From assembly GCF_018320785.1 (NCBI RefSeq), contig NC_054882.1, forward strand, positions 1,256,719 through 1,320,718: a stretch of 64,000 nt of DNA, written 5' to 3'. This DNA is from Cheilinus undulatus (taxonomy: Eukaryota; Chordata; Actinopteri; Labriformes; Labridae). The notes beneath the pieces were generated by a model. It was not told where the DNA came from. It made no database searches and saw nothing but the letters and a program-made list of their open reading frames with translations. Shown here in pieces: positions 1-64,000 of the stretch (positions within the stretch are counted from its first letter, which is position 1; every line of letters starts with the position of its first letter). A program made the position numbers and the translations under genes.

Positions 1-317
1 GGGCCTGGTGAGCGTGAGCTCCCCGGATGTCAGCTCAGTGTCAGAATCCTCCAGCAAAGACACGCCCTCCCAGAGGCCTCTGTGCTCTGCTACCAACGCC
101 CGGCTCTCTGTAAGCTCCCTGCTGGCCGCCGGCGCTCCCATGAGCTCCAGCGCCAGCGTCCCCAACCTGTCATCTAGAGAGGCCAGCCTCATGGAGTCCT
201 TCGTCCGCCGCGCCCCCAACATGTCCCGCACCAACGCCACCAACAACATGAACCTGAGCCGAAGCAGCAGCGACAACAACACCAACACGCTGGGCAGGAA
301 CGTCATGAGCACCGCCA
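1..317 (+). CDS. hectd1: hectd1 exon, Ser-rich linker (5' end off window)
   Basis: Read from base 2, this exon encodes a Ser/Asn-rich, probably disordered segment containing [19 protein letters not shown] and LGRNVMSTA. It ends after the first base of a codon at GCC A|GTGAGT; joining to 2447 makes Thr and continues [12 protein letters not shown]. If the donor is missed, the frame stops five codons later at TAA 332-334. Confidence 0.93.
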
Positions 318-3300
318 GTGAGTACTGCTGTTAAAGTTCTATAATACTGCAATAACACTGCCAGTGAGTACTGCTGTTAAAGTACTATGATACTGCAATA
401 ACACTGCCAGTGAGTACTGCTGTTAAAGTACTATAATACTGCAATAATACTGCAATAACACTGCCAGTGAGTACTGCTGTTAAAGTACTATAATACTGCA
501 ATAATACTGCAATAACACTGCCAGTGAGTACTGCTGTTAAAGTACTATAATACTGCAATAACACTGCCAGTGAGTACTGCTGTTAAAGTACTATAATACT
601 GCAATAATACTGCAATAACACTGCCAGTGAGTACTGCTGTTAAAGTACTATAATACTGCAATAATACTGCAATAACACTGCCAGTGAGTACTGCTGTTAA
701 AGTACTATAATACTGCAATAATATTGCAATAACACTGCCAGTGAGTACTGCTGTTAAAGATCTATAATACTGCAATAACACTGCCAGTGAGTACTGCTGT
801 TAAAGTACTATAATACTGCAATAACACTGCCAGTGAGTACTGCTGTTAAAGTACTATAATACTGCAATAACACTGCCAGTGAGTACTGCTGTTAAAGTAC
901 TATAATACTGCAATAACACTGCCAGTGAGTACTGCTGTTAAAGTTCTATAATACTGCAATAACACTGCCAGTGAGTACTGCTGTTAAAGTACTATGATAC
1001 TGCAATAACACTGCCAGTGAGTACTGCTGTTAAAGTACTATAATACTGCAATAACACTGCCAGTGAGTACTGCTGTTAAAGTACTATAATACTGCAATAA
1101 TACTGCAATAACACTGCCAGTGAGTACTGCTGTTAAAGTACTATAATACTGCAATAACACTGCCAGTGAGTACTGCTGTTAAAGTACTATAATACTGCAA
1201 TAACACTGCCAGTGAGTACTGCTGTTAAAGTACTATGATACTGCAATAACACTGCCAGTGAGTACTGCTGTTAAAGTACTATAATACTGCAATAACACTG
1301 CCAGTGAGTACTGCTGTTAAAGTACTATAATACTGCAATAACACTGCCAGTGAGTACTGCTGTTAAAGTACTATAATACTGCAATAACACTGCCAGTGAG
1401 TACTGCTGTTAAAGTACTATGATACTGCAATAATACTGCAATAACACTGCCAGTGAGTCCTGCTGTTAAAGTACTATGATACTGCAATAATACTGCAATG
1501 ACACTGCCAGTGAGTACTGCTGTTAAAGTACTATAATACTGCAATAATACTGCAATAACACTGCCAGTGAGTACTGCTGTTAAAGTACTATAATACTGCA
1601 ATAATACTGCAATGACACTGCCAGTGAGTACTGCTGTTAAAGTACTATAATACTGCAATAATATTGCAATAACACTGCCAGTGAGTACTGCTGCACTAAT
1701 ACTACAGTGTTTCTGTCAGTGAGAGTACTTCTACTACCTTTATACTGTGATGCTGGGCCCTGCAGTACCATCACATGAAGGCTAGAGTCCTGCTGTTTGA
1801 CCTAAATATTGCGCTCTCTAACCAAATAAACCCACAGTTCTATTTTCCCACTTCTCCTTTTTTACTGCCAGGTATTCCCTCAGTCTTGTGATGTTAATCT
1901 TCCACTAGTAATGACAGGAAGTTGTACTTTATTGCTGTAAATCCTCCTGGTTGGGCTGTAGTTACAGAGGGGTCCTAAGCTCATGTTAAAGTGCCTTCTT
2001 GTCCCGCTCTACTGCTCTGATGTAAACAAGCACAGTGAATAGGCAGCTGTCGTCTCTGTGGATAGGTCCGTTTTGTCCTCTTGTTGAAATTTCCAGGTTG
2101 GGTTGGCATTGGTAGAAACGTTCGTGGTGTTTTTAAGGAGCAGGTTTTTTCAGTCCAGCTGTTCTTAGAGTTCCTGGGTTCCTTAAACATGCACACGCTG
2201 CTGAAAATGTCTGGAAAGTACCGTCAAAGCTCGGTGAGGTTCCTATAGAGACAGATAACAGACATGTAGAGATGGTGCTCCAGTCTGCTGTGTGAACAGC
2301 TTGAGCCTCCTCCAGCCAATCAGCAGCTGTTTCCTGTCAGCTGACTGCAGCTTATAGAGCTTCCATGCTGCTTCGTCTCTTTGGTTTCTGACAAACTAAC
2401 CCCCCTCTGTGTTTGTGTGTTTGTTTGTTTGTTTGTTTGTTTGCAGCTTCTCCTCTCATGGGCGCTCAGAGCTTTCCTAACCTCACCACCACCGGCACCA
2501 GCTCCACCGTTACCATGTCAACCTCCATAGTAACCTGCAGCAATAATGTAGCCACGGCAACCACCGGTCTGTCGGTGGGACAGTTGCTAAGCAACACCCT
2601 GACGACCAGCCTGACGTCCACGTCCAGCGAGAGCGACACGGGCCAGGAGGCCGAGTTCTCGCTCTACGGTTGGTGACCACACACACAAACATGCAGCACG
2701 CTTCTACTAACCTGCTGTTTAACTCCGCCCACATTAGAGAGCGCCACTAAAGCACGGCTTAAAACTCTGATTTATTTAACTCGTATAGAGAACTGTTTAA
2801 ATAGGGACTCAGCTGAGGTTGTGTTCGGAAGACTTTATAATACACCACCTCCTCACAAACATGCAGGAATTAAACTGATTTAAATACAGCTGCAGCCGTG
2901 CTTCATCCCGCCTGCTGTGTCTGTCTTTATGCACCGCTCGCCATCAGACCTGCAGCTCTGGCACAGCAACATGAAGACAGCTGAAGCTGTTTTAATAAAA
3001 TAATAAACTTAATAGAGCTGTTACTATTCTCCTTCCACTACTTTGACTGAACATCCTGTCTCCTCCCGTCTCTCTCTCTCTCTCTGTGTTCTGCAGACTT
3101 CCTGGACAGCTGCCGTGCCAACACGCTACTGGCTGAGCTGGACGATGAGGAGGACCTCCCCGAGCCCGAAGACGACGATGACGAGAATGAAGACGACAAT
3201 CAGGAGGACCAGGAGTACGAGGAGGTCCTGGTAATAACATGTTTTCAATGTTTTTAACTGGTAACAGAAGATAGATGAGCTCTGACTTAGAAGACGGAGG

Positions 3301-6300
3301 ATGGAGCGACAGGAAGTGATGTCAGAGGAGGTGACGAGTGCTTTTGCTGCTCTTCTGCAGGAGGAGGAGGAGTATGAGACCAAAGGAGGCCGCAGGAGGA
3401 CGTGGGACGACGACTTTGTCCTAAAGAGGCAGTTTTCTGCTCTGGTTCCAGCTTTCGACCCCAGACCAGGAAGAACCAACGTCCAGCAGACCACGGACCT
3501 GGAGATCCCTCCACCAGGTACGAAAACAAAGTCTGAGAAAGGAAGTACTACAGTCCATAGAATTAACAGTGAAGGACTGTGTTTTTACAGTGTATATTTC
3601 CACTGTGATCTAATGGACATAAAGTGTCTTAAACTGTAAGTGTTTGGTGTTTTTTTAGATTTTTGTGTTAAGAATATTCATAGGACTAGAATACTCTGCT
3701 CAGAGTATCCTTTAAAAACACTGGGGTATTTAAATATTCTCTTTCGTGTTGGGAAATGTTTTTCTACCTTTATGATGATTTTGATCAGGATATTTGCATC
3801 TTAAAACATATTTGAGAGGAATTAAGAATCCAATATTTGCAGTTCTTATTAATGAAACTGATTCAGTACTTTATGAAGTTGTGATATATTATTGATGAAC
3901 ATGCATTTGTTAAGTCATTTGGAACTTACCAATGTGGAAACTTGTACAATCTGAGGAGAAAAGACAGAAATCCTAATATAGAAGCTGTATTTATTATTAT
4001 TCTGTATTCCACTATTATTATAGTCTTTAACAGTTTGAGGAGTTGTTTGATAAACCTAGTGCGTTTTTATTTTCCTCAGGAACTCCTCGTTCGGAGGTTC
4101 AGGAGGAGGTGGAGTGTGCTCCGTCTCCACACCTCGCTCTCACGCTGAAGGTAAGACAACACCTGTCAGGTTTTACTAATGCCACTATTTTAAACTTTGG
4201 TACAGTTTAGAGAAAGTCAGACAATACTGAGAACTTTTTTAATACCATGGCATCAAAAATAGAAGTCTAAGATAATAATAAGAACTTTATTTGTATAGCA
4301 GCTTTAAAACAGAGGTTTATAAAGTGCTTGACAATAAGTAGAATCACAGTTAACACAAGCAAAGAACATAACCCGATTAAACCTCATCAACAGGAGAACC
4401 CATGAGAAATAAAGCCAGCAATGTAACTCCAACTAATAGACACATTATAGAGCCTGAAAACATGATATGATATGACCGCAAGTCCAAGACTAGGAAAAGA
4501 CTGATACAAAACAGCACAGATTACCACCTTAAACTTAACGATAGAGATGACGGGAGCACGCCGTGACTCCAGTAAGACTCCTAAAATTTACTAAAGACTT
4601 TGAGTTTTTAGTCTGTGACTGTGAAAATCTTTTGGTGTAAGCCCAGCATTAGGTATTGGCTTTAGAGATCGGCACATTATTACATAACCAAATCTAGCTG
4701 TTGAGTCTGCATCGAGCTAATAGTTCCAGGATCGATTCAGCTTACCTCTGACTTTAGCATCCATGTAGATAAACTAGTGGATCTACAAGCAGCAACGTTC
4801 TTTATTATAATGATGGACAGTAAAGTTTATTCTGTGTATCTTAGAGAAAAGTCAGACCTCTCTCGGGAGTTTAAGGCTCCTATTGAAGGCTCATATGTAA
4901 AGGTCAGCTTCCAGCTGAAACGCTGTGCTTAATTGGGTTGTTGTTGTTGTGTTTAGGTGGCTGGTCTGGGTACGACTCGGGAAGTGGAGCTTCCTCTGTC
5001 TAACTACAAATCCACCATCTTCTACTACGTCCAGCGGCTGCTGCAGCTCTCCTGTAACGGGGCCGTGAAGACGGACAAGCTAAGAAGGATCTGGGAGCCC
5101 ACGTACACGTAAGAGGAGCAACAGGTTTAAGATTTAATGTTTGATAAAAATGTCTGTGATCACTGAGGCCGTCTTCTCCTGCAGGATAATGTACCGAGAG
5201 CTGAAGGACTCCGACAAGGAGAAGGAGAGCGGGAAGATGGTGAGGAACACTTCTATCTCAGCGTTGTCATAAAAACATGAATAAAACTCACATCCTGACC
5301 TGATGGCCCTCCTTTCTGCAGGATTTGTGTGAACACGGCATCAGCGTCGGCAGTCGTTCTGGCGGTCTTAGCCCCAGCTCGGTTTCAGCCAATCAGAGCA
5401 GTGAGATTCTCGGCATGGCCCGAGAGGTGGCACAGGCGAAGGCGGGCTGCAGTCAGAACGCCTGTGGGGTTGAGGATGTCCTGCAGCTGCTCAGAATCCT
5501 CTACATCATCGGGGGAGACTCCGCCTCCAACGTTCGCACGCTGCAGGAGGGTACGAACACACACCAGACACACTCGCAAAGCTGAACAACACATCTGCTG
5601 TTCTCCTTAAAGCTCCGTAGGACTTAAATTCTTCTCGGCTCTGTCAGCTGTTCGCAGATGATGTTTAGTTTTGTTTACAGCTCTCTAACCTGTCAAACTG
5701 CAAAAACAAGAACATGAGATCATTTAATTGGAGCTGCATGCTGGCTAAAGGCTGCTGTAAGAAATTAATTGTTCTTTCTGTGTAGACTTCGATGAGCTGC
5801 AGTTTAACGCGTCTCCTGAGGAGTTCACCAGTAAGAAGATCACGACAAAGATCCTGCAGCAGATCGAGGTCAGAGTTCATATATCTGTGCAGCATGATGC
5901 TGGTGTTTAATCTTTGTCCTGCATGTTTTCCATCACTCTCCAGCCTTTCTATCTGAATATTTCCCATCGTTAAATTAGAGGCTCGGTGCATTACAGCAGA
6001 AGATAATCAGTGTGTGTCTTTGTTTCCCAGGAGCCTCTCGCTCTGGCCAGCGGCGCTCTGCCTGACTGGTGTGAACAGCTCACCTCTAAGTGTCCTTTCC
6101 TTATTCCCTTTGAGACCAGACAGCTTTACTTCACCTGCACGGCGTTCGGAGCGTCCAGGTGAGTCTAAGGGAAGAATTAAGGGCACGCTCACATTTGCTG
6201 ATTAGCACTGTGCTTGAGCACGCTTGACCCCCTAAATCCAGTTTGTGTGACTGGTTTGAGCGCTGGCTCTCTTGGCCCTACGGTAGGGATGCCCACGCAA

Positions 6301-9300
6301 GAGCAGAAGCAGGATGAGACATGATTAAATCAGCGTGACCTTCCCTCATAGCTACATTTAACAAGCAACAGAGTTCAGATGTGTCTGATGAGAAGGTCAG
6401 ATGTTTACCCAGACTTCAGGGATAATCGGAGCAGCTGGATCAAATGCTCTTAACAGTGATTGGGAAAGTTTAGGACTATCTTCCCCTGGTGAGTTTTATC
6501 TTTTGATGTGATGATGTAGAACAGGGGTATCAAACTCAATCCCAGCAGGAGCCGCATTCTGAATTTTGGTCTAACCTGAGGGCTGAACAGGGTCCACATT
6601 CAATCATAAACGGTCAACCTCATTTTCACCAGCAATGAATTATGGGGGGGAAAGCCTTAGCACTGATGATAAGTGCTTCTGAGGTTTTAAGAAGTTAAAA
6701 AAAGAAGATTAAAGGCTCAAAAACTGACATGAAAAGTTAAATTGTCACAATGTGGCATTTCAAGTCAAAAACATGTTTTTTTAATGAAAAAAATAGATGA
6801 GACAGAAGTGGAATTCATCATTTTTAATGGTCAAATCTTGAGATAAACATTAAAAATCACAGGTTTAAAATGTCAACGTTTAACTTTTGAGTTTAAGAGG
6901 TCAAAATATGACTTAAATTGAGGATTGAAAAGGTCAAATTCTAAATTAAAAGTCAAAGTAAGGAGATAAAAAGGTCAAAATGGGAGATTAAATTCAAAAT
7001 CTTGAATTTAAAAGGTCAAAATATTACTTAGAATTTAAAACTGTGAATCAAAAAGGTCAAAAATAAGATAAATCAAGATTATGAATTGAAAAGGTCAAAA
7101 TATGGCATAAAAATTCAAAAACATGAGTTTACATCATAACTGCAGAACTGAAAATATGCGTAATATCTTGTCCCACATTCCTGACTTTTTATCAAATTAT
7201 TACAACACTTTATGTTCTCTAATTTTCAAGACTTCACAAGGATCATCAGGGTTAAGTTTACATTTTTAAACTGGAGGAAACTTGCAGACCTCAATCCAGT
7301 GGGTCAGTCACAATAGAAATATTATGTCATGTGGTAGGCTGGGTATAACTGTACCACGGGCCGGATTTGGCCCCCAGGCCTAGAGTTTGACACCCCTGAT
7401 GTAGAAGGTAAGATAAGACTTTATCATGGATGTATAAGAGGTAAGCATGCTTAGGCGTGTTTGGAGAAATGAGAGAGAGCCAGCAGGGAGCTGGGGTCTA
7501 GTCATGCTCTGGCACAGTAGGGAAGACTGGGCCTGGTGTGAGTGCTCCTAAAGTCGATTTTAAATCAGATAGACTCTGGTTTGTGCCTGTTAAAGTCAGA
7601 TTTGATCAGATATATTTAGATGAACTCCAGCAGACCCTCCTCTCAGACTCTGTTCGTTTCTCTGCAGGGCGATCGTGTGGCTGCAAAACCGGCGCGAGGC
7701 GACCATGGAGCGCTCTCGGCCGTCCACCACCGTGCGGCGGGACGACCCCGGGGAGTTCAGGGTGGGTCGACTAAAACACGAGAGAGTCAAAGTTCCCAGG
7801 GGAGAAGCCATGATGGAGTGGGCGGAGTCTGTGATGCAGCTGCACGCCGACAGGAAGTCTGTGCTGGAGGTGAGCGGTGGACTCAGAGACGGTGGCTTCA
7901 TTTAGGGATTTATACAACGAGTACTGACGTTCCTCTGAAGCGTCCGTCAAATCTGACCGCTTCAGGTCTGATGTTTATTTTAATACAGATTTCACTGTAG
8001 AAGCTGTCGGTCATCATTTAAATGTATTTTGTGAGTTTCCTTCGTGTTTTTCTTCCATTACTGCCTCCTTAGGAAGCTTAAACTCATTTATCATGAGCTC
8101 CTGACCCTGACTGGTGTATGTCTCCTCCAGGTGGAGTTTCAGGGTGAGGAGGGAACAGGTCTGGGTCCGACTCTGGAGTTTTACGCTCTGGTGGCTGCAG
8201 AGTTCCAGAGAACGTCTCTGGGGATCTGGCTGTGTGACGACGACTTCCCTGACGATGAATCCCGACAGGTGAGATGCTGAAGTGTTGAGTTTATCCTTCT
8301 GGAGCTGCAGGTCTGTCTGCAGACTAAAATCAGAATCTCATTTCTTTGACCTTTGAAAACGTGCAGAAGATTTCAGCTGGTTCTTGACATCCTCATCCTC
8401 TGAACACTCCTGTTTTTACCAGAATAAGTCCAGAGTTTAAATATTATCTCCTGCTTCTATCAGGGTGATCTTATAAACCTCCTCACTGAAGTCCACTCCT
8501 CTGTTTGTCTCAGGTGGATCTGGGTGGCGGTCTGAAGCCTCCCGGGTACTACGTGCAGCGTTCCTGCGGCCTGTTCCCCGCCCCGTTCCCTCAGGACAGC
8601 GAGGAGTTGGAGCGCATCACCAAGCTCTTCCACTTCCTGGGAATCTTCCTGGCTAAGTGCATCCAGGACAACCGCCTGGTGGACCTCCCTGTGTCTCAGC
8701 CCTTCTTCAAGCTGCTCTGTATGGGGGATATCAAGTCCAACATGAGCAAGCTGCTCTACCAGTCCAGAAGCTCCACCCACGACCCCGAGCGCCAACACCT
8801 GACGCCCTTCCTGCTGCTGTCCGAGGTGACGTCGGAGGCGTCCACGGAGGAGAGCCAGGAGACGTACTCTGTGGGCAGCTTCGACGAGGACTCCAAGTCC
8901 GAGTTCATTATGGACCCCCCTAAACCAAAACCCCCCGCCTGGTACCACGGCATCCTGACCTGGGAAGACTTCCAGCTCGTCAACCCGCACAGGTGAGGCA
9001 GGGAGAAAGAGGAGATTAAAATGTGTGTTTAGTTCTGCTCCTCTTCATCATCATCCTCACCTTTCTCTCCTCCTCCTCATGCAGGGCGAGTTTCCTGAAG
9101 GAGGTGAAGGAGCTGGCGGTGAAGAGGAGGCAGATTTTGTCCAGTAAGAGCTTAAGTGAAGACGAGAAGAACACCAGACTGCAGGACCTGATGCTGAGGA
9201 ACCCGCTGGGCTCCGGACCCCCCCTCAGCATCGAAGACCTCGGGTAAGAACAGCCTGACTGCATTTCCACACCCTCCAGGGTTTATTAAGCATCTGTTTC

Positions 9301-12300
9301 AGATTCAGTAGAAGGTCTGAGATCATTAACTACAAATACAGAGATTTTAATCTGGAGTTGAACGCCATCTTAAAAGAGGCAAAGAGAGGAGGCTAAGCGG
9401 CTGGTTAGTCATGAACAAAGGCGTCTTAGAAAATATATACACCAGTTTTTATGAGCTGTAACCTTTCACCTTCCTTCAACAACCTCTCTAGAACCTTTAA
9501 AAACGGAGGGAAATGAACTCAATCAGCCGTCTGATGTTTCACTACACTGTTGTTTTCTGTCTGCAGGTTGAACTTCCAGTTCTGTCCGTCCTCGAAAGTC
9601 CACGGTTTCTCAGCTGTGGATCTGAAACCAAACGGAGACGACGAGGTAGAAAATACCCATCAGACAGAGAGGGAGCTCTGATGATAATCAGAGAATAAAT
9701 TCTACTTCCTGTTTTAGAGGACAGAACATTCATTAAACCTGTCTGCTCGTGTCTGTGGTTTCAGATGGTGACCATGGAGAACGCTGAGGAGTACGTGGAG
9801 CTGATGTTTGACTTCTGTATGCACATAGGCATCCAGAAACAGATGGAGGCATTCAGAGGTAAACATAGATATCTGAATAAGTAGAGTGTACGATAGATGT
9901 TTAACACCTACAGTGTTTAGGAAGGACTGAACCTTTCAAAGTAAAATGGCTGGATGAATATAATTGCTCATCAGAGCAGCCAGATGTGTGACGGTGTTGT
10001 AGGACTAAACAACATACCTGATCTCTGCAGTCAGCTGGAGTGGGAGCCAGGATCGTTCACTATCAGTGGAGCCGGGTGGGAGAACTCAAATTTTAACTCT
10101 AAATTTGCAAAAAAGACAGCATCTTTTAATTACTACTAACTGTAATCCCAGTCTGGATTCTCAGTTTTAGATTAGAAAGTAGTCACTAACTGTAATCCCA
10201 GTCTGGATTTACAGTTTTTAGAAGCAGTCTCATGCAGATTCAGAGTCTGGGTTCATAAAGGAGACAATGCTCTGTTGATGCTCTTTATTTTATAAATGTC
10301 TACTTTTTGGCTCTGTTTAGAACTTTAAACGGCTGTTTCTATGAAGAAGTTTCCTTCTATCATCCTTAGCCATATTATTATCTCATCTCCTTCTCTCCTT
10401 TTTTTGTCTCCTCATCCTTCCTCCTCTTTGTCTGTTTTCTCTTCTATCTTATTTCCACCACTCTCTCCTTTCCTGTCTTCCTCCTCTCTCTTCTCTATCC
10501 CCTCCTTTTCCTCCTCTGTCTCCTCTTCCTTCTCCTCTTCCTCCTCTGTCATCTCGTCTTCCTCCTGTCTCCTCTGTCTCCTCCTCTTCCTCCTCTGTCT
10601 CCTCCTCTTCCTCCTGTGTCTCCTCCTCTTCCTCCTGTCCCCTGCTCTTCCTCAGAGGGATTTAACCGAGTGTTCCCGATGGAGAAGTTGAGCTCTTTCA
10701 GCCATAAGGAGGTCCAGATGATCCTCTGTGGTAACCAGTCACCTTCCTGGACTGCTGATGACATCATCAACTACACAGAGCCAAAGCTGGGTTACACCAG
10801 AGACAGGTGAGCATCTCAGAGAGACAGGTGTGTGCTGTGATGACATAATTTCCTGCTTTGACCTGCTCATTCTTTGCCCCGCCCCCTTCAGTCCCGGCTT
10901 CCTGCGGTTTGTCAGAGTTCTCTGCGGGATGTCGTCTGACGAGAGGAAAGCCTTCCTGCAGTTCACCACCGGCTGCTCCACGCTGCCCCCTGGTGGCCTC
11001 GCTAACCTGCACCCCCGCCTCACCATCGTCCGGAAGGTACGCTCGTCTCTGATTGGGCGAACTGATTCAACAAATTTCAAACCTTTAAGGTTTGATATGA
11101 GCTAAAAACAGAAAATACCAGAGTCATAATAATCTGGTTTATATACATGTTTATAATGGCCAAGTAAGGGAGAAAAGCGGGTAAAAAGTGGCACTGTTAT
11201 TCACCATGCATCCACAGTGAATAGAGGGAAGTGTCAGAGACGTGCGTCTGTCGTGCATGCGTTGTATTTTTTGCAGTCCCAACGCCATTTATCTCAGTCG
11301 GTCTCTTGGGTTTATAGAACAGGCATTAGAGTTGATCCTATACTCTGGGTTTTATGGTAATCCGGTCTCATTGGTTTATAAAACAAGAATTAGAGTTGCT
11401 CATATACCCTGGGTTTTATGGTAATCTGGTCTCACTGGTTTATAAAATCCAAATTAGAGTTGCTCATATACTCTGGGTTTTTGGGTAATCTGGTCTCACT
11501 AGTTTATAAAACAAGAATTAGAGTTGCTCCTGGACTCTGGGTTTTATGGTAACCTGGTCTCACTGGTTTATAAAACAAGAATTAGAGATGCTCCTATACT
11601 CTGGGTTTTTGGGTAATCTGGTCTCACTGGTGTATAAAATCGGAATTAGAGTTGCTCCTATACTGTGGGTTTTATAGTAATCTGGTCTCACTGGTTTATA
11701 AAATCCAAATCGGAGTTGCTCATATACTCTGGGTTTTTGGGTTATCTGGTCTCACTAGTTTATAAAACAAGAATTATAGTTGCTCCTGGACTCTGGGTTT
11801 TACAGTAATCTGGTCTCACTGGTATATAAAATGGGAATTAGAGTTGCTCCTATACTCTGAGTTTTATGGTAATCTGGTCTCACTGGTTTATAAAATCCGA
11901 ATTAGAGATGCTCCTATACTTTGGGTTTTATGGTAACCTGTTCTCACTGGTTTATAAAATCCGAATCAGAGATGCTCCTATACTTTGGGTTTTATGGTAA
12001 TCTGGTCTCACTGGTATATAAAATGGGAATTAGAGTTGCTCCTATACTCTGGGTTTTATGGTAATCTGGTCTCACTGGTATGTAAAATGGGAATTAGAGT
12101 TGCTCCTATACTTTGGGTTTTATGGTAATCTGGTCTCACTGGTTTATAAAATACAAATTAGAGTTGCTCCTATACTCTGGGTTTTACAGTAATCTGGAGT
12201 AAAGATCTAGTTAGGTAGATTTATGTTCAAATGTTTTTAAAATTCTGTGTTTTCCTATGATGTGATCATTTTCTGATGCCTGGATCTGATTGGCTGCCCT

Positions 12301-12450
12301 CCTCCCCTCCAGGTGGACGCCACAGACTCAAGCTACCCGTCAGTGAACACGTGCGTTCACTACCTGAAGCTTCCAGAATATTCCTCAGAGGACATCATGA
12401 GGGAGCGTCTGTTAGCCGCCACCATGGAGAAAGGCTTCCACCTCAACTGA
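1..12450 (+). CDS. hectd1: hectd1, E3 ubiquitin ligase HECTD1 (3' part, 19 exons)
   Basis: Exons: 1-317 (partial), 2447-2668, 3097-3230, 3361-3517, 4080-4150, 4957-5108, 5185-5239, 5322-5550, 5786-5868, 6031-6158, 7668-7869, 8131-8268, 8514-8992, 9085-9243, 9567-9645, 9765-9858, 10656-10806, 10892-11036, 12313-12450. All junctions are GT-AG and all phases join, giving about 1,043 residues from base 2 to TGA at 12448. Seen: Ser-rich linker (LGRNVMSTA), acidic stretch, [10 protein letters not shown], then a full HECT domain from about the FTCTAFGAS exon to the end, with the catalytic cysteine in [12 protein letters not shown] and C-terminus EKGFHLN. Known of the family: HECT ligases accept ubiquitin on that cysteine before passing it to substrate; HECTD1 has N-terminal ankyrin, SUN and MIB modules, which lie upstream of the window. 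The gene is tail-to-tail with ap4s1. Identity rests on near word-for-word match to remembered vertebrate HECTD1 plus synteny. Confidence 0.96.
318..1690 (+). repeat. minisatellite carrying the hectd1 5' splice site
   Basis: About 28 tandem units of 46 bp, or 57 bp when an extra TACTGCAATAA is present, start exactly at the exon boundary. Each unit contains CACTGCCAGTGAGTAC, a copy of the last eight exon bases (CACCGCCA in the exon) plus the donor GTGAGT. Units are nearly identical, with rare changes such as GTGAGTCC near 1455. The array ends after the copy at about 1681. Confidence 0.95.
1691..2446 (+). other. rest of hectd1 intron after the minisatellite
   Basis: I see no gene or repeat family here. 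The intron ends in a (TTTG)n run and a TTTGCAG acceptor at 2446. Confidence 0.7.
3097..3230 (+). CDS. hectd1: hectd1 exon, acidic segment
   Basis: Encodes [20 protein letters not shown] followed by a long Asp/Glu run ending EYEEVL. The next exon (3361) opens with four more Glu and [14 protein letters not shown]. The 130-bp intron between them leaves no room for the extra alternative exon I recall at this place in mammals. Confidence 0.93.
3518..4956 (+). other. hectd1 introns around exon 4080-4150
   Basis: Two AT-rich introns flank a 71-nt coding exon ([19 protein letters not shown]). From about 4255 to 4330 there is a fragment with AACTTTATTTGTATAGCA and AAAGTGCTTGACAA, resembling a common fish dispersed repeat (related wording at 55765). 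Nothing else recognised. Confidence 0.55.
4957..5239 (+). CDS. hectd1: hectd1 exons for helical-bundle region
   Basis: Exons 4957-5108 and 5185-5239 encode [31 protein letters not shown] and [17 protein letters not shown] and end at ESGKM. In mammals this is the first part of the basic tilted helix bundle (BTHB) region; here the next exon resumes directly at DLCEHG. Confidence 0.9.
6522..7398. mobile_element. non-autonomous hAT transposon
   Basis: Lies in the hectd1 intron 6159-7667. Termini CAGGGGTATCAAACTC and GAGTTTGACACCCCTG form inverted repeats, flanked by a perfect 8-bp target duplication ATGTAGAA (6514-6521 and 7399-7406). The interior is AT-rich with degenerate AAAGGTCAAAATAT-type units and no transposase. 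A related copy starts at 63439. Confidence 0.9.
8514..8992 (+). CDS. hectd1: hectd1 largest HECT-domain exon
   Basis: Encodes [20 protein letters not shown], the N-lobe core [20 protein letters not shown], a variable Ser/Glu-rich insert ([19 protein letters not shown]) and [19 protein letters not shown]. The variable insert differs clearly from the mammalian protein; the flanks are almost identical. Confidence 0.93.
10350..10655 (+). repeat. polypyrimidine tract before a hectd1 acceptor
   Basis: About 300 bases almost entirely C and T on the coding strand, built from TCCTCCTCTTCC-type units, run straight into the acceptor CTTCCTCAG at 10655. Open frames in it are composition artefacts. Confidence 0.9.
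10892..11036 (+). CDS. hectd1: hectd1 exon with HECT catalytic cysteine
   Basis: Encodes [20 protein letters not shown] and [20 protein letters not shown]. The TGC codon at 10974-10976 is the ubiquitin-accepting cysteine expected in the HECT C-lobe. Confidence 0.96.
11270..12200 (+). repeat. 64-bp minisatellite in last hectd1 intron
   Basis: About 15 units of roughly 64 bp, each with TCTGGGTTTTATGGTAATC, TGGTCTCACTGGTTTATAAA and AATTAGAGTTGCTCC. Units differ by a few substitutions; the first is more diverged. The array fills most of intron 11037-12312. Confidence 0.93.
12313..12450 (+). CDS. hectd1: hectd1 terminal coding exon
   Basis: Encodes [20 protein letters not shown] and ends [13 protein letters not shown] followed by TGA. 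This is the invariant HECTD1 C-terminus, so the reading frame is complete at this end. Confidence 0.96.
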
Positions 12451-13124
12451 CCGCCTCCTCCTCCTCCTCCTCCACCGCTGCCACCACCGCCCGCCACACT
12501 GAGCATGCTCCAAGAGTCCGTGTCGCCACCCGCCGCCGCCGCCGCTGCTGCGTGATTGACGGATCAGCCAGCCAATGAAAAACCAGCCTGACCGGCTGAC
12601 TGAGCGACTGAGCGCCTGACGAAGAGGAGGGTTTCTCACCTGGTTGACCGCCGCGTCCTTACCTCGCCTCGTTCATCGCCATCGTCGTCCTCGCCGAGCT
12701 GCTGCTGCGTGTGCGTGCGTGGGTGCTCCTCCTCTTCCTGTCTGTCCTCGGTTTAGTGCCTGGTTTGACTCGTAGCTTTCGTTTCAGCTCCTCCAAACAA
12801 TCATGCCCCCCTCCTCTCTTTTTGTTTTTCTTTCGTTTTATTGCTTTCGTTTCCGTGTGTGCGTGTGCGTGCGACAGTTTTGGGGTTGTTTCTGACCGAC
12901 TGTAGCGGTCAAACGTCGGAGTGCATTTGGTGTTCTTTAACCATGAAGCTGTAGAGACAAACACTGGGCGTGTGCCAGGCACATCTGAAGAGAAGAAAAC
13001 AAATGTAAAAGCTCTGCTCTCCTTGTATTTTCTTTGTATATTATAAACATTTATTTAACTCAAGTTGCAGTTTGAGGTAAACAGATATTTTCAAATGTGT
13101 ATGCTCCAAAAAATAATCATTAAA
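12451..13124 (+). other. hectd1: hectd1 3' UTR (putative)
   Basis: GC-rich (CCT/CCG-rich) sequence after the stop grades into AT-rich sequence. The first plausible poly(A) signal is ATTAAA at 13119-13124; no AATAAA was seen nearer. The end is an estimate. Confidence 0.5.
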
Positions 13125-13719
13125 ATGTTTGCAAAGTATGAAGAAAACTGGACTCCTGTGGTCTGTGGAGGACCGGGGCAGGCTAGAGCTGGGGGACTGA
13201 GTCTGGGACAGCTGAGGAAGAATAATTCAAACATCCAGATATCTAGTGCTCCCTAGCTTTGGATGAACGTTGGCAACATATTTGTGCAATTTATCAAAAC
13301 GTTGCAACACATTTAGGAATTTTAGACAGTGATCTGTCTTTGAACGCGGCCCATTTATTTGAGCAATAGAACAAAATATTGTGTATTTTTTGGTGTCAAA
13401 AGGTTGCCAACAAATTTGTTCAATTTAAACAGTGGTAATGGTTTAGTAGAAATGATTACATGTCCAAACTTCAGCAACAAATAAACTTGTCTTAGATGTC
13501 CAGTATTTATATTTATGCAATAAATTGTTTTCAGTTGACCTAAAACAAGCAACTCCTGTATGATGTCTAAATTGCACAATTATGTTGGCAATGTTTGGAC
13601 AAAATGGTGACGCTGGAGAGAAAAGCTTCAACATCTTCAAACAATTCAGCAAACAGTTTTTATTTCAACATTAAACACTGGCAACAAATAAATGCAATTC
13701 AGTCAGGACTACCTCACTT

Positions 13720-14520
13720 TGTCTAATGTTGCCAACACATTTTGGCAATTTGAGACTGCAGTCTCTTCTTTTTCACAAATGTTGCCAACACATTTGTGCA
13801 ATTTTAGACCGCAGTCTTTTTTCCCAGATGTTGCCAACACACTTGTGCAGTTTTAGACTGCAGTCTCTTTTTTCTCCAAATGTTGCCAGCACATTTGTGC
13901 AATTTTATACTGCAGTCTCTTTTTTCTCCAAATGTTGCCAACGTATTTGTGCAGTTTTAGACTGCAGTCTTTTTTTTCTCCAGATGTTGCCAACACATTT
14001 GTGCAAATTTAGACTGCCCTCTTTTTTCCCAAATGTTGCCAACACACTTGTGCAATTTTATACTGCAGTCTCTTTTTTCTCCAAATGTTGCCAACGTATT
14101 TGTGCAATTTTAGACTGCAGTCTTTTTTCCCAGATGTTGCCAACACACTTGTGCAATTTTAGACTGCCCTCTTTTTTTCTCCAAATGTTGCCAGCACATT
14201 TGTGCAATTTTAGACTGCAGTCTCTTTTTTCTCCAAATGTTGCCAACACATTTGTGCAATTTTAGACTGCAGTCTTTTTTCCCCAGATGTTGCCAACACA
14301 CTTGTGCAATTTTAGACTGCCCTCTTTTTTTCTCCAAATGTTGCCAGCACATCTGTGCAATTTTAGACTGCAGTCTCTTTTTTCTCCAAATGTTGCCAAC
14401 ACATTTGTGCAATTTTAGACTGCAGTCTCTTTTTTCTCCAAATGTTGCCAACACATTTGTGCAATTTTAGACTGCAGTCTCTTTTTTCTCCAAATGTTGC
14501 CAACACATTTGTGCATTTTT
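13720..14520. repeat. 52-bp minisatellite between hectd1 and ap4s1
   Basis: About 16 units, period 48-54 bp, each with AAATGTTGCCAACACATTTG, TGCAATTTTAGACTGCAGTC and a T-rich spacer ending CTCC. It lies between the converging 3' ends of hectd1 and ap4s1. Open frames through it on both strands are repeat artefacts. Confidence 0.93.
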
Positions 14521-14686
14521 GATGGTGCTTTCTGACAACCTTAATCAGAATTGGTTCAAACTAGCTCCACCAGTTAAATTTCAAAATAAAATTCCGTTGT
14601 CTTCACTGGTACCTTTACTATGAAGGAACAGAGACGGGACAGGAAGTGAGGAAAGACCACCTACGCTCAGAAACAGGAAGCATGAT

Positions 14687-14692
14687 TTTAAT
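14687..14692 (-). terminator. candidate ap4s1 poly(A) signal
   Basis: Minus-strand ATTAAA about 320 bases after the stop; a second lies at 14737-14742. No AATAAA was found nearby on this strand. Confidence 0.25.
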
Positions 14693-15014
14693 GATCTCTA
14701 GTTCATATTTACAGAGGAACTATTCTGGATTCTTGGTTTAATCTGAAGTCTGAAGACTTGAATCTGTGTCCAGAAATATTAAGAGCAACCAGAGGGTTTT
14801 ACTGAGAGAGAACAGATGTGATTTAAAGATTAGACAGACTGTCCCTTTAATCCTTGGTTCCTTTTTGTCCGTCGAGCAGCAGGTTTCAGTTTTCCTCTCC
14901 CACATTGATGTCAGTATTTTGGTCTTTAAATCAGAAACAAACATCCCAACACCCGAGGTCAGATTCCCTCAATTGTGGCGGTCTGAGTCTGTCAGTGACA
15001 TCACTTCCTGTATC

Positions 15015-17123
15015 TCAGCCGTCGGCCATCTTGTCCAAAGCAGTGAGCGGTGCGAGGATTCGGCTCTTGTTGGTCTCCACGATGTGTCCGTTCTGGATCA
15101 TCTCGTCCAGGATGATGTGGACTCGGTCCAGGTTAAACATGATCTGAGAGGGGGCGGAGTCAAAGAAACCAGAGGACGAAGAACAGCTGCTCAGATTCAG
15201 CAATTATTTCATGAAAAATGCAACAAACTTTTTATAAAACAACTAAAGAGAAGCAATTATACCGGAATTCCTGGACACTAAATAACGGGCAATTTATTGT
15301 TAACGTCAGCAACTCCTGCATGATGAGCAAGTTGCACAATTATGTTGGCAATGTTTGGACAAGAGGGTGAAGTTGGAGAAGAAAGCTTCAACATCTTCAA
15401 ACAATTCAGCAAACAGTTTTTATCTAAATATCTAAACATTGGCAACATTTTTGTGCAATTCTCTCAGGACTGCCTTTCTTTGTGTAAATGTTGCCAACAT
15501 ATTTGAGCAATTTATACAATAATGGTTAATTCTGTTTTTATATCAAAACGCTATAAATGTTTCCAAATTAGGTAGTGCTTACCCTCTTTGTCAAAATATT
15601 GCCAACATATTTGCACAATTCATGCAGTTCCAGTTTTTGTCCTTCTGTTGCCAACATAGTGGTGCAATTCCACAGGAGATATTTGTGCAATTAAGAAAAC
15701 AGAAATGTAGTTTTCAGTAGGGCTGAGCAATTTGCAAAAATAACCTTATTGCGATTATTTTTCCCAATATTGCGATTTAATGTGCAATTATTTTTTGGTT
15801 CCCCATCTTATGTGTTGTTTAACAAACACAAGCAATAAATCAGTCTTTATTAAAAAGAGCACCGTATTAGATAAACAAAACTAGGATTTTGATCCATATC
15901 TTTTCTTGTTATTCTTGTTTTGAATAAGAAAAACATACATGGGGGAGAAAAGTGAGATTTGAAATATTATCCCCCCAGAAAACCTTAAAAAAAAAAAAAA
16001 AAAAAAAAATTTTTTTGCTATTTTCACCATTTTTGCCACTTTTCACCCATTTCACCTATTTTTTGCCATTAAATACCCGTTTTTGGGGCCATTTTGCAAC
16101 TTCTTTTGCCACTTTTCACCCATTTATTCCACTGTAATCCAATTTTTTTGCCTTTTTTCACAATTTTTTGCCACTTTTTGCCAGGTTAAGCGACCTTTTG
16201 CCATCACATACCGCTTGTTTAATTTTTTCCCCAAAATTTTGCTTCTTCGTTTTGCCACTTTTTTGCCTCTTTTCATCCAAATAAGCTACCTTTTGCCATT
16301 AAATATCACTTTTCCTTTTTCCCCAAATTTTTGCCTCTTCTTTTGCCACTTTTCCCCCCATTTTTGCCCTTTTTCACCTTTTTTTTTTGTCTTTTTTTTG
16401 CTCATTTAAGCTACCTTTTGCCACTACATACCACTTGTTTCCTTTTTTTTTTTTTGCTCAATTTTTGTTACTCTAGACTGCTTTTTGCCCATTTTAGTCA
16501 CTTTTCACTCTTTTTTGCCAATTTTGGACCATTTTTTTGCTACTTTCTGACTATTTTCCACGTTTTCTCCCAATTTTCACCCCTTTTCATTCATTTTTGC
16601 TGCTTTTTGACCATTTTTGCCACCTTTAACTTATAGTTATTGCTACTTCTTGCCATTTTTGCCACTTTTCACCTCTTAGATTGTGTCTCTTGCAAAGCTA
16701 TTTTTCAACAGTTTGGCTCTTTGGTTGAGTATCACTGCTGTAGAGCATAAAACATCTACAGCAAAAAACTGTATCTGGTATTCTGACACATTTCAGGTTG
16801 AAGAAATATTACGCTGTCTGTGATTAGAATATTGCAGCAGGCCATACTGCAATTTAATCTAATTTGTGATTAATTGCCCAGCCCTAGTTTTCAGTATCAA
16901 AATGTTGCTAAGGTTTTTGTGCAATTTAAACATTGCTTTCTGTCTTTTTCCAAAAGTTGCCAACAATGTTGTAAATTAAGTAAAATACTGGGAGTTCGTT
17001 TTCAGTGGCATGTTTGTGTAATTTTGTAAAATGTTGTCTTTGTGGTTTCAGAATCAACATGTTGCTCATGGATTTGGGCAGTCTAGTATCCAAATGTTGC
17101 CAACATATTAGTGCAATCTAGAC

Positions 17124-17159
<36 letters not shown>

Positions 17160-18333
17160 TTGGCCAGCCGTTGCATATTTGTACATTTAACCAAAACAGC
17201 TTTTTTGTTACAGAATGAAAATGTTGCCAGCATGGTTGAGGATCCCTGCCCCTCTGATATGTGGAGTCAGTAAATTGCCCGTTGCTGAGTGTCTACGGCT
17301 TCTCTGTGAAATCAAACAGGTAAAGGTTCAGACTGATGTCTGATAGAATCCCGATTAAGTCCATGATTCTGGTGTTTGACCAATCAGGATTCAGCGTTCA
17401 GATTAAAGGATACGTCCAGCTCGCTCTGCAGACAAAGACAGAAACCATCAGAAAGATGTTTGACAGGAAGTGAGGCTGTTTTAAAGTGATGAAGAAAAAA
17501 CTGGAACTCACCACCCGGCTGAAGTATTTATCTAAAACCTCCACAAAGTTATGAACCAGCTCGTAGACAGACAGCTCGTTCTGTGGACAAGACAAACACA
17601 CGCTCAAACATCTAGACGCCCGTGATTATAGGAAGAACAGGCAGAATATTTTCACGTGCTGAGTTTGACGTGAGCCGTTGCTTCTCACCTCGTTGTCCGT
17701 GACTCCGACCACGATGTAGAGAGCGGCGTACTGACGGTAAACCAGCTTAAAGTCTTTATACTCCACAAACGAACACTGAAACAGACAGTCAGGATTCATC
17801 TCCTCATGTTACTGAAGACTCAGACAGACAGGTGGACAGGTAGACAGGTGAGCAGACAGGTGAGCAGGTATACAAGTGAACAGAGAGGTGAGTAGACAGG
17901 TGAGCAGACAGACAAGTGAGCAGACAGACAGGTGAGAAGACAGGTGAACAGGTACACAGGTGAACAGACAGGTGAGCAGACAGACAGGTGAGAAGACAGG
18001 TGAGCAGGTATACAGGTGAACAAGCAGGTGAGCAGACAGACAGGTGAGCAGGTATACAGGTGAACAGACAGGTGAGCAGACAGACAGGTGAGCAGGTATA
18101 CAGGTGAACAGACAGGTGAGCAGACAGACAGGTGAGCAGGTACACAGGTGAACAGACAGGTGAGCAGACAGACAGGTGAGTAGACAGGTATTCACCTGGT
18201 CCTTCTTGCGGCTCAGGCAGCAGCGAACCACGTCAGCCTCCAGCGGCGCCCTCCTGCTCAGCTCCACAGGCTGGTAGTAGCGGGACAGTCTGGTCTGACC
18301 CTGACGGTTCACCATGAGGATGAACTTTATCAT
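15015..18333 (-). CDS. ap4s1: ap4s1, AP-4 complex subunit sigma-1 (complete)
   Basis: Exons in coding order: 18333-18196, 17775-17689, 17580-17512, 17425-17414, 15143-15015. They join in phase 0 to 144 residues, the usual length of the family. Sequence runs [84 protein letters not shown] and ends LDKMADG. This is the longin-type fold of adaptor sigma subunits. Known role: AP-4 (epsilon, beta4, mu4, sigma4) sorts cargo such as ATG9 from the trans-Golgi without clathrin. The gene is divergent from strn3 and convergent with hectd1. A short uORF overlaps the start. Introns hold a hAT element, microsatellites and the motif zone. Identification rests on length, sequence and synteny. Confidence 0.95.
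15718..16886. mobile_element. non-autonomous hAT element in ap4s1 intron
   Basis: Termini TAGGGCTGAGCAAT and ATTGCCCAGCCCTA are inverted repeats, flanked by a perfect 8-bp duplication GTTTTCAG (15710-15717 and 16887-16894). The middle (about 15985-16680) is an A/T homopolymer followed by degenerate TTTTGCCACTTTTCACC units. Same family as 44429-44919. Confidence 0.9.
17125..17158. repeat. (TC)n microsatellite
   Basis: About 17 TC dinucleotides in an ap4s1 intron. Confidence 0.95.
17414..17425 (-). CDS. ap4s1: ap4s1 12-nt microexon (SELD)
   Basis: AGCGAGCTGGAC encodes SELD, required between FSRV and IMFNLD in the family. Its acceptor is strong (pyrimidine-rich, then CTGCAG); its donor GTATCC is weak. 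With it the protein is 144 residues; without it four conserved residues are lost in frame. Reading on into the intron would give VSFNLNAES and a stop. Confidence 0.85.
17820..18190. repeat. CAGGTGAG minisatellite beside first ap4s1 coding exon
   Basis: A mosaic of 12-16-bp units (CAGGTGAGCAGACAGA, CAGGTGAGCAGGTATA, CAGGTGAACAGA) fills the intron up to the donor of the first coding exon. The donor-like CAGGTGAG is on the plus strand, antisense to ap4s1, so here it does not act as a sense splice signal. Confidence 0.92.
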
Positions 18334-18344
18334 GGCGGCATCAT
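18330..18344 (-). promoter_or_regulatory. four-codon uORF overlapping the ap4s1 start
   Basis: On the minus strand ATGATGCCGCCATGA reads Met-Met-Pro-Pro-stop and shares the bases ATGA with the main start at 18333. The main start has a good context, GCCGCCATG. Such an overlap could lower initiation or allow re-initiation. It lies in the mRNA only if the acceptor TCTTTAG at 18349 is used. Confidence 0.55.
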
Positions 18345-18720
18345 CCGGCTAAAGACCAACGAACCCCATCAAGAACAGCAGGTAAACCTCTGAATGCTGG
18401 CTAAGTTGCACAAAAATTCTGGCAATGTTTCAACAAGAAGAGAGAGAAGCAAAGCCTTAACCCCTCTGTCCAAGTGTTGCCAACATTTTTAAACACAAAA
18501 TATTCATCAAACAGATAAATCAGTGAAACATGGCATGGCAACTGGTCAATTAAGACAGCGCTCCCTGTTGTTTTCCAGTGTTGCCAACAATACTCTGCAA
18601 TCCTGACTGTCTGAATTGCACAAATATGTTGTAAACTTTTGGACAACATGGTGAAGCTAGAGAGACACGTGTAGTTCAAGTTTCCTCCAAACGTTTCCAA
18701 CATTTTTCAGCAATTTAGCA

Positions 18721-20652
18721 AAACGTCGATTTTGGTACTGGTCCCAGACTGATGCCCAGATCCTTTTTAAAATTCTGACAGTGCTCCGTCTCTATTGTCA
18801 ACATATTTATTTAATTTTGATCCAAAAAAAGGTGCAATATTGAGTGTCTGGGCTGTACATTTGTGTTGATTTGGTTTCAAATAGAAATTAATATTCAATT
18901 TTACAAGAACTGGACAAAAACTTTAAATCTCATCATAACAGAAAAAACTCAAGACACCTGAACACATCCTGACATATTCAAACCTAAAAATGTAGACATA
19001 AAAACAGGAAAAAGTGACTTACAGACTACTTAAACAGATAAAATCAGGCTTTAGTATCAGCTGATTTTAATCAGAATTTTACAAAGTTTTATTTTTGTAA
19101 GAAAAAAGCATAAATTAAACACTTACTGTAATCTAGTCCAGTCATGTTATATTATTAGTAAAATAGTTTCTGGTATTTAAAGAGAAACTAATCAAGAACC
19201 AGCGAATGCTGCTTTCAGGGGCTCTATTGCTAGGGTAGCATAATGTCCGAGGAGCCCATGAAGGCAGCATCCGTAGGCAGCCTACTCCTGTTTCACAAAC
19301 CGTCAATAAAGGGTAACACTCGTTTAAATGTACGATAATAATTATTAATAGCGGTATTTAAAGTCTGAACCGTTAAGTTAAGGATCATAAATGTCATTCG
19401 ACTCACCGGTTAGCCTGTTAGCTTCACATTCTCATCACACAAGCTAAAAACAACCAGCTAGCTGACGTTAGCTTGTTTTAACGTTTATTTTTAACTGTTA
19501 GAGAACGAGGCAGAGCCGTTATTAAAGCATTCGCTGTGAAATCAGAGCTAAAATAAAGATTAAAAACTTGACTGGAGATTTCCGTTTTCAAGCTAGCCTG
19601 AAATGTTGATAAATCCTACGCATGCTCAGTAGCGCATTCAACTGGTGCGTTCATAGGATCAATTGTAACTCGGAGTTTCTAGCTTCTGCCGCCCCGTTCA
19701 CCGGTCTTTCATCTCAGATTTGTAAAGGAAGGACACAAATTGAATTATAACACATTTTACTGAAGAAACGTGCTTATTTGGTAGTTTTTCATCATTAATG
19801 TCAGTAAATGTATTTATTAATACTTATGAAGTTTTGTTTCTGTTGTGTGTTTAATGAAGGCGTTACTTACGGATGTTTTATTTTGATGGAAACGGTAAAT
19901 TCTTAGATGCTTACTATGGTTTGACCTCATTGACATTTAAAATATGACTAAAGATTTCACAGTAACAGCCCTAGGTTTTAGATTTAATGATAATGTTTAA
20001 ACTGATGATGTGCCCGTTCTCATCCCAGTGTTTTCAATTCTTCAAAGCGACCGCTGGGTGGCGCTATAGTCATAAATAAAAACCATTCCTCCCATTAAAA
20101 AGAAGAGGATTTAATGTGTGGATGGTAGCAGTATTGATTAATTTTATTTTATTTATATATATATTGCCTTGTAGACTTCTGCTTTCTCTTTGACATTAAT
20201 TTTCTGTAATTATTTGTAAAAAAAAAAAAAATTATACAGACCATGAATGATTTATAAAATGAGTAACAGGGTAAAGCAGAGGGGCTGCATAGTTTATAAA
20301 AAGCCTAACTAAGACTATTATTATTAACACATTTGACATCAATACTCGATTAATCTGTCGAGATTAATCTCAGAATTCTGAGATTAAGACAGAATTGTGA
20401 GATTAATTTCAGAATTTTGACTTTTTCCCTCAGAATTCCAACTTTATTCTTGGAATTATGATTTAAAAATGTATAATTCTGAGATCTAAGTCTTAGTGAT
20501 ATTGATTTTTGTGGCTCTTGTCCGTAATGTTTGTTTATGTGGATGCCTAGGCCTCACATTACTGCAGTTCCTGTTTTGGACTGAAGGAGTAACTGGATAC
20601 TTTTTATTCTATGAACTAATTATGGCTCACAGACAGATGGCTGTAAATGAGA
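18721..20652. other. ap4s1 upstream region
   Basis: Mostly AT-rich with no coding potential recognised. The stretch 19200-19700 has more GC and unique sequence and probably contains the ap4s1 promoter (GAGCATGCGTAGG on the minus strand near 19620). Confidence 0.45.
19407..19690 (-). other. ap4s1: possible ap4s1 non-coding first exon
   Basis: On the minus strand, AACCG|GTGAGT at 19407/19406 is a near-perfect donor. It would splice to the acceptor GGTCTTTAG just before CCGGATGATG at 18348, giving a 15-nt leader before the start codon. The transcription start is unknown; the upper limit is a guess. Confidence 0.35.
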
Positions 20653-20656
20653 TTAA

Positions 20657-21976
20657 CCCTTGTGCCTCCTCGGGCATTTTTGGCCATTTTTCTCAACTTT
20701 TTTTTAAATTTGTGATCATTTTGTCAGTTTTACAGCTTGTGGCATGAATTTTTACAGGAACTTTTCTTAGTTAAATTTTTGAAATCCAACATGTTTAACT
20801 CTTAAATGTCATTCAGACTCTCTCAGTGAATTTTCTACCCTCTGGACACCTTCGAGGCAGAAATGTACATGAACAAAAAAACTGCCATTAAATCAGCATA
20901 CATCAATATTTTTTCTACCTTTTTTCATAAATCTCTTTAACAACTTCAGACCTGCTCAAAACTACCAAACATTCAATAATTCTCTGAATTTTAACCCTTT
21001 TAAACTCACACAGAACTCTCCATAATATAACAGCAAAAATAGAAGAATGTGGTGCATGGTCCTACAATGAGGAAACGGTTGAATCTGGAGGAATACGGTA
21101 AAAATGTCAAACTTCACTAGACTTCTTCACATTGAAATGCTGACATTAAAGAATGCATGATTTTATACTGCAGTGACAGTGAGATTAAAAAACCTGGTTT
21201 TAATGGAAGTCAATGGAGGCATTTTAGCCTCCAAGGTGTCCAGAGGGTATTTCTGATATTACGTAAAAAAAAACATTAATAATAATTAATTAATAATTGA
21301 TTGCTAATCTTTGACCCATCCAAGACTCATCAGCACCAAAGCCCCATCTTTCTACTATTTTATGGAAAATAATTCACTTTTTGTGTTTTTTGCAGTAAAA
21401 AAGGACATTTTTCACATAAACTGGCATTAAAAGGGTTCAAATTCTGAGAATTATTGATTTTTTTTGTAGTTTTGATCAGGTCTGAAGTTGTTAAAGAGAT
21501 TTATGAAAAAAGGTAGAAATAAATATTGATGTATGCTGATTTAATGGCAGTTTTTTTCTATGTGTATTTTTTTTACCTTGAAGGTGTCCAGAGGGTGTTC
21601 TAATGTTAAAGCTGGCACTACATAAAAAATATTAATGCAATCAAATCAGTTTAGTTGCTAATCTTTGACCCATCCAAGACTCTCATCAGCACCAAAGCCC
21701 CATCTTTATACTATTAATTATATGAAAATAATTCACTTTTTTGTTTTGCAGTAAAAAAATGAATATTTCAAATAATCAAACTGGCATTTAAAGGGTTAAA
21801 ATCTTGACATTTATTGAATGTTTGGTAGTTTTGAGCAGGTCTGAAGTTGTTAAAGAGATTTATGAAAAAAGGTAGAAAAAAATATTGATGTTCGCTGATT
21901 TAATGGCAGTTTTTCTGTACGTGTCCATTTTTGCCCTGAAGGTGTCCAGAGGGCAGTACATCTGAGGGCACAAGGG
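20657..21976. mobile_element. piggyBac-like non-autonomous element, copy A
   Basis: Starts CCCTTGTGCC and ends GGGCACAAGGG, and sits between two TTAA tetramers (20653-20656 and 21977-21980), the target signature of piggyBac. Inside, a module with CCCTCTGGACACCTTC occurs once forward (about 20837) and three times reversed (about 21235, 21585 and 21945), so the element is partly palindromic. No transposase frame. Copy B is inverted at 60354-61670. Confidence 0.85.
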
Positions 21977-22279
21977 TTAAATTACATAATCCCTGGTGAG
22001 ACAGTTACAACACTAATTGTTTTGGGGTGAGTTAATAGCTGTAGGGATTTAAAGAAAATGAACCAAACAAAAGCACGGTGTCGTCGTTTTCCCTCCCACA
22101 TTCTCTGGATTTAATCGTCTTTTGGGGCCGGATGGGAAGCGTTAGGAGGCCTGATATGGCCCTCGGGCCGCCTGTTGGCGACCACTGTCCTACAAATTTG
22201 TGACGTCCTACATTTTGCTGCCCCTGAATGTAACACCGTGTATGTGGATGACAGAGGTAAAAACCAGGATATCTTTTTT

Positions 22280-22547
22280 CCCGTCATGCAGCGCGGCAGG
22301 GTTCTCCCTCCGTGATGATCGCATCCAGGAGAGAGAGAGAGCAGTAATGGCGGCCGGATAGATCCACATACAAACACCGAGTCCGCAATCAGCCGCTTCA
22401 CCGCAGCCCTCCGGGGGCAGCCAGTCTCTACACCGCGGCGGAGCTACCGGGACAGACACGGAGCGGAGACACGGGCTTCAGGGGGGACGGGAGACCTTTC
22501 TGTCTGGGACTTTCCTTCTACTTTACTAAAAAAAAGGAAAAAAAAAC
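22280..22547 (+). promoter_or_regulatory. strn3: strn3 CpG-rich promoter / 5' UTR
   Basis: GC- and CpG-rich sequence before the start codon, continuing into exon 1. AATGGCGGCC at about 22346 resembles a YY1 promoter element and also opens a uORF Met-Ala-Ala-Gly-stop. No TATA box. The leader ends in an A-rich run just before ATG 22548. The transcription start is not located. Confidence 0.6.
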
Positions 22548-22808
22548 ATGGACGAGCACCCCGGCGGAGGAGGGGTCGGAGCAGGAACCCCGAGACAGCC
22601 TCCGCCGCCGCAGCAGCAGCAGCAGCCGGGGAGCAACAGCAGCGCTAACCCCCCGATCGGAGGAGTCATGGTGCCGCACCAGCCGGACGAGCTGCCGCGG
22701 CCCCAGCAGCAGTACACCATCCCCGGCATCCTGCACTACATCCAGCACGAGTGGGCCCGGTTCGAGATGGAGAGGGCGCACTGGGAGGTGGAGAGGGCCG
22801 AGCTCCAG
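22548..22808 (+). CDS. strn3: strn3 exon 1
   Basis: Encodes residues 1-87. MDEHPGGGGVGAGTPRQPPP and a Gln run are teleost-specific low complexity; the conserved striatin region begins at QYTIPGILHYIQHEWARFEM. Donor CAG|GTTAGC in phase 0. The start is the only in-frame ATG ahead of the conserved part in the right context. Confidence 0.93.
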
Positions 22809-25800
22809 GTTAGCACACTTAGCTTAGCATAGGGAACACACTGGGGTGAGCGCAACAACAGCGGTTAGGGGGGCAATACAGGTTAGAGGAGAGGTACTGT
22901 TGTTTACCTGCCCTTAGATTATTCTCTAATCCCTCCTAAATATCAGATTATAATCTCTGTGGTCAATAATGAGGCTACACTGTCTATGCTAAGCTAACGG
23001 CTCACTGCATGAATAGCGGAATGCGCTGAGTTACCGTTAGCCTGAATGGAGCTAGCCGTTAGCTTCTCTCTGCTGTCAAAACACGACCTCGATAAACAGA
23101 AAGCTTATTCCTGACAACACTAGACGTTTTTAACCCTGAAGTTTTCGACATTTACGAAACTTTAACAGTGAAACTACACTGTAAAAACCCCCCTTTGTTA
23201 TTTTAGTGACTAGTATTGGTGTGGAAAAGGAACAAAGCTGTCAACCCCGTCTGTTTCATAAACCAGTCTGTTTAAACCTCCAGCTAGCCTGTCTGCTCTC
23301 TAAATGGAGCTAAAAGCTTCTCCTAATAGAAATACTGAGCTGTTTTAACAATAAAGACGGAGTAGGAGTCTCCTTCATTTTTGATCATCAAAACTTAAAA
23401 TAACCCATTTTTGGTTCCTGAAAATCAATTCCTGTTTTTGGTGTCAGATATATCTCATTTCACTAAAACAGAATCACATCAAAGTGTAAAAATGGGCATA
23501 AATGAAGGTTATTACATTTAATTTCAACACTGTTCTTCCTCTATGACACATTCTTTAATATTTTGATGCTTTTGGGGAAAAGTAGGGCTGTGCAGATGCA
23601 TCAGTTTAACAGCGGTATCAGCAGGGGTGCACGATATTATTGGTCTAAGATATCAAAATTTCTGCCGATATTTACATCCGATATTTTGCCTGTGTATTTC
23701 AGCATATTGACTGTAAATTTTGACCGTACATACTAACAAATTAGTGAAGTTTTTGTCTGAACCGACATATCTATGACAGTTGAGGTTTTTTCTTTATTTA
23801 TCCTCATTCTTTAAACATGAAAGTGTTTTAAGGACTAAAGTTTGTTTCCTTGGTCATCCTTAAACCTTAGAGTGTCCAAAAGGACTGACATTTTTTGTCT
23901 GAAAAGGGCATTTAAATATCGGTGTTGATATTGGCTAAAATGAATCTGTAAGTATTGGCAAATCGGATATCGGCAAAAACCCAATATCGTGCATCCTTAG
24001 ATATCAGCCTTGTTGAGAAAAATCAGCCTAATTATCTGGCATGAGGACAGACCAATTATCCACCTGGCCCGTTATTGAGGCTGATAATTGGCTGATTAAT
24101 ACCTTCACCAAGGAGGTTATGTGATGGGGTGGGTTTGTTACTTAGTGACATAACTCAAAAGGTTATGGACGGATTTTCATGAAATTTTCAGGAAATGTCA
24201 GAAATGGTATAAGCAAGAACTGATTAGGTTTTGGGAGTGATCCGGATCAGCGTCTGGATCCAGAAATTTTTTAAAGGATTCTTTACTATTGGGAGATAGG
24301 GCTTATGGTGGAGGTCTGCGCTGTTACCACTTTACACCAGGAGATGGCGGACATGAGTAACTTCAATCCCAGCAGCATTTTTGGGTGTGTTTCTATTCAA
24401 AGTTTTGGCGTTTATAGAGTTTGAAAGATGCACGCCCGGTCGAGTAGAGGAGTCGGAGTGTAACAGAGAGGTGCTGGGAGGAATAGAGGAATATTCACCC
24501 TCTGCCATGACTTCCAGTTGTCCAGTGAGACCATAGGTGAGACTGTCAGTGCATCTGTTGGCACCAGCAGGCAATGCTTCCGCCATGACAGTCCACATGT
24601 AGTGAAGCCAGTGCTTATCCTCACCGTGTCTCCACCCCACCGGGGAGGGAGTAATTGGCGAATTAGATTTTGGGAATGATCCAGATCACCATCTGGATCC
24701 AGGAATGTTTTCAAAGGATTCTTCACTAATGGGAGATAGAGCTGATGGCGGAGGTCTGTGCTCTCTGAGTGCTTTTCTAGTTGGTATCTGCATTTTATCG
24801 CATTTATCAGTAAATTCATTCGACTTCAGCTGCAGGGTACGGTGTGTCTCCTCCTCTAGCTTTACCTTCACCCTCCACAGTCTCACAGAATGTCCTAAAT
24901 ACAGCAGTCTGATTGGTCAGGTGTCACATGAGTACTGTCCAATCAGCACTTAAGCCTGGGGGCCACTGACACAGTGAGCGGATGACATCACTTCCTGTTT
25001 ACTTGTTGCTACTGTGCCTTTTGTCATGCTGATAGGACTGGAGCTAATTTAGGGCTAGAGCTTCATTTCTTAATCATGCTGTTTTACTTTTGCCATATTA
25101 AGTACATTTTCACATGATAGTAAATGTATCTGTTCCAGATATCAGTTGTGGGTCTCATGAACCACCGGTGATTGGTATCGGCCCTGAAATAATCAGTCGA
25201 CCTCTAATAGGAATGGGCAGGTATTTCAGAATACATGAATACTAAGGAGTAGCCATGGAGTTTCTTTAATCACAGTCATGAAGACGATGCTGTGAGCGTG
25301 TTTATATATATTTTTATTTATTTAGAAACTGTCTGTCTCCGCCAGCAGCACTGCTGCCTGAGTGTGAAGATGCTGGAAACATGATGAATGAAATGCTGCT
25401 GATGATTTCAGGCCAATCAAACATGCTCATACAGCTTTTCTGGTGTATCTGTACTTGTCTGCGGCGCTGTTACTGTGTTATCATCTCCTCTAAAGTCAAA
25501 TGGTTAAACGTATACTACCGGCTGTAACGTGAGTTTAAAAACACATTAATTCCTCTTCCTGTTGTTTCTCAAAGACGAGGAAGGATCCTGGGACGGGCGT
25601 TTTGAGGGATACTGCATCATTGACAGCATCATGTTCTGATCCTTTAAACGACCCAGTCCTTCAGAGGATTTCCAAGGATGCACATGTAGAGGAATTGTGT
25701 TATATTAGATTATATGATGATATGAGAGCGTATCAGACAGCGCTGGGCTGTTGTCAGCTGCTGCCGTGTTTATAGTCATGACCGTTCCAATGGCGTAATC

Positions 25801-28800
25801 ACGCACACTTGCTAGCCTTCTCCAAATGTGTTTTTAACAGTTACTGCAGAGGACTCTGGTCTCAACACTGTAGAACCTGAATCAGGAAGATCCTTCAGAG
25901 GAAGGGCCCTGAATTGTAGAGACGGTTTGCGTGTAGATCAGAGATGAGAGATGCCAAGGTTTAGGCTATGCCTGCTAGTTTTGGTAATCAAAACAAACAA
26001 AAACCCTCTGTTGAGCATCTAGGATTAGGCTGTTGAATTTGACCGTCCTGGGACGGGTCGGTATTTAAAGGTAATGATGCAGCACCAATACGGGAAAATA
26101 CCCAACCCTAAGAAAGACACATTGGTCTGAGCAGCTTTTCTGTTGAACCCTCCTGTTCCACGTTACTCTAGCCACTCCAACGAGAACAACAACAGCGGAC
26201 CTTCGTTAATGTTTAGCTCAGATGGGACAGGTGAGGAGACCAGGTGAGGAGACCAGGTGAGGAGACCAGGTGAGGAGACCAGGTGAGGAGACCAGGCGAG
26301 GAGACCAGGTGAGGAGACCAGGTGAGGGTCAGACATCAGCATGCTAAGGATCGGTTGGTTAATTTCCCATTTTGTAGGTCAGTAGAGACTCAGAATATCC
26401 AAACATAAGTTAAAAATGCTAAAAGAGTTTTTTATTATATATCTTTAAAATCGTCAGCTTCTCGCTGGCGTGTGAATGACGTGTGTGAAACATAACTGAC
26501 AGAGCTCTGGTCATCTCTCCGTGTTAATGCTGCGTCTTTAGCGTGTGTTTTTCCCGTAGAGAGCGATCTATGATGGATGTGATTGCTGAAATGTTGGATG
26601 GTTCATGTCTTTGTCATCACACACCCCTGGCATGGGTTCTCTGTGTGCACACTCTCTCTCTGTGTATAATGACAGGCTCTCAGCTCACGGTGAGTTCGCT
26701 CTGCTCTGACTTGTTGTGGTGTGACACTGGATGCCTTCAGCATGACTCTGACAGAACTCCTGATAAGAGCCGAACACACAAACTGCTGCTGGAAAACAAA
26801 CGCGCCGCCGCGGTGTCGACATTCCTGCCGGTTAGGTTTACTGCAGGAGGGGCAGAGGATTCTGGGGGAATGTTGACGGTTTGATTGTTGGGAGTTTTAA
26901 AGGTTGGGTTTATCATTAATGTTTAATTTTAAAGCATGATGTGTCTTATAATGCCTGGCTTAAAGCTGTCCTTGTGACCTAATTCCATTAAGGGTTGCTC
27001 CGATGCTGACCTCATTAAGGCTGGCTAAACTGGATGATGTTTGATATTCATGGATCCTGATTGGGCGCTGTCTGACCTGTATACCTGCAGTAGCCAATGA
27101 GAGCAAGCAAACCAAAGAGCATCACTGACCACATGTTGCATATCGTTAGCCTTATAGCATAATTGTCTCAGTCATATTTCAAAGTTTTAAGAAAACACAC
27201 AGATTTTGGCAAACACAGTATTTTTTATTTATACTGTAACAGTTCTACTAAAAAATGCCACAACAAAGACTACATAACAAATAAAAGTGACTTAATAGAT
27301 AATGATTGATACAGTGATTATGGACTGTAACAGGCGCTCTGATTGGCTGAGGATATCGGCAGTAAGGCAGAATGAATCAGCAGTGTTAGGAGAGTAGAGT
27401 TGGGCAGATATCACAATTTGGCCAAAAATGACTTGTGCTATTATGCTACAAGGCTAACAGTATGCTAATCTGACCCTGTATTTGCCATGCAGCTGACAAG
27501 GAAAGCTGCTTTGTTTTGTTTTTGTCTTTGTAGGGTCAAATTTTTCATTAAACCACAACATGAAACATGAGCTCTGCAGTATGGGCATCTAAGTTTTTAG
27601 CAGCAAGCGTGAATACATCCAAACATCTTTGCATTCGTCAGTGCTTTGTTGACTCCTTACACCAAAATGTAAAGACCTTCCTGCAAACTGAAACCTGCAT
27701 TGAAGCACATGCTTGTAGTAAACACAGAACAAAACTGAGCTGTATAGATCAGTCTCATGGATCAGCCCATCATCACTGATATCCAGGCTGGCTTTGAGTC
27801 CAGATCAGACTCATATGTGGTGTCAGGATTAGATCAGGGCTAGGATATGGCAGTATTCCTTTTTAATACCAGTAAACCTTTCTAAAATACCCCACACTAA
27901 ACAGCAGGGATTCTCAGACACACTCTGCTCAAGGCACCCCATCTTCATACTGCAAACGAAGAGGGCTTAATATAAGAAAAACACTAAATCTGAGAAGACA
28001 GAGACTTCTCTGTCCATGCAGCAAGATCATTTGGCTTAATAAGATATCTTGAAATAAAATTGTTAAATCTAGAAACAAGTGAGTCGGCAGAACCCTTCAA
28101 AAGAGTTAACCCTTTACCTACTAAAGATGGTGATTTGGACATATTTAGTTATTCTGGCTGTAAAATAGTCAGGAAATGCCCTAAGTCTGAGAGCTTTGCT
28201 CCCTTTTCCCAGGAGTACTTGAACTTGACTTTTCAACATCTGGTTAATGATTATTGCACATTATATGGAATTGTCAGCAGTTTAAAAGAAGAAAAACACA
28301 AAAACAGATTTGTTTTTCATGGCTTTTATGAGAAGAAATGTTGTTATTGCTCATGAAGTTTTGATTTGACATTTGAAATGTGAACCTATACATGTTTAGA
28401 ACAATCAGCAGTCATTTTTGGAGTCTAGGACTCTGGGTGTGCAAAACACAGTGCAAAAGAGAACTATATACATAGGAGACAATTAGTGGAAATAAAGGTG
28501 GAAAAATGCATTCTCAGCATCCTCAGTAACATGTTGTTATTGCACATGACATACACGGACAAATGCCACTATCTAACACTATTTTTAGAAAACTAAACTC
28601 CACTCTCACTCGCTCTCCTTTTACTCTCTTCCTTCACTCTCCTTTCTCACTCGTCTTCTGCCAAAGCTGCCGTTTTCGCGGTGCTGTTCAACATTACTGT
28701 AATATATATACCACTCATCATATATTGCTGGAAAGCACGGATTCTCAGCTCTCTGTCAGCGTTAGAATTTTTTAGATTGAGCAAACTTTCGAGGAGTTAC

Positions 28801-31800
28801 GGTGTTCAGAATCCGTGTAGTGGTCACATGATACTTCTGGTGTTTTGCTATTAATGCCCACGTCATATGGTTGTGAGTACCGTAATGAACCATATATGTG
28901 CACATGCCCACAATTCTCAGCTTTCCAACGCTGTTGGAATTTTTTCTGATCGGACAAACTTTGATGGAGTTATGGTAATAATACTCTGGACATATAAAAC
29001 ACAGCGCTGGCGCTGGGTCTGTAGGTAAAGGGTTAAGACTATACTGTAAAGTTACACCCTAAAATTAAGAAATTAACTTTTAAAACAAGGTAAATTATCT
29101 GACAGTTCTTAAACTAAGTTTTTAAATCTTGGTAAGCACCAAATAACTTGCTGTGCATATCCATACTAGTTCCTAGCTTTAGTTGTTTGATGTATGGTTG
29201 AAGCACAGTGCACACCTAGACATGCCTCACTCCTCCGTCTGGGAACAACTAAACTATAAACAACAAATGTGCAAATATATTTATATTTCTGCAGTTATTG
29301 ATTCATAACTGTAGCCAGTCCAAACTTATCGTACTTGTTTACATCAAATTCTCCAAAATCATGCCTACTAAAAGGCACAGTGAAAAACTACTGCAGTAAA
29401 AATCTAGCTGTCTAAGAGGTTTTCTTTTTGAATATTCTAATACCTGATGATATTGTGAGGTTTAAAAGTGGTTTTCTTCATCATTGATAGAATCCAAAAA
29501 TACCAGTGCAGACATGTGTAAAAGCGTCTTTGGTTGATACATAGTCATTTTGATCAGGTATGCTGTTGCAAATTTGTACATGAAATCAAGCTTGCCTTCT
29601 CTGAGTGCTTGCAGATATGCACATTGGCTGACCCTAATTTATAAGGCTCTTTTAGGCTTGAGTCCCTCTTAGTTGTGCACTTTATTGCAGAAAACAAGCA
29701 GTTGCTATGCCTTGCATTCTTGCACTTAACTAGTTTTATCTGTTCCGAGGGTAAGGACAGAATTTTTTTTTTCTCCATATTTTCTTACTGGTGGAATGAG
29801 GTTGGTAGTTTATGGTTAAAAAGGTGACCCTGTTAGACCCTCAGGATAGACCTGAATCCAGAATCTGGCCCCTGCTGTGATTGACTTTGACACCCCTGCC
29901 TTAATGCCACATCATCTGAGAATCACTGCTATTCAGTATTAAAGCCGGATGTTTAAAAACCGTTTTATTGAAGGGGGAGGTTGGACCAAGCACTCCAAGC
30001 ACAGAAAGCTGAGCGTGCTCCTCTACACATGCTTCATTCAGTCCTTTAACAAAATGCTTGGAGTGAAGTTAAAAAGCTAAAGAAAATAAGGACGTTAGTT
30101 ACGGCGGTGCTGGGACAGATTTAGAGTTGCAGTGTTGTTCACACACCGATGCTGGTTATCATTGAAACAGATCAGGGTTTGTCCAGCAGCTGACCTTCCC
30201 ACGGTGTTGGGCTCATGGTCAGTGTTTGTCATCAGGGAGGATGTCAGCGGTTTGGTTTGTTAAACTGCAGCGTCCCTGCTAATACAGGATAAATACATGG
30301 ATGAGTGGATGTGGCCCTGCAGCAGCACAAACTCAGTAAATCTGTTTTGACTGTGCTCATCTCTCTCAGAGCTGGCCTGTTGATGTTGACTGTGGTTTAA
30401 TAAATAAATTCAGATTTCTCTGTAAATGTGTTAAAGGTTTTAGTAAGAACTGAAAGTGTCAGACGCAGCAGAAAACTGAAACTTTGGCCTTTACAGCAGC
30501 GTCAGAATCTATAAACAGCACATGAAGTACAAATGTTCAACTTTTACTGAAGTCACCCAGGTGTCACCAACCTGTGTGACTGTCCTGGGGTCAAAGGTCA
30601 GAGCCAGCAGCGCAGCATCATAGCTGCTGAGTAAAGAGGGCATTTAGTGAATGTATTAAACATTTTTAACACTAAAGGAGACACGATGCTCTCAGGATGC
30701 TTTTAATACCATGACAGCATGGAGAAAGGAGTATCAGCCAATCAGGAGGGCTTATTTTGACCATGAGAGATGCAGATATTGATCAAATTTAACCCCTGGT
30801 TACAGGTGTGCAGATAACTGAGACTCTAGTAGCTGAGATGCGATGGAGTGTTTTTAGTCAGTAGAAGAGCTGCAGGGAGCTTTATCGTTCTGTTATCAAT
30901 GAAATCATGCTGTTTGTTGTTGTTGTGTCTCTGCTGTGATTGGCTTTTCAGCTACCAGATTTTGATCCTGGTTCTTGGTTCTTTCATAGTCAAACCCCCT
31001 TATTTGAAAGTGAGTCTTTCTCTTAGTTTTTGCACTTTTCTCATTGTGGTTTTGCAGAATTCCCCTCTGAGGGATAAATCAGTGGACTCCCTGCTGAGTC
31101 TGAGGTGGAGTTGAGCTTAATCATGTTAGCGTTGTCGTGTCTGTGGCGTAAACTTTCAATGACCTCTTTAAAAGAGCCGTATTTATGCTGATTAGGCAAA
31201 GACACTTCATGAGTATATAACCGAGAATTGACTGAGGATTTTTCCTCCTGGTTCTTGGGGAAAGTCGAGTCTAGATCAGTTTAAAGCAGCTTTTGGCATC
31301 TTTCTGTCTTGATGATGGCGCCCCCCTGTGGACCAAGCAGCACATTGTTACTCTTTGCAGATGATGCTCTACACATGTAGGTTTTTCGGAGTAAAAATCT
31401 CCTCCTGCTGTCTTCTAACAGTCAAACAAATCCTTCTCTGTAAATCTCTGCTGAGGAAATGTCAACAGCCTGTCTCTGCAGCCGTATGCTAATCTCTAAT
31501 CAGTAGATTCTACTGGAGCCACATGTGCTGCGCCCCATCTGTGCTGCGCCCCGTCTGTGCTGCGCCCCATCTGTGCTGCGCTTCGTCTGTCAGAGCTCTC
31601 TCCTTGCCACAGTCTGTGTTTCAGCAGCATGTGCTGTAGTCCGTCTTCGGCGTGTGCCAGAAGCACCACTCCACTTTGCTCTGCTGGAATATTTGCTGAG
31701 TCGACATGTCAGCTGGACCCAGACAGGAAGTCTTTTCAAAATAAAACACCTCATAAAGAGTCATATAGCGCCACCATTATATCAACATTATGGAAGTGAA

Positions 31801-34800
31801 TTACCTGCATACCAGCCTTGGATCAACAAAGTAACAGGATAGCTCAGTGTTTTCTGGGGTCTAAAATCCAGCTAGGGTCCGTCAGTCAACAAATCTTTAT
31901 TACCTCCACCAAGGAGGTCATGTGATCGGGTGTGTTTATTAGTTTGTTAGTTTGCTTGTTTGTCACCGTCTGGATCCAGGAGTTTTTTTAAAGGATTCTT
32001 TACTATTGGGAGATAGGGTTTATGGTGGAGGTCTGCGCTGTTACCACTTTACACCAGGAGATGGCGGACATGAGCAACTTCAATCCCAGCAGCATTTTTG
32101 GGTGTGTTTCTATTCAAAGTTTTGGAGTTCATAGAGTTTGAAAAACTCGAGTAGACGAGTTGGAGTGTAACAGAGAGAAAGACAGCGAATTGTAGTGAGA
32201 ATACTCACGGTGCTGGGAGGAATAGAGGAATATTCACCCTCTGACATGACTTCCAGTCGTCCGGTGAGACCATGGGTGAGACTGTCAGTGCATCTGGTGG
32301 CACCGGCAGGCAATGCTTCCGCCATGACAGTCCACACGTAGCGAAGCCAGTGCTTATCCTCACTGTGTCTCCACCCCATCAGGGAGGGAGTAATCAGTGA
32401 ATCCCGTGGTTGGGGGCACATGGGGACGGATCCAGGAATTTTTTAAAGGATTCTTCACTGTTGGGAGTTAGGGCTAATGGTGGAGGTCTGCGCTCTCTGA
32501 GTGCTTTTCTAGCTTTTATTATGCCAGTCTTTTTTTACTGACTCTAGATGGATTTCATACATGATATTTTTGTTTCTTTGGCTCTTTGGTATCTGAACAT
32601 CCCTCTAGTAGGGATGTTCAGATACACTCAATTTGACTCTAATCCCAATTTTCTTTAAAGAAAAACAAAATTGAAAAATATATTTTCCTTTTTTTTTTAA
32701 AGCAAAGTAATCTTTCCCCCAATTTTTGATTTATCTTTCTGGTTCAAAAACCCCAGAACCTGCACATTTTTCATATTTACTGCTGATATTAAAAAGAAAA
32801 ATGTCATTTGAAACAATTCCCCAATAAAATAAAATAGATTCCAATTAAAGAGCAGCAGTGGAGATGATGTTCCTGTCTTGGTTTTTCCATGTTTTTCTAA
32901 AGGAGTATCAGAATATCTACATTCTCGGGCAGACGCTGAGACCTCTGAACAGTCACATGTCTACCTACGTTGTTGATTAGCCTGTGCAGGGACAGTTCTA
33001 GCAGTTTCTGTCTGGACATGAGTACCGCCGCGGTGTCTCCTGAACTCTGGTGGAAGAACGCTGCAAATCTCCTCACTCGTCCCAGTAACGACTGACGCAG
33101 GTTCACGCAGACCGGCTCGGGTGGTCATATTAAGCGTGGGGGCGGAGCATTTGATGCATTAGAGGATGACACATCCAGCACCGCAGAGTTTTCATCCTCC
33201 TGCCATCACTGTTTTATTTGACCTGATTTTATGATGTTGAATAAGTGGAGTTAAAGGCAGGCAGCGCCCCCTACTGTTCAAACTGAGTATCAATACACAT
33301 ACCCTTTATTTGGGTGGATTTTTAGCTGAATCAGGATAAATCCGTACATCCCTACCCTCTAGCTCTGTTGACACTTCCACGGTCTCCTTTAACATCCACT
33401 CTGCCATCACTTCCTGTTTTCCCACTGCTCTGCATCCACAGAGCTCGAGCTAAATTGTTCATTTTGCTTTGTTGATCATGCAGCTTTCAATTTACATTTG
33501 TGTTGAAATAGTTTTAGAATGACTTCACATTCGATCTGTTTTTACAGGAATGACTTTTCAGTCATACTTATTAAATATTTGAAAAGGAGTAAGGCTGGTA
33601 AAAGTGTTACAAAAATAATGGGTGATAACTGGTAAAATGGGTTGTGGAGTGGCACAAAGGGACAAAAACTGGTGAAAAAAAGTGATGAAAATGGGAATAA
33701 AGGGGCAAAAGTACAAACATGGGTTAAAAGTGTCAAAATAGTTCAAAAATATAATGAAAAGTGGCAAAAATGGATTAAAGTGGATAAAACATGCAGGAAA
33801 ACGGGTTAAGAGGGGTTAAAATCTGGCTAAAATTAGTGAAAGAGGACAAAAGTGACAAATAGTATTAAAATGGGTTAAAAGTGGCAGAAATAGTGCAAAG
33901 ATTAATGACAAGGGGTTAAAAAGTGGAAAATAGAAGAAAAGTGGCAAAAATGGATAAAAGAGTGACACAAAGAGGATAAAACATGCAGGAAAAGTGGTTT
34001 TGTAAAAGTGGCAACAAGAGCAGAAACAGCCTGGCAAAGTTGCAAAAAGGGGTTAAAGAGTGGTAAAATGGGTGAAAAGTGGCCAACATTGATTCAAAAG
34101 CTGCAGTAATTGTTGAAAAAATGTAATAAAAAAGGGTTAAAAAGTGGCAAAAATTGAGAAAAGAGTGGGTAAAACATGCAGGAAAAGTGGTTTAAGAGGG
34201 GTTAAAATCTTGCAAAAAAATTGGTAAAAGAGGAAAAAAAGGGCAAAAAGGGGTAAAAATGTTCAAAAATGGGGGATAGATGGGGATAGATCCCACTGGT
34301 AATGACTAAAAATGTTCTGCGTTTTGAAAGAAAATCCAAATACTACTACAATAATGTTTCAATCAGACCAAAATATTTCTTTAATTTTTGTGTATTTGAA
34401 AGTCCGGCCCCCAGGGTCTCTGTGGAGAATAAACCTGGCCCTTGTGCAGATGGACTAGATGAGCCCTGGTTCAGAAGGTTGATCTCCAGTACTGGTATTT
34501 CAGGATGTGCTGATGTTTATAACCAGTATGTCAGTGGTCATATTACAGATATAGCTGTGTATATATTAGAGCTGTGAAAAAATATCGATACAGCAATATA
34601 TCGCGATACTTTGACATCCGATACAATATCGATACTTCAACTCTTAATATCGATTTTTTTTGTAAAAAGTAAAAACTCATATTTTAGCCGAGTTGTTAGT
34701 AAAATACGACTTCCGCACCTCCACATGTCTTACAAAATAACGACACCTGCACAATTCAAAGCAGACGTTTGGACGCATTTAGGCTTCAAAGTTAAAAAGG

Positions 34801-37800
34801 AAAGCACAAACAGCAAGTTAGAGAAAGGAGATGCCGTTTGCAAGCTCTGTCTTGCTGCTGTGAAATATAGAGCGAACACCACCAACGTATTGTGTGATTT
34901 ACATATATACATCATCTCTATGTTTTTCTTAGTTAACTGTAGAATATCACAATATATCACAATATCATGATATCCTGATATATCGTGATGCGTATCGTAT
35001 CCTGAGGTTCTTGCCAGTACTCACCCTAGTGTATATGATACAGTAGTGATGCATGAACATCCGTACTCCTTCATGCTTTGTTCCTCTTCATGTTTCCGGC
35101 TCTTTGCAGACCAGTTTCCAGTGTTTTTCTGTTTCCAGCCCTCTCAGTTACACAACATTAAATCCAGAGAAACACCCCGATGACTGTGCTGCTGTTCAGA
35201 AATCCCATCTCACATCACACACACTCTTTAATCCCTGATTGGGCTAATTTGCCTAATCTTCACACTTCTTCCCATGAGGTAGAAACGGGCATAAATGCTC
35301 CTGTGAAGGCGTGCTTTTATTCTGAAAGGACTTCAGGCAATCAGAGAAAAACAGCAGCTTTGCCTCGTAGATGTGGGGTGCAGACGAGACGGTGTGAGGT
35401 TTTAGTCACCAAGCGGCCCAATCACAGGGACTGTGGTCTGTTTCAGCTTCTTTAGTTAGACAATAGTCAGACTTTAGTGCTCTTATTCCTGATCTTTAGT
35501 CCTGCTTTAACTATATCAACATAAACCATCATGTCATACCTTTTATCTCCATAAACCTCTAAAGGCTTGTATTCTGCCCAGCCCTAGTTTCTGGTTAAAT
35601 CTTTCTGGTCCACTTCCTGTGTTTGTGGTGTAAATGGAGGTCGGACATATTTCCCCCCGCCTGCTTTTTCAACACAGTTTTATCAGACAGACTTGTAGCT
35701 GTGCTCACCTTCCCTCTCCTTACATAATGATTGGTGCCTTGTCCTCACTCAGGTTCATCTCTGATTTAAAATCAGCTGATGTAACCTTGGAGACGGAGCG
35801 GCGCTTCACATGAAACTCGTCCTGTCAGAGCTGCGCAGGAAGCAGCAGCGGATGACTTTTGCGGTCTGTGCTTGTTATGAGGGTCTGAGCTGTTAATCAT
35901 TGATGCTCAGGCCATCTCTGCCATTAGAGAGAGAGAGAGGATGTGAGGAGACGCCAGGAGACTAACTTCCTGCTTCAGTGATCAGAAAGATGCTGAACAC
36001 GCTGACCTTTGACCTCTGTGCCTGACTCTTCCTACCTCAGCCATCTCTATCGATATCTCTCTATTTAGATTACCCCAAAAATAAAGGTGCGAGCTACTGG
36101 GGACCCCCATGGTACCTCAGGGAGGTTGAACACAGCCATGAACAATCCAGAATAGTCATGTGCAGACAAGACCGCCCATAAGGGGATAAAAGGGAGAGCT
36201 TTAACCTGAAAAATAACCACTTTTACCAAAGAAGCAAGTATGTTTCTATTCTAGTTGTAGATAAAATTCCTTTTTGTTAAAAACAGAAATAAAATGTGAT
36301 AAAAGAAAATGGCTAGAATAGGTTAATAATGGTAAAAAATGGTGGAAAAGGTGGTGACATTGGATTTTAAAAGTTAATCTGTGATAACCATATTTTACTT
36401 TTCACCTGAATAATAACCACTTTTATAAAAGCAAAACATTGTGTAGCGTATAACCCTCTTCAAAATGTTCAGCCCGTTTCTAAAAAACAGAAATTTAAAG
36501 GGTTAACAGTGACAAAAAGGCTTGAAAGTGGCTAAAACTGGCAGGAAAAAGTAGTGATAAAGGGATAATAGTTGCAGAAATTGATTTTAGGTGGCTTAAG
36601 TGGACAAAAAAAAAAAAAGAAATGTGGTTAAAATTGACAAAAATTGGTGTGTAAGTGGTGTAAAGGGGTAACAAATGGCAGAAATTGAATTTTAAATGGC
36701 AAAAATGGTTGTTAATGCAGTAAAATGTGATTAAAATTTTCATGAAATGTGGCGAAAAGGATTTAGTTAGTGACAAAAACAGGCTCAAAGAAGCAACTAT
36801 AGTCAGAAAGTGGTAAAATGGGCGGTGAACTAGGGTTTAAAAAGAAGCAAAAATGGGTCAACAGTGCCAAAAGTGGCACTAATGGTGAGTTCTGGTAAGT
36901 CCTTGCTGGTTCCAACCACTTTTTCCAAAGCTGCCAGTAATGGACAGTGAGAGTAGTCATGGTGATATTTGTGTTCGCCATGGAACAGGAAGTTCTTTCA
37001 GAGTCCTTAAACACCAGTAGAGACGTGAATCTTAGTACAACGTTTCTGACTGAGAAAAGGAGGGGACTGATATCAATTATGGCAAATTTTGCAAAATCCA
37101 AGAGCTCTCTTAAACGAAGCCCTCAGAGGGCCGATCCAAATATACTTTATTTTATGTTCATAGAGAGCTGACAAAAACAAACTTTTTTGAACGTGAACAA
37201 AACTCACAGGACTAGGCTGGCTCTCCCTTATAAAGTGTGTCTTAGACATACAGGGGGACAAACATCCTGAGACTAACAACAGCTTTTGAGTGGATGGGGA
37301 TTTAGAATTACAGTAAAACAATAAAACTGTCTGAGTGAGCAGAGTTTCTGTATGTTATTTATCAGATAGATTAGTTATTTTAACCCTCTGGTATTCCTAC
37401 AAATTGCTGCCTCATTTTCCTCCTAGCGTGCAAAAAATGCACACCTTTAAATCATGTTATAAATATCATACATTTCAAAATTGTTTTACTGTTATTGAAT
37501 AATATTTTTCTCATTTAAGGTCAGCCCTAACCATTAATGTCAAATACTCATTCATTTAAATTTTTTTAACCCTTTAAATGCCATGTTTCATTGATGATGT
37601 CACTGCATTTTTAGATGCAAAATACACAAAAAATGAATTTTTGCAAGTTACTACATGAAAATTTGATAACTTATTTTTTTATCATTGCACAGACACACTC
37701 ACAGACTCACACACTGATCTGCACTTAGACAAAACCTCAGAGAGTTAGTGAGAAGGGGAGCAGAGGGCAGTAGAACACTGAAATCTGGTGGAAAAAACTT

Positions 37801-40800
37801 TCCTGCCCTCGCCCATATATGGTAAAAGTGGCGTCACGGGGTAAAAAAATGGTCCAGGTGCAAATGTAAAGCCCCAACTCTCAAATGAAGCCCAGAAACC
37901 AGAAAAAGCATGATTCATGCCTTAATGGTGTATGGATCTAAAGAAGTGGTTTGAATGGGTTTCAGTGGGGACTTTTACACAGCAGGGATATTAACGCTGT
38001 AAAAAGGTTAACTTTATTTATGTTGGGCTGATTGTTGTGGCTGGGACTGAATTTTGAAAATTGTGTAAAAATGAACAAAAAATACAATACACGATAATAT
38101 TAATTGTGAAAGAGGACAAAGTTTAAAATAAATAAATAAATCAACTATAAGTGTGCATTTTTGGCACAAGGGGTACCAGAGTGTTAAGATTCATGGCTCT
38201 ACCAGTGTGTTCAGCCGCTGAAAGAACTACTTCCTGTCTCATGGCGAGCAAAAATTTGCCATAACTTTTTTAATGTGACCTAAGCTTAAGCTGACTTAAA
38301 GTCTTGAACTTAATTTTACATTTTACATTTGTAGGGACATTATCACCATTTTGAAAAGCCTGAGATTTTTCCCCTTCCCACAAAGGTCATAAACACCTGT
38401 AATTATAATTATTATGTTTGACTGTGGGGTTATTACATTAAAATCTGCAGATATGTATTATGTTTGTGGTTTATTAGGTCTGCAGGTGTAACGATACCTC
38501 CAACACAGACTGGTATGTTAGTTTGAATATGTGAATGTGATCAGTGAGGGTTCGCTGTCCTGGCTCTGTGTTTTGGTATTTGGGGGGCATGGGGGGGGGT
38601 TACAGGACGGTACGGCTGTAATTAGTCGTCCTGGCCTACTGGGCTCTGCTCTGACAGCCCGATCCCAGCTGGATGCTAAAAGTAGAGCGGCCTGAAATAA
38701 CTCTGACACTCACACATGCATGCTTGCTCACGCTCGTGCAGAACAATGCAGAGGTTAAAGAGTCTGCCGGTCACTCCATCCAGAGACCACCACAGAAACG
38801 TGACCAAGGTTTTAGTGGTAGTTCAAACGTTTTATTTTGAAGGTTATTGAAGTTCCTGTTTTGAAGAGCCTGATGTTTTTGGTCAGCGTGTCCGTCTGTG
38901 TGTTCACGGTGCAGTTGTTTAGAGGAGCGGCCCTTAAGACCCCCGTTTAGCCCTACTGATAAGTCATCCTGGTAAATCTGGGCCAGTGAGCTCACTCCTC
39001 ACACACCTCCCCCTTCATCATCATCATCATCATCACCCAGCGCTCTGACCTCACTCACACTCCCGAAGGAGCGTTTGATTCATGCTCACCAGGTGCACAG
39101 GGTGGGAGGGGCCTGTGTGACCTCGGCCCTAAGCTCGTCAGCTCTAAACAAGCGGCCTGTGAAGAAACAAACGCTCGCCGTTAAAACTCAGGATGGCTTT
39201 CGCATTAGTCCGGATTCATGCGGGGAAACTCAACACGTGTGGACGCCTCCAGCTGGTCTGAGATCAGTCAGGATAATAACAGAAGAGTGATGGTTAGCTT
39301 AAATACAGGAGCGTTATCAGCATAGCTCTCTGCTTTATCTATAACTGTTATCACATCAGAAGCTTTTAAGGGTGGCAGTGCTAATGACATGCTAACACTC
39401 ACTGGCTCTGAGACTAGAGCTGAATTATATCACCATCATTCTCAGCTGAATAGAGATACGTGATAAATATGTAGTCCTGAATAAAAGGTCTCAGTACCAG
39501 AAGTACAGGTTTAAAATCATTCTAGTATGAGTTATATGTGATATGTGATAAATTGTGTTGTTTAAAGCAGGACTTCTCAACCTTTTCAGCCCGCGACCCC
39601 CAAAATAAAGGTGCCAGAGACCAGGGACCCCCACTGTACCTGAAGTTGGTTGAACCCAGCCATGAACATTCAAGAATAGACATGTGGAGACAAGGCCATC
39701 CGTAAGGGTGTAGAAAAGGGGGAGTTTTCTGGGGCCCAGCCAAACTGGGGGACCATGGAGGTCAACATAATCATGGTCTATTGTAAAGTTAAGCTGCGAC
39801 ATCCATATTTTATATTGAACCTGAAAAAATAACCACTTTTATCAATGAAACAAAACTCTTTTTTAAAATCATTTGTGTAGTATATTCTCCCAAGACCCTG
39901 CGTCCACATATGGGGACATGACATTTTTTCTTCTCTACATTATAGGAATCATTTTTTGGTATTAGAATTGATGAGATAAGTTTAAAAGGATTTGTTTGAA
40001 ATGCTGGGATAATTTGGTGTTTGGATATTTTAGGGAATTTGCTTGGAAGTTGTCAAGTTTTTAAATGAAAATTAGGAGGATATTGTATATTTCAGGGAGT
40101 TTGTTTGTTTGTTGGGGGGGGGGGGGCATTTTCAGGGGAATATGGGAAGTTTATAACCAAATTTTGGGGGAACTGGATTGGGAATCTGGGTTTTGGGATT
40201 GTCCTTTGAAATTTTCAGGATTTTTCTTAAAAAGTTTTTTTTTTAATGTTTCCATCATTTTTATGGTATTTTGAAGCATGTTTTTGAACATTTCTAGAAT
40301 TTGCTGAGAAATTTAAGGGGGAAATTTGCTTTAATGTTTGGGAAATTTGCTTGAAAATTTTCAGGAATGTGCATGGAATTTTGGGGGAAAATTTTATGGG
40401 AATTTTAAGGCTGTATGAGGAAGTATCACTGAAAGATTTGAGGACTATTTAATGAAGTATTTGGGTACTTTTCATGGGATAGGCTATTTTGAAAATATGT
40501 TTAAGAATTTTCAGATAAATTTTAGGGTTTTTTTTATTTTGAATTTTATAGCGTTTGGCGGATTTTGGAAAGGAAAATGTCCAAGAAACTCCTGTTCAAC
40601 AGCAAAGCTGATGTATTAACCTATCAAACAGTACTTATCCCAGATAAGTGGGAGAAACTAAAAATACTCTCCTAACAAAGGCTCAGGTCTCAGGAGGATA
40701 TAGCCTTCTTAAAAATGTTGATCCATTTTGTTTAGAAAAAGAATTATAATGGGTTAAAAATTTAAAAAAAAGGTTAATAATGGCCAAAAATAGTGGAAAA

Positions 40801-43800
40801 GGTGGTGAAGTTTGATCTTGAAAGTAGCAGAAATAGGTAAGAAGTGGCAAAAAATATATAAGAATGGCAAAAAAGGCTTTCAATTGGCAAAAAAGGGTGG
40901 AAATCTGGTGAAATGGGAAGAAAAATCAATATAAACTAGCAAAAGAAGTCTGAGAAAGAAAAAATTGGCAGATATTGGTAGAAATTGGTTAAACTAGCAA
41001 AAATAGGCATATCATATTGCAAAATGTGCTTTAAATGGGAAAAATTGTGCATACGTAGTAGTAAAATGTGGTGAATAGTGGCATAATGGGTCAACAAAGG
41101 CAACATTTGGCTTGAGTGGTTTAGAAATGGCAAAAAAACAGGCAGAAAAACAGTGTTGGAAAGGGGTTAAAATGTCAAAATTAAGTGTTGATGGCAAAAT
41201 TGTGTTAAAATTTGTGGGAAAAACTTGGTCACAATTTGTCAGAATTGGTGTAAAGTGGCAACAGTGGAATTCTATAATATTCTTTTTCCTTTTTTTAGGG
41301 AATCTGGTGACCCCCTCTTAGTGTCTCGCGACCCCAAAGGGGGTCCCGACCCCAAGGTTGAGAACCTCTGGTTTACAGCACATGGTGTGGTAAAATGTTG
41401 ACAGCCTTGTTTAACAGGTAACAGGTGTTTTCACAGACAGATAGAAGAGCACAGAGACGAGGACACTTTTGGCTCAAAGTGCAGAAACACAGCAAACATT
41501 AGCTCCACATCAGAGCGGCTGACAGAGGTAAATACTCAGGGACAGCTGGGAGATGGCCTAAGATCATCACAAACAACAGCAGTCACCATAAACGACGGGT
41601 GGCAGTGAAGGCATCATTTTGGTTTCATGGCCATGTTCCCATAACCGTTGGTGACTCACGTCGCCATCATCAGTGTCTGTTATTCTAATGATTGATAGCA
41701 TCGAAGGTCCTGGAGCTTTAACAGAAAACTACAAATCCTGATTCACATTTCTACACAAAGCTGCCATGAGAGAAAAATGGAGAAATAAAGCGGCTCTAAA
41801 AAATCATGATCAATATAATTTGGCTGTTTGACAAAAAGAAGACAAAACCCCTCTCTGACGTCAGTGAAAACAGATCTCTACAAAATAATGTCATGAAAAA
41901 TAAGTGACTACATAAATATTCCTCCTTCTAGTCAGTCTTTAGTAGACTCTCCTCTGTCTGCAGTCTCAGCACTGAGTCTGTGTGGATAGGTCTCAGTCTC
42001 TCTGAGTCTGTGTGGATAGGTCTCAGTCTCAGCTCTGAGTCTGTGTGGATAGGTCTCAGTCTCTCTGAGTCTGTGTGGATAGGTCTCAGTCTCTCTGAGT
42101 CTGTGTGGATAGGTCTCAGTCTCTCTGAGTCTGTGTGGATAGGTCTCAGTCTCTCTGAGTCTGTGTGGATAGGTCTCAGTCAGCTCTGAGTCTGTGTGGA
42201 TAGGTCTCAGTCAGCTCTGAGTCTGTGTGGATAGGTCTCAGTCAGCTCTGAGTCTGTGTGGATAGGTCTCAGTCTCTCTGAGTCTGTGTGGATAGGTCTC
42301 AGTCTCTCTGAGTCTGTGTGGATAGGTCTCAGTCAGCTCTGAGTCTGTGTGGATAGGTCTCAGTCTCTCTGAGTCTGTGTGGATAGGTCTCAGTCTCTCT
42401 GAGTCTGTGTGGATAGGTCTCAGTCTCAGCTCTGAGTCTGTGTGGATAGGTCTCAGTCAGCTCTGAGTCTGTGTGGATAGGTCTCAGTCTCTCTGAGTCT
42501 GTGTGGATAGGTCTCAGTCAGCTCTGAGTCTGTGTGGATAGGTCTCAGTCAGCTCTGAGTCTGTGTGGATAGGTCTCAGTCAGGATCAAACATCTGTACT
42601 CTGGAATTTTACTCCATTCTTCTTTAATAAACTGCTCAAGCTCTGTCAGGTTGATCAGGGATCAGGAGGGAACAGTCCTTTTCAAGTCCGGACACTAATC
42701 CTCTGTTGGAAGGAGGTCTGGGCTTTTACTCGGCCACTCCAGAACATTCCCTTTGTTGTCTTTAAACCATTTCTGTGTAGCTTTCTCTGGGTGCTTCAGC
42801 TCATTGTCTTACTAGGAAATAAATCTTGTCTAAGCTGTAGGTTTGCCATAGGCTGCTGAGAAGCATCCCCGCAACATGATGCTGCTGAAAAGCATTCCCA
42901 CAGCATGATGCTGCTGAGAACCATCCCCACAGCGTGATGCTGCTGAGAAGCATCCCCACAGCATGATGCTGCTGAGAAGCATCTCCACAACAGGTGTCTT
43001 TATGCTAGTAAAATAAGAAGAAAGAAATATCTTAAACTGTAATAATGGTGGCATATAATCTTCAGATTTTTTTGCATAAATTGATGGTTGAATAATTGAA
43101 AACCATGCCCATCCCTACCTTTGACCTCTACTTTTGTTGCTGTTGTATCAAACAGCTATCAGTATCTTCTGATGTTTACTGGAGTCATGATGAAATCACG
43201 ACATCCTCATAGTCCAGAACTTTCTCCTCATTGTCGTCCCTCTGAATCACCGCTCTGACACGCTAAACCTTCACATGTCGATTGTTTACCTCTGGTTTCT
43301 ACGATGGCTCCTCTCTGTGGCTGTCAATCAAACATCCAGCCAATCAGAGCAGGGCTGTGATAGACTGATCTGTTATGTAATCCTCCCCCCTCTCCGTATC
43401 CGTCCCTTCTGTAGTTGGGGGAGAACCTCTGGCCTCCCCTTCATCGAGGCGACCTTCACTAGAGGAAGTCGCGACCCCCCCCGTTTGCCTCTGGTCCCCC
43501 TCTTGTTGCCATGGTCACCCTGGCAGAGAGCGCTGCGGGTATAAATAGCCGTCAGCCTCCATCAGTGTTGGGTTTCAGGAGCAGCTGCTCACAGGCGGAC
43601 AGATGGAGGGACCACAGCTGTCTCACTGTTGGTCCATTTGTCTGTCCGTCAGAGACGGGGGTCTGCAGGGGGGCTGAGGGGGGCTGAGGCCCTGGAGTGT
43701 GTGTGTGTGTGTGGGGGGGGGGGGGTTTGGTCTTCTAACTGTATTTGTTTATGACTGTTAAAGTTTAACGTTAGGACTTTCTCTGCATGGCTATGAAAGA

Positions 43801-46800
43801 GGATGACAGTGATTTAGAGAGGATGTGAGCATACTGACTGATCAGCTAATCAGAAAATCATCATGATATATCAGCTTTAGGATAAATTCTGGTTTATCTG
43901 TGCTGGGAGTTTAAAAACACCACTAAAGAGGAGCTTCCTAAAATCTCCCTCAGGAGAAACGATGCATTTATTATCCCGATTTCCTCCTAGAAAGCAGTTT
44001 ATCCTCACGCCTGTGTTTAATAATCCGTTAACGGTGAAATACCTTCAAAGAGGAGCCTGATGTTAAACTCTCTGACTCCAGAAGCTCCTCTGCTTTTTAC
44101 CTGATGTGTGTGACAATGAAGCAGACCGAGAGTGTTTGTTGAATTGAATTTAATCCTGTTTGAACCTGAGAATCAAAGACCAATCACAGCAGAGCTTCAG
44201 GTGTTCAGACACCTGCGGGGTTTACAAAGAGGAGAAACAAGGCCTCTGCTCTGCTTTATTTACAGACTTTAGTGTCTGAGTCGGTTATGTCACATGCTGC
44301 TGCTTTACTTTATTCTAAGGAGAGCTAAAAGCCGTCATTTAGGGATGTTTATGTCTGTCCTCAGCTCTTACGAAGACACCAAAAAGGTGCAACATTTATT
44401 TTTAATACTAAAGGAAAGTACTCTGATTTAGGGCTGAACGATTTTTTCCCCCCAATATTTTGATTTGATATGCAGTTATTTGTTTAGTTCCTCATCTCAT
44501 GTATTTTCCAAAAAACACAAAATTAATCATTCTATATTACAGCCAGCATAATAATAGAATAAGCAAGGGCTGGGCAATTCTGAAAACATATCTAATTGTA
44601 GTGATTTTGACTTGTATTGCAACTTGAAGGTGAATTTTAGTTTTGAAGGGAGGGTGATAATTTTTATTTAACTCTCATATTTAGCAAGAAAAATGTTCAA
44701 AAATGAAGAAAGGATGATTTTTTCAGTAGACTATTCCAAAAAAATCACACATGAATGATTGCATGATATGTCATGCATAACATCTCTGCTGCAGAGAAGT
44801 TTTAAACTGGCATTTTGTCACAAATTTCAGGTCAAAGAAATATTGCTGCTTCGCGATGTGAAAATTGCAGCAGGACATATTGTGATTCAATCAAATTTTT
44901 GATTAACTGCCCAGCCCTACTCTGATTTATATACATGTCTCATATCATCTTTCTGTAGTTTTAGACAGATTTTTCTGTCTCGTCTCTGTCCTGCAGTGAA
45001 ATGGCTCTAATGGACTGTTATTATTCTCTGTGTTTTGATGAACTGTCAACCGTCTGCTGCTGTTTCTCTCCAAACCAGGGTTCTCACTCCACTAGAATTT
45101 TAACCTTGGTAAAAATCAGAGTGAGGTTTTCCTGGTTAAATGAATGTAAATAGAATAAATCTACCCTGGTTGTGATTGTGATGTCTGTTCTCCTCGATAA
45201 CCATGATTCAGTTTCATCTCCGTCTCTCTGTGTTTCTCCAGGCGAGGATAGCGTTCCTGCAGGGTGAGAGGAAAGGTCAGGAGAACCTGAAGAACGACCT
45301 GGTTAGAAGAATAAAAATGTTAGAATACGCTTTAAAACAGGAAAGGTGAGACGCTCCTGCTGCTGCTGCTGTGTTTCTTTGAATTGACTGTTTTTAACCT
45401 CTTTGAATCCTGATCCGTGGTTTCCTCTGTTTCAGAGCAAAATATCACAAATTAAAATACGGAACAGAGTTAAACCAAGGAGAGATGAAGATGCCAAGCT
45501 TTGAATCAGGTAAGGAGAGGCGTAGAAGTGAGAGTCTGAGGCCGCCGTAGTGACGCACTTTCTGGTGACGTCACAAACATTGTTGACTACGGCAACTCCA
45601 TGTGGACAAACAACAGTGCAGCTGATATTTTAATCATTCATTATAAGCTAGATATTCTTGTTTTAACTTAAAGTGAGTGATGTTTTTGTAAAGTACTTTA
45701 CTTTTTATCGTAAATTGTGGGGGATTTTTTGTTTTTGTTTTTCTTTTGTTGACAAGCTTCTTCTTTTGTAGGTAAAACTAATATTTTAACTATTTAATAG
45801 TAGAAAGATATTTGTAATGAAAATATATAGTTTAATAAAAGTAAAAAAATATATTTTAATGTGTAATTTTCTGCTTTTCAAAACTGAATTATTTGTTTCA
45901 CTCTCACTTGTTAAACTGTTATTTAAGACACCAATCACAGATCGTCCTTCTGATAAACAGCACAGGCAAACAGCGTGGCCATTTCAGACAGTAAATGTCG
46001 CAGAATTTAGATATTTTATTATCGTTTCTCACACCTGCAGGGGGTTGAAAGCAGGTAATTCAGAGGTAAAGAGAACATCAAAGTATAAACAACACTGAAG
46101 TTAGCTTTCAACGTTAGCTAGAAAGCTAACAGATTCAGACAGTGGGAGTTTCCAGCCAATAAAAATGTGCTAGTCATCACAGCCAATCACAATGTGCCAC
46201 CTCATCAGTAGGCGCAGGCCCCCGGACAGATCTGGCACCTACACCGGGTTTTTGCAGGCTGTGAGATGAAATACAAACCTGGATTCTGAAGATTGAAAAC
46301 TCTTTTAAACTTTGGGCTTCACAGCCTGCCTTTGTCTCCTCTTTCTCCACTAACGTTCTCCTCTTTGGCCTCATGTTGGGACTAAAGACGTCTAACTAGC
46401 CGCTCCTCTCAGGGTCTCCTCACACTCTTTCTCATGTTTCTGCTCTTTCAGACACCAAAGACTCCGAGGTCTCTGCTGTTCCTGCCAACAGTCAGCTCAC
46501 CTGGAAACAAGGGAGACAACTACTCAGACAGTAAGGGCGCTCCCCTCATCGTCATTCTTTCATTTAGCTGTAATATTAAAAGTTAGAGCCATGAAGCACC
46601 TGAACCCCTCAGGAAAATGTTTAAATCTAGGAATAATGCTTCCAGAAAGAACTACAAACACCATCAAACATGATGAGATATTTTTAGATTTTTTAGAACT
46701 CTTTTTGGTTCTCCATAGTAGAAAATACGGTGAAACTTTGTTATTAGAGAATCAAATCCAGTCTTTGGTTCAACGCTGAGATTTTCTCCAAATGTCTGGT

Positions 46801-49800
46801 GCGTTCAGGTACCTGCAGGAGGTGGGATACACAGACACCATCCTGGACGTCCGTACTCAGAGAGTCCGGTCTCTCCTCGGCCTGTCGGGGTCCGAGCAGA
46901 ATGGATCTGTGGAGAACAAGAACCTGCAGCACCTGATCAACGGGACGGAGCGCCGCAAGGACGCCAAAAGGTACAAAAGCACAAATGGAACCCCAGAAGA
47001 GTCTGAGACGAGGGTTAAAGCTCGGAGATTTAGCGAGAATCATTACGATACCAGGATGTAAACTCCTGAATGGTATCAGGATCCATTTCATACCCCAGGA
47101 ACAAAAATACAAGCCCTATGAAACACCTGATTTTGGGGAATGTCTTGTTTTTAACAACCAAACAATCCAGGCTAACCCCGGATACTGTCTAAATATTGTC
47201 TAAATTGGTCTGGAGCAGATGTAAAGAGTCCAGTCTCTGTTTGCTGCAGCTTTTGGTTAAGAAGACAGCAGAATATCTGACGCTTACTCATCAAACATTT
47301 GGACATCTTTAACGTGTTTGTGCTTCTTTATACAGGAGTCCAGGTGACGTTCTGGAGACGTTTAACTTCCTGGAGAACGCAGAGGACAGCGACGAAGAGG
47401 AGGACGAGGAGGGAGACCTGATGGACGACATCACTACAGACAAACACCACAGAGCCAAGAAACACAAAACCAAGGTAGAAACACAGAGACTCGCTCCTAT
47501 CCTTCCTCTGACTCCTCCTCCTTCTCTTCTTGACGTTTTTCTCCTCTTCCTCCTCCAGGTGGGGAACGAGGGTTTGGCGTCAGAAGACGACGCAGACACG
47601 GAGGAGGCTCTGAAGGAGTTTGACTTCCTGGTGACGGCGGAGGACGGAGAGGGAGCAGGCGAGGCTCGGAGCTCTGGAGACGGGACGGAGTGGGGTGAGA
47701 GATGTTTCTGTCCTGGACATTGTTGGATAAATGTCAGAATTTTAGTTTTTCTATGTGTTTCAATGCCACCAGACTCCATCAGTGTAAGATGTAATTTCAC
47801 CACTGACTGCTGGAGTTGTCAGGTTGTTTTCAGGTGATTAATTTGCTAGTGATGTGTTCATTTCACATCTGTAGCTAGTGTCAGCTTTCACACTATTGAA
47901 GTAATTTGAGTAAAACAATGGTGGCTTTTATTTTTTGGGGTTTCACTTCCAGTGAATATGTCAGACTAATGGATTCTTTGCAGCCGAGAACTCCTCTGGG
48001 GGTCTAGAAGTGATTTCCACGTAGAGAAACTACCAGAAGGCCGTGTTTGAGCTGATTAGGACTAAGACAAATGTTCATAATGTACTTTTTTGTCCTGAAA
48101 GTAGTGGAATATTCAGGAAAAAGAAGAAAAAAATTCTCAGAGAAAAGGCAGCAAAGAGGAATTAAAAGTCGTCCGTCTAAAGCCTGGATGAGTGGTGCTA
48201 CAACACTCCTCTACGGTCCGTTTTTACAAAGTGGTTAGGTCCAGTTCTGTCCTGGTTTAGCTCATTAAGATCTTACCCGTGTTTCCTCAGCTGATGTCCG
48301 TCCAGTCTCTCTCGTTGTGACGGTAAATATGTCTGTTTTTAGAGATCCAGATCATGTGGCTCAGCTCAGTAGAGCTGGTTTCTCTTCATCTGGTTTCAGT
48401 TTCTTTGAAATGTGGATTAAATAAGGACTATTTCTGCCGCCAATCTGTAACTCATTTTTTGCTACTTCTCACCCATGTTTGCCCATTTTTGCCCTTTTTT
48501 GCTACTTTTTCCCCCGATTTTTGCTACTTTTCCCTGTTTGCCCCTTTTTGCCAAATTTTGCCACTTCTCACCTAATTAAGATGCCTTTTGCAATTAAATG
48601 CCACTTTTTGCCTTCTATCCTACCTTTTTTTCTGATTTTTGCCACTTTGACAAATTTTTTCCACCATTAACTATTTCTTTGATCACTTCCCACCCATTTT
48701 TGCCATATTCTGCATTTTTTTGCCACTTTTCTCCCAGTGTTTTCCGCTTTTTTTTTTTTTTTTTTTTACCACTTTTGCCATCTTTAACTTTTTTTAATTG
48801 CCACTTTTCACCACTTAGATTGTGGCTCTTGCAAATGTATTTTTCAACACTTTGGCTCTTTGGTTGAGCAGGGTTCAGTAACACTGGTTTAGACAAAGTA
48901 TTAAGGCCTTAACTGATGAAAAGCACTAAGCATTAGCTAAGGCTGCTTTCACATTAGGGGCCCGGTCCAGGATCTGAGTGCACTTGAGCCCAAAGTCCGG
49001 TTCGTTTTGGTAGTGTGAATGCAAACGAACCGCGTCTGGGCACCGGGCCCGGGCCCACATGGAGAGGTGATCTTGGGCTTGGTTCAAGTGGACTCTGGAT
49101 ACAGGACAGAGCGCCGTATCAGCTTTATGACGTCATCATAAAAACTAAACTTTCCGCAGCACGGCAGTTTGTTCACATTTTTCCTCAATAAAGGGCGGAA
49201 ATCATCAGAATCCAGTCAATAAACGGTCTGTTGTGCCTCATCTTACAGATGAACACTAGTTGGAGTCAGTGAGAGGAGGAGCAAAGGCAATAAAAGTCTC
49301 CTGTCACCTCAAAAACCACTGTTTCTGCGCCACGCGAGCCCCTTTAATCCTCTGAGCTGTAGCAGATGTGCCGATATGAAGAGAGAAGTTGCTGGCATCT
49401 TAAAAGTGATTTTAGTCATCCATTGCTGCAGGTTGGACTTCTTGCCAGGTCAAAACAAAAACAATCTTTGCTCAGGTCATGACCCCAGTGGTTGCCATGG
49501 TAGCTTCGTCCTCTCTCTCCTCCTTGGCAGGGTTATAAACCAGCTACATGCATACCCCCACCTGCTGTTCCAGACCGAGTACATACCCAAGTGGGCCCGG
49601 GCATGGATCAGTGTGACTAGTGTGAAAGCAAGCCAGCGGGGGGAAGGGGAGGGGTGGAATCGCGCCGCGGCGCAGTTGGAAACAGCTGGGCCTAATGTGA
49701 AAGCGCCCTGACTAACTAGTTATTCTGGTGCCTACTTTAGATGTTGTTGCAAAAAAATGAAAGCTTTTTGCCAAAGCAGTTTTAACTTGAGGAATCTCCT

Positions 49801-52800
49801 ACCTAGCTCTGAGTCAGCCTGACCCTAAACACACCACAGAGGGCCTGGTTATAATTTACTACAGGTAATTTTCTATGAACGGGTCAGTTATTTGTTTAGA
49901 AAATAATTTAAAAGCCTTTTTTCTCTCTTCAGCGGAGCCTCTTCCGTTTCCCCCTGGCGGTGGGAAGTCCTTCCTGTTGGGGGGGTCAGACGATGTGCTG
50001 GAGAGCGTTCTGGGTTTAGGCGACCTCGCTGACCTCACCGTCACCAACGACGAGACAGACTACAGCTATGACGTAAGACGCAGACCAGACCACCTCCAAA
50101 CACAGACCTCTATTAGCACGTTGACTCATGTTTTACTGTTTGTCCACCCCAGCTGCCGTCCAATAAGGAGTCTTCCTTCAGGAAGACGTGGAACCCAAAG
50201 TACACGCTGCGGAGCCACTTTGACGGCGTGCGAGCGCTGGCTTTCCACCCCGTCGAGCCCTGCCTGGTCACCGTGTCCGAGGATCACACCCTCAAACTGT
50301 GGAACCTCACCAAGACCGTCCCTGCCAAAAAGTATGACCCAGATCTCGTCTGAGTCGAGTTTTTATCACGGGTTTCTACCTTTAAGTATAATCTTTGTTT
50401 TATAACAGGTTATTTGATCAGGATCTTTGGTGTTTGGCTGATTCTGTGCCGCTAGTGCTCCTGGATTCTCTCTGCTACGGAGGAAAATCCCTCTCCCTCT
50501 TTCTCTGACAGAGCTGTCAGTATTTACATCTCATTTTCTCCTCACAGCAGTTTTCCTGACACTATTCATCCAAACTTCAAACACAGGCAGCAGCGTCCCG
50601 CTCTTAATCCTCGCTCTGAACTCTTCTCAGGATTTACCGCCGTGCTCTTTATCACCACAGAGCTCAGCCCATGATGATGATGATGATGATGTGTTCAGGA
50701 GCAATCTGAATATCTGATTTTTCTGTCTTTGTTTTGCAGAAGTGCCTCCTTTGACGTGGAGCCCATCTACACATTCAGAGCCCATGTGTACGTACTCAGA
50801 CACTCAGAAATCATAAATCTAATCTGACATGAGTCAGGACCCATTTCTTCATAAAGACCCACAGATGGTTTCTATCACCTCAGAACTAGTCCTGTAGAAC
50901 TCCTCTGTTCAGCCCCCTGTCTCTGTTTTATCTCTGTAGCGGTCCCGTGTTGTCGTTGGCGATGACCTCCAGTGGTGAGCAGTGTTTCAGCGGCGGCATC
51001 GACTCAACCATCCAGTGGTGGAACATCCCGAGCTCCAACGTGGACCCCTACGACACCTACGGTACACAGTCAGAACTCTGTACTTAGCTCTGACTCCTCA
51101 GCCTTCAGGAATTTAAAAATCTCCCCAACCTCCTCTAAAGTCCAGACCCCGGTCTAAAATGGCCCACATTCAAAAAAACACACATACAGTGTTAAGCAAT
51201 TAATTCATAGAAGCGTGAATCTGAATATGAGGGTGCATCAAGGTTTAAGCTATAAAGGAAGCTTTAGGAAAATCTCCTGTAACTGGATCAATAATCAACC
51301 CTGCTCGCTCCTCTTTTCCTTATCCAATCAGATCCCAGCGTCCTGGCGGGGTCATGGTCAGGTCACACAGACGCCGTGTGGGGATTGGCCTACAGTGGCA
51401 TCAAGAACCGCCTCCTCTCCTGCTCTGCCGACGGGACGGTCAAACTGTGGAACCCGACGGAGAAGAACCCCTGCATCAGCACTTTCAACACAAACAAAGG
51501 TGAGGATGCTGGGAGCATGGCGCCCTCTGGTGGACGTTAACGGGACTCCTGGTGACCTTATTCCTTCATGTTTCAGAGCACGGCGTCCCCACGTCTGTGG
51601 ACTTCAATGGTTGTGACCCCGCCCACATGGTGGCGTCGTTTAACACAGGAGACGTGGTGGTTTACGACCTGGAGACATCCCAGAATGCACTGGTGCTAAA
51701 GGGGCAGGGAGAAGGCAGTAAGTCTCACTCTGATGGTTTTGACAGCGAGTGTTTAACCTGTGCTAAAAGTCTCTCGTCTGTTCTTCCTCTCCTCGCCGTC
51801 TCAGCCCTCCCTGGGTCGAATCATATCAATAAGGTGGTTTCTCATCCCACGCTGCCGGTCACCATCACCGCTCACGAAGACCGACACATCAAATTCTACG
51901 ATAACAAGTCAGGTGAGCCGCCGGTCTTTGTCTGAGCCGGTCTAGCAGATCTGACCTCCTCTCTGACTTTAACTCAGACTAATCCTCACAGCCTTTGTTT
52001 CTCTGACTCTGTCAGTCCCTCATTTATTGATTCATCATGAACTCAACAATAAATCCACTCATAGAAACAGGATCTGTATCTGTCAACTCTGGTTCCCTCA
52101 GACTGTCTCCAGGCTTCTCACCCAGGAATATTCACTAAGAGTTAAAGTATTTTAGTTTTCTTCATCTGCAGAGGACCCTCTCTGAGACTGACCCTCATCT
52201 CTGTGTTGATGTTTGCAGGTAAAGTGATCCACGCCATGGTGGCTCACCTGGACGCCGTCACCAGTCTGGCTGTGGATCCTAACGGGATCTACCTGATGTC
52301 AGGAAGTGAGTCTCTTTAACCAACAAGGATGAGAGATTGTCAATATTACTACCATCACTTCAACTCCTCCTCTTCCTCCTCTTCCTCCTCCTATGTCTCC
52401 GTTAACTCCCTTCCTTCTTCTGCTTCTTGTCTTTCATTTTCTCTCTCTATTTAACTTTTCTTTTTCCTTCTTAACCCTTTCTTCTTTGTTCTCTCCTGTG
52501 TTGTTTGTCTCCTCATCTTATTTCTCCTCCACCTCCTCCTCCTCCTCTTCCTCCTGTGGCCCCCCTTTTCCTGGTTTTTACCTCTACTGACTTTTGTCCT
52601 TTCCCGTGTCTTCTATCTGCTGTTCTTCCTCGCTAAAAATACCTTTTCTTTCTCTTTTGCTTTCTCATCGTCTCCTTCTTCCTCTCATTTTTCTTTTCAA
52701 TATCTTCGTCTTTTGTCTCCTCCTCTCATTCATTGTCATCTCCTCTTTTCCTCCCTTAACTCCACGTCCCCTGTTTCCTTTTCTAATCCTCCTCTTCCTC

Positions 52801-53490
52801 TTCCTCCTCCTTCTCTTCTTCCTCCTCCTCCTCCTCTTTCTCTTCCTTCTCTTCCTCATCCCCCTCCTCCTCCTCTTTCTCTTCCACCTCCTTCTCTTCC
52901 TCCTCCTCCTCTTCCTCCTTTTCCTCCTCCTCTCCCTCCTCCTCCTTCTCCTCCTCCTCATTCTCTTCCTCCTGGTTCTCTTTCTCCTCCTCCTCTTCCT
53001 GGATCTCTTTCTCCTCCTCCTCTCCCTCCTCCTCCTCATCCTCTCCTCCTCTTCCTTCTCCTTTTCCTCCTCTTCCTCCTCCTCTCCCTCCTCTTCCTCT
53101 CCCTCTCCTTCTCCTCCTCTCCCTCCTCCTCCTCCTCCACTTCCTCCTCTTCCTCTACTCTTCCTCTCTTCCTCCTACTCCTCCCCTTTCTCTTTCTCTT
53201 CCTCTCCCTCTCCTTCTCCTCCTCTCCCTCCTCCTCCACTTCCTCCTCTTCCTCTACTCTTCCTCTCCTCCTCCTACTCCTCCCCTTTCTCTTCCTCCAC
53301 CCCCTCCTCCTCCTCCTCAGGTCACGACTGCTCCCTGCGTCTGTGGAACCTGGACAGTAAAACGTGCGTCCAGGAGATCACGGCTCACAGGAAGAAGAGC
53401 GAGGAGGCGATCTACGACGTGGCCTTCCACCCTTCCAAGGCCTACATCGCCTCAGCCGGAGCCGACGCCCTCGCCAGGGTCTACGTGTAG
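22548..53490 (+). CDS. strn3: strn3, striatin-3 / SG2NA (complete)
   Basis: Exons: 22548-22808, 45242-45345, 45436-45509, 46452-46530, 46809-46970, 47336-47474, 47559-47694, 49933-50072, 50153-50331, 50740-50787, 50940-51061, 51332-51499, 51577-51717, 51805-51912, 52219-52305, 53321-53490. Phases all join: 705 residues. Order: Pro/Gln-rich N-terminus (1-55), striatin N-terminal region with YTIPGILHYIQHEWARFE (56-73), coiled coil to about 135, acidic linker, GLGDLADLTVTNDE, then a WD40 propeller from about residue 383 to the C-terminus SAGADALARVYV. Known role: scaffold and B''' regulatory subunit of PP2A in STRIPAK, coordinating phosphatase and GCKIII kinases. Length fits the short mammalian isoform (713), not the long one (797). 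STRN3 was chosen over STRN and STRN4 because of IQWWNIPSSNVDPYDTYDPS, AYSGIKNRLLSCSADGT and synteny. Confidence 0.95.
22809..23621 (+). other. start of strn3 intron 1
   Basis: No gene or clear repeat seen; TAGC-rich stretches (GCTAGC, TTAGCTT) occur near 22980-23060. Confidence 0.5.
23622..23999. mobile_element. short hAT-like MITE
   Basis: Inverted termini CAGGGGTGCACGATATT and AATATCGTGCATCCTTA, with an 8-bp duplication differing at one base (GGTATCAG at 23614, GATATCAG at 24000). No coding sequence. Confidence 0.75.
24101..24780. repeat. composite dispersed repeat, copy 1
   Basis: Opens with ACCTTCACCAAGGAGGTTAT (hairpin-forming) and ends CTCTGAGTGCTTTTCTAG, with GGATTCTTTACTATTGGGAG inside. 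In the middle is a stretch of about 330 bp (TTACCACTTTACACCAGGAG through CTCCACCCCACCGGGGAGG) after which the end module is repeated. Copy 2 at 31902-32512 has the same build. Class not recognised. Confidence 0.8.
24781..26227. other. strn3 intron 1, no gene seen
   Basis: Ordinary intronic sequence; GATCCTGGGACGGGCG near 25585 and GTCCTGGGACGGGTCGG near 26043 suggest an old, degraded repeat pair. Confidence 0.4.
26228..26327 (+). repeat. CAGGTGAGGAGAC minisatellite
   Basis: About eight units of 14 bp in strn3 intron 1. Each unit carries CAG|GTGAGG, a close match to a 5' splice site, in the strn3 sense direction; one unit is CAGGCGAG. Confidence 0.93.
26328..27904. other. strn3 intron 1, no gene seen
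   Basis: No convincing coding exon or repeat family recognised. Short open frames lack splice or family support. Confidence 0.4.
27905..29928. mobile_element. putative old hAT element with nested insertions
   Basis: Termini CAGGGATTCTCAGAC and ATCTGAGAATCACTG are inverted repeats; flanks CTAAACAG and CTATTCAG match at six of eight bases. Inside lie the TTAA element 28110-29032 and, near 29880-29898, the end TTTGACACCCCTG of another hAT family. Confidence 0.5.
28110..29032. mobile_element. piggyBac-like MITE between TTAA sites
   Basis: Perfect 12-bp inverted termini CCCTTTACCTAC / GTAGGTAAAGGG, each next to TTAA (28106-28109 and 29033-29036). No transposase; the open frame at 28060-28356 crosses its edge and is not a gene. 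Confidence 0.85.
29929..31523. other. strn3 intron 1, no gene seen
   Basis: Ordinary sequence; GATGGCGCCCCCCTGTGGACC near 31315 is a partial CTCF-like match. No exon recognised. Confidence 0.4.
31524..31587. repeat. 16-bp tandem repeat
   Basis: Four units of TGTGCTGCGCCCCATC; the last is changed to TGTGCTGCGCTTCGTC. Confidence 0.9.
31902..32512. repeat. composite dispersed repeat, copy 2
   Basis: Same order of modules as 24101-24780, including the roughly 330-bp middle part, from ACCTCCACCAAGGAGGTCAT to GAGTGCTTTTCTAG. Confidence 0.8.
32609..33354. mobile_element. non-autonomous hAT element
   Basis: Termini TAGGGATGTTCAGAT and GTACATCCCTA are short inverted repeats, flanked by a perfect 8-bp duplication CCCTCTAG (32601-32608 and 33355-33362). 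A GC-rich core (32900-33130) is open on the minus strand but matches nothing I recognise. Confidence 0.85.
33560..34280. repeat. degenerate AAAAGTGGCAAAAATGG tract
   Basis: Purine-rich, imperfect 18-25-bp periodic sequence (AAAAGTGGCAAAAATGG, GGGTTAAAA). It is the reverse complement of the type inside the hAT element 15718-16886 and at 48440-48890. Confidence 0.8.
34565..35028 (+). mobile_element. deleted hAT (ZBED-type) with BED-finger remnant
   Basis: Flanked by a perfect 8-bp duplication GTGTATAT (34557-34564 and 35029-35036). Rich in ATATCGATA / TATATCGTGAT. Between 34740 and 34890 the plus strand encodes FKADVWTHLGFKV, then GDAVCKLCLAAVKYRANTTN, the first half of a BED zinc finger (Cys-x2-Cys present, His pair lost). 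The rest of the transposase is deleted. Confidence 0.8.
35037..36072. other. strn3 intron 1, no gene seen
   Basis: Unique-looking sequence with short open frames but no supported exon. Confidence 0.4.
36073..36900. mobile_element. fragment of the 39568-41370 hAT family
   Basis: CCCCAAAAATAAAGGTGCGA, TTGAACACAGCCATGAAC and AAGACCGCCCATAAGGGG match the left part of the 39568 element; an AAAAGTGG-type tract follows. No complete end or target duplication was found. Confidence 0.65.
37384..38183. mobile_element. piggyBac-like MITE between TTAA sites
   Basis: Begins CCCTCTGGTATTCC and ends GGTACCAGAGTG; inverted termini agree at most positions, with TTAA on both sides (37380-37383 and 38184-38187). 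Non-coding. Confidence 0.7.
38188..39567. other. strn3 intron 1, no gene seen
   Basis: Contains a short G run near 38590 and a (CAT)n run near 39018; no exon recognised. Confidence 0.4.
39568..41370. mobile_element. 1.8-kb non-autonomous hAT element
   Basis: Ends CAGGACTTCTCAACCTT and AAGGTTGAGAACCTCTG are inverted repeats; flanks GTTTAAAG and GTTTACAG are an 8-bp duplication with one change. The interior holds a GGGAATTTGC-rich part and an AAAAGTGGCAAAAA tract, no transposase. Confidence 0.85.
41371..41959. other. strn3 intron 1, no gene seen
   Basis: Nothing recognised between the hAT element and the following minisatellite. Confidence 0.4.
41960..42585 (+). repeat. 30-bp minisatellite
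   Basis: Twenty units of GAGTCTGTGTGGATAGGTCT followed by CAGTCTCT or CAGTCAGCTCT. The variants alternate irregularly. An open frame (MWIGLSLSES repeated) exists because the common unit is 30 bp and has no stop. Confidence 0.95.
42590..42990 (-). pseudogene. Tc1-like transposase fragment
   Basis: On the minus strand it encodes SIMLWGCFSA, then after a deletion KWFKDNKGNVLEWPSKSPDL and NLTELEQFIKEEW, the C-terminal order of Tc1-like transposases. Stops and frame breaks are present. The SIMLWGCFSA segment (42850-42990) is repeated about five times in 33-bp steps. Confidence 0.8.
43505..43610 (+). promoter_or_regulatory. possible intragenic promoter (TATA and X-box)
   Basis: GTTGCCATGGTCAC (43505-43518) resembles an RFX X-box; TATAAATA lies at 43540-43547 in a GC-rich setting, followed by a CAGCTG E-box near 43583 and ATG at 43603 opening a frame of only about 17 codons. 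Orientation is the same as strn3. No downstream gene was found other than strn3. Confidence 0.35.
43695..43727. repeat. (GT)n(G)n microsatellite
   Basis: GT dinucleotides followed by a run of about 13 G. Confidence 0.9.
43728..44428. other. strn3 intron 1, no gene seen
   Basis: Ordinary intron sequence. Confidence 0.4.
44429..44919. mobile_element. short hAT MITE, same family as 15718
   Basis: Ends TAGGGCTGAACGATTTT and TTAACTGCCCAGCCCTA, perfect 8-bp duplication CTCTGATT (44421-44428 and 44920-44927). Terminal regions match 15718-16886 (CCTCATCTCATGTATT, TTGCAGCAGGACATATTG), but the TTTTGCCAC tract is absent. Confidence 0.9.
45242..47694 (+). CDS. strn3: strn3 exons 2-7: coiled coil and acidic linker
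   Basis: Exons 2-3 encode ARIAFLQGERKGQENLKNDL and RIKMLEYALKQERAKYHKLK, the heptad-rich coiled coil that dimerises striatins. Exons 4-5 give QLTWKQGRQLLRQYLQEVGY and RVRSLLGLSGSEQNGS. Exons 6-7 give VLETFNFLENAEDSDEEED and EEALKEFDFLVTAEDGEGAG, ending GTEW. Confidence 0.93.
48440..48890. repeat. TTTTGCCACTTTTCACC tract
   Basis: Pyrimidine-rich degenerate units ending in AGATTGTGGCTCTTGCAAA and TTTGGCTCTTTGGTTGAG, the same right edge as at 16675-16735. Probably part of a dispersed element whose ends were not found. Confidence 0.75.
48941..49709. mobile_element. TIR element, possibly PIF/Harbinger-type
   Basis: GGCTGCTTTCACATTAGG at the left and CCTAATGTGAAAGCGCCC at the right are inverted repeats with few mismatches. 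Target duplication is unclear (TAA left, TGA right), so the superfamily is uncertain. Interior non-coding. Confidence 0.6.
50153..53490 (+). CDS. strn3: strn3 exons 9-16: WD40 propeller
   Basis: Repeat cores seen: SHFDGVRALAFHP...SEDHTLKLWNL; AHVGPVLSLAMTS...GGIDSTIQWWNI; GHTDAVWGLAYSG...SADGTVKLWN; SHPTLPVTITAHEDRHIKFY; AHLDAVTSLAVDPNGIYLMS; GSHDCSLRLWNL; and YDVAFHPSKAYIASAGADA. The blades contact the PP2A core and STRIPAK partners in the family. Stop TAG at 53488. Confidence 0.94.
51519..51536 (-). promoter_or_regulatory. CTCF-like motif in strn3 intron
   Basis: GGCGCCCTCTGGTGGACG fits the CTCF core (CCACYAGRGGGCGC on the reverse strand). It lies just after the exon ending at 51499. Sequence match only. 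Confidence 0.4.
52370..53320 (+). repeat. about 950-base polypyrimidine tract before strn3 last exon
   Basis: Almost pure C/T on the coding strand (CTCCTCCTCTTCC-type units), densest from 52780 to 53320, ending at the acceptor CTCCTCAG. The long open frames here (one merges with the last exon) are composition artefacts. Confidence 0.93.
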
Positions 53491-55099
53491 ACGAGGAAGA
53501 GGAGGAGGAGGAGGACGGCTGGGCGAGAGACATGGACAAAGAGATAGACGGGCTGGTCTGTGACAGTATTCAGGTCTGTTTAGATCTCTGAACACGGAGT
53601 AACGCTGACGAGGAACGACTGAACCACACCCACTCTGACTGAAGACACTGATCAGCAGATGCCGCTCTGATGACACTACATGAAGCCCCGCCCCCTCTCT
53701 CCCCTCACTACACAAGTTAACACTAGTCTGATGTCCTGACTGCAGACAGGAGGCGCTGTTAGAGGAGAAATCTCCGTAAACAGGCTGCTTTAGCTCCTCT
53801 CTTCAGATGTTCACGGCGGTTCAGGTTCAGGTTAGACCGTTTCAGTTCCTTAGTGAGTCAGACGGTGTGGTTTAACTCATCTCTGCAGGTTTTTACTCTA
53901 ATCAGGAACAAATCATGCAGAAACGACGCCCCAAAGTCTGGCTGGCTTTAGGCCACAGATAAACCTGCTGCTAACTCGTCGTCTGGCTGCATCATCGGCT
54001 TTTTATGAATGTTCCTCGCTGTATGTGATGTGTGCTTCTGGAGGAATCCTCTACAGGAGAGAATGAGAGTTCAGGCTGAAAACAACGACCAGATCTGAAC
54101 CACAGAGCGAGTCTTTGTCTGCTCTGATGTTTGCTGGTGTGAACTAAGACGACGGTAGAACTCCAGTAGAGTTTGATCTCTGAAAGTATTAGAATTAATG
54201 TTGGATTTGCTGAGTCTAACTCATGTTTCTTTGAGGCGCTTGGCTTTTCTTAGAAGTGGGCGGGGGCTTCAGGTAAAAGGTTGGTCACCGCTGTCCTGCA
54301 GGAAGCTCTCAGTGCCAGCAGTTCACCGTTATTTATTATAGCTTTAAGAGAATTAAGACAGCATGGCAGCAGGATTTCCTGGAGCGACAGCGGCGTATCG
54401 TGGATATTAGAGAACTGATCACTATTTCTGATGACAGCAGGATTTAGCCGGTTAATTCATCTCTGATTCTCCTAACCCCCCTACAGCAGAAAGCCCGTAG
54501 TCCTGACGATCAGAGAAATACCTCATGGAGAAAGTTTGTCTATCAGTGATTACTGCAGATTGACTTCAGTCAAACTGATAGAGCGTTCCCGGTGGCTCAT
54601 GGGAGTTGAAACATCTTTATTGGTGCTTGAGGATCAGTCTGAGAGTGGTGGTGTTTCTGTTAAATGTTGATCTTTTCTGATGGCTGCTGATGGAAGCGTC
54701 AGAGAACCTGAGAGAGAACCGCTGTCAGCATCAGGAGGGAGATTTCTCCTCTAAAACGTCTGGAGAGATGAGCTGCTTCGACCGAGAAACAGAAGCTCGG
54801 AGGATTTAACCCCGCGTGATTTTAGATTTTAATCTTCAGAAATCTGATTTCAGCGTGTTTAGAGCGTTAAAGGGTTAAACTATGTGGCGGTTAAGGAAAC
54901 TGACCACGCTGGGTTAAAACTCCTGTTTCTGTTTGTCTCTGAGCTGATTGGATCTTTCACAGCAGCCTCTGAGGATTGGGCCATTCACCACCACCTCAGC
55001 CCCCGGCGGGCCAATCAGAGCCCGGCGTTGAAGCGAAGGATGGGGGCATTTAGCGTTACTGTAGTTCCACATGGACGTTTTCTGTTTGTGTAAAATAAA
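53491..55099 (+). other. strn3: strn3 3' UTR (putative)
   Basis: Begins with GAGGAAGAGGAGGAGGAGG, then unique sequence without long frames. AATAAA at 55094-55099 is the first good poly(A) signal; others are at 56101-56106, 56111-56116 and 57875-57880, so the true end is open. Confidence 0.45.
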
Positions 55100-55764
55100 T
55101 CTAGTTTTTATAATCGTTTTTATAAACGTGGAGACGTCTAGAGGAGGATCCCAGTCCCTCATTCCCGTCCAGTCTCGCCATCGTGACACTCACAGGCCAC
55201 GCCCATGTACTTCCTGTGTCCACGTCTTCATCAAACACTTCAGGATGGAGTCTCGCTCCTGTGAGGAACTCTGGTTTTTGGATCTCAGTGAGGATTTACT
55301 GACAGAAACATTAAAGAGAGCGAGGAGCTGAGGAGGAGGAGGAGGAGGCTGCTGACGCGCTCTGATTGGACGTTTGTCTTTCTGTCGGCTGATGCTGGAG
55401 TTTCAAAGTTTAATACGGTTCTAGAAAAACCAGGGGAAATTGTTTTAAAGTTCACACAGACATTTAGAGCTCTGAGGTACGGAACGTTCAGGAACAACTG
55501 TCGCCAACATTCACATCTGCTCCCTAGATTCAGTCATTCAAACCAAAATTTACCTGTAAATAGACGCAGCTCTTATTGTTGCTGTAGAACCAAACAGGAA
55601 TCATTTCATCAGATTTTTACTAGAATCAAGTAAAAGTTTAAAATTCCTGATCAAGTTTTAATTTTTCTTATTTAAGTGAAAACAAGTTTCTGGTTTTGAA
55701 ATTCTGTTTGGTTTTTAAGTTGAATTTATTTGTAAAGCTCATTTAAAAACGGCTCAAAGTTTGG

Positions 55765-55880
55765 TAAGGCAAGACAAGTTTATTTGTTTAGCACATTTCA
55801 GCAACAAGGCAATTCAAAGTGCTTCACACAGAACATTAAAATACAATGACAAATGGAAAAAGACGATAATTTTAAACAGC
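55765..55880. repeat. common teleost dispersed repeat fragment
   Basis: GGCAAGACAAGTTTATTTG, TTTAGCACATTTCAGCAACA and GGCAATTCAAAGTGCTTCAC are wording I recognise from many fish genomes; class not assigned. Confidence 0.6.
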
Positions 55881-57421
55881 AAGTAAAACCCACAAAAGAT
55901 AAAAACACAGATATTAAAGTAAAAGTTACAGTGCAGAGTTGTAGTTGAAATAGAAAGGTAAAACTGGTAAAACCAGTAAATGGAAATAATTTCCCATAAA
56001 AGCCAACTGTGGAAATCCTCAGATCGAATCAGAACGCTGGAGAGCAACCAAGGCTGAAGATAAAAATGAAAATCAAAGACTTTGTTAACTGTAGAGAATC
56101 AATAAAGTTCAATAAAGAAGGAAATGATTAGCGTTCTGATTTATCAGACGCATGTCTGACATCAGGGATTAGTAATGATCTTCAAATTCTCCAACAGCCT
56201 TTAATTTAGTAAAAAAATCAAAGATTGTTCACATCTAGAGTCTGTAAATGTATGTTAATTATCAATCAGTCTGTTTAACTCAACACTACCAATGGAAACA
56301 GACCGTTAGATAATTCAGTGTGAAGTAAAGCCAAACCTATGACAGCTTGTCAGCGCCACAGTTAAAAAATAGAGAATCCGTTAATTTTGAGAAAACATTT
56401 TCATGTTTAAAAAGTCAAAAATTAATAATGGAAAAAAAATCCAAATATTTCAGTGTAAAGATTCCTGAGTTTATGAGAATAAACTTAATTTTTCAGTATA
56501 AAAGTCAAAAATTTTAAAAACTAGAATGAGAAGGCAGGAACGTCTGCACTAAGAAACCAAACTTTCATTAACTGAAGAAAAAAGAACTGGATATTTTCAT
56601 CAAAATTATCAAATAAATGATCAGTTTAACTTTGTAGGGAAATATGGTTACTCTAAATTAGTGCAGTGTAAAGCTAAATGTATTTGGTCCATTTCTATAA
56701 AGGTTAAAAAAAGGATCAGTTGGTTTTAAAAATTAAAATAAAATACATTTTTTGAGATACTAAAATCATGAATTTATGAGAAAAAAATGAACTCAAACAT
56801 TCTTTATTTGATTAATGAATATTTATGACTATAAACTTCAAAATTTCTGAGTTTAGATTGAAAATTTAGGAATTTTTCAACTTGAAAATTTCAAGTTTTT
56901 TTGGAAAATGTTTTAATATTCAGACTCAGACATTCTGAGAAGTTATAAACGTGAGTTTAGAAAGTAAAAATATTAGGCTTTTTAAAACCCCAGTATGTTT
57001 TTTGGGGGACTTTTTAAATTAAAAAATTCTGAGTTTGTTTTCTTAAAATTAAAATCTTAAAAATGTGAAATTTTTGGTTTATCAAGTGAAAATGTAGGAA
57101 AATTTTAAAATTCCAAAATTCTGAGTTTGGTTTCTAAAAAAAAAAAAAAAAAAGAAAACTGACGCCACTGAAATGTTTCAAGTTTGGTTTCTCATGAATG
57201 TGTGACTCAGACAAAAGTTTTTCCCATTAAATTGACAGATATTTTTTAAAGCTAATACACCTTCATGTGTTAGCCTGTTAATGGTTATTTTCATTATGTG
57301 TTAGCATCAAGCTAACAAACTCACCTTAGGAATTAAAATTTCTTTGAATAGTCTCTTTCTTTCTTTGAAAGAGTTATCATCCTTGAGCTGCACACCCTTT
57401 AGAAATAACCATCCTCCTCAG
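55881..57421. other. AT-rich spacer downstream of strn3
   Basis: Strongly AT-rich with AATTCTGAGTTT-like repetition between 56400 and 57140 and an A run near 57138. No gene seen. Confidence 0.5.
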
Positions 57422-57517
57422 CCATTCATTCAGAGCAGCAAACCTCCAGATTCTCGTGGCGGCGGCGGCCCTCTAAGCTCCTCCTCCTCACCCTCGCCCT
57501 CCTCGTCGTATCACTGT
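57422..57517 (+). other. orphan exon-like segment
   Basis: A GC-rich 96-base segment in AT-rich surroundings, with acceptor CCTCCTCAG and donor TGT|GTGAGT. Open in two frames: one Gly/Ser/Pro-rich (KPPDSRGGGGPLSSSSS), one with a hydrophobic stretch (KLLLLTLALLVV). It may be a UTR exon of strn3, an exon of a small unrecognised transcript, or chance. Confidence 0.3.
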
Positions 57518-58189
57518 GTGAGTTTCTCTTCACTTCATTTGACTTTTCTTCATCACAGCCTCAACAAGCAGAAGTTCAACTTATTTTTATCTTTAAATGT
57601 GTTTTTAGTCTCTTCGAGCTCCAGGAGAAACTGTCCAATCAGACGCCTCCTGGGGCGGGTTTTATAGAACGAAGCTGCCAGCTGATTGGCCGACCATCCC
57701 GACCTGCTCTTTGTTTGTTTGTATTAATTTAATTTTTTAACTGAAGGGATCTGTAGAGGTGAGCGGCTCCTGATCGATCACAGCAGACAAAAAAACCCAA
57801 CAAAGTTTATTTTTCTTTCACTCGCTCCGACTCTCCGTGTAACTAAAGACTTTCTGTTTGTGTAATGCATGATTAATAAAAGTATTTTTTCTAGTCTTCC
57901 AAAAAATGGAAAAAAAAAGTTCTGATCAGTTTGCGAGTTTTGATGAGTTTTGTAAGTTTTTTTCTTTTTTTTGATTTACAAACTATGAAACAGCAGATTT
58001 TAAAGATTGTACCACATAGCAGATACAGCTGTATATAAAATGTCTATAATAACTATTAAATGGTGTACCTGTACGGACGCTGCTGGTTGGCTCCTTATTC
58101 CCTCCACACAAACAAAAGCACAGTTACTGACGCATGTTTGACTGAAGGAAGGAACTTATCTACGAATGGAGGTAAGTGTGAGTTCTGTG

Positions 58190-58280
58190 TGCATGTATGT
58201 GAACATATGTATGTATGAATGAACATATATATGTATGAATGAACATATATATGTATGAATGAACATATATGTATGAATGT
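58190..58280. repeat. 20-bp ATGTATGAATGAACATAT tandem repeat
   Basis: About four units of GAACATATATATGTATGAAT, followed to about 58620 by looser ATGTATG-type simple sequence. Confidence 0.88.
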
Positions 58281-59629
58281 GCGTGTGTAAGTGCATGTAT
58301 TTATGAAGTTAGGAATAAATATGTAGGCATAAATATACAAAAGAACATGTAAGTAAACGTGTGTATGAATGTGTTAATCTATGCGTGTATATTTAGTGTG
58401 TTTACATGCATTTATGTTTGGATATGAAGGTGTTTATGCATGAATGTATAGATGAATGTAAGTATGTATGAAAGTAATGATTATGAATGTTTGCATGCAT
58501 GAAATACACATATGTTTATAACTTAGACATTCATTAATACATACAAACATACATATGTAATGTATAAACACATTATTCATGCAGTCATTCATAGCATACA
58601 TATTTATGCATGTATGTTTCTGTATATTAATGTTAAATAATGATATTTGTAGAATTATTGCTGCTAAATTCAGACTTTTTTTCTTCTCTTTCTGCTCCAG
58701 GACTTGTTGATTGCAGTCTGGACTGTAGGTGGCACCAAATCTCTATTTTTTTATCTTCATTTCCCAAACAGATGCTTGGACAGAGAGTAAAAAGACGTAA
58801 CTTTTATTGAGACACAAAGAAAACAGGTAATAAATACATAAATGGACAGATCATCATTTCACAACAGAACAGAGAAAATTTAAATTTACACAGAGGAAAA
58901 AAGTTTAAGACTCCGTCCTTTAACTCTGTCTTTGTTGATATTTTACAAACATTTCCTTCATCCTGATAAAAGAGATAAAAATGAGCAGTAGAAACAGAAA
59001 TAGAAAGGTTTGTTCAAATGTACAGAGAGAAAATTACAACAAATCAGAAAACTCAAACTGGGGATAAAATAAAAAAGACATTAAAGTCAGATCTGACTCA
59101 TTTTTAAATCTTCATGAGTCTCAAAAAGGCAAAATCCCAATAAAACCTGCACCTCTGATTTACTGAGACATAAAAACATAAAGGATTTAAAGCTCATTCA
59201 TGGGTTCTTTAATAAACTTTACTGCAGACAAAACGGCTTTTCTTAGAAAACTACGGTGCAGAAAATCCACCTTGGTGAAAAAAATCTAAATCTTAAATTT
59301 ACTATGATTTTGACTTGATTTAAATCTCTCATTTCATCTGTTATTTATGCAGATTATTGTTGTATATTAATCCGCATTAAAAAGGATAATTTGGATCACA
59401 ACAGAATATCTCACAAAGAATTATTGATTCCTGTTGTTTCTTGGGTTCTTGAGAAATGAATCAAAACTAATTTAGTAGTTTTCAGTTATCAAAACAGCAT
59501 AAATTTATGTTCTTACAGGAATAAAATCAGATCCATGGATAAATGTCCTCTTTAGGCCTCCGTAGTTTCAGCAGATTCTCTGTTGGGCTTTGTGTTGTGT
59601 ATTTAACCTTCATAGACAGAAATAAACCC

Positions 59630-59661
<32 letters not shown>

Positions 59662-60349
59662 TAACAAAAACACTGAAAGACAACGGCGTAAAAAAAGAAT
59701 AATTTTGATTTTACTGCTGCTGATTGGTTAAAATCCCAACGCCTCCTTCATTAAATAGAAAAACATGTTTTTGGTATAAATGCATCATTTCTGTCTGTTA
59801 TATACATGTGTGTTAATAAAGTTGTGTTCAGTTTATTTACAGTGTTTTTTAGTTGGATATCGGCTCTAAGGGTTAGGGTTAGGAATGAAACCTTTAAAAT
59901 AAAGGAGGATTTAATAAAAGGGCCCTAAACCGAGGTCAGACTACGGCGTGGTTTTAGTCCAGTTAGTGGAAGGATTCAGGACCTCTGGGCTCCTAAAATC
60001 AGACTTTTTAAAAATAAATGTTGAATGAAACCTGAATGAAATGTTTGTCCTGTTGGCAGCTATTTTTGACTTTTAAGCCATGCATGCTTTATGATGTTTG
60101 CTTTTTAAATAATAAAATAGGTTTTGATTCTGACTTGTCAGCTTAATCTGTCTTATAATAAATCTGATCTCTGTTTGTGCTGATAACGGCACACTGGAAG
60201 CAGATAGACTTGAAATGGGAAATATAAATCTCACTTTTTTAGGCTATAAACACCAATTTTATAAGAAAAGTCGTGTTTGACTTCTGACATTACTAAAGGT
60301 AAATGAGGCGTTCAGGAGCAGTGGACTGATTCTACATCGCTGACGTGGA
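58281..60349. other. strn3-coch spacer
   Basis: AT-rich, no supported gene. A minus-strand AATAAA at about 58803 (plus CTTTTATTGAGAC) could end a minus-strand transcript, possibly a long coch 3' UTR. (ATT)n microsatellite at about 59630-59660. Confidence 0.4.
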
Positions 60350-60353
60350 TTAA

Positions 60354-61670
60354 CCCTTGTGCCCTCAGATTTACTGCCCTCTGGACACCTTCAAGGCAAA
60401 AATGTACACACACAAAAAACTGACGTTAAATCAGCATACATCAATGTTTTTTTCTACCTTTTTTCATAAATCTCTTTCACAACTTCAGACCTGCTCAAAA
60501 CTACCAAACATTCAATGATTCTCATGATTTTAACCCTTTAAATGCCAGTTTGATTATTTGAAATATTTTATCTTAAACTAAAAAACACAAAAAGTGAATT
60601 ATTTTCCACATAATAAAAAGTAGAAAGATGGGGCTTTGGTGCTGATGAGAGTCTCGGATGGGTCAAAGATTAACAAAATTGATCTGATTGCATTAATATT
60701 TTTTATGTAGTGCTAGCTTTAACATTAGGGCACCCTCTGGACACCTTCGAGGCAAAAATGGACACCTACAAAAAAACTGCCATTAAATCAGCATACATCA
60801 ATATTTTTTCTACTTTTTTTCATAAATCTCTTTAACAACTTCAGACCTGCTCAAAACTTCAAAGAAAATTAATAAATCTAAGAATTTTAACACTTTTAAT
60901 GCCCATTTGATTATTTGAAATATTCATTTTTTACTGCAAAAAAAAACATGAATTATTTTCCATGAAATAAATAGTAGAAAGATGGGGCTTTGGTGCTGAT
61001 GAGAGTCTTGGATGGGTCAAAGATTAGCAACTAAACTGATCTGATTGCATTAATATTTTTTACGTAATATCAGAAATACCCTCTGGACACCTTGGAGGCT
61101 AAAATGCCTCCATTGACTTCCATTAAAACCAGGTTTTTTAATCTCACTGTCATTGCAGTATAAAATCATGCATTCTTTAATGTCAGCATTTCAATGTGAA
61201 GAAGTCTAGTGAAGTTTGACATTTTTACCGTATTCCACCAGATTGGACCATTTACTCATTGTAGGACCATGCACCACATTCTTCTATTTTTGCTGTTATA
61301 TTATGGAGAGTTTAGTGTGAGTTTAAGAGGGTTAAAATTCAGAGAATTATTGAATGTTTGGTAGTTTTGAGCAGGTCTGAAGTTGTTAAAGAGATTTATG
61401 AAAAAAAGTGGAAAAAAACATTGATGTATGCTGATTTAATGGCAGTTTTTTGTACGTGTACATTTTTGCCCTGAAGGTGTCCAGAGGGTAGAAAATTCAC
61501 TGAGAGAGTCTGAATGACATTTAAGAGTTAAACATGTTGGATTTCAAACATTTAACTAGAAAGAAAAGTTCCTGTAAAAATTCATGCTATGAGCTGTAAA
61601 ACTGACAAAATGATCACAAATTAAAAAAGTTGAGAAAAATGGGCAAAAATGCCTGAGGAGGGCACAGGGG
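60354..61670. mobile_element. piggyBac-like element, copy B (inverted to copy A)
   Basis: Lies between TTAA 60350-60353 and TTAA 61671-61674, starting CCCTTGTGCCCTCAG and ending GGGCACAGGGG. The whole element is the reverse complement of 20657-21976 with small changes; length 1,317 against 1,320. Confidence 0.87.
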
Positions 61671-61674
61671 TTAA

Positions 61675-62198
61675 CCAAAGTCAGCTCTAAGGGGAGATGA
61701 AACGTGCAGTTTATCACTATTTTAAATGTATGCACTAATTATGGACTTGAATTATTCAAAATCCAAATTTTGATAGAAAATTTGACAAATACACCTGTTT
61801 GGTTTTGATTCCGTTTTTGCAGCATCGTCATTTTCTGTGCAGTTTCGACTCTTTTAGGAAGTTTTGTTGAAAACACAAAATTAAAAACAAGAAAACCGAC
61901 TCTGGCTCTAGGGCTACTTTTAAATAACATAAAAATCGATACTCAGAGATAAAATGAGTTTCTGTTTGAGTTTCTCTGCTGTATCTGTGAATGTTTCTGT
62001 TTTCTTCTTCTTTAATGTCATTTTCCAAATTCTAAAGCGCTACAGCCACCTACTGGTAGAAGTCTGCATTACAACCAGGCCCCGGTAAAAGAGGAGTTAA
62101 ACCTGATCTAAGCTCAGATAAGGGCGGTTTTACTGGAGTCTTTTTAGAGTTTAGATTAGTGAGTGTGTGCTGTTGTGTGTGTGTGTGTGTGTATTTCC
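61675..62198. other. coch 3' flank
   Basis: Probably coch 3' UTR on the minus strand, but no poly(A) signal was found here. A (GT)n microsatellite lies at about 62172-62191, just after the coch stop. Confidence 0.4.
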
Positions 62199-63012
62199 TC
62201 AGTTATTCTCCGTGAAGTCTCTGCAGATCCCTCGGACCAGTTGTGGGATGAACTCTCCCAGTCCGGTGAACTCCCGAGTGAAGAAGGTGTGGCTTTCTTT
62301 AGGCTCTGATGACATCAACCTGAGGTCATCCTGGGGCGCCCAGGCCACGCCCACTGAGAAAATGGTGATACCTGGTGATAAAATAAGCGGAAGAGAAGGA
62401 TTTCAGTTTGATTGTTCTGTGCTTCCTGATCCCCTTCAGGAGAAAACACTCACTCTGTTTGTGAGCAGCCATCGCCGGACGAGTGACGTCATCGTATGAT
62501 TGGCCGTCTGTCACCACGATGAGGAAGTTGCGTCCCGGTCCCGCCCGCCTGCTCAGAAAGATAAAAAACGCCATGTACCGTTGTTATGAAAACGCCCAGT
62601 ATTTGGCGCTGAGGACGAGCATTTTTACCTGAACAGGTTCTGCGTGGCGTAGGTGATGGCGGCTCCGGTGGCCGTTCCTCCGCTCATGTACGGGATACTC
62701 CTCAGAGCGTTGATGGCGTCGTCTTTGGTGTGGTGGTCGTACAGGCCGAACTCCATCCTCTGGTCGTAGGTGAACTGAACCGCACCTGGATGTTCAACGG
62801 GAACGGTCAGCCAATCGGCTCGTCAGTTCAAATAAATAATTAAATCACTTCCTTCCTGCGGAGCTCACCGATTCGAGCGCCAACGTCAGAGATGTCAAAG
62901 CTCCGGGCGATTCCTGCCAGGAAGTCCAGAACCAGCCGGAAGTTTCCGTCTCCAACGCTGGAGGACCCATCGATGAGGAAGCCGATGTTCACGGAGTTGT
63001 AGCAGGTTTTAC
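62199..63012 (-). CDS. coch: coch, cochlin (last four exons)
   Basis: Exons in coding order: 63012-62869, 62785-62629, 62548-62454, 62371-62199; phases join, about 189 residues to TGA at 62199-62201. They encode a full von Willebrand A domain: [20 protein letters not shown] with the metal-site [34 protein letters not shown] with the metal-site Thr, [12 protein letters not shown] with the metal-site Asp, then [20 protein letters not shown] and the C-terminus [13 protein letters not shown]. This is the second vWA domain of cochlin; the signal peptide, LCCL domain and first vWA domain should lie beyond the window. Known role: secreted extracellular matrix protein of the inner ear. Vitrin and matrilins have similar domains, but sequence and position next to strn3 favour coch. 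Confidence 0.92.
62869..63012 (-). CDS. coch: coch exon with MIDAS DGSSS motif
   Basis: Encodes [20 protein letters not shown] and [20 protein letters not shown]. The acceptor TTTTGAAG at its start and donor ATCG|GTGAGC at its end are consistent in phase; the preceding exon is outside the window. Confidence 0.9.
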
Positions 63013-63438
63013 CTTCAAAACACAAACGTTCAGTTACCCGGATCACCTTTAATAGTCCAGCAGTAGCTGGAAAATCAAGCTCACATGGAAGTGCAAATTT
63101 ATCGCCCTCTTCAGGCCGCAGGAGCGGCAGGTCCCACCCAGGTTCTCATTTTTACAGCAGAGCTAAACGTTTTACAGCGAGATTTAAAAATGTCAGAGCT
63201 CCATTCGCCAACATCTTAAGATCTTCTTACGTTTGTTCAAATCAAAGGTTCTCTGAGAATTTCCTGTGTCCTTAACTTGATGGATGCAATGTCTTGAGAA
63301 GCTGGAAGCTTGTGCACCTCTTAGTTAGCATAGAGACACGCCCTTTAACGCCCATATAAGGGCATGCAACTGTGGGGCTGTGTGCAGACACAGAAGGCAG
63401 ACAGGAGAAGCAAAGAGACAATCAGAGATACACTAAAT

Positions 63439-64000
63439 CAGAGACGTCAAACTGGATCTGGGTCCACATGGGGCCGAGCAGCGTCCACATTTAACCATAA
63501 ACTGTCAACCTCATTTTCACCAGCAATGAATTATGGGAGGATAGTAAGTTTAAAGGCTCACAATCTGAGATAAAAATTCAAACTTATTAGCTCAAAAGGC
63601 ATTTCAAGATAAAATTCTGTTTCTAAAAGGCAAATATACAAGAAAGAAAGTTAAAATGTTTTTTTATGGACAAAATGTGACATAAAAAATTTAAATCATG
63701 AGTTTTAAAGTTTAAAATATCACTTAAAATTTAAAATTGAGGAAACAAAAGGCAAAATTATGAGATAAAGTCAAAGTAAGGAGCTAAAAAAGGCCAAACG
63801 TGAGAAAAACAAATAAAAATTGTGAGTTTAAAGGTCAAAATATTACTTAAAAAATCCAAATAGAGGATCTAAAAAGATAAAAAAAAAAAAAGATAAAAAG
63901 TCAAAAATGTCAATTGAAAAGGTCAAAATATAAAATCAAAAGTCAAAACCAAAACTTTTCGTGATAACTGTGAGATGCAAAATCAAGAATATGAAATGAA
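63439..64000. mobile_element. hAT element, diverged copy of 6522 family, cut by window end
   Basis: CAGAGACGTCAAACTGGAT at the left edge is a decayed terminus; GTCAACCTCATTTTCACCAG and CAATGAATTATGGG match the 6522 element, then AAAGGTCAAAATAT-type units run to the end. It lies in a coch intron. Confidence 0.75.

Follow-up and report, generated by a model that had tools for sequence, protein, structure and literature searches.

The analysed window is a 64,000-nucleotide stretch of Cheilinus undulatus DNA (C18:1256719-1320718), and genome-wide counts were made across 1.17 Gb in 46 contigs. The first 317 nucleotides (1-317, plus strand) form the 3′ part of a presumed hectd1 coding exon, recognised by its open frame and acceptor. 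The complete exon is 999 nt long and starts upstream of the window, at C18:1256037. The next hectd1 exon was assigned from frame and phase to 2447-2668 on the plus strand, where it is entered at TTTGCAG/CTTCTCC. Between the two lies an intron of 2,129 nt (318-2446, plus strand); the intron preceding the 999-nt exon measures 4,250 nt from coordinates. The exon end at 317 is in phase 1 and the exon at 2447 fits that phase, which points to the frame-consistent CCA/GTGAGT at 318-323 (plus strand) as the presumed authentic 5′ splice site.

The gene looks like the hectd1 ubiquitin ligase gene, with the HECT domain found by Pfam. HECT matches fell in two downstream exons (E = 1.7e-05 and 4.9e-06). 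A Mib_herc2 match stood at the beginning of the 999-nt exon, with E = 4e-7 but 30.3 bits, below the cut-off of 33.5. Adjoining hectd1 on the opposite strand is a clathrin adaptor small-chain gene (Pfam E = 3.9e-08 and 1.9e-06). This pair is presumably HECTD1 beside AP4S1, on the basis of human sequence and gene order, and on the same basis the spliced protein reading NVMSTA/TSPLMG is presumably HECTD1. The spliced hectd1 peptide across the array-bearing intron gave no match in the PDB.

The intron opens with a junction-spanning minisatellite of 46- and 57-bp units holding 28 donor cores (310-1693, plus strand), delimited from TRF rows and the core count. The motif CCAGTGAGT was present in 28 copies in the window, all within 315-1678 and spaced 46 or 57 bp apart; this unit count is that of one genome assembly. 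The units run head to tail and their lengths fall within the range of roughly 10-100 bp that defines a minisatellite. A sequence-only reading had described a tandem 46/57-bp array of about 28 units, with one proper donor and about 27 decoys, and the TRF rows and motif count bore this out: the donor at 318 alone is frame-consistent and is followed by 27 matching decoys (364-1686, plus strand; +1 positions at 364, 410, 467 and so on to 1681). Positions −3 to +6, with the core CCA/GTGAGT, were identical in 28 of 28 donors. The longer motif GTGAGTAC was found in 27 of the 28 copies and was replaced by GTGAGTCC in the copy at 1453.

Read in the frame of the exon, the intron encodes SEYCC and then stops at a TAA (332-334, plus strand). 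Because this codon precedes the first decoy at 364, use of any decoy would include a premature stop, as the same reading had claimed. All 27 decoys are thus donor-like intronic sites behind an in-frame stop, one mark of a latent 5′ splice site; the other is that such a site stays silent in normal cells and is used under stress. The array, the frame and the stop were observed directly. The claim that the sites are equal held in part. Predicted pairing to U1 was alike for the authentic site and the one decoy tested (−7.1 kcal/mol each), with −5.7 kcal/mol for the 1453 copy carrying GTGAGTCC and −14.6 kcal/mol for a consensus donor; the sites are placed differently with respect to the exon, however, and their predicted folding also differs.

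The origin of the array was approached through its flanks. The first copy stands at the end of a coding exon and exon-derived bases precede each donor, as in a repeat that spans a junction. The last 8 exon bases differ from the unit by one mismatch (CACCGCCA in the exon, CACTGCCA in the unit), so that the likeness noted earlier was correct. The left flank of the unit was matched as well as by the exon end at 76 of 40,000 random window positions and at none of 234 donor-like positions. These counts uphold the further claim that the junction seeded the expansion, in the sense that it lies inside the duplicated segment. With up to 3 mismatches allowed, the 41-bp unit core gave 27 matches in the 1.17-Gb genome, all 27 inside the hectd1 array. 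On this search for copies with at most 3 mismatches, a dispersed repeat or transposable element was rejected as the source. Both the junction homology and the restriction of the core to hectd1 are direct observations, and because of them the array is read as local, with the seed most likely placed across the junction.

A diverged further copy was recognised at the 3′ edge of the array (1697-1732, plus strand) with a local alignment score of 21, which none of 200 shuffles reached. The remaining intron (1801-2446) scored 18 against the unit, a value equalled by 47 of 200 shuffles. Across 27 units, 10 of 1,242 cells departed from the commonest base, counted after one 11-bp block had been removed from each 57-bp unit, with variants inside that block uncounted. 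Since so few cells differ, the array is either young or homogenised, and in an array so nearly uniform the intact decoy cores carry no information on selection. Selection on the decoy cores, which uniform cores would also fit, is neither shown nor excluded. When four further hectd1 donors were searched over 2.5 kb each, no junction copies with at least 14 of 16 matches were found, against 27 at the array donor. A new intron between two copies, as in intron gain by tandem genomic duplication, was not seen: the array lies within one intron whose flanking exons are phase-matched. Downstream of the array, TTTTTTACTGCCAG/GTATTC (window 1861-1876) resembles a recursive splice site, probably by chance.

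Two of 19 other donor-containing arrays that were fetched also start at the end of a coding exon. The first (L038) follows an exon of selenos on C1, near 58.60 Mb, identified on two joined exons by Pfam Selenoprotein_S (E = 7.3e-28). It contains 36 copies of CAG/GTGAGT including the authentic one, mostly in 19- and 21-bp units, and 11 of the last 12 exon bases are repeated before the donor. Its first four decoys lie in the reading frame with no stop before them, so that each unit included would extend the protein by 7 residues (VSLRAAQ). The next selenos exon is followed by a second, smaller array, with GTACGT at the exon and then GTCTGT copies, in which 14 of the last 16 exon bases are repeated. 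Junction arrays therefore occur at two successive selenos introns (L038 and L048; C1, about 58.6 Mb). The other array (L040) follows an exon of trip12 on C2, near 6.957 Mb, in which 51 of 51 residues were aligned to human TRIP12 (E = 4.4e-21). Its units are 35 bp long, with 3 GTGAGT including the authentic one and then GTGGGT; copy 2 repeats 26 of the last 27 exon bases and copy 3 repeats all 27. The next exons were located downstream of the arrays in both genes; that of trip12 reads NAVCKEIIPTSEF. In the following trip12 intron (L049; C2, about 6.955 Mb) a minisatellite begins a short way past the donor; its units, about 30 bp long, do not include that donor. The like architecture at selenos and trip12 was, again, directly observed. 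The hectd1 array is real, was born locally and is one of a recurring kind in the Cheilinus undulatus genome.

The other 17 of the 19 fetched arrays showed no coding junction in an open-frame test of their flanks, a test that misses untranslated exons and was applied to an array whose start lies outside the fetched DNA (L045), to one that is hardly tandem (L037) and to two in which the first donor picked may not be the array start (L036 and L047). The 19 leave out one of two neighbouring clusters on C14 and arrays on C5, C13 and C20. At C13:49610735-49613802, CCAGTGAGT recurs at intervals of 45 bp in a long array. Genome-wide, a search for three AGGTRAGT motifs separated by gaps of 12-42 found 3,338 matches, overlaps included, where the reversed control had 1,989. 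The corresponding counts were 286 against 38 for GAGGTGAGT and 143 against 6 for CCAGTGAGT with gaps of 20-50, while AAGGTAAGT gave fewer matches than its control (52 against 106). These counts are of matches rather than loci and are dominated by a few large arrays, with places listed in full for AAGGTAAGT only. In a 200-kb genome sample of 20 stretches, none of 14 arrays carried the donor motif, and donor arrays are therefore uncommon overall. When the sample and the window were combined, 4 of 31 arrays carried it, all in the window, where two belong to the hectd1 array; the reversed-motif control gave 2.

Further repeats were recorded in the window. An intron of the ap4s1-like gene (window 17821-18189, minus strand), with exon pieces on either side at 18196-18333 and 17692-17775 (minus strand), consists almost wholly of a CAGACAGGTGAG-type minisatellite whose donor-like motifs are antisense. 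It was rejected as a junction array, its best match to its own junction being 11 of 16. At 26228-26327 there is a 13-bp array of CAGGTGAGGAGAC in 7.7 copies, each donor-like. At 10471-10653 a pyrimidine-rich tandem repeat, about 180 bp in length, seems to form the end of a hectd1 intron, immediately ahead of the acceptor.

The favoured account, which we regard as probable, is a tandem duplication across the junction, followed by expansion within the intron, with the first donor used and the decoys latent. A duplication spanning the hectd1 junction would have placed within the intron a copy of at least the final 8 bases of the exon together with the first part of the intron itself. This copy would then have grown to 28 donors, by slippage or by unequal exchange. 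It is most likely still the first donor, bordering the exon, that the spliceosome selects; exon enhancers and weaker masking by RNA structure perhaps assist it. With long introns on either side (4,250 and 2,129 nt), splice sites would be paired across the exon, which should favour the first donor. The decoys would act as latent 5′ splice sites, and any mRNA spliced to them should undergo nonsense-mediated decay. As the intron takes the copies with it when it is removed, the array would be close to neutral and free to grow.

Published work on competing donors bears on this choice. In one study, five minigenes carrying two identical strong 5′ sites, with introns of 365 nt, were spliced only from the upstream site, and the upstream donor was preferred where flanking introns were long (PMC9225289). 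The lengths of the introns flanking the 999-nt hectd1 exon are the reason for which this exon-side rule should apply here. Several points count against so simple a reading. Pairing across a short intron favours the downstream of two donors (PMC9225289), and at hectd1 intron-side pairing would favour the most downstream donor. For exons above 250 nt the upstream preference was only 44% (Table 1 of PMC9225289), and weak donors led to skipping of the larger exons (PMC9225289); the hectd1 exon is 999 nt long. The cited minigenes held two sites and the array holds 28. The exon-side match at hectd1 is also short, at 8 bases with one mismatch. As to the decoys, in humans over 98% of latent 5′ sites sit behind an in-frame stop (PMC3510495).

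Minisatellites are commonly variable. If some transcripts used decoys, the share of hectd1 mRNA that decay removes could be set by the number of units and could vary between alleles. Such a dependence on copy number, which the sequence-only reading had suggested, would draw on this general variability, on 27 matching competitors that all carry the in-frame stop, and on decoy cores that are unmutated in 27 of 27 cases. However, uniform cores are what a young or homogenised array would be expected to show (10 of 1,242 cells differing), and a conserved gene should pay a high price for such leakage. This explanation is considered unlikely.

Predicted RNA folding raises a further possibility, that the units fold over their own donors and leave the first copy open, which is then chosen. 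The predicted cost of opening the first donor in three folding windows was 3.6, 4.1 and 3.2 kcal/mol, below the decoy medians of 5.2, 5.6 and 5.9 kcal/mol; the medians for 25 other GTRAG sites were 2.6, 3.1 and 3.5 kcal/mol. The first copy differs from the unit consensus by two bases, the exon base at −5 and GTTCT in place of GTACT. With both changed, the first site became less accessible in the model in each of the windows (0.00283 to 0.00005, 0.00129 to 0.00001 and 0.00555 to 0.00111), and the array segment 361-820 was predicted to be more stable than 59 of 60 shuffles. Against this, the first site ranked only 11 of 28 in the smallest folding window and 9 of 28 by mean unpaired probability, and in the largest window changing both bases did not move it from rank 1. 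When the exon alone was shuffled, it took rank 1 in 8 of 20 runs. A single 46-nt unit was rejected as an exceptional hairpin, since 79 of 500 dinucleotide shuffles were equally stable, and the unit at 922 also has GTTCT. Of four other hectd1 donors, one was costlier to open than the first donor in all three windows. Nor were the ranks of the first donor consistent elsewhere (10, 9 and 5 of 36 at selenos; 3, 1 and 1 of 3 at trip12). The model thus suggests that folding covers the decoys more than the first site, though not robustly, and the idea of an authentic site that is uniquely open was set aside across windows, controls, selenos and trip12. Self-masking as the basis of donor choice is accordingly rated quite improbable.

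U1 is known to act in exon recognition and in the protection of transcripts from premature cleavage. The array places 28 U1-compatible sites within 1.4 kb, and these might aid recognition of the exon or guard a long transcript against premature polyadenylation. Their pairing is modest, however, at −7.1 kcal/mol against −14.6 kcal/mol for the consensus, and folding is predicted to cover the decoys, so a role of this kind appears very doubtful. Least credible is an ordinary minisatellite that abuts the exon and matches its end by chance, or a copy number created by assembly: the match spans 8 bases with one mismatch and 76 of 40,000 random positions do as well, but the exon copies at selenos and trip12 are longer, and the array, with distinct unit variants and two unit lengths, is unlike a simple collapsed or duplicated stretch.

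Returning to junction duplication with latent decoys, several related systems are known. Zhuo et al. in 2007 are said to have derived introns from tandem arrays, through tandem duplication of a segment carrying splice signals. Internal tandem repeats at exon-intron boundaries were reported in human genes within segmental duplications, with units of about 30 bp on average (PMC2812944). They share with the hectd1 array a minisatellite at an exon-intron boundary that is able to change exon content. They were found through differences in repeat number between recent paralogues and were tied to novel introns (PMC2812944), whereas at hectd1 a single gene's existing 5′ splice site has been multiplied many times inside the intron that it opens. 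Intron gain by tandem genomic duplication likewise involves a duplicated segment that holds a splice signal; there, a duplicated exonic AGGT supplies the donor and acceptor of a new intron (PMC3443670), while at hectd1 an existing intron gains donors and no intron is created.

The decoys share with the latent 5′ splice sites of PMC3510495 a consensus-like intronic donor behind an in-frame stop. Unlike those, the hectd1 decoys are the authentic site itself repeated in tandem; neither "tandem" nor "repeat" appears in the text of that source (PMC3510495). Competition between identical donors, with the upstream one favoured by long flanking introns, is common to hectd1 and the minigenes; the latter had two engineered sites (PMC9225289), and hectd1 has 28 natural ones and a 999-nt exon. 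A literature search that covered few subscription journals recognised no description of tandem 5′ splice-site arrays of the hectd1 kind.

Earlier tests of how one of several equal 5′ splice sites is chosen used two engineered sites (PMC9225289), and hectd1 offers 28 natural ones. Because the arrays at selenos and trip12 are of the same kind, they too provide natural tests of this choice, in rows with other unit lengths and reading frames than at hectd1. The arrays further suggest one route by which introns grow, through copies of their own first bases. A wider proposal is put forward tentatively, as a possibility rather than an expectation: 5′ splice sites may be recurrent birth sites of minisatellites in this genome, tolerated as the first donor wins, and some rows may become heritable dials of splicing or of protein length. 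If so, duplications of a junction would grow into rows of competing donors, as in the 28 at hectd1, the 36 at selenos and the 3 at trip12.
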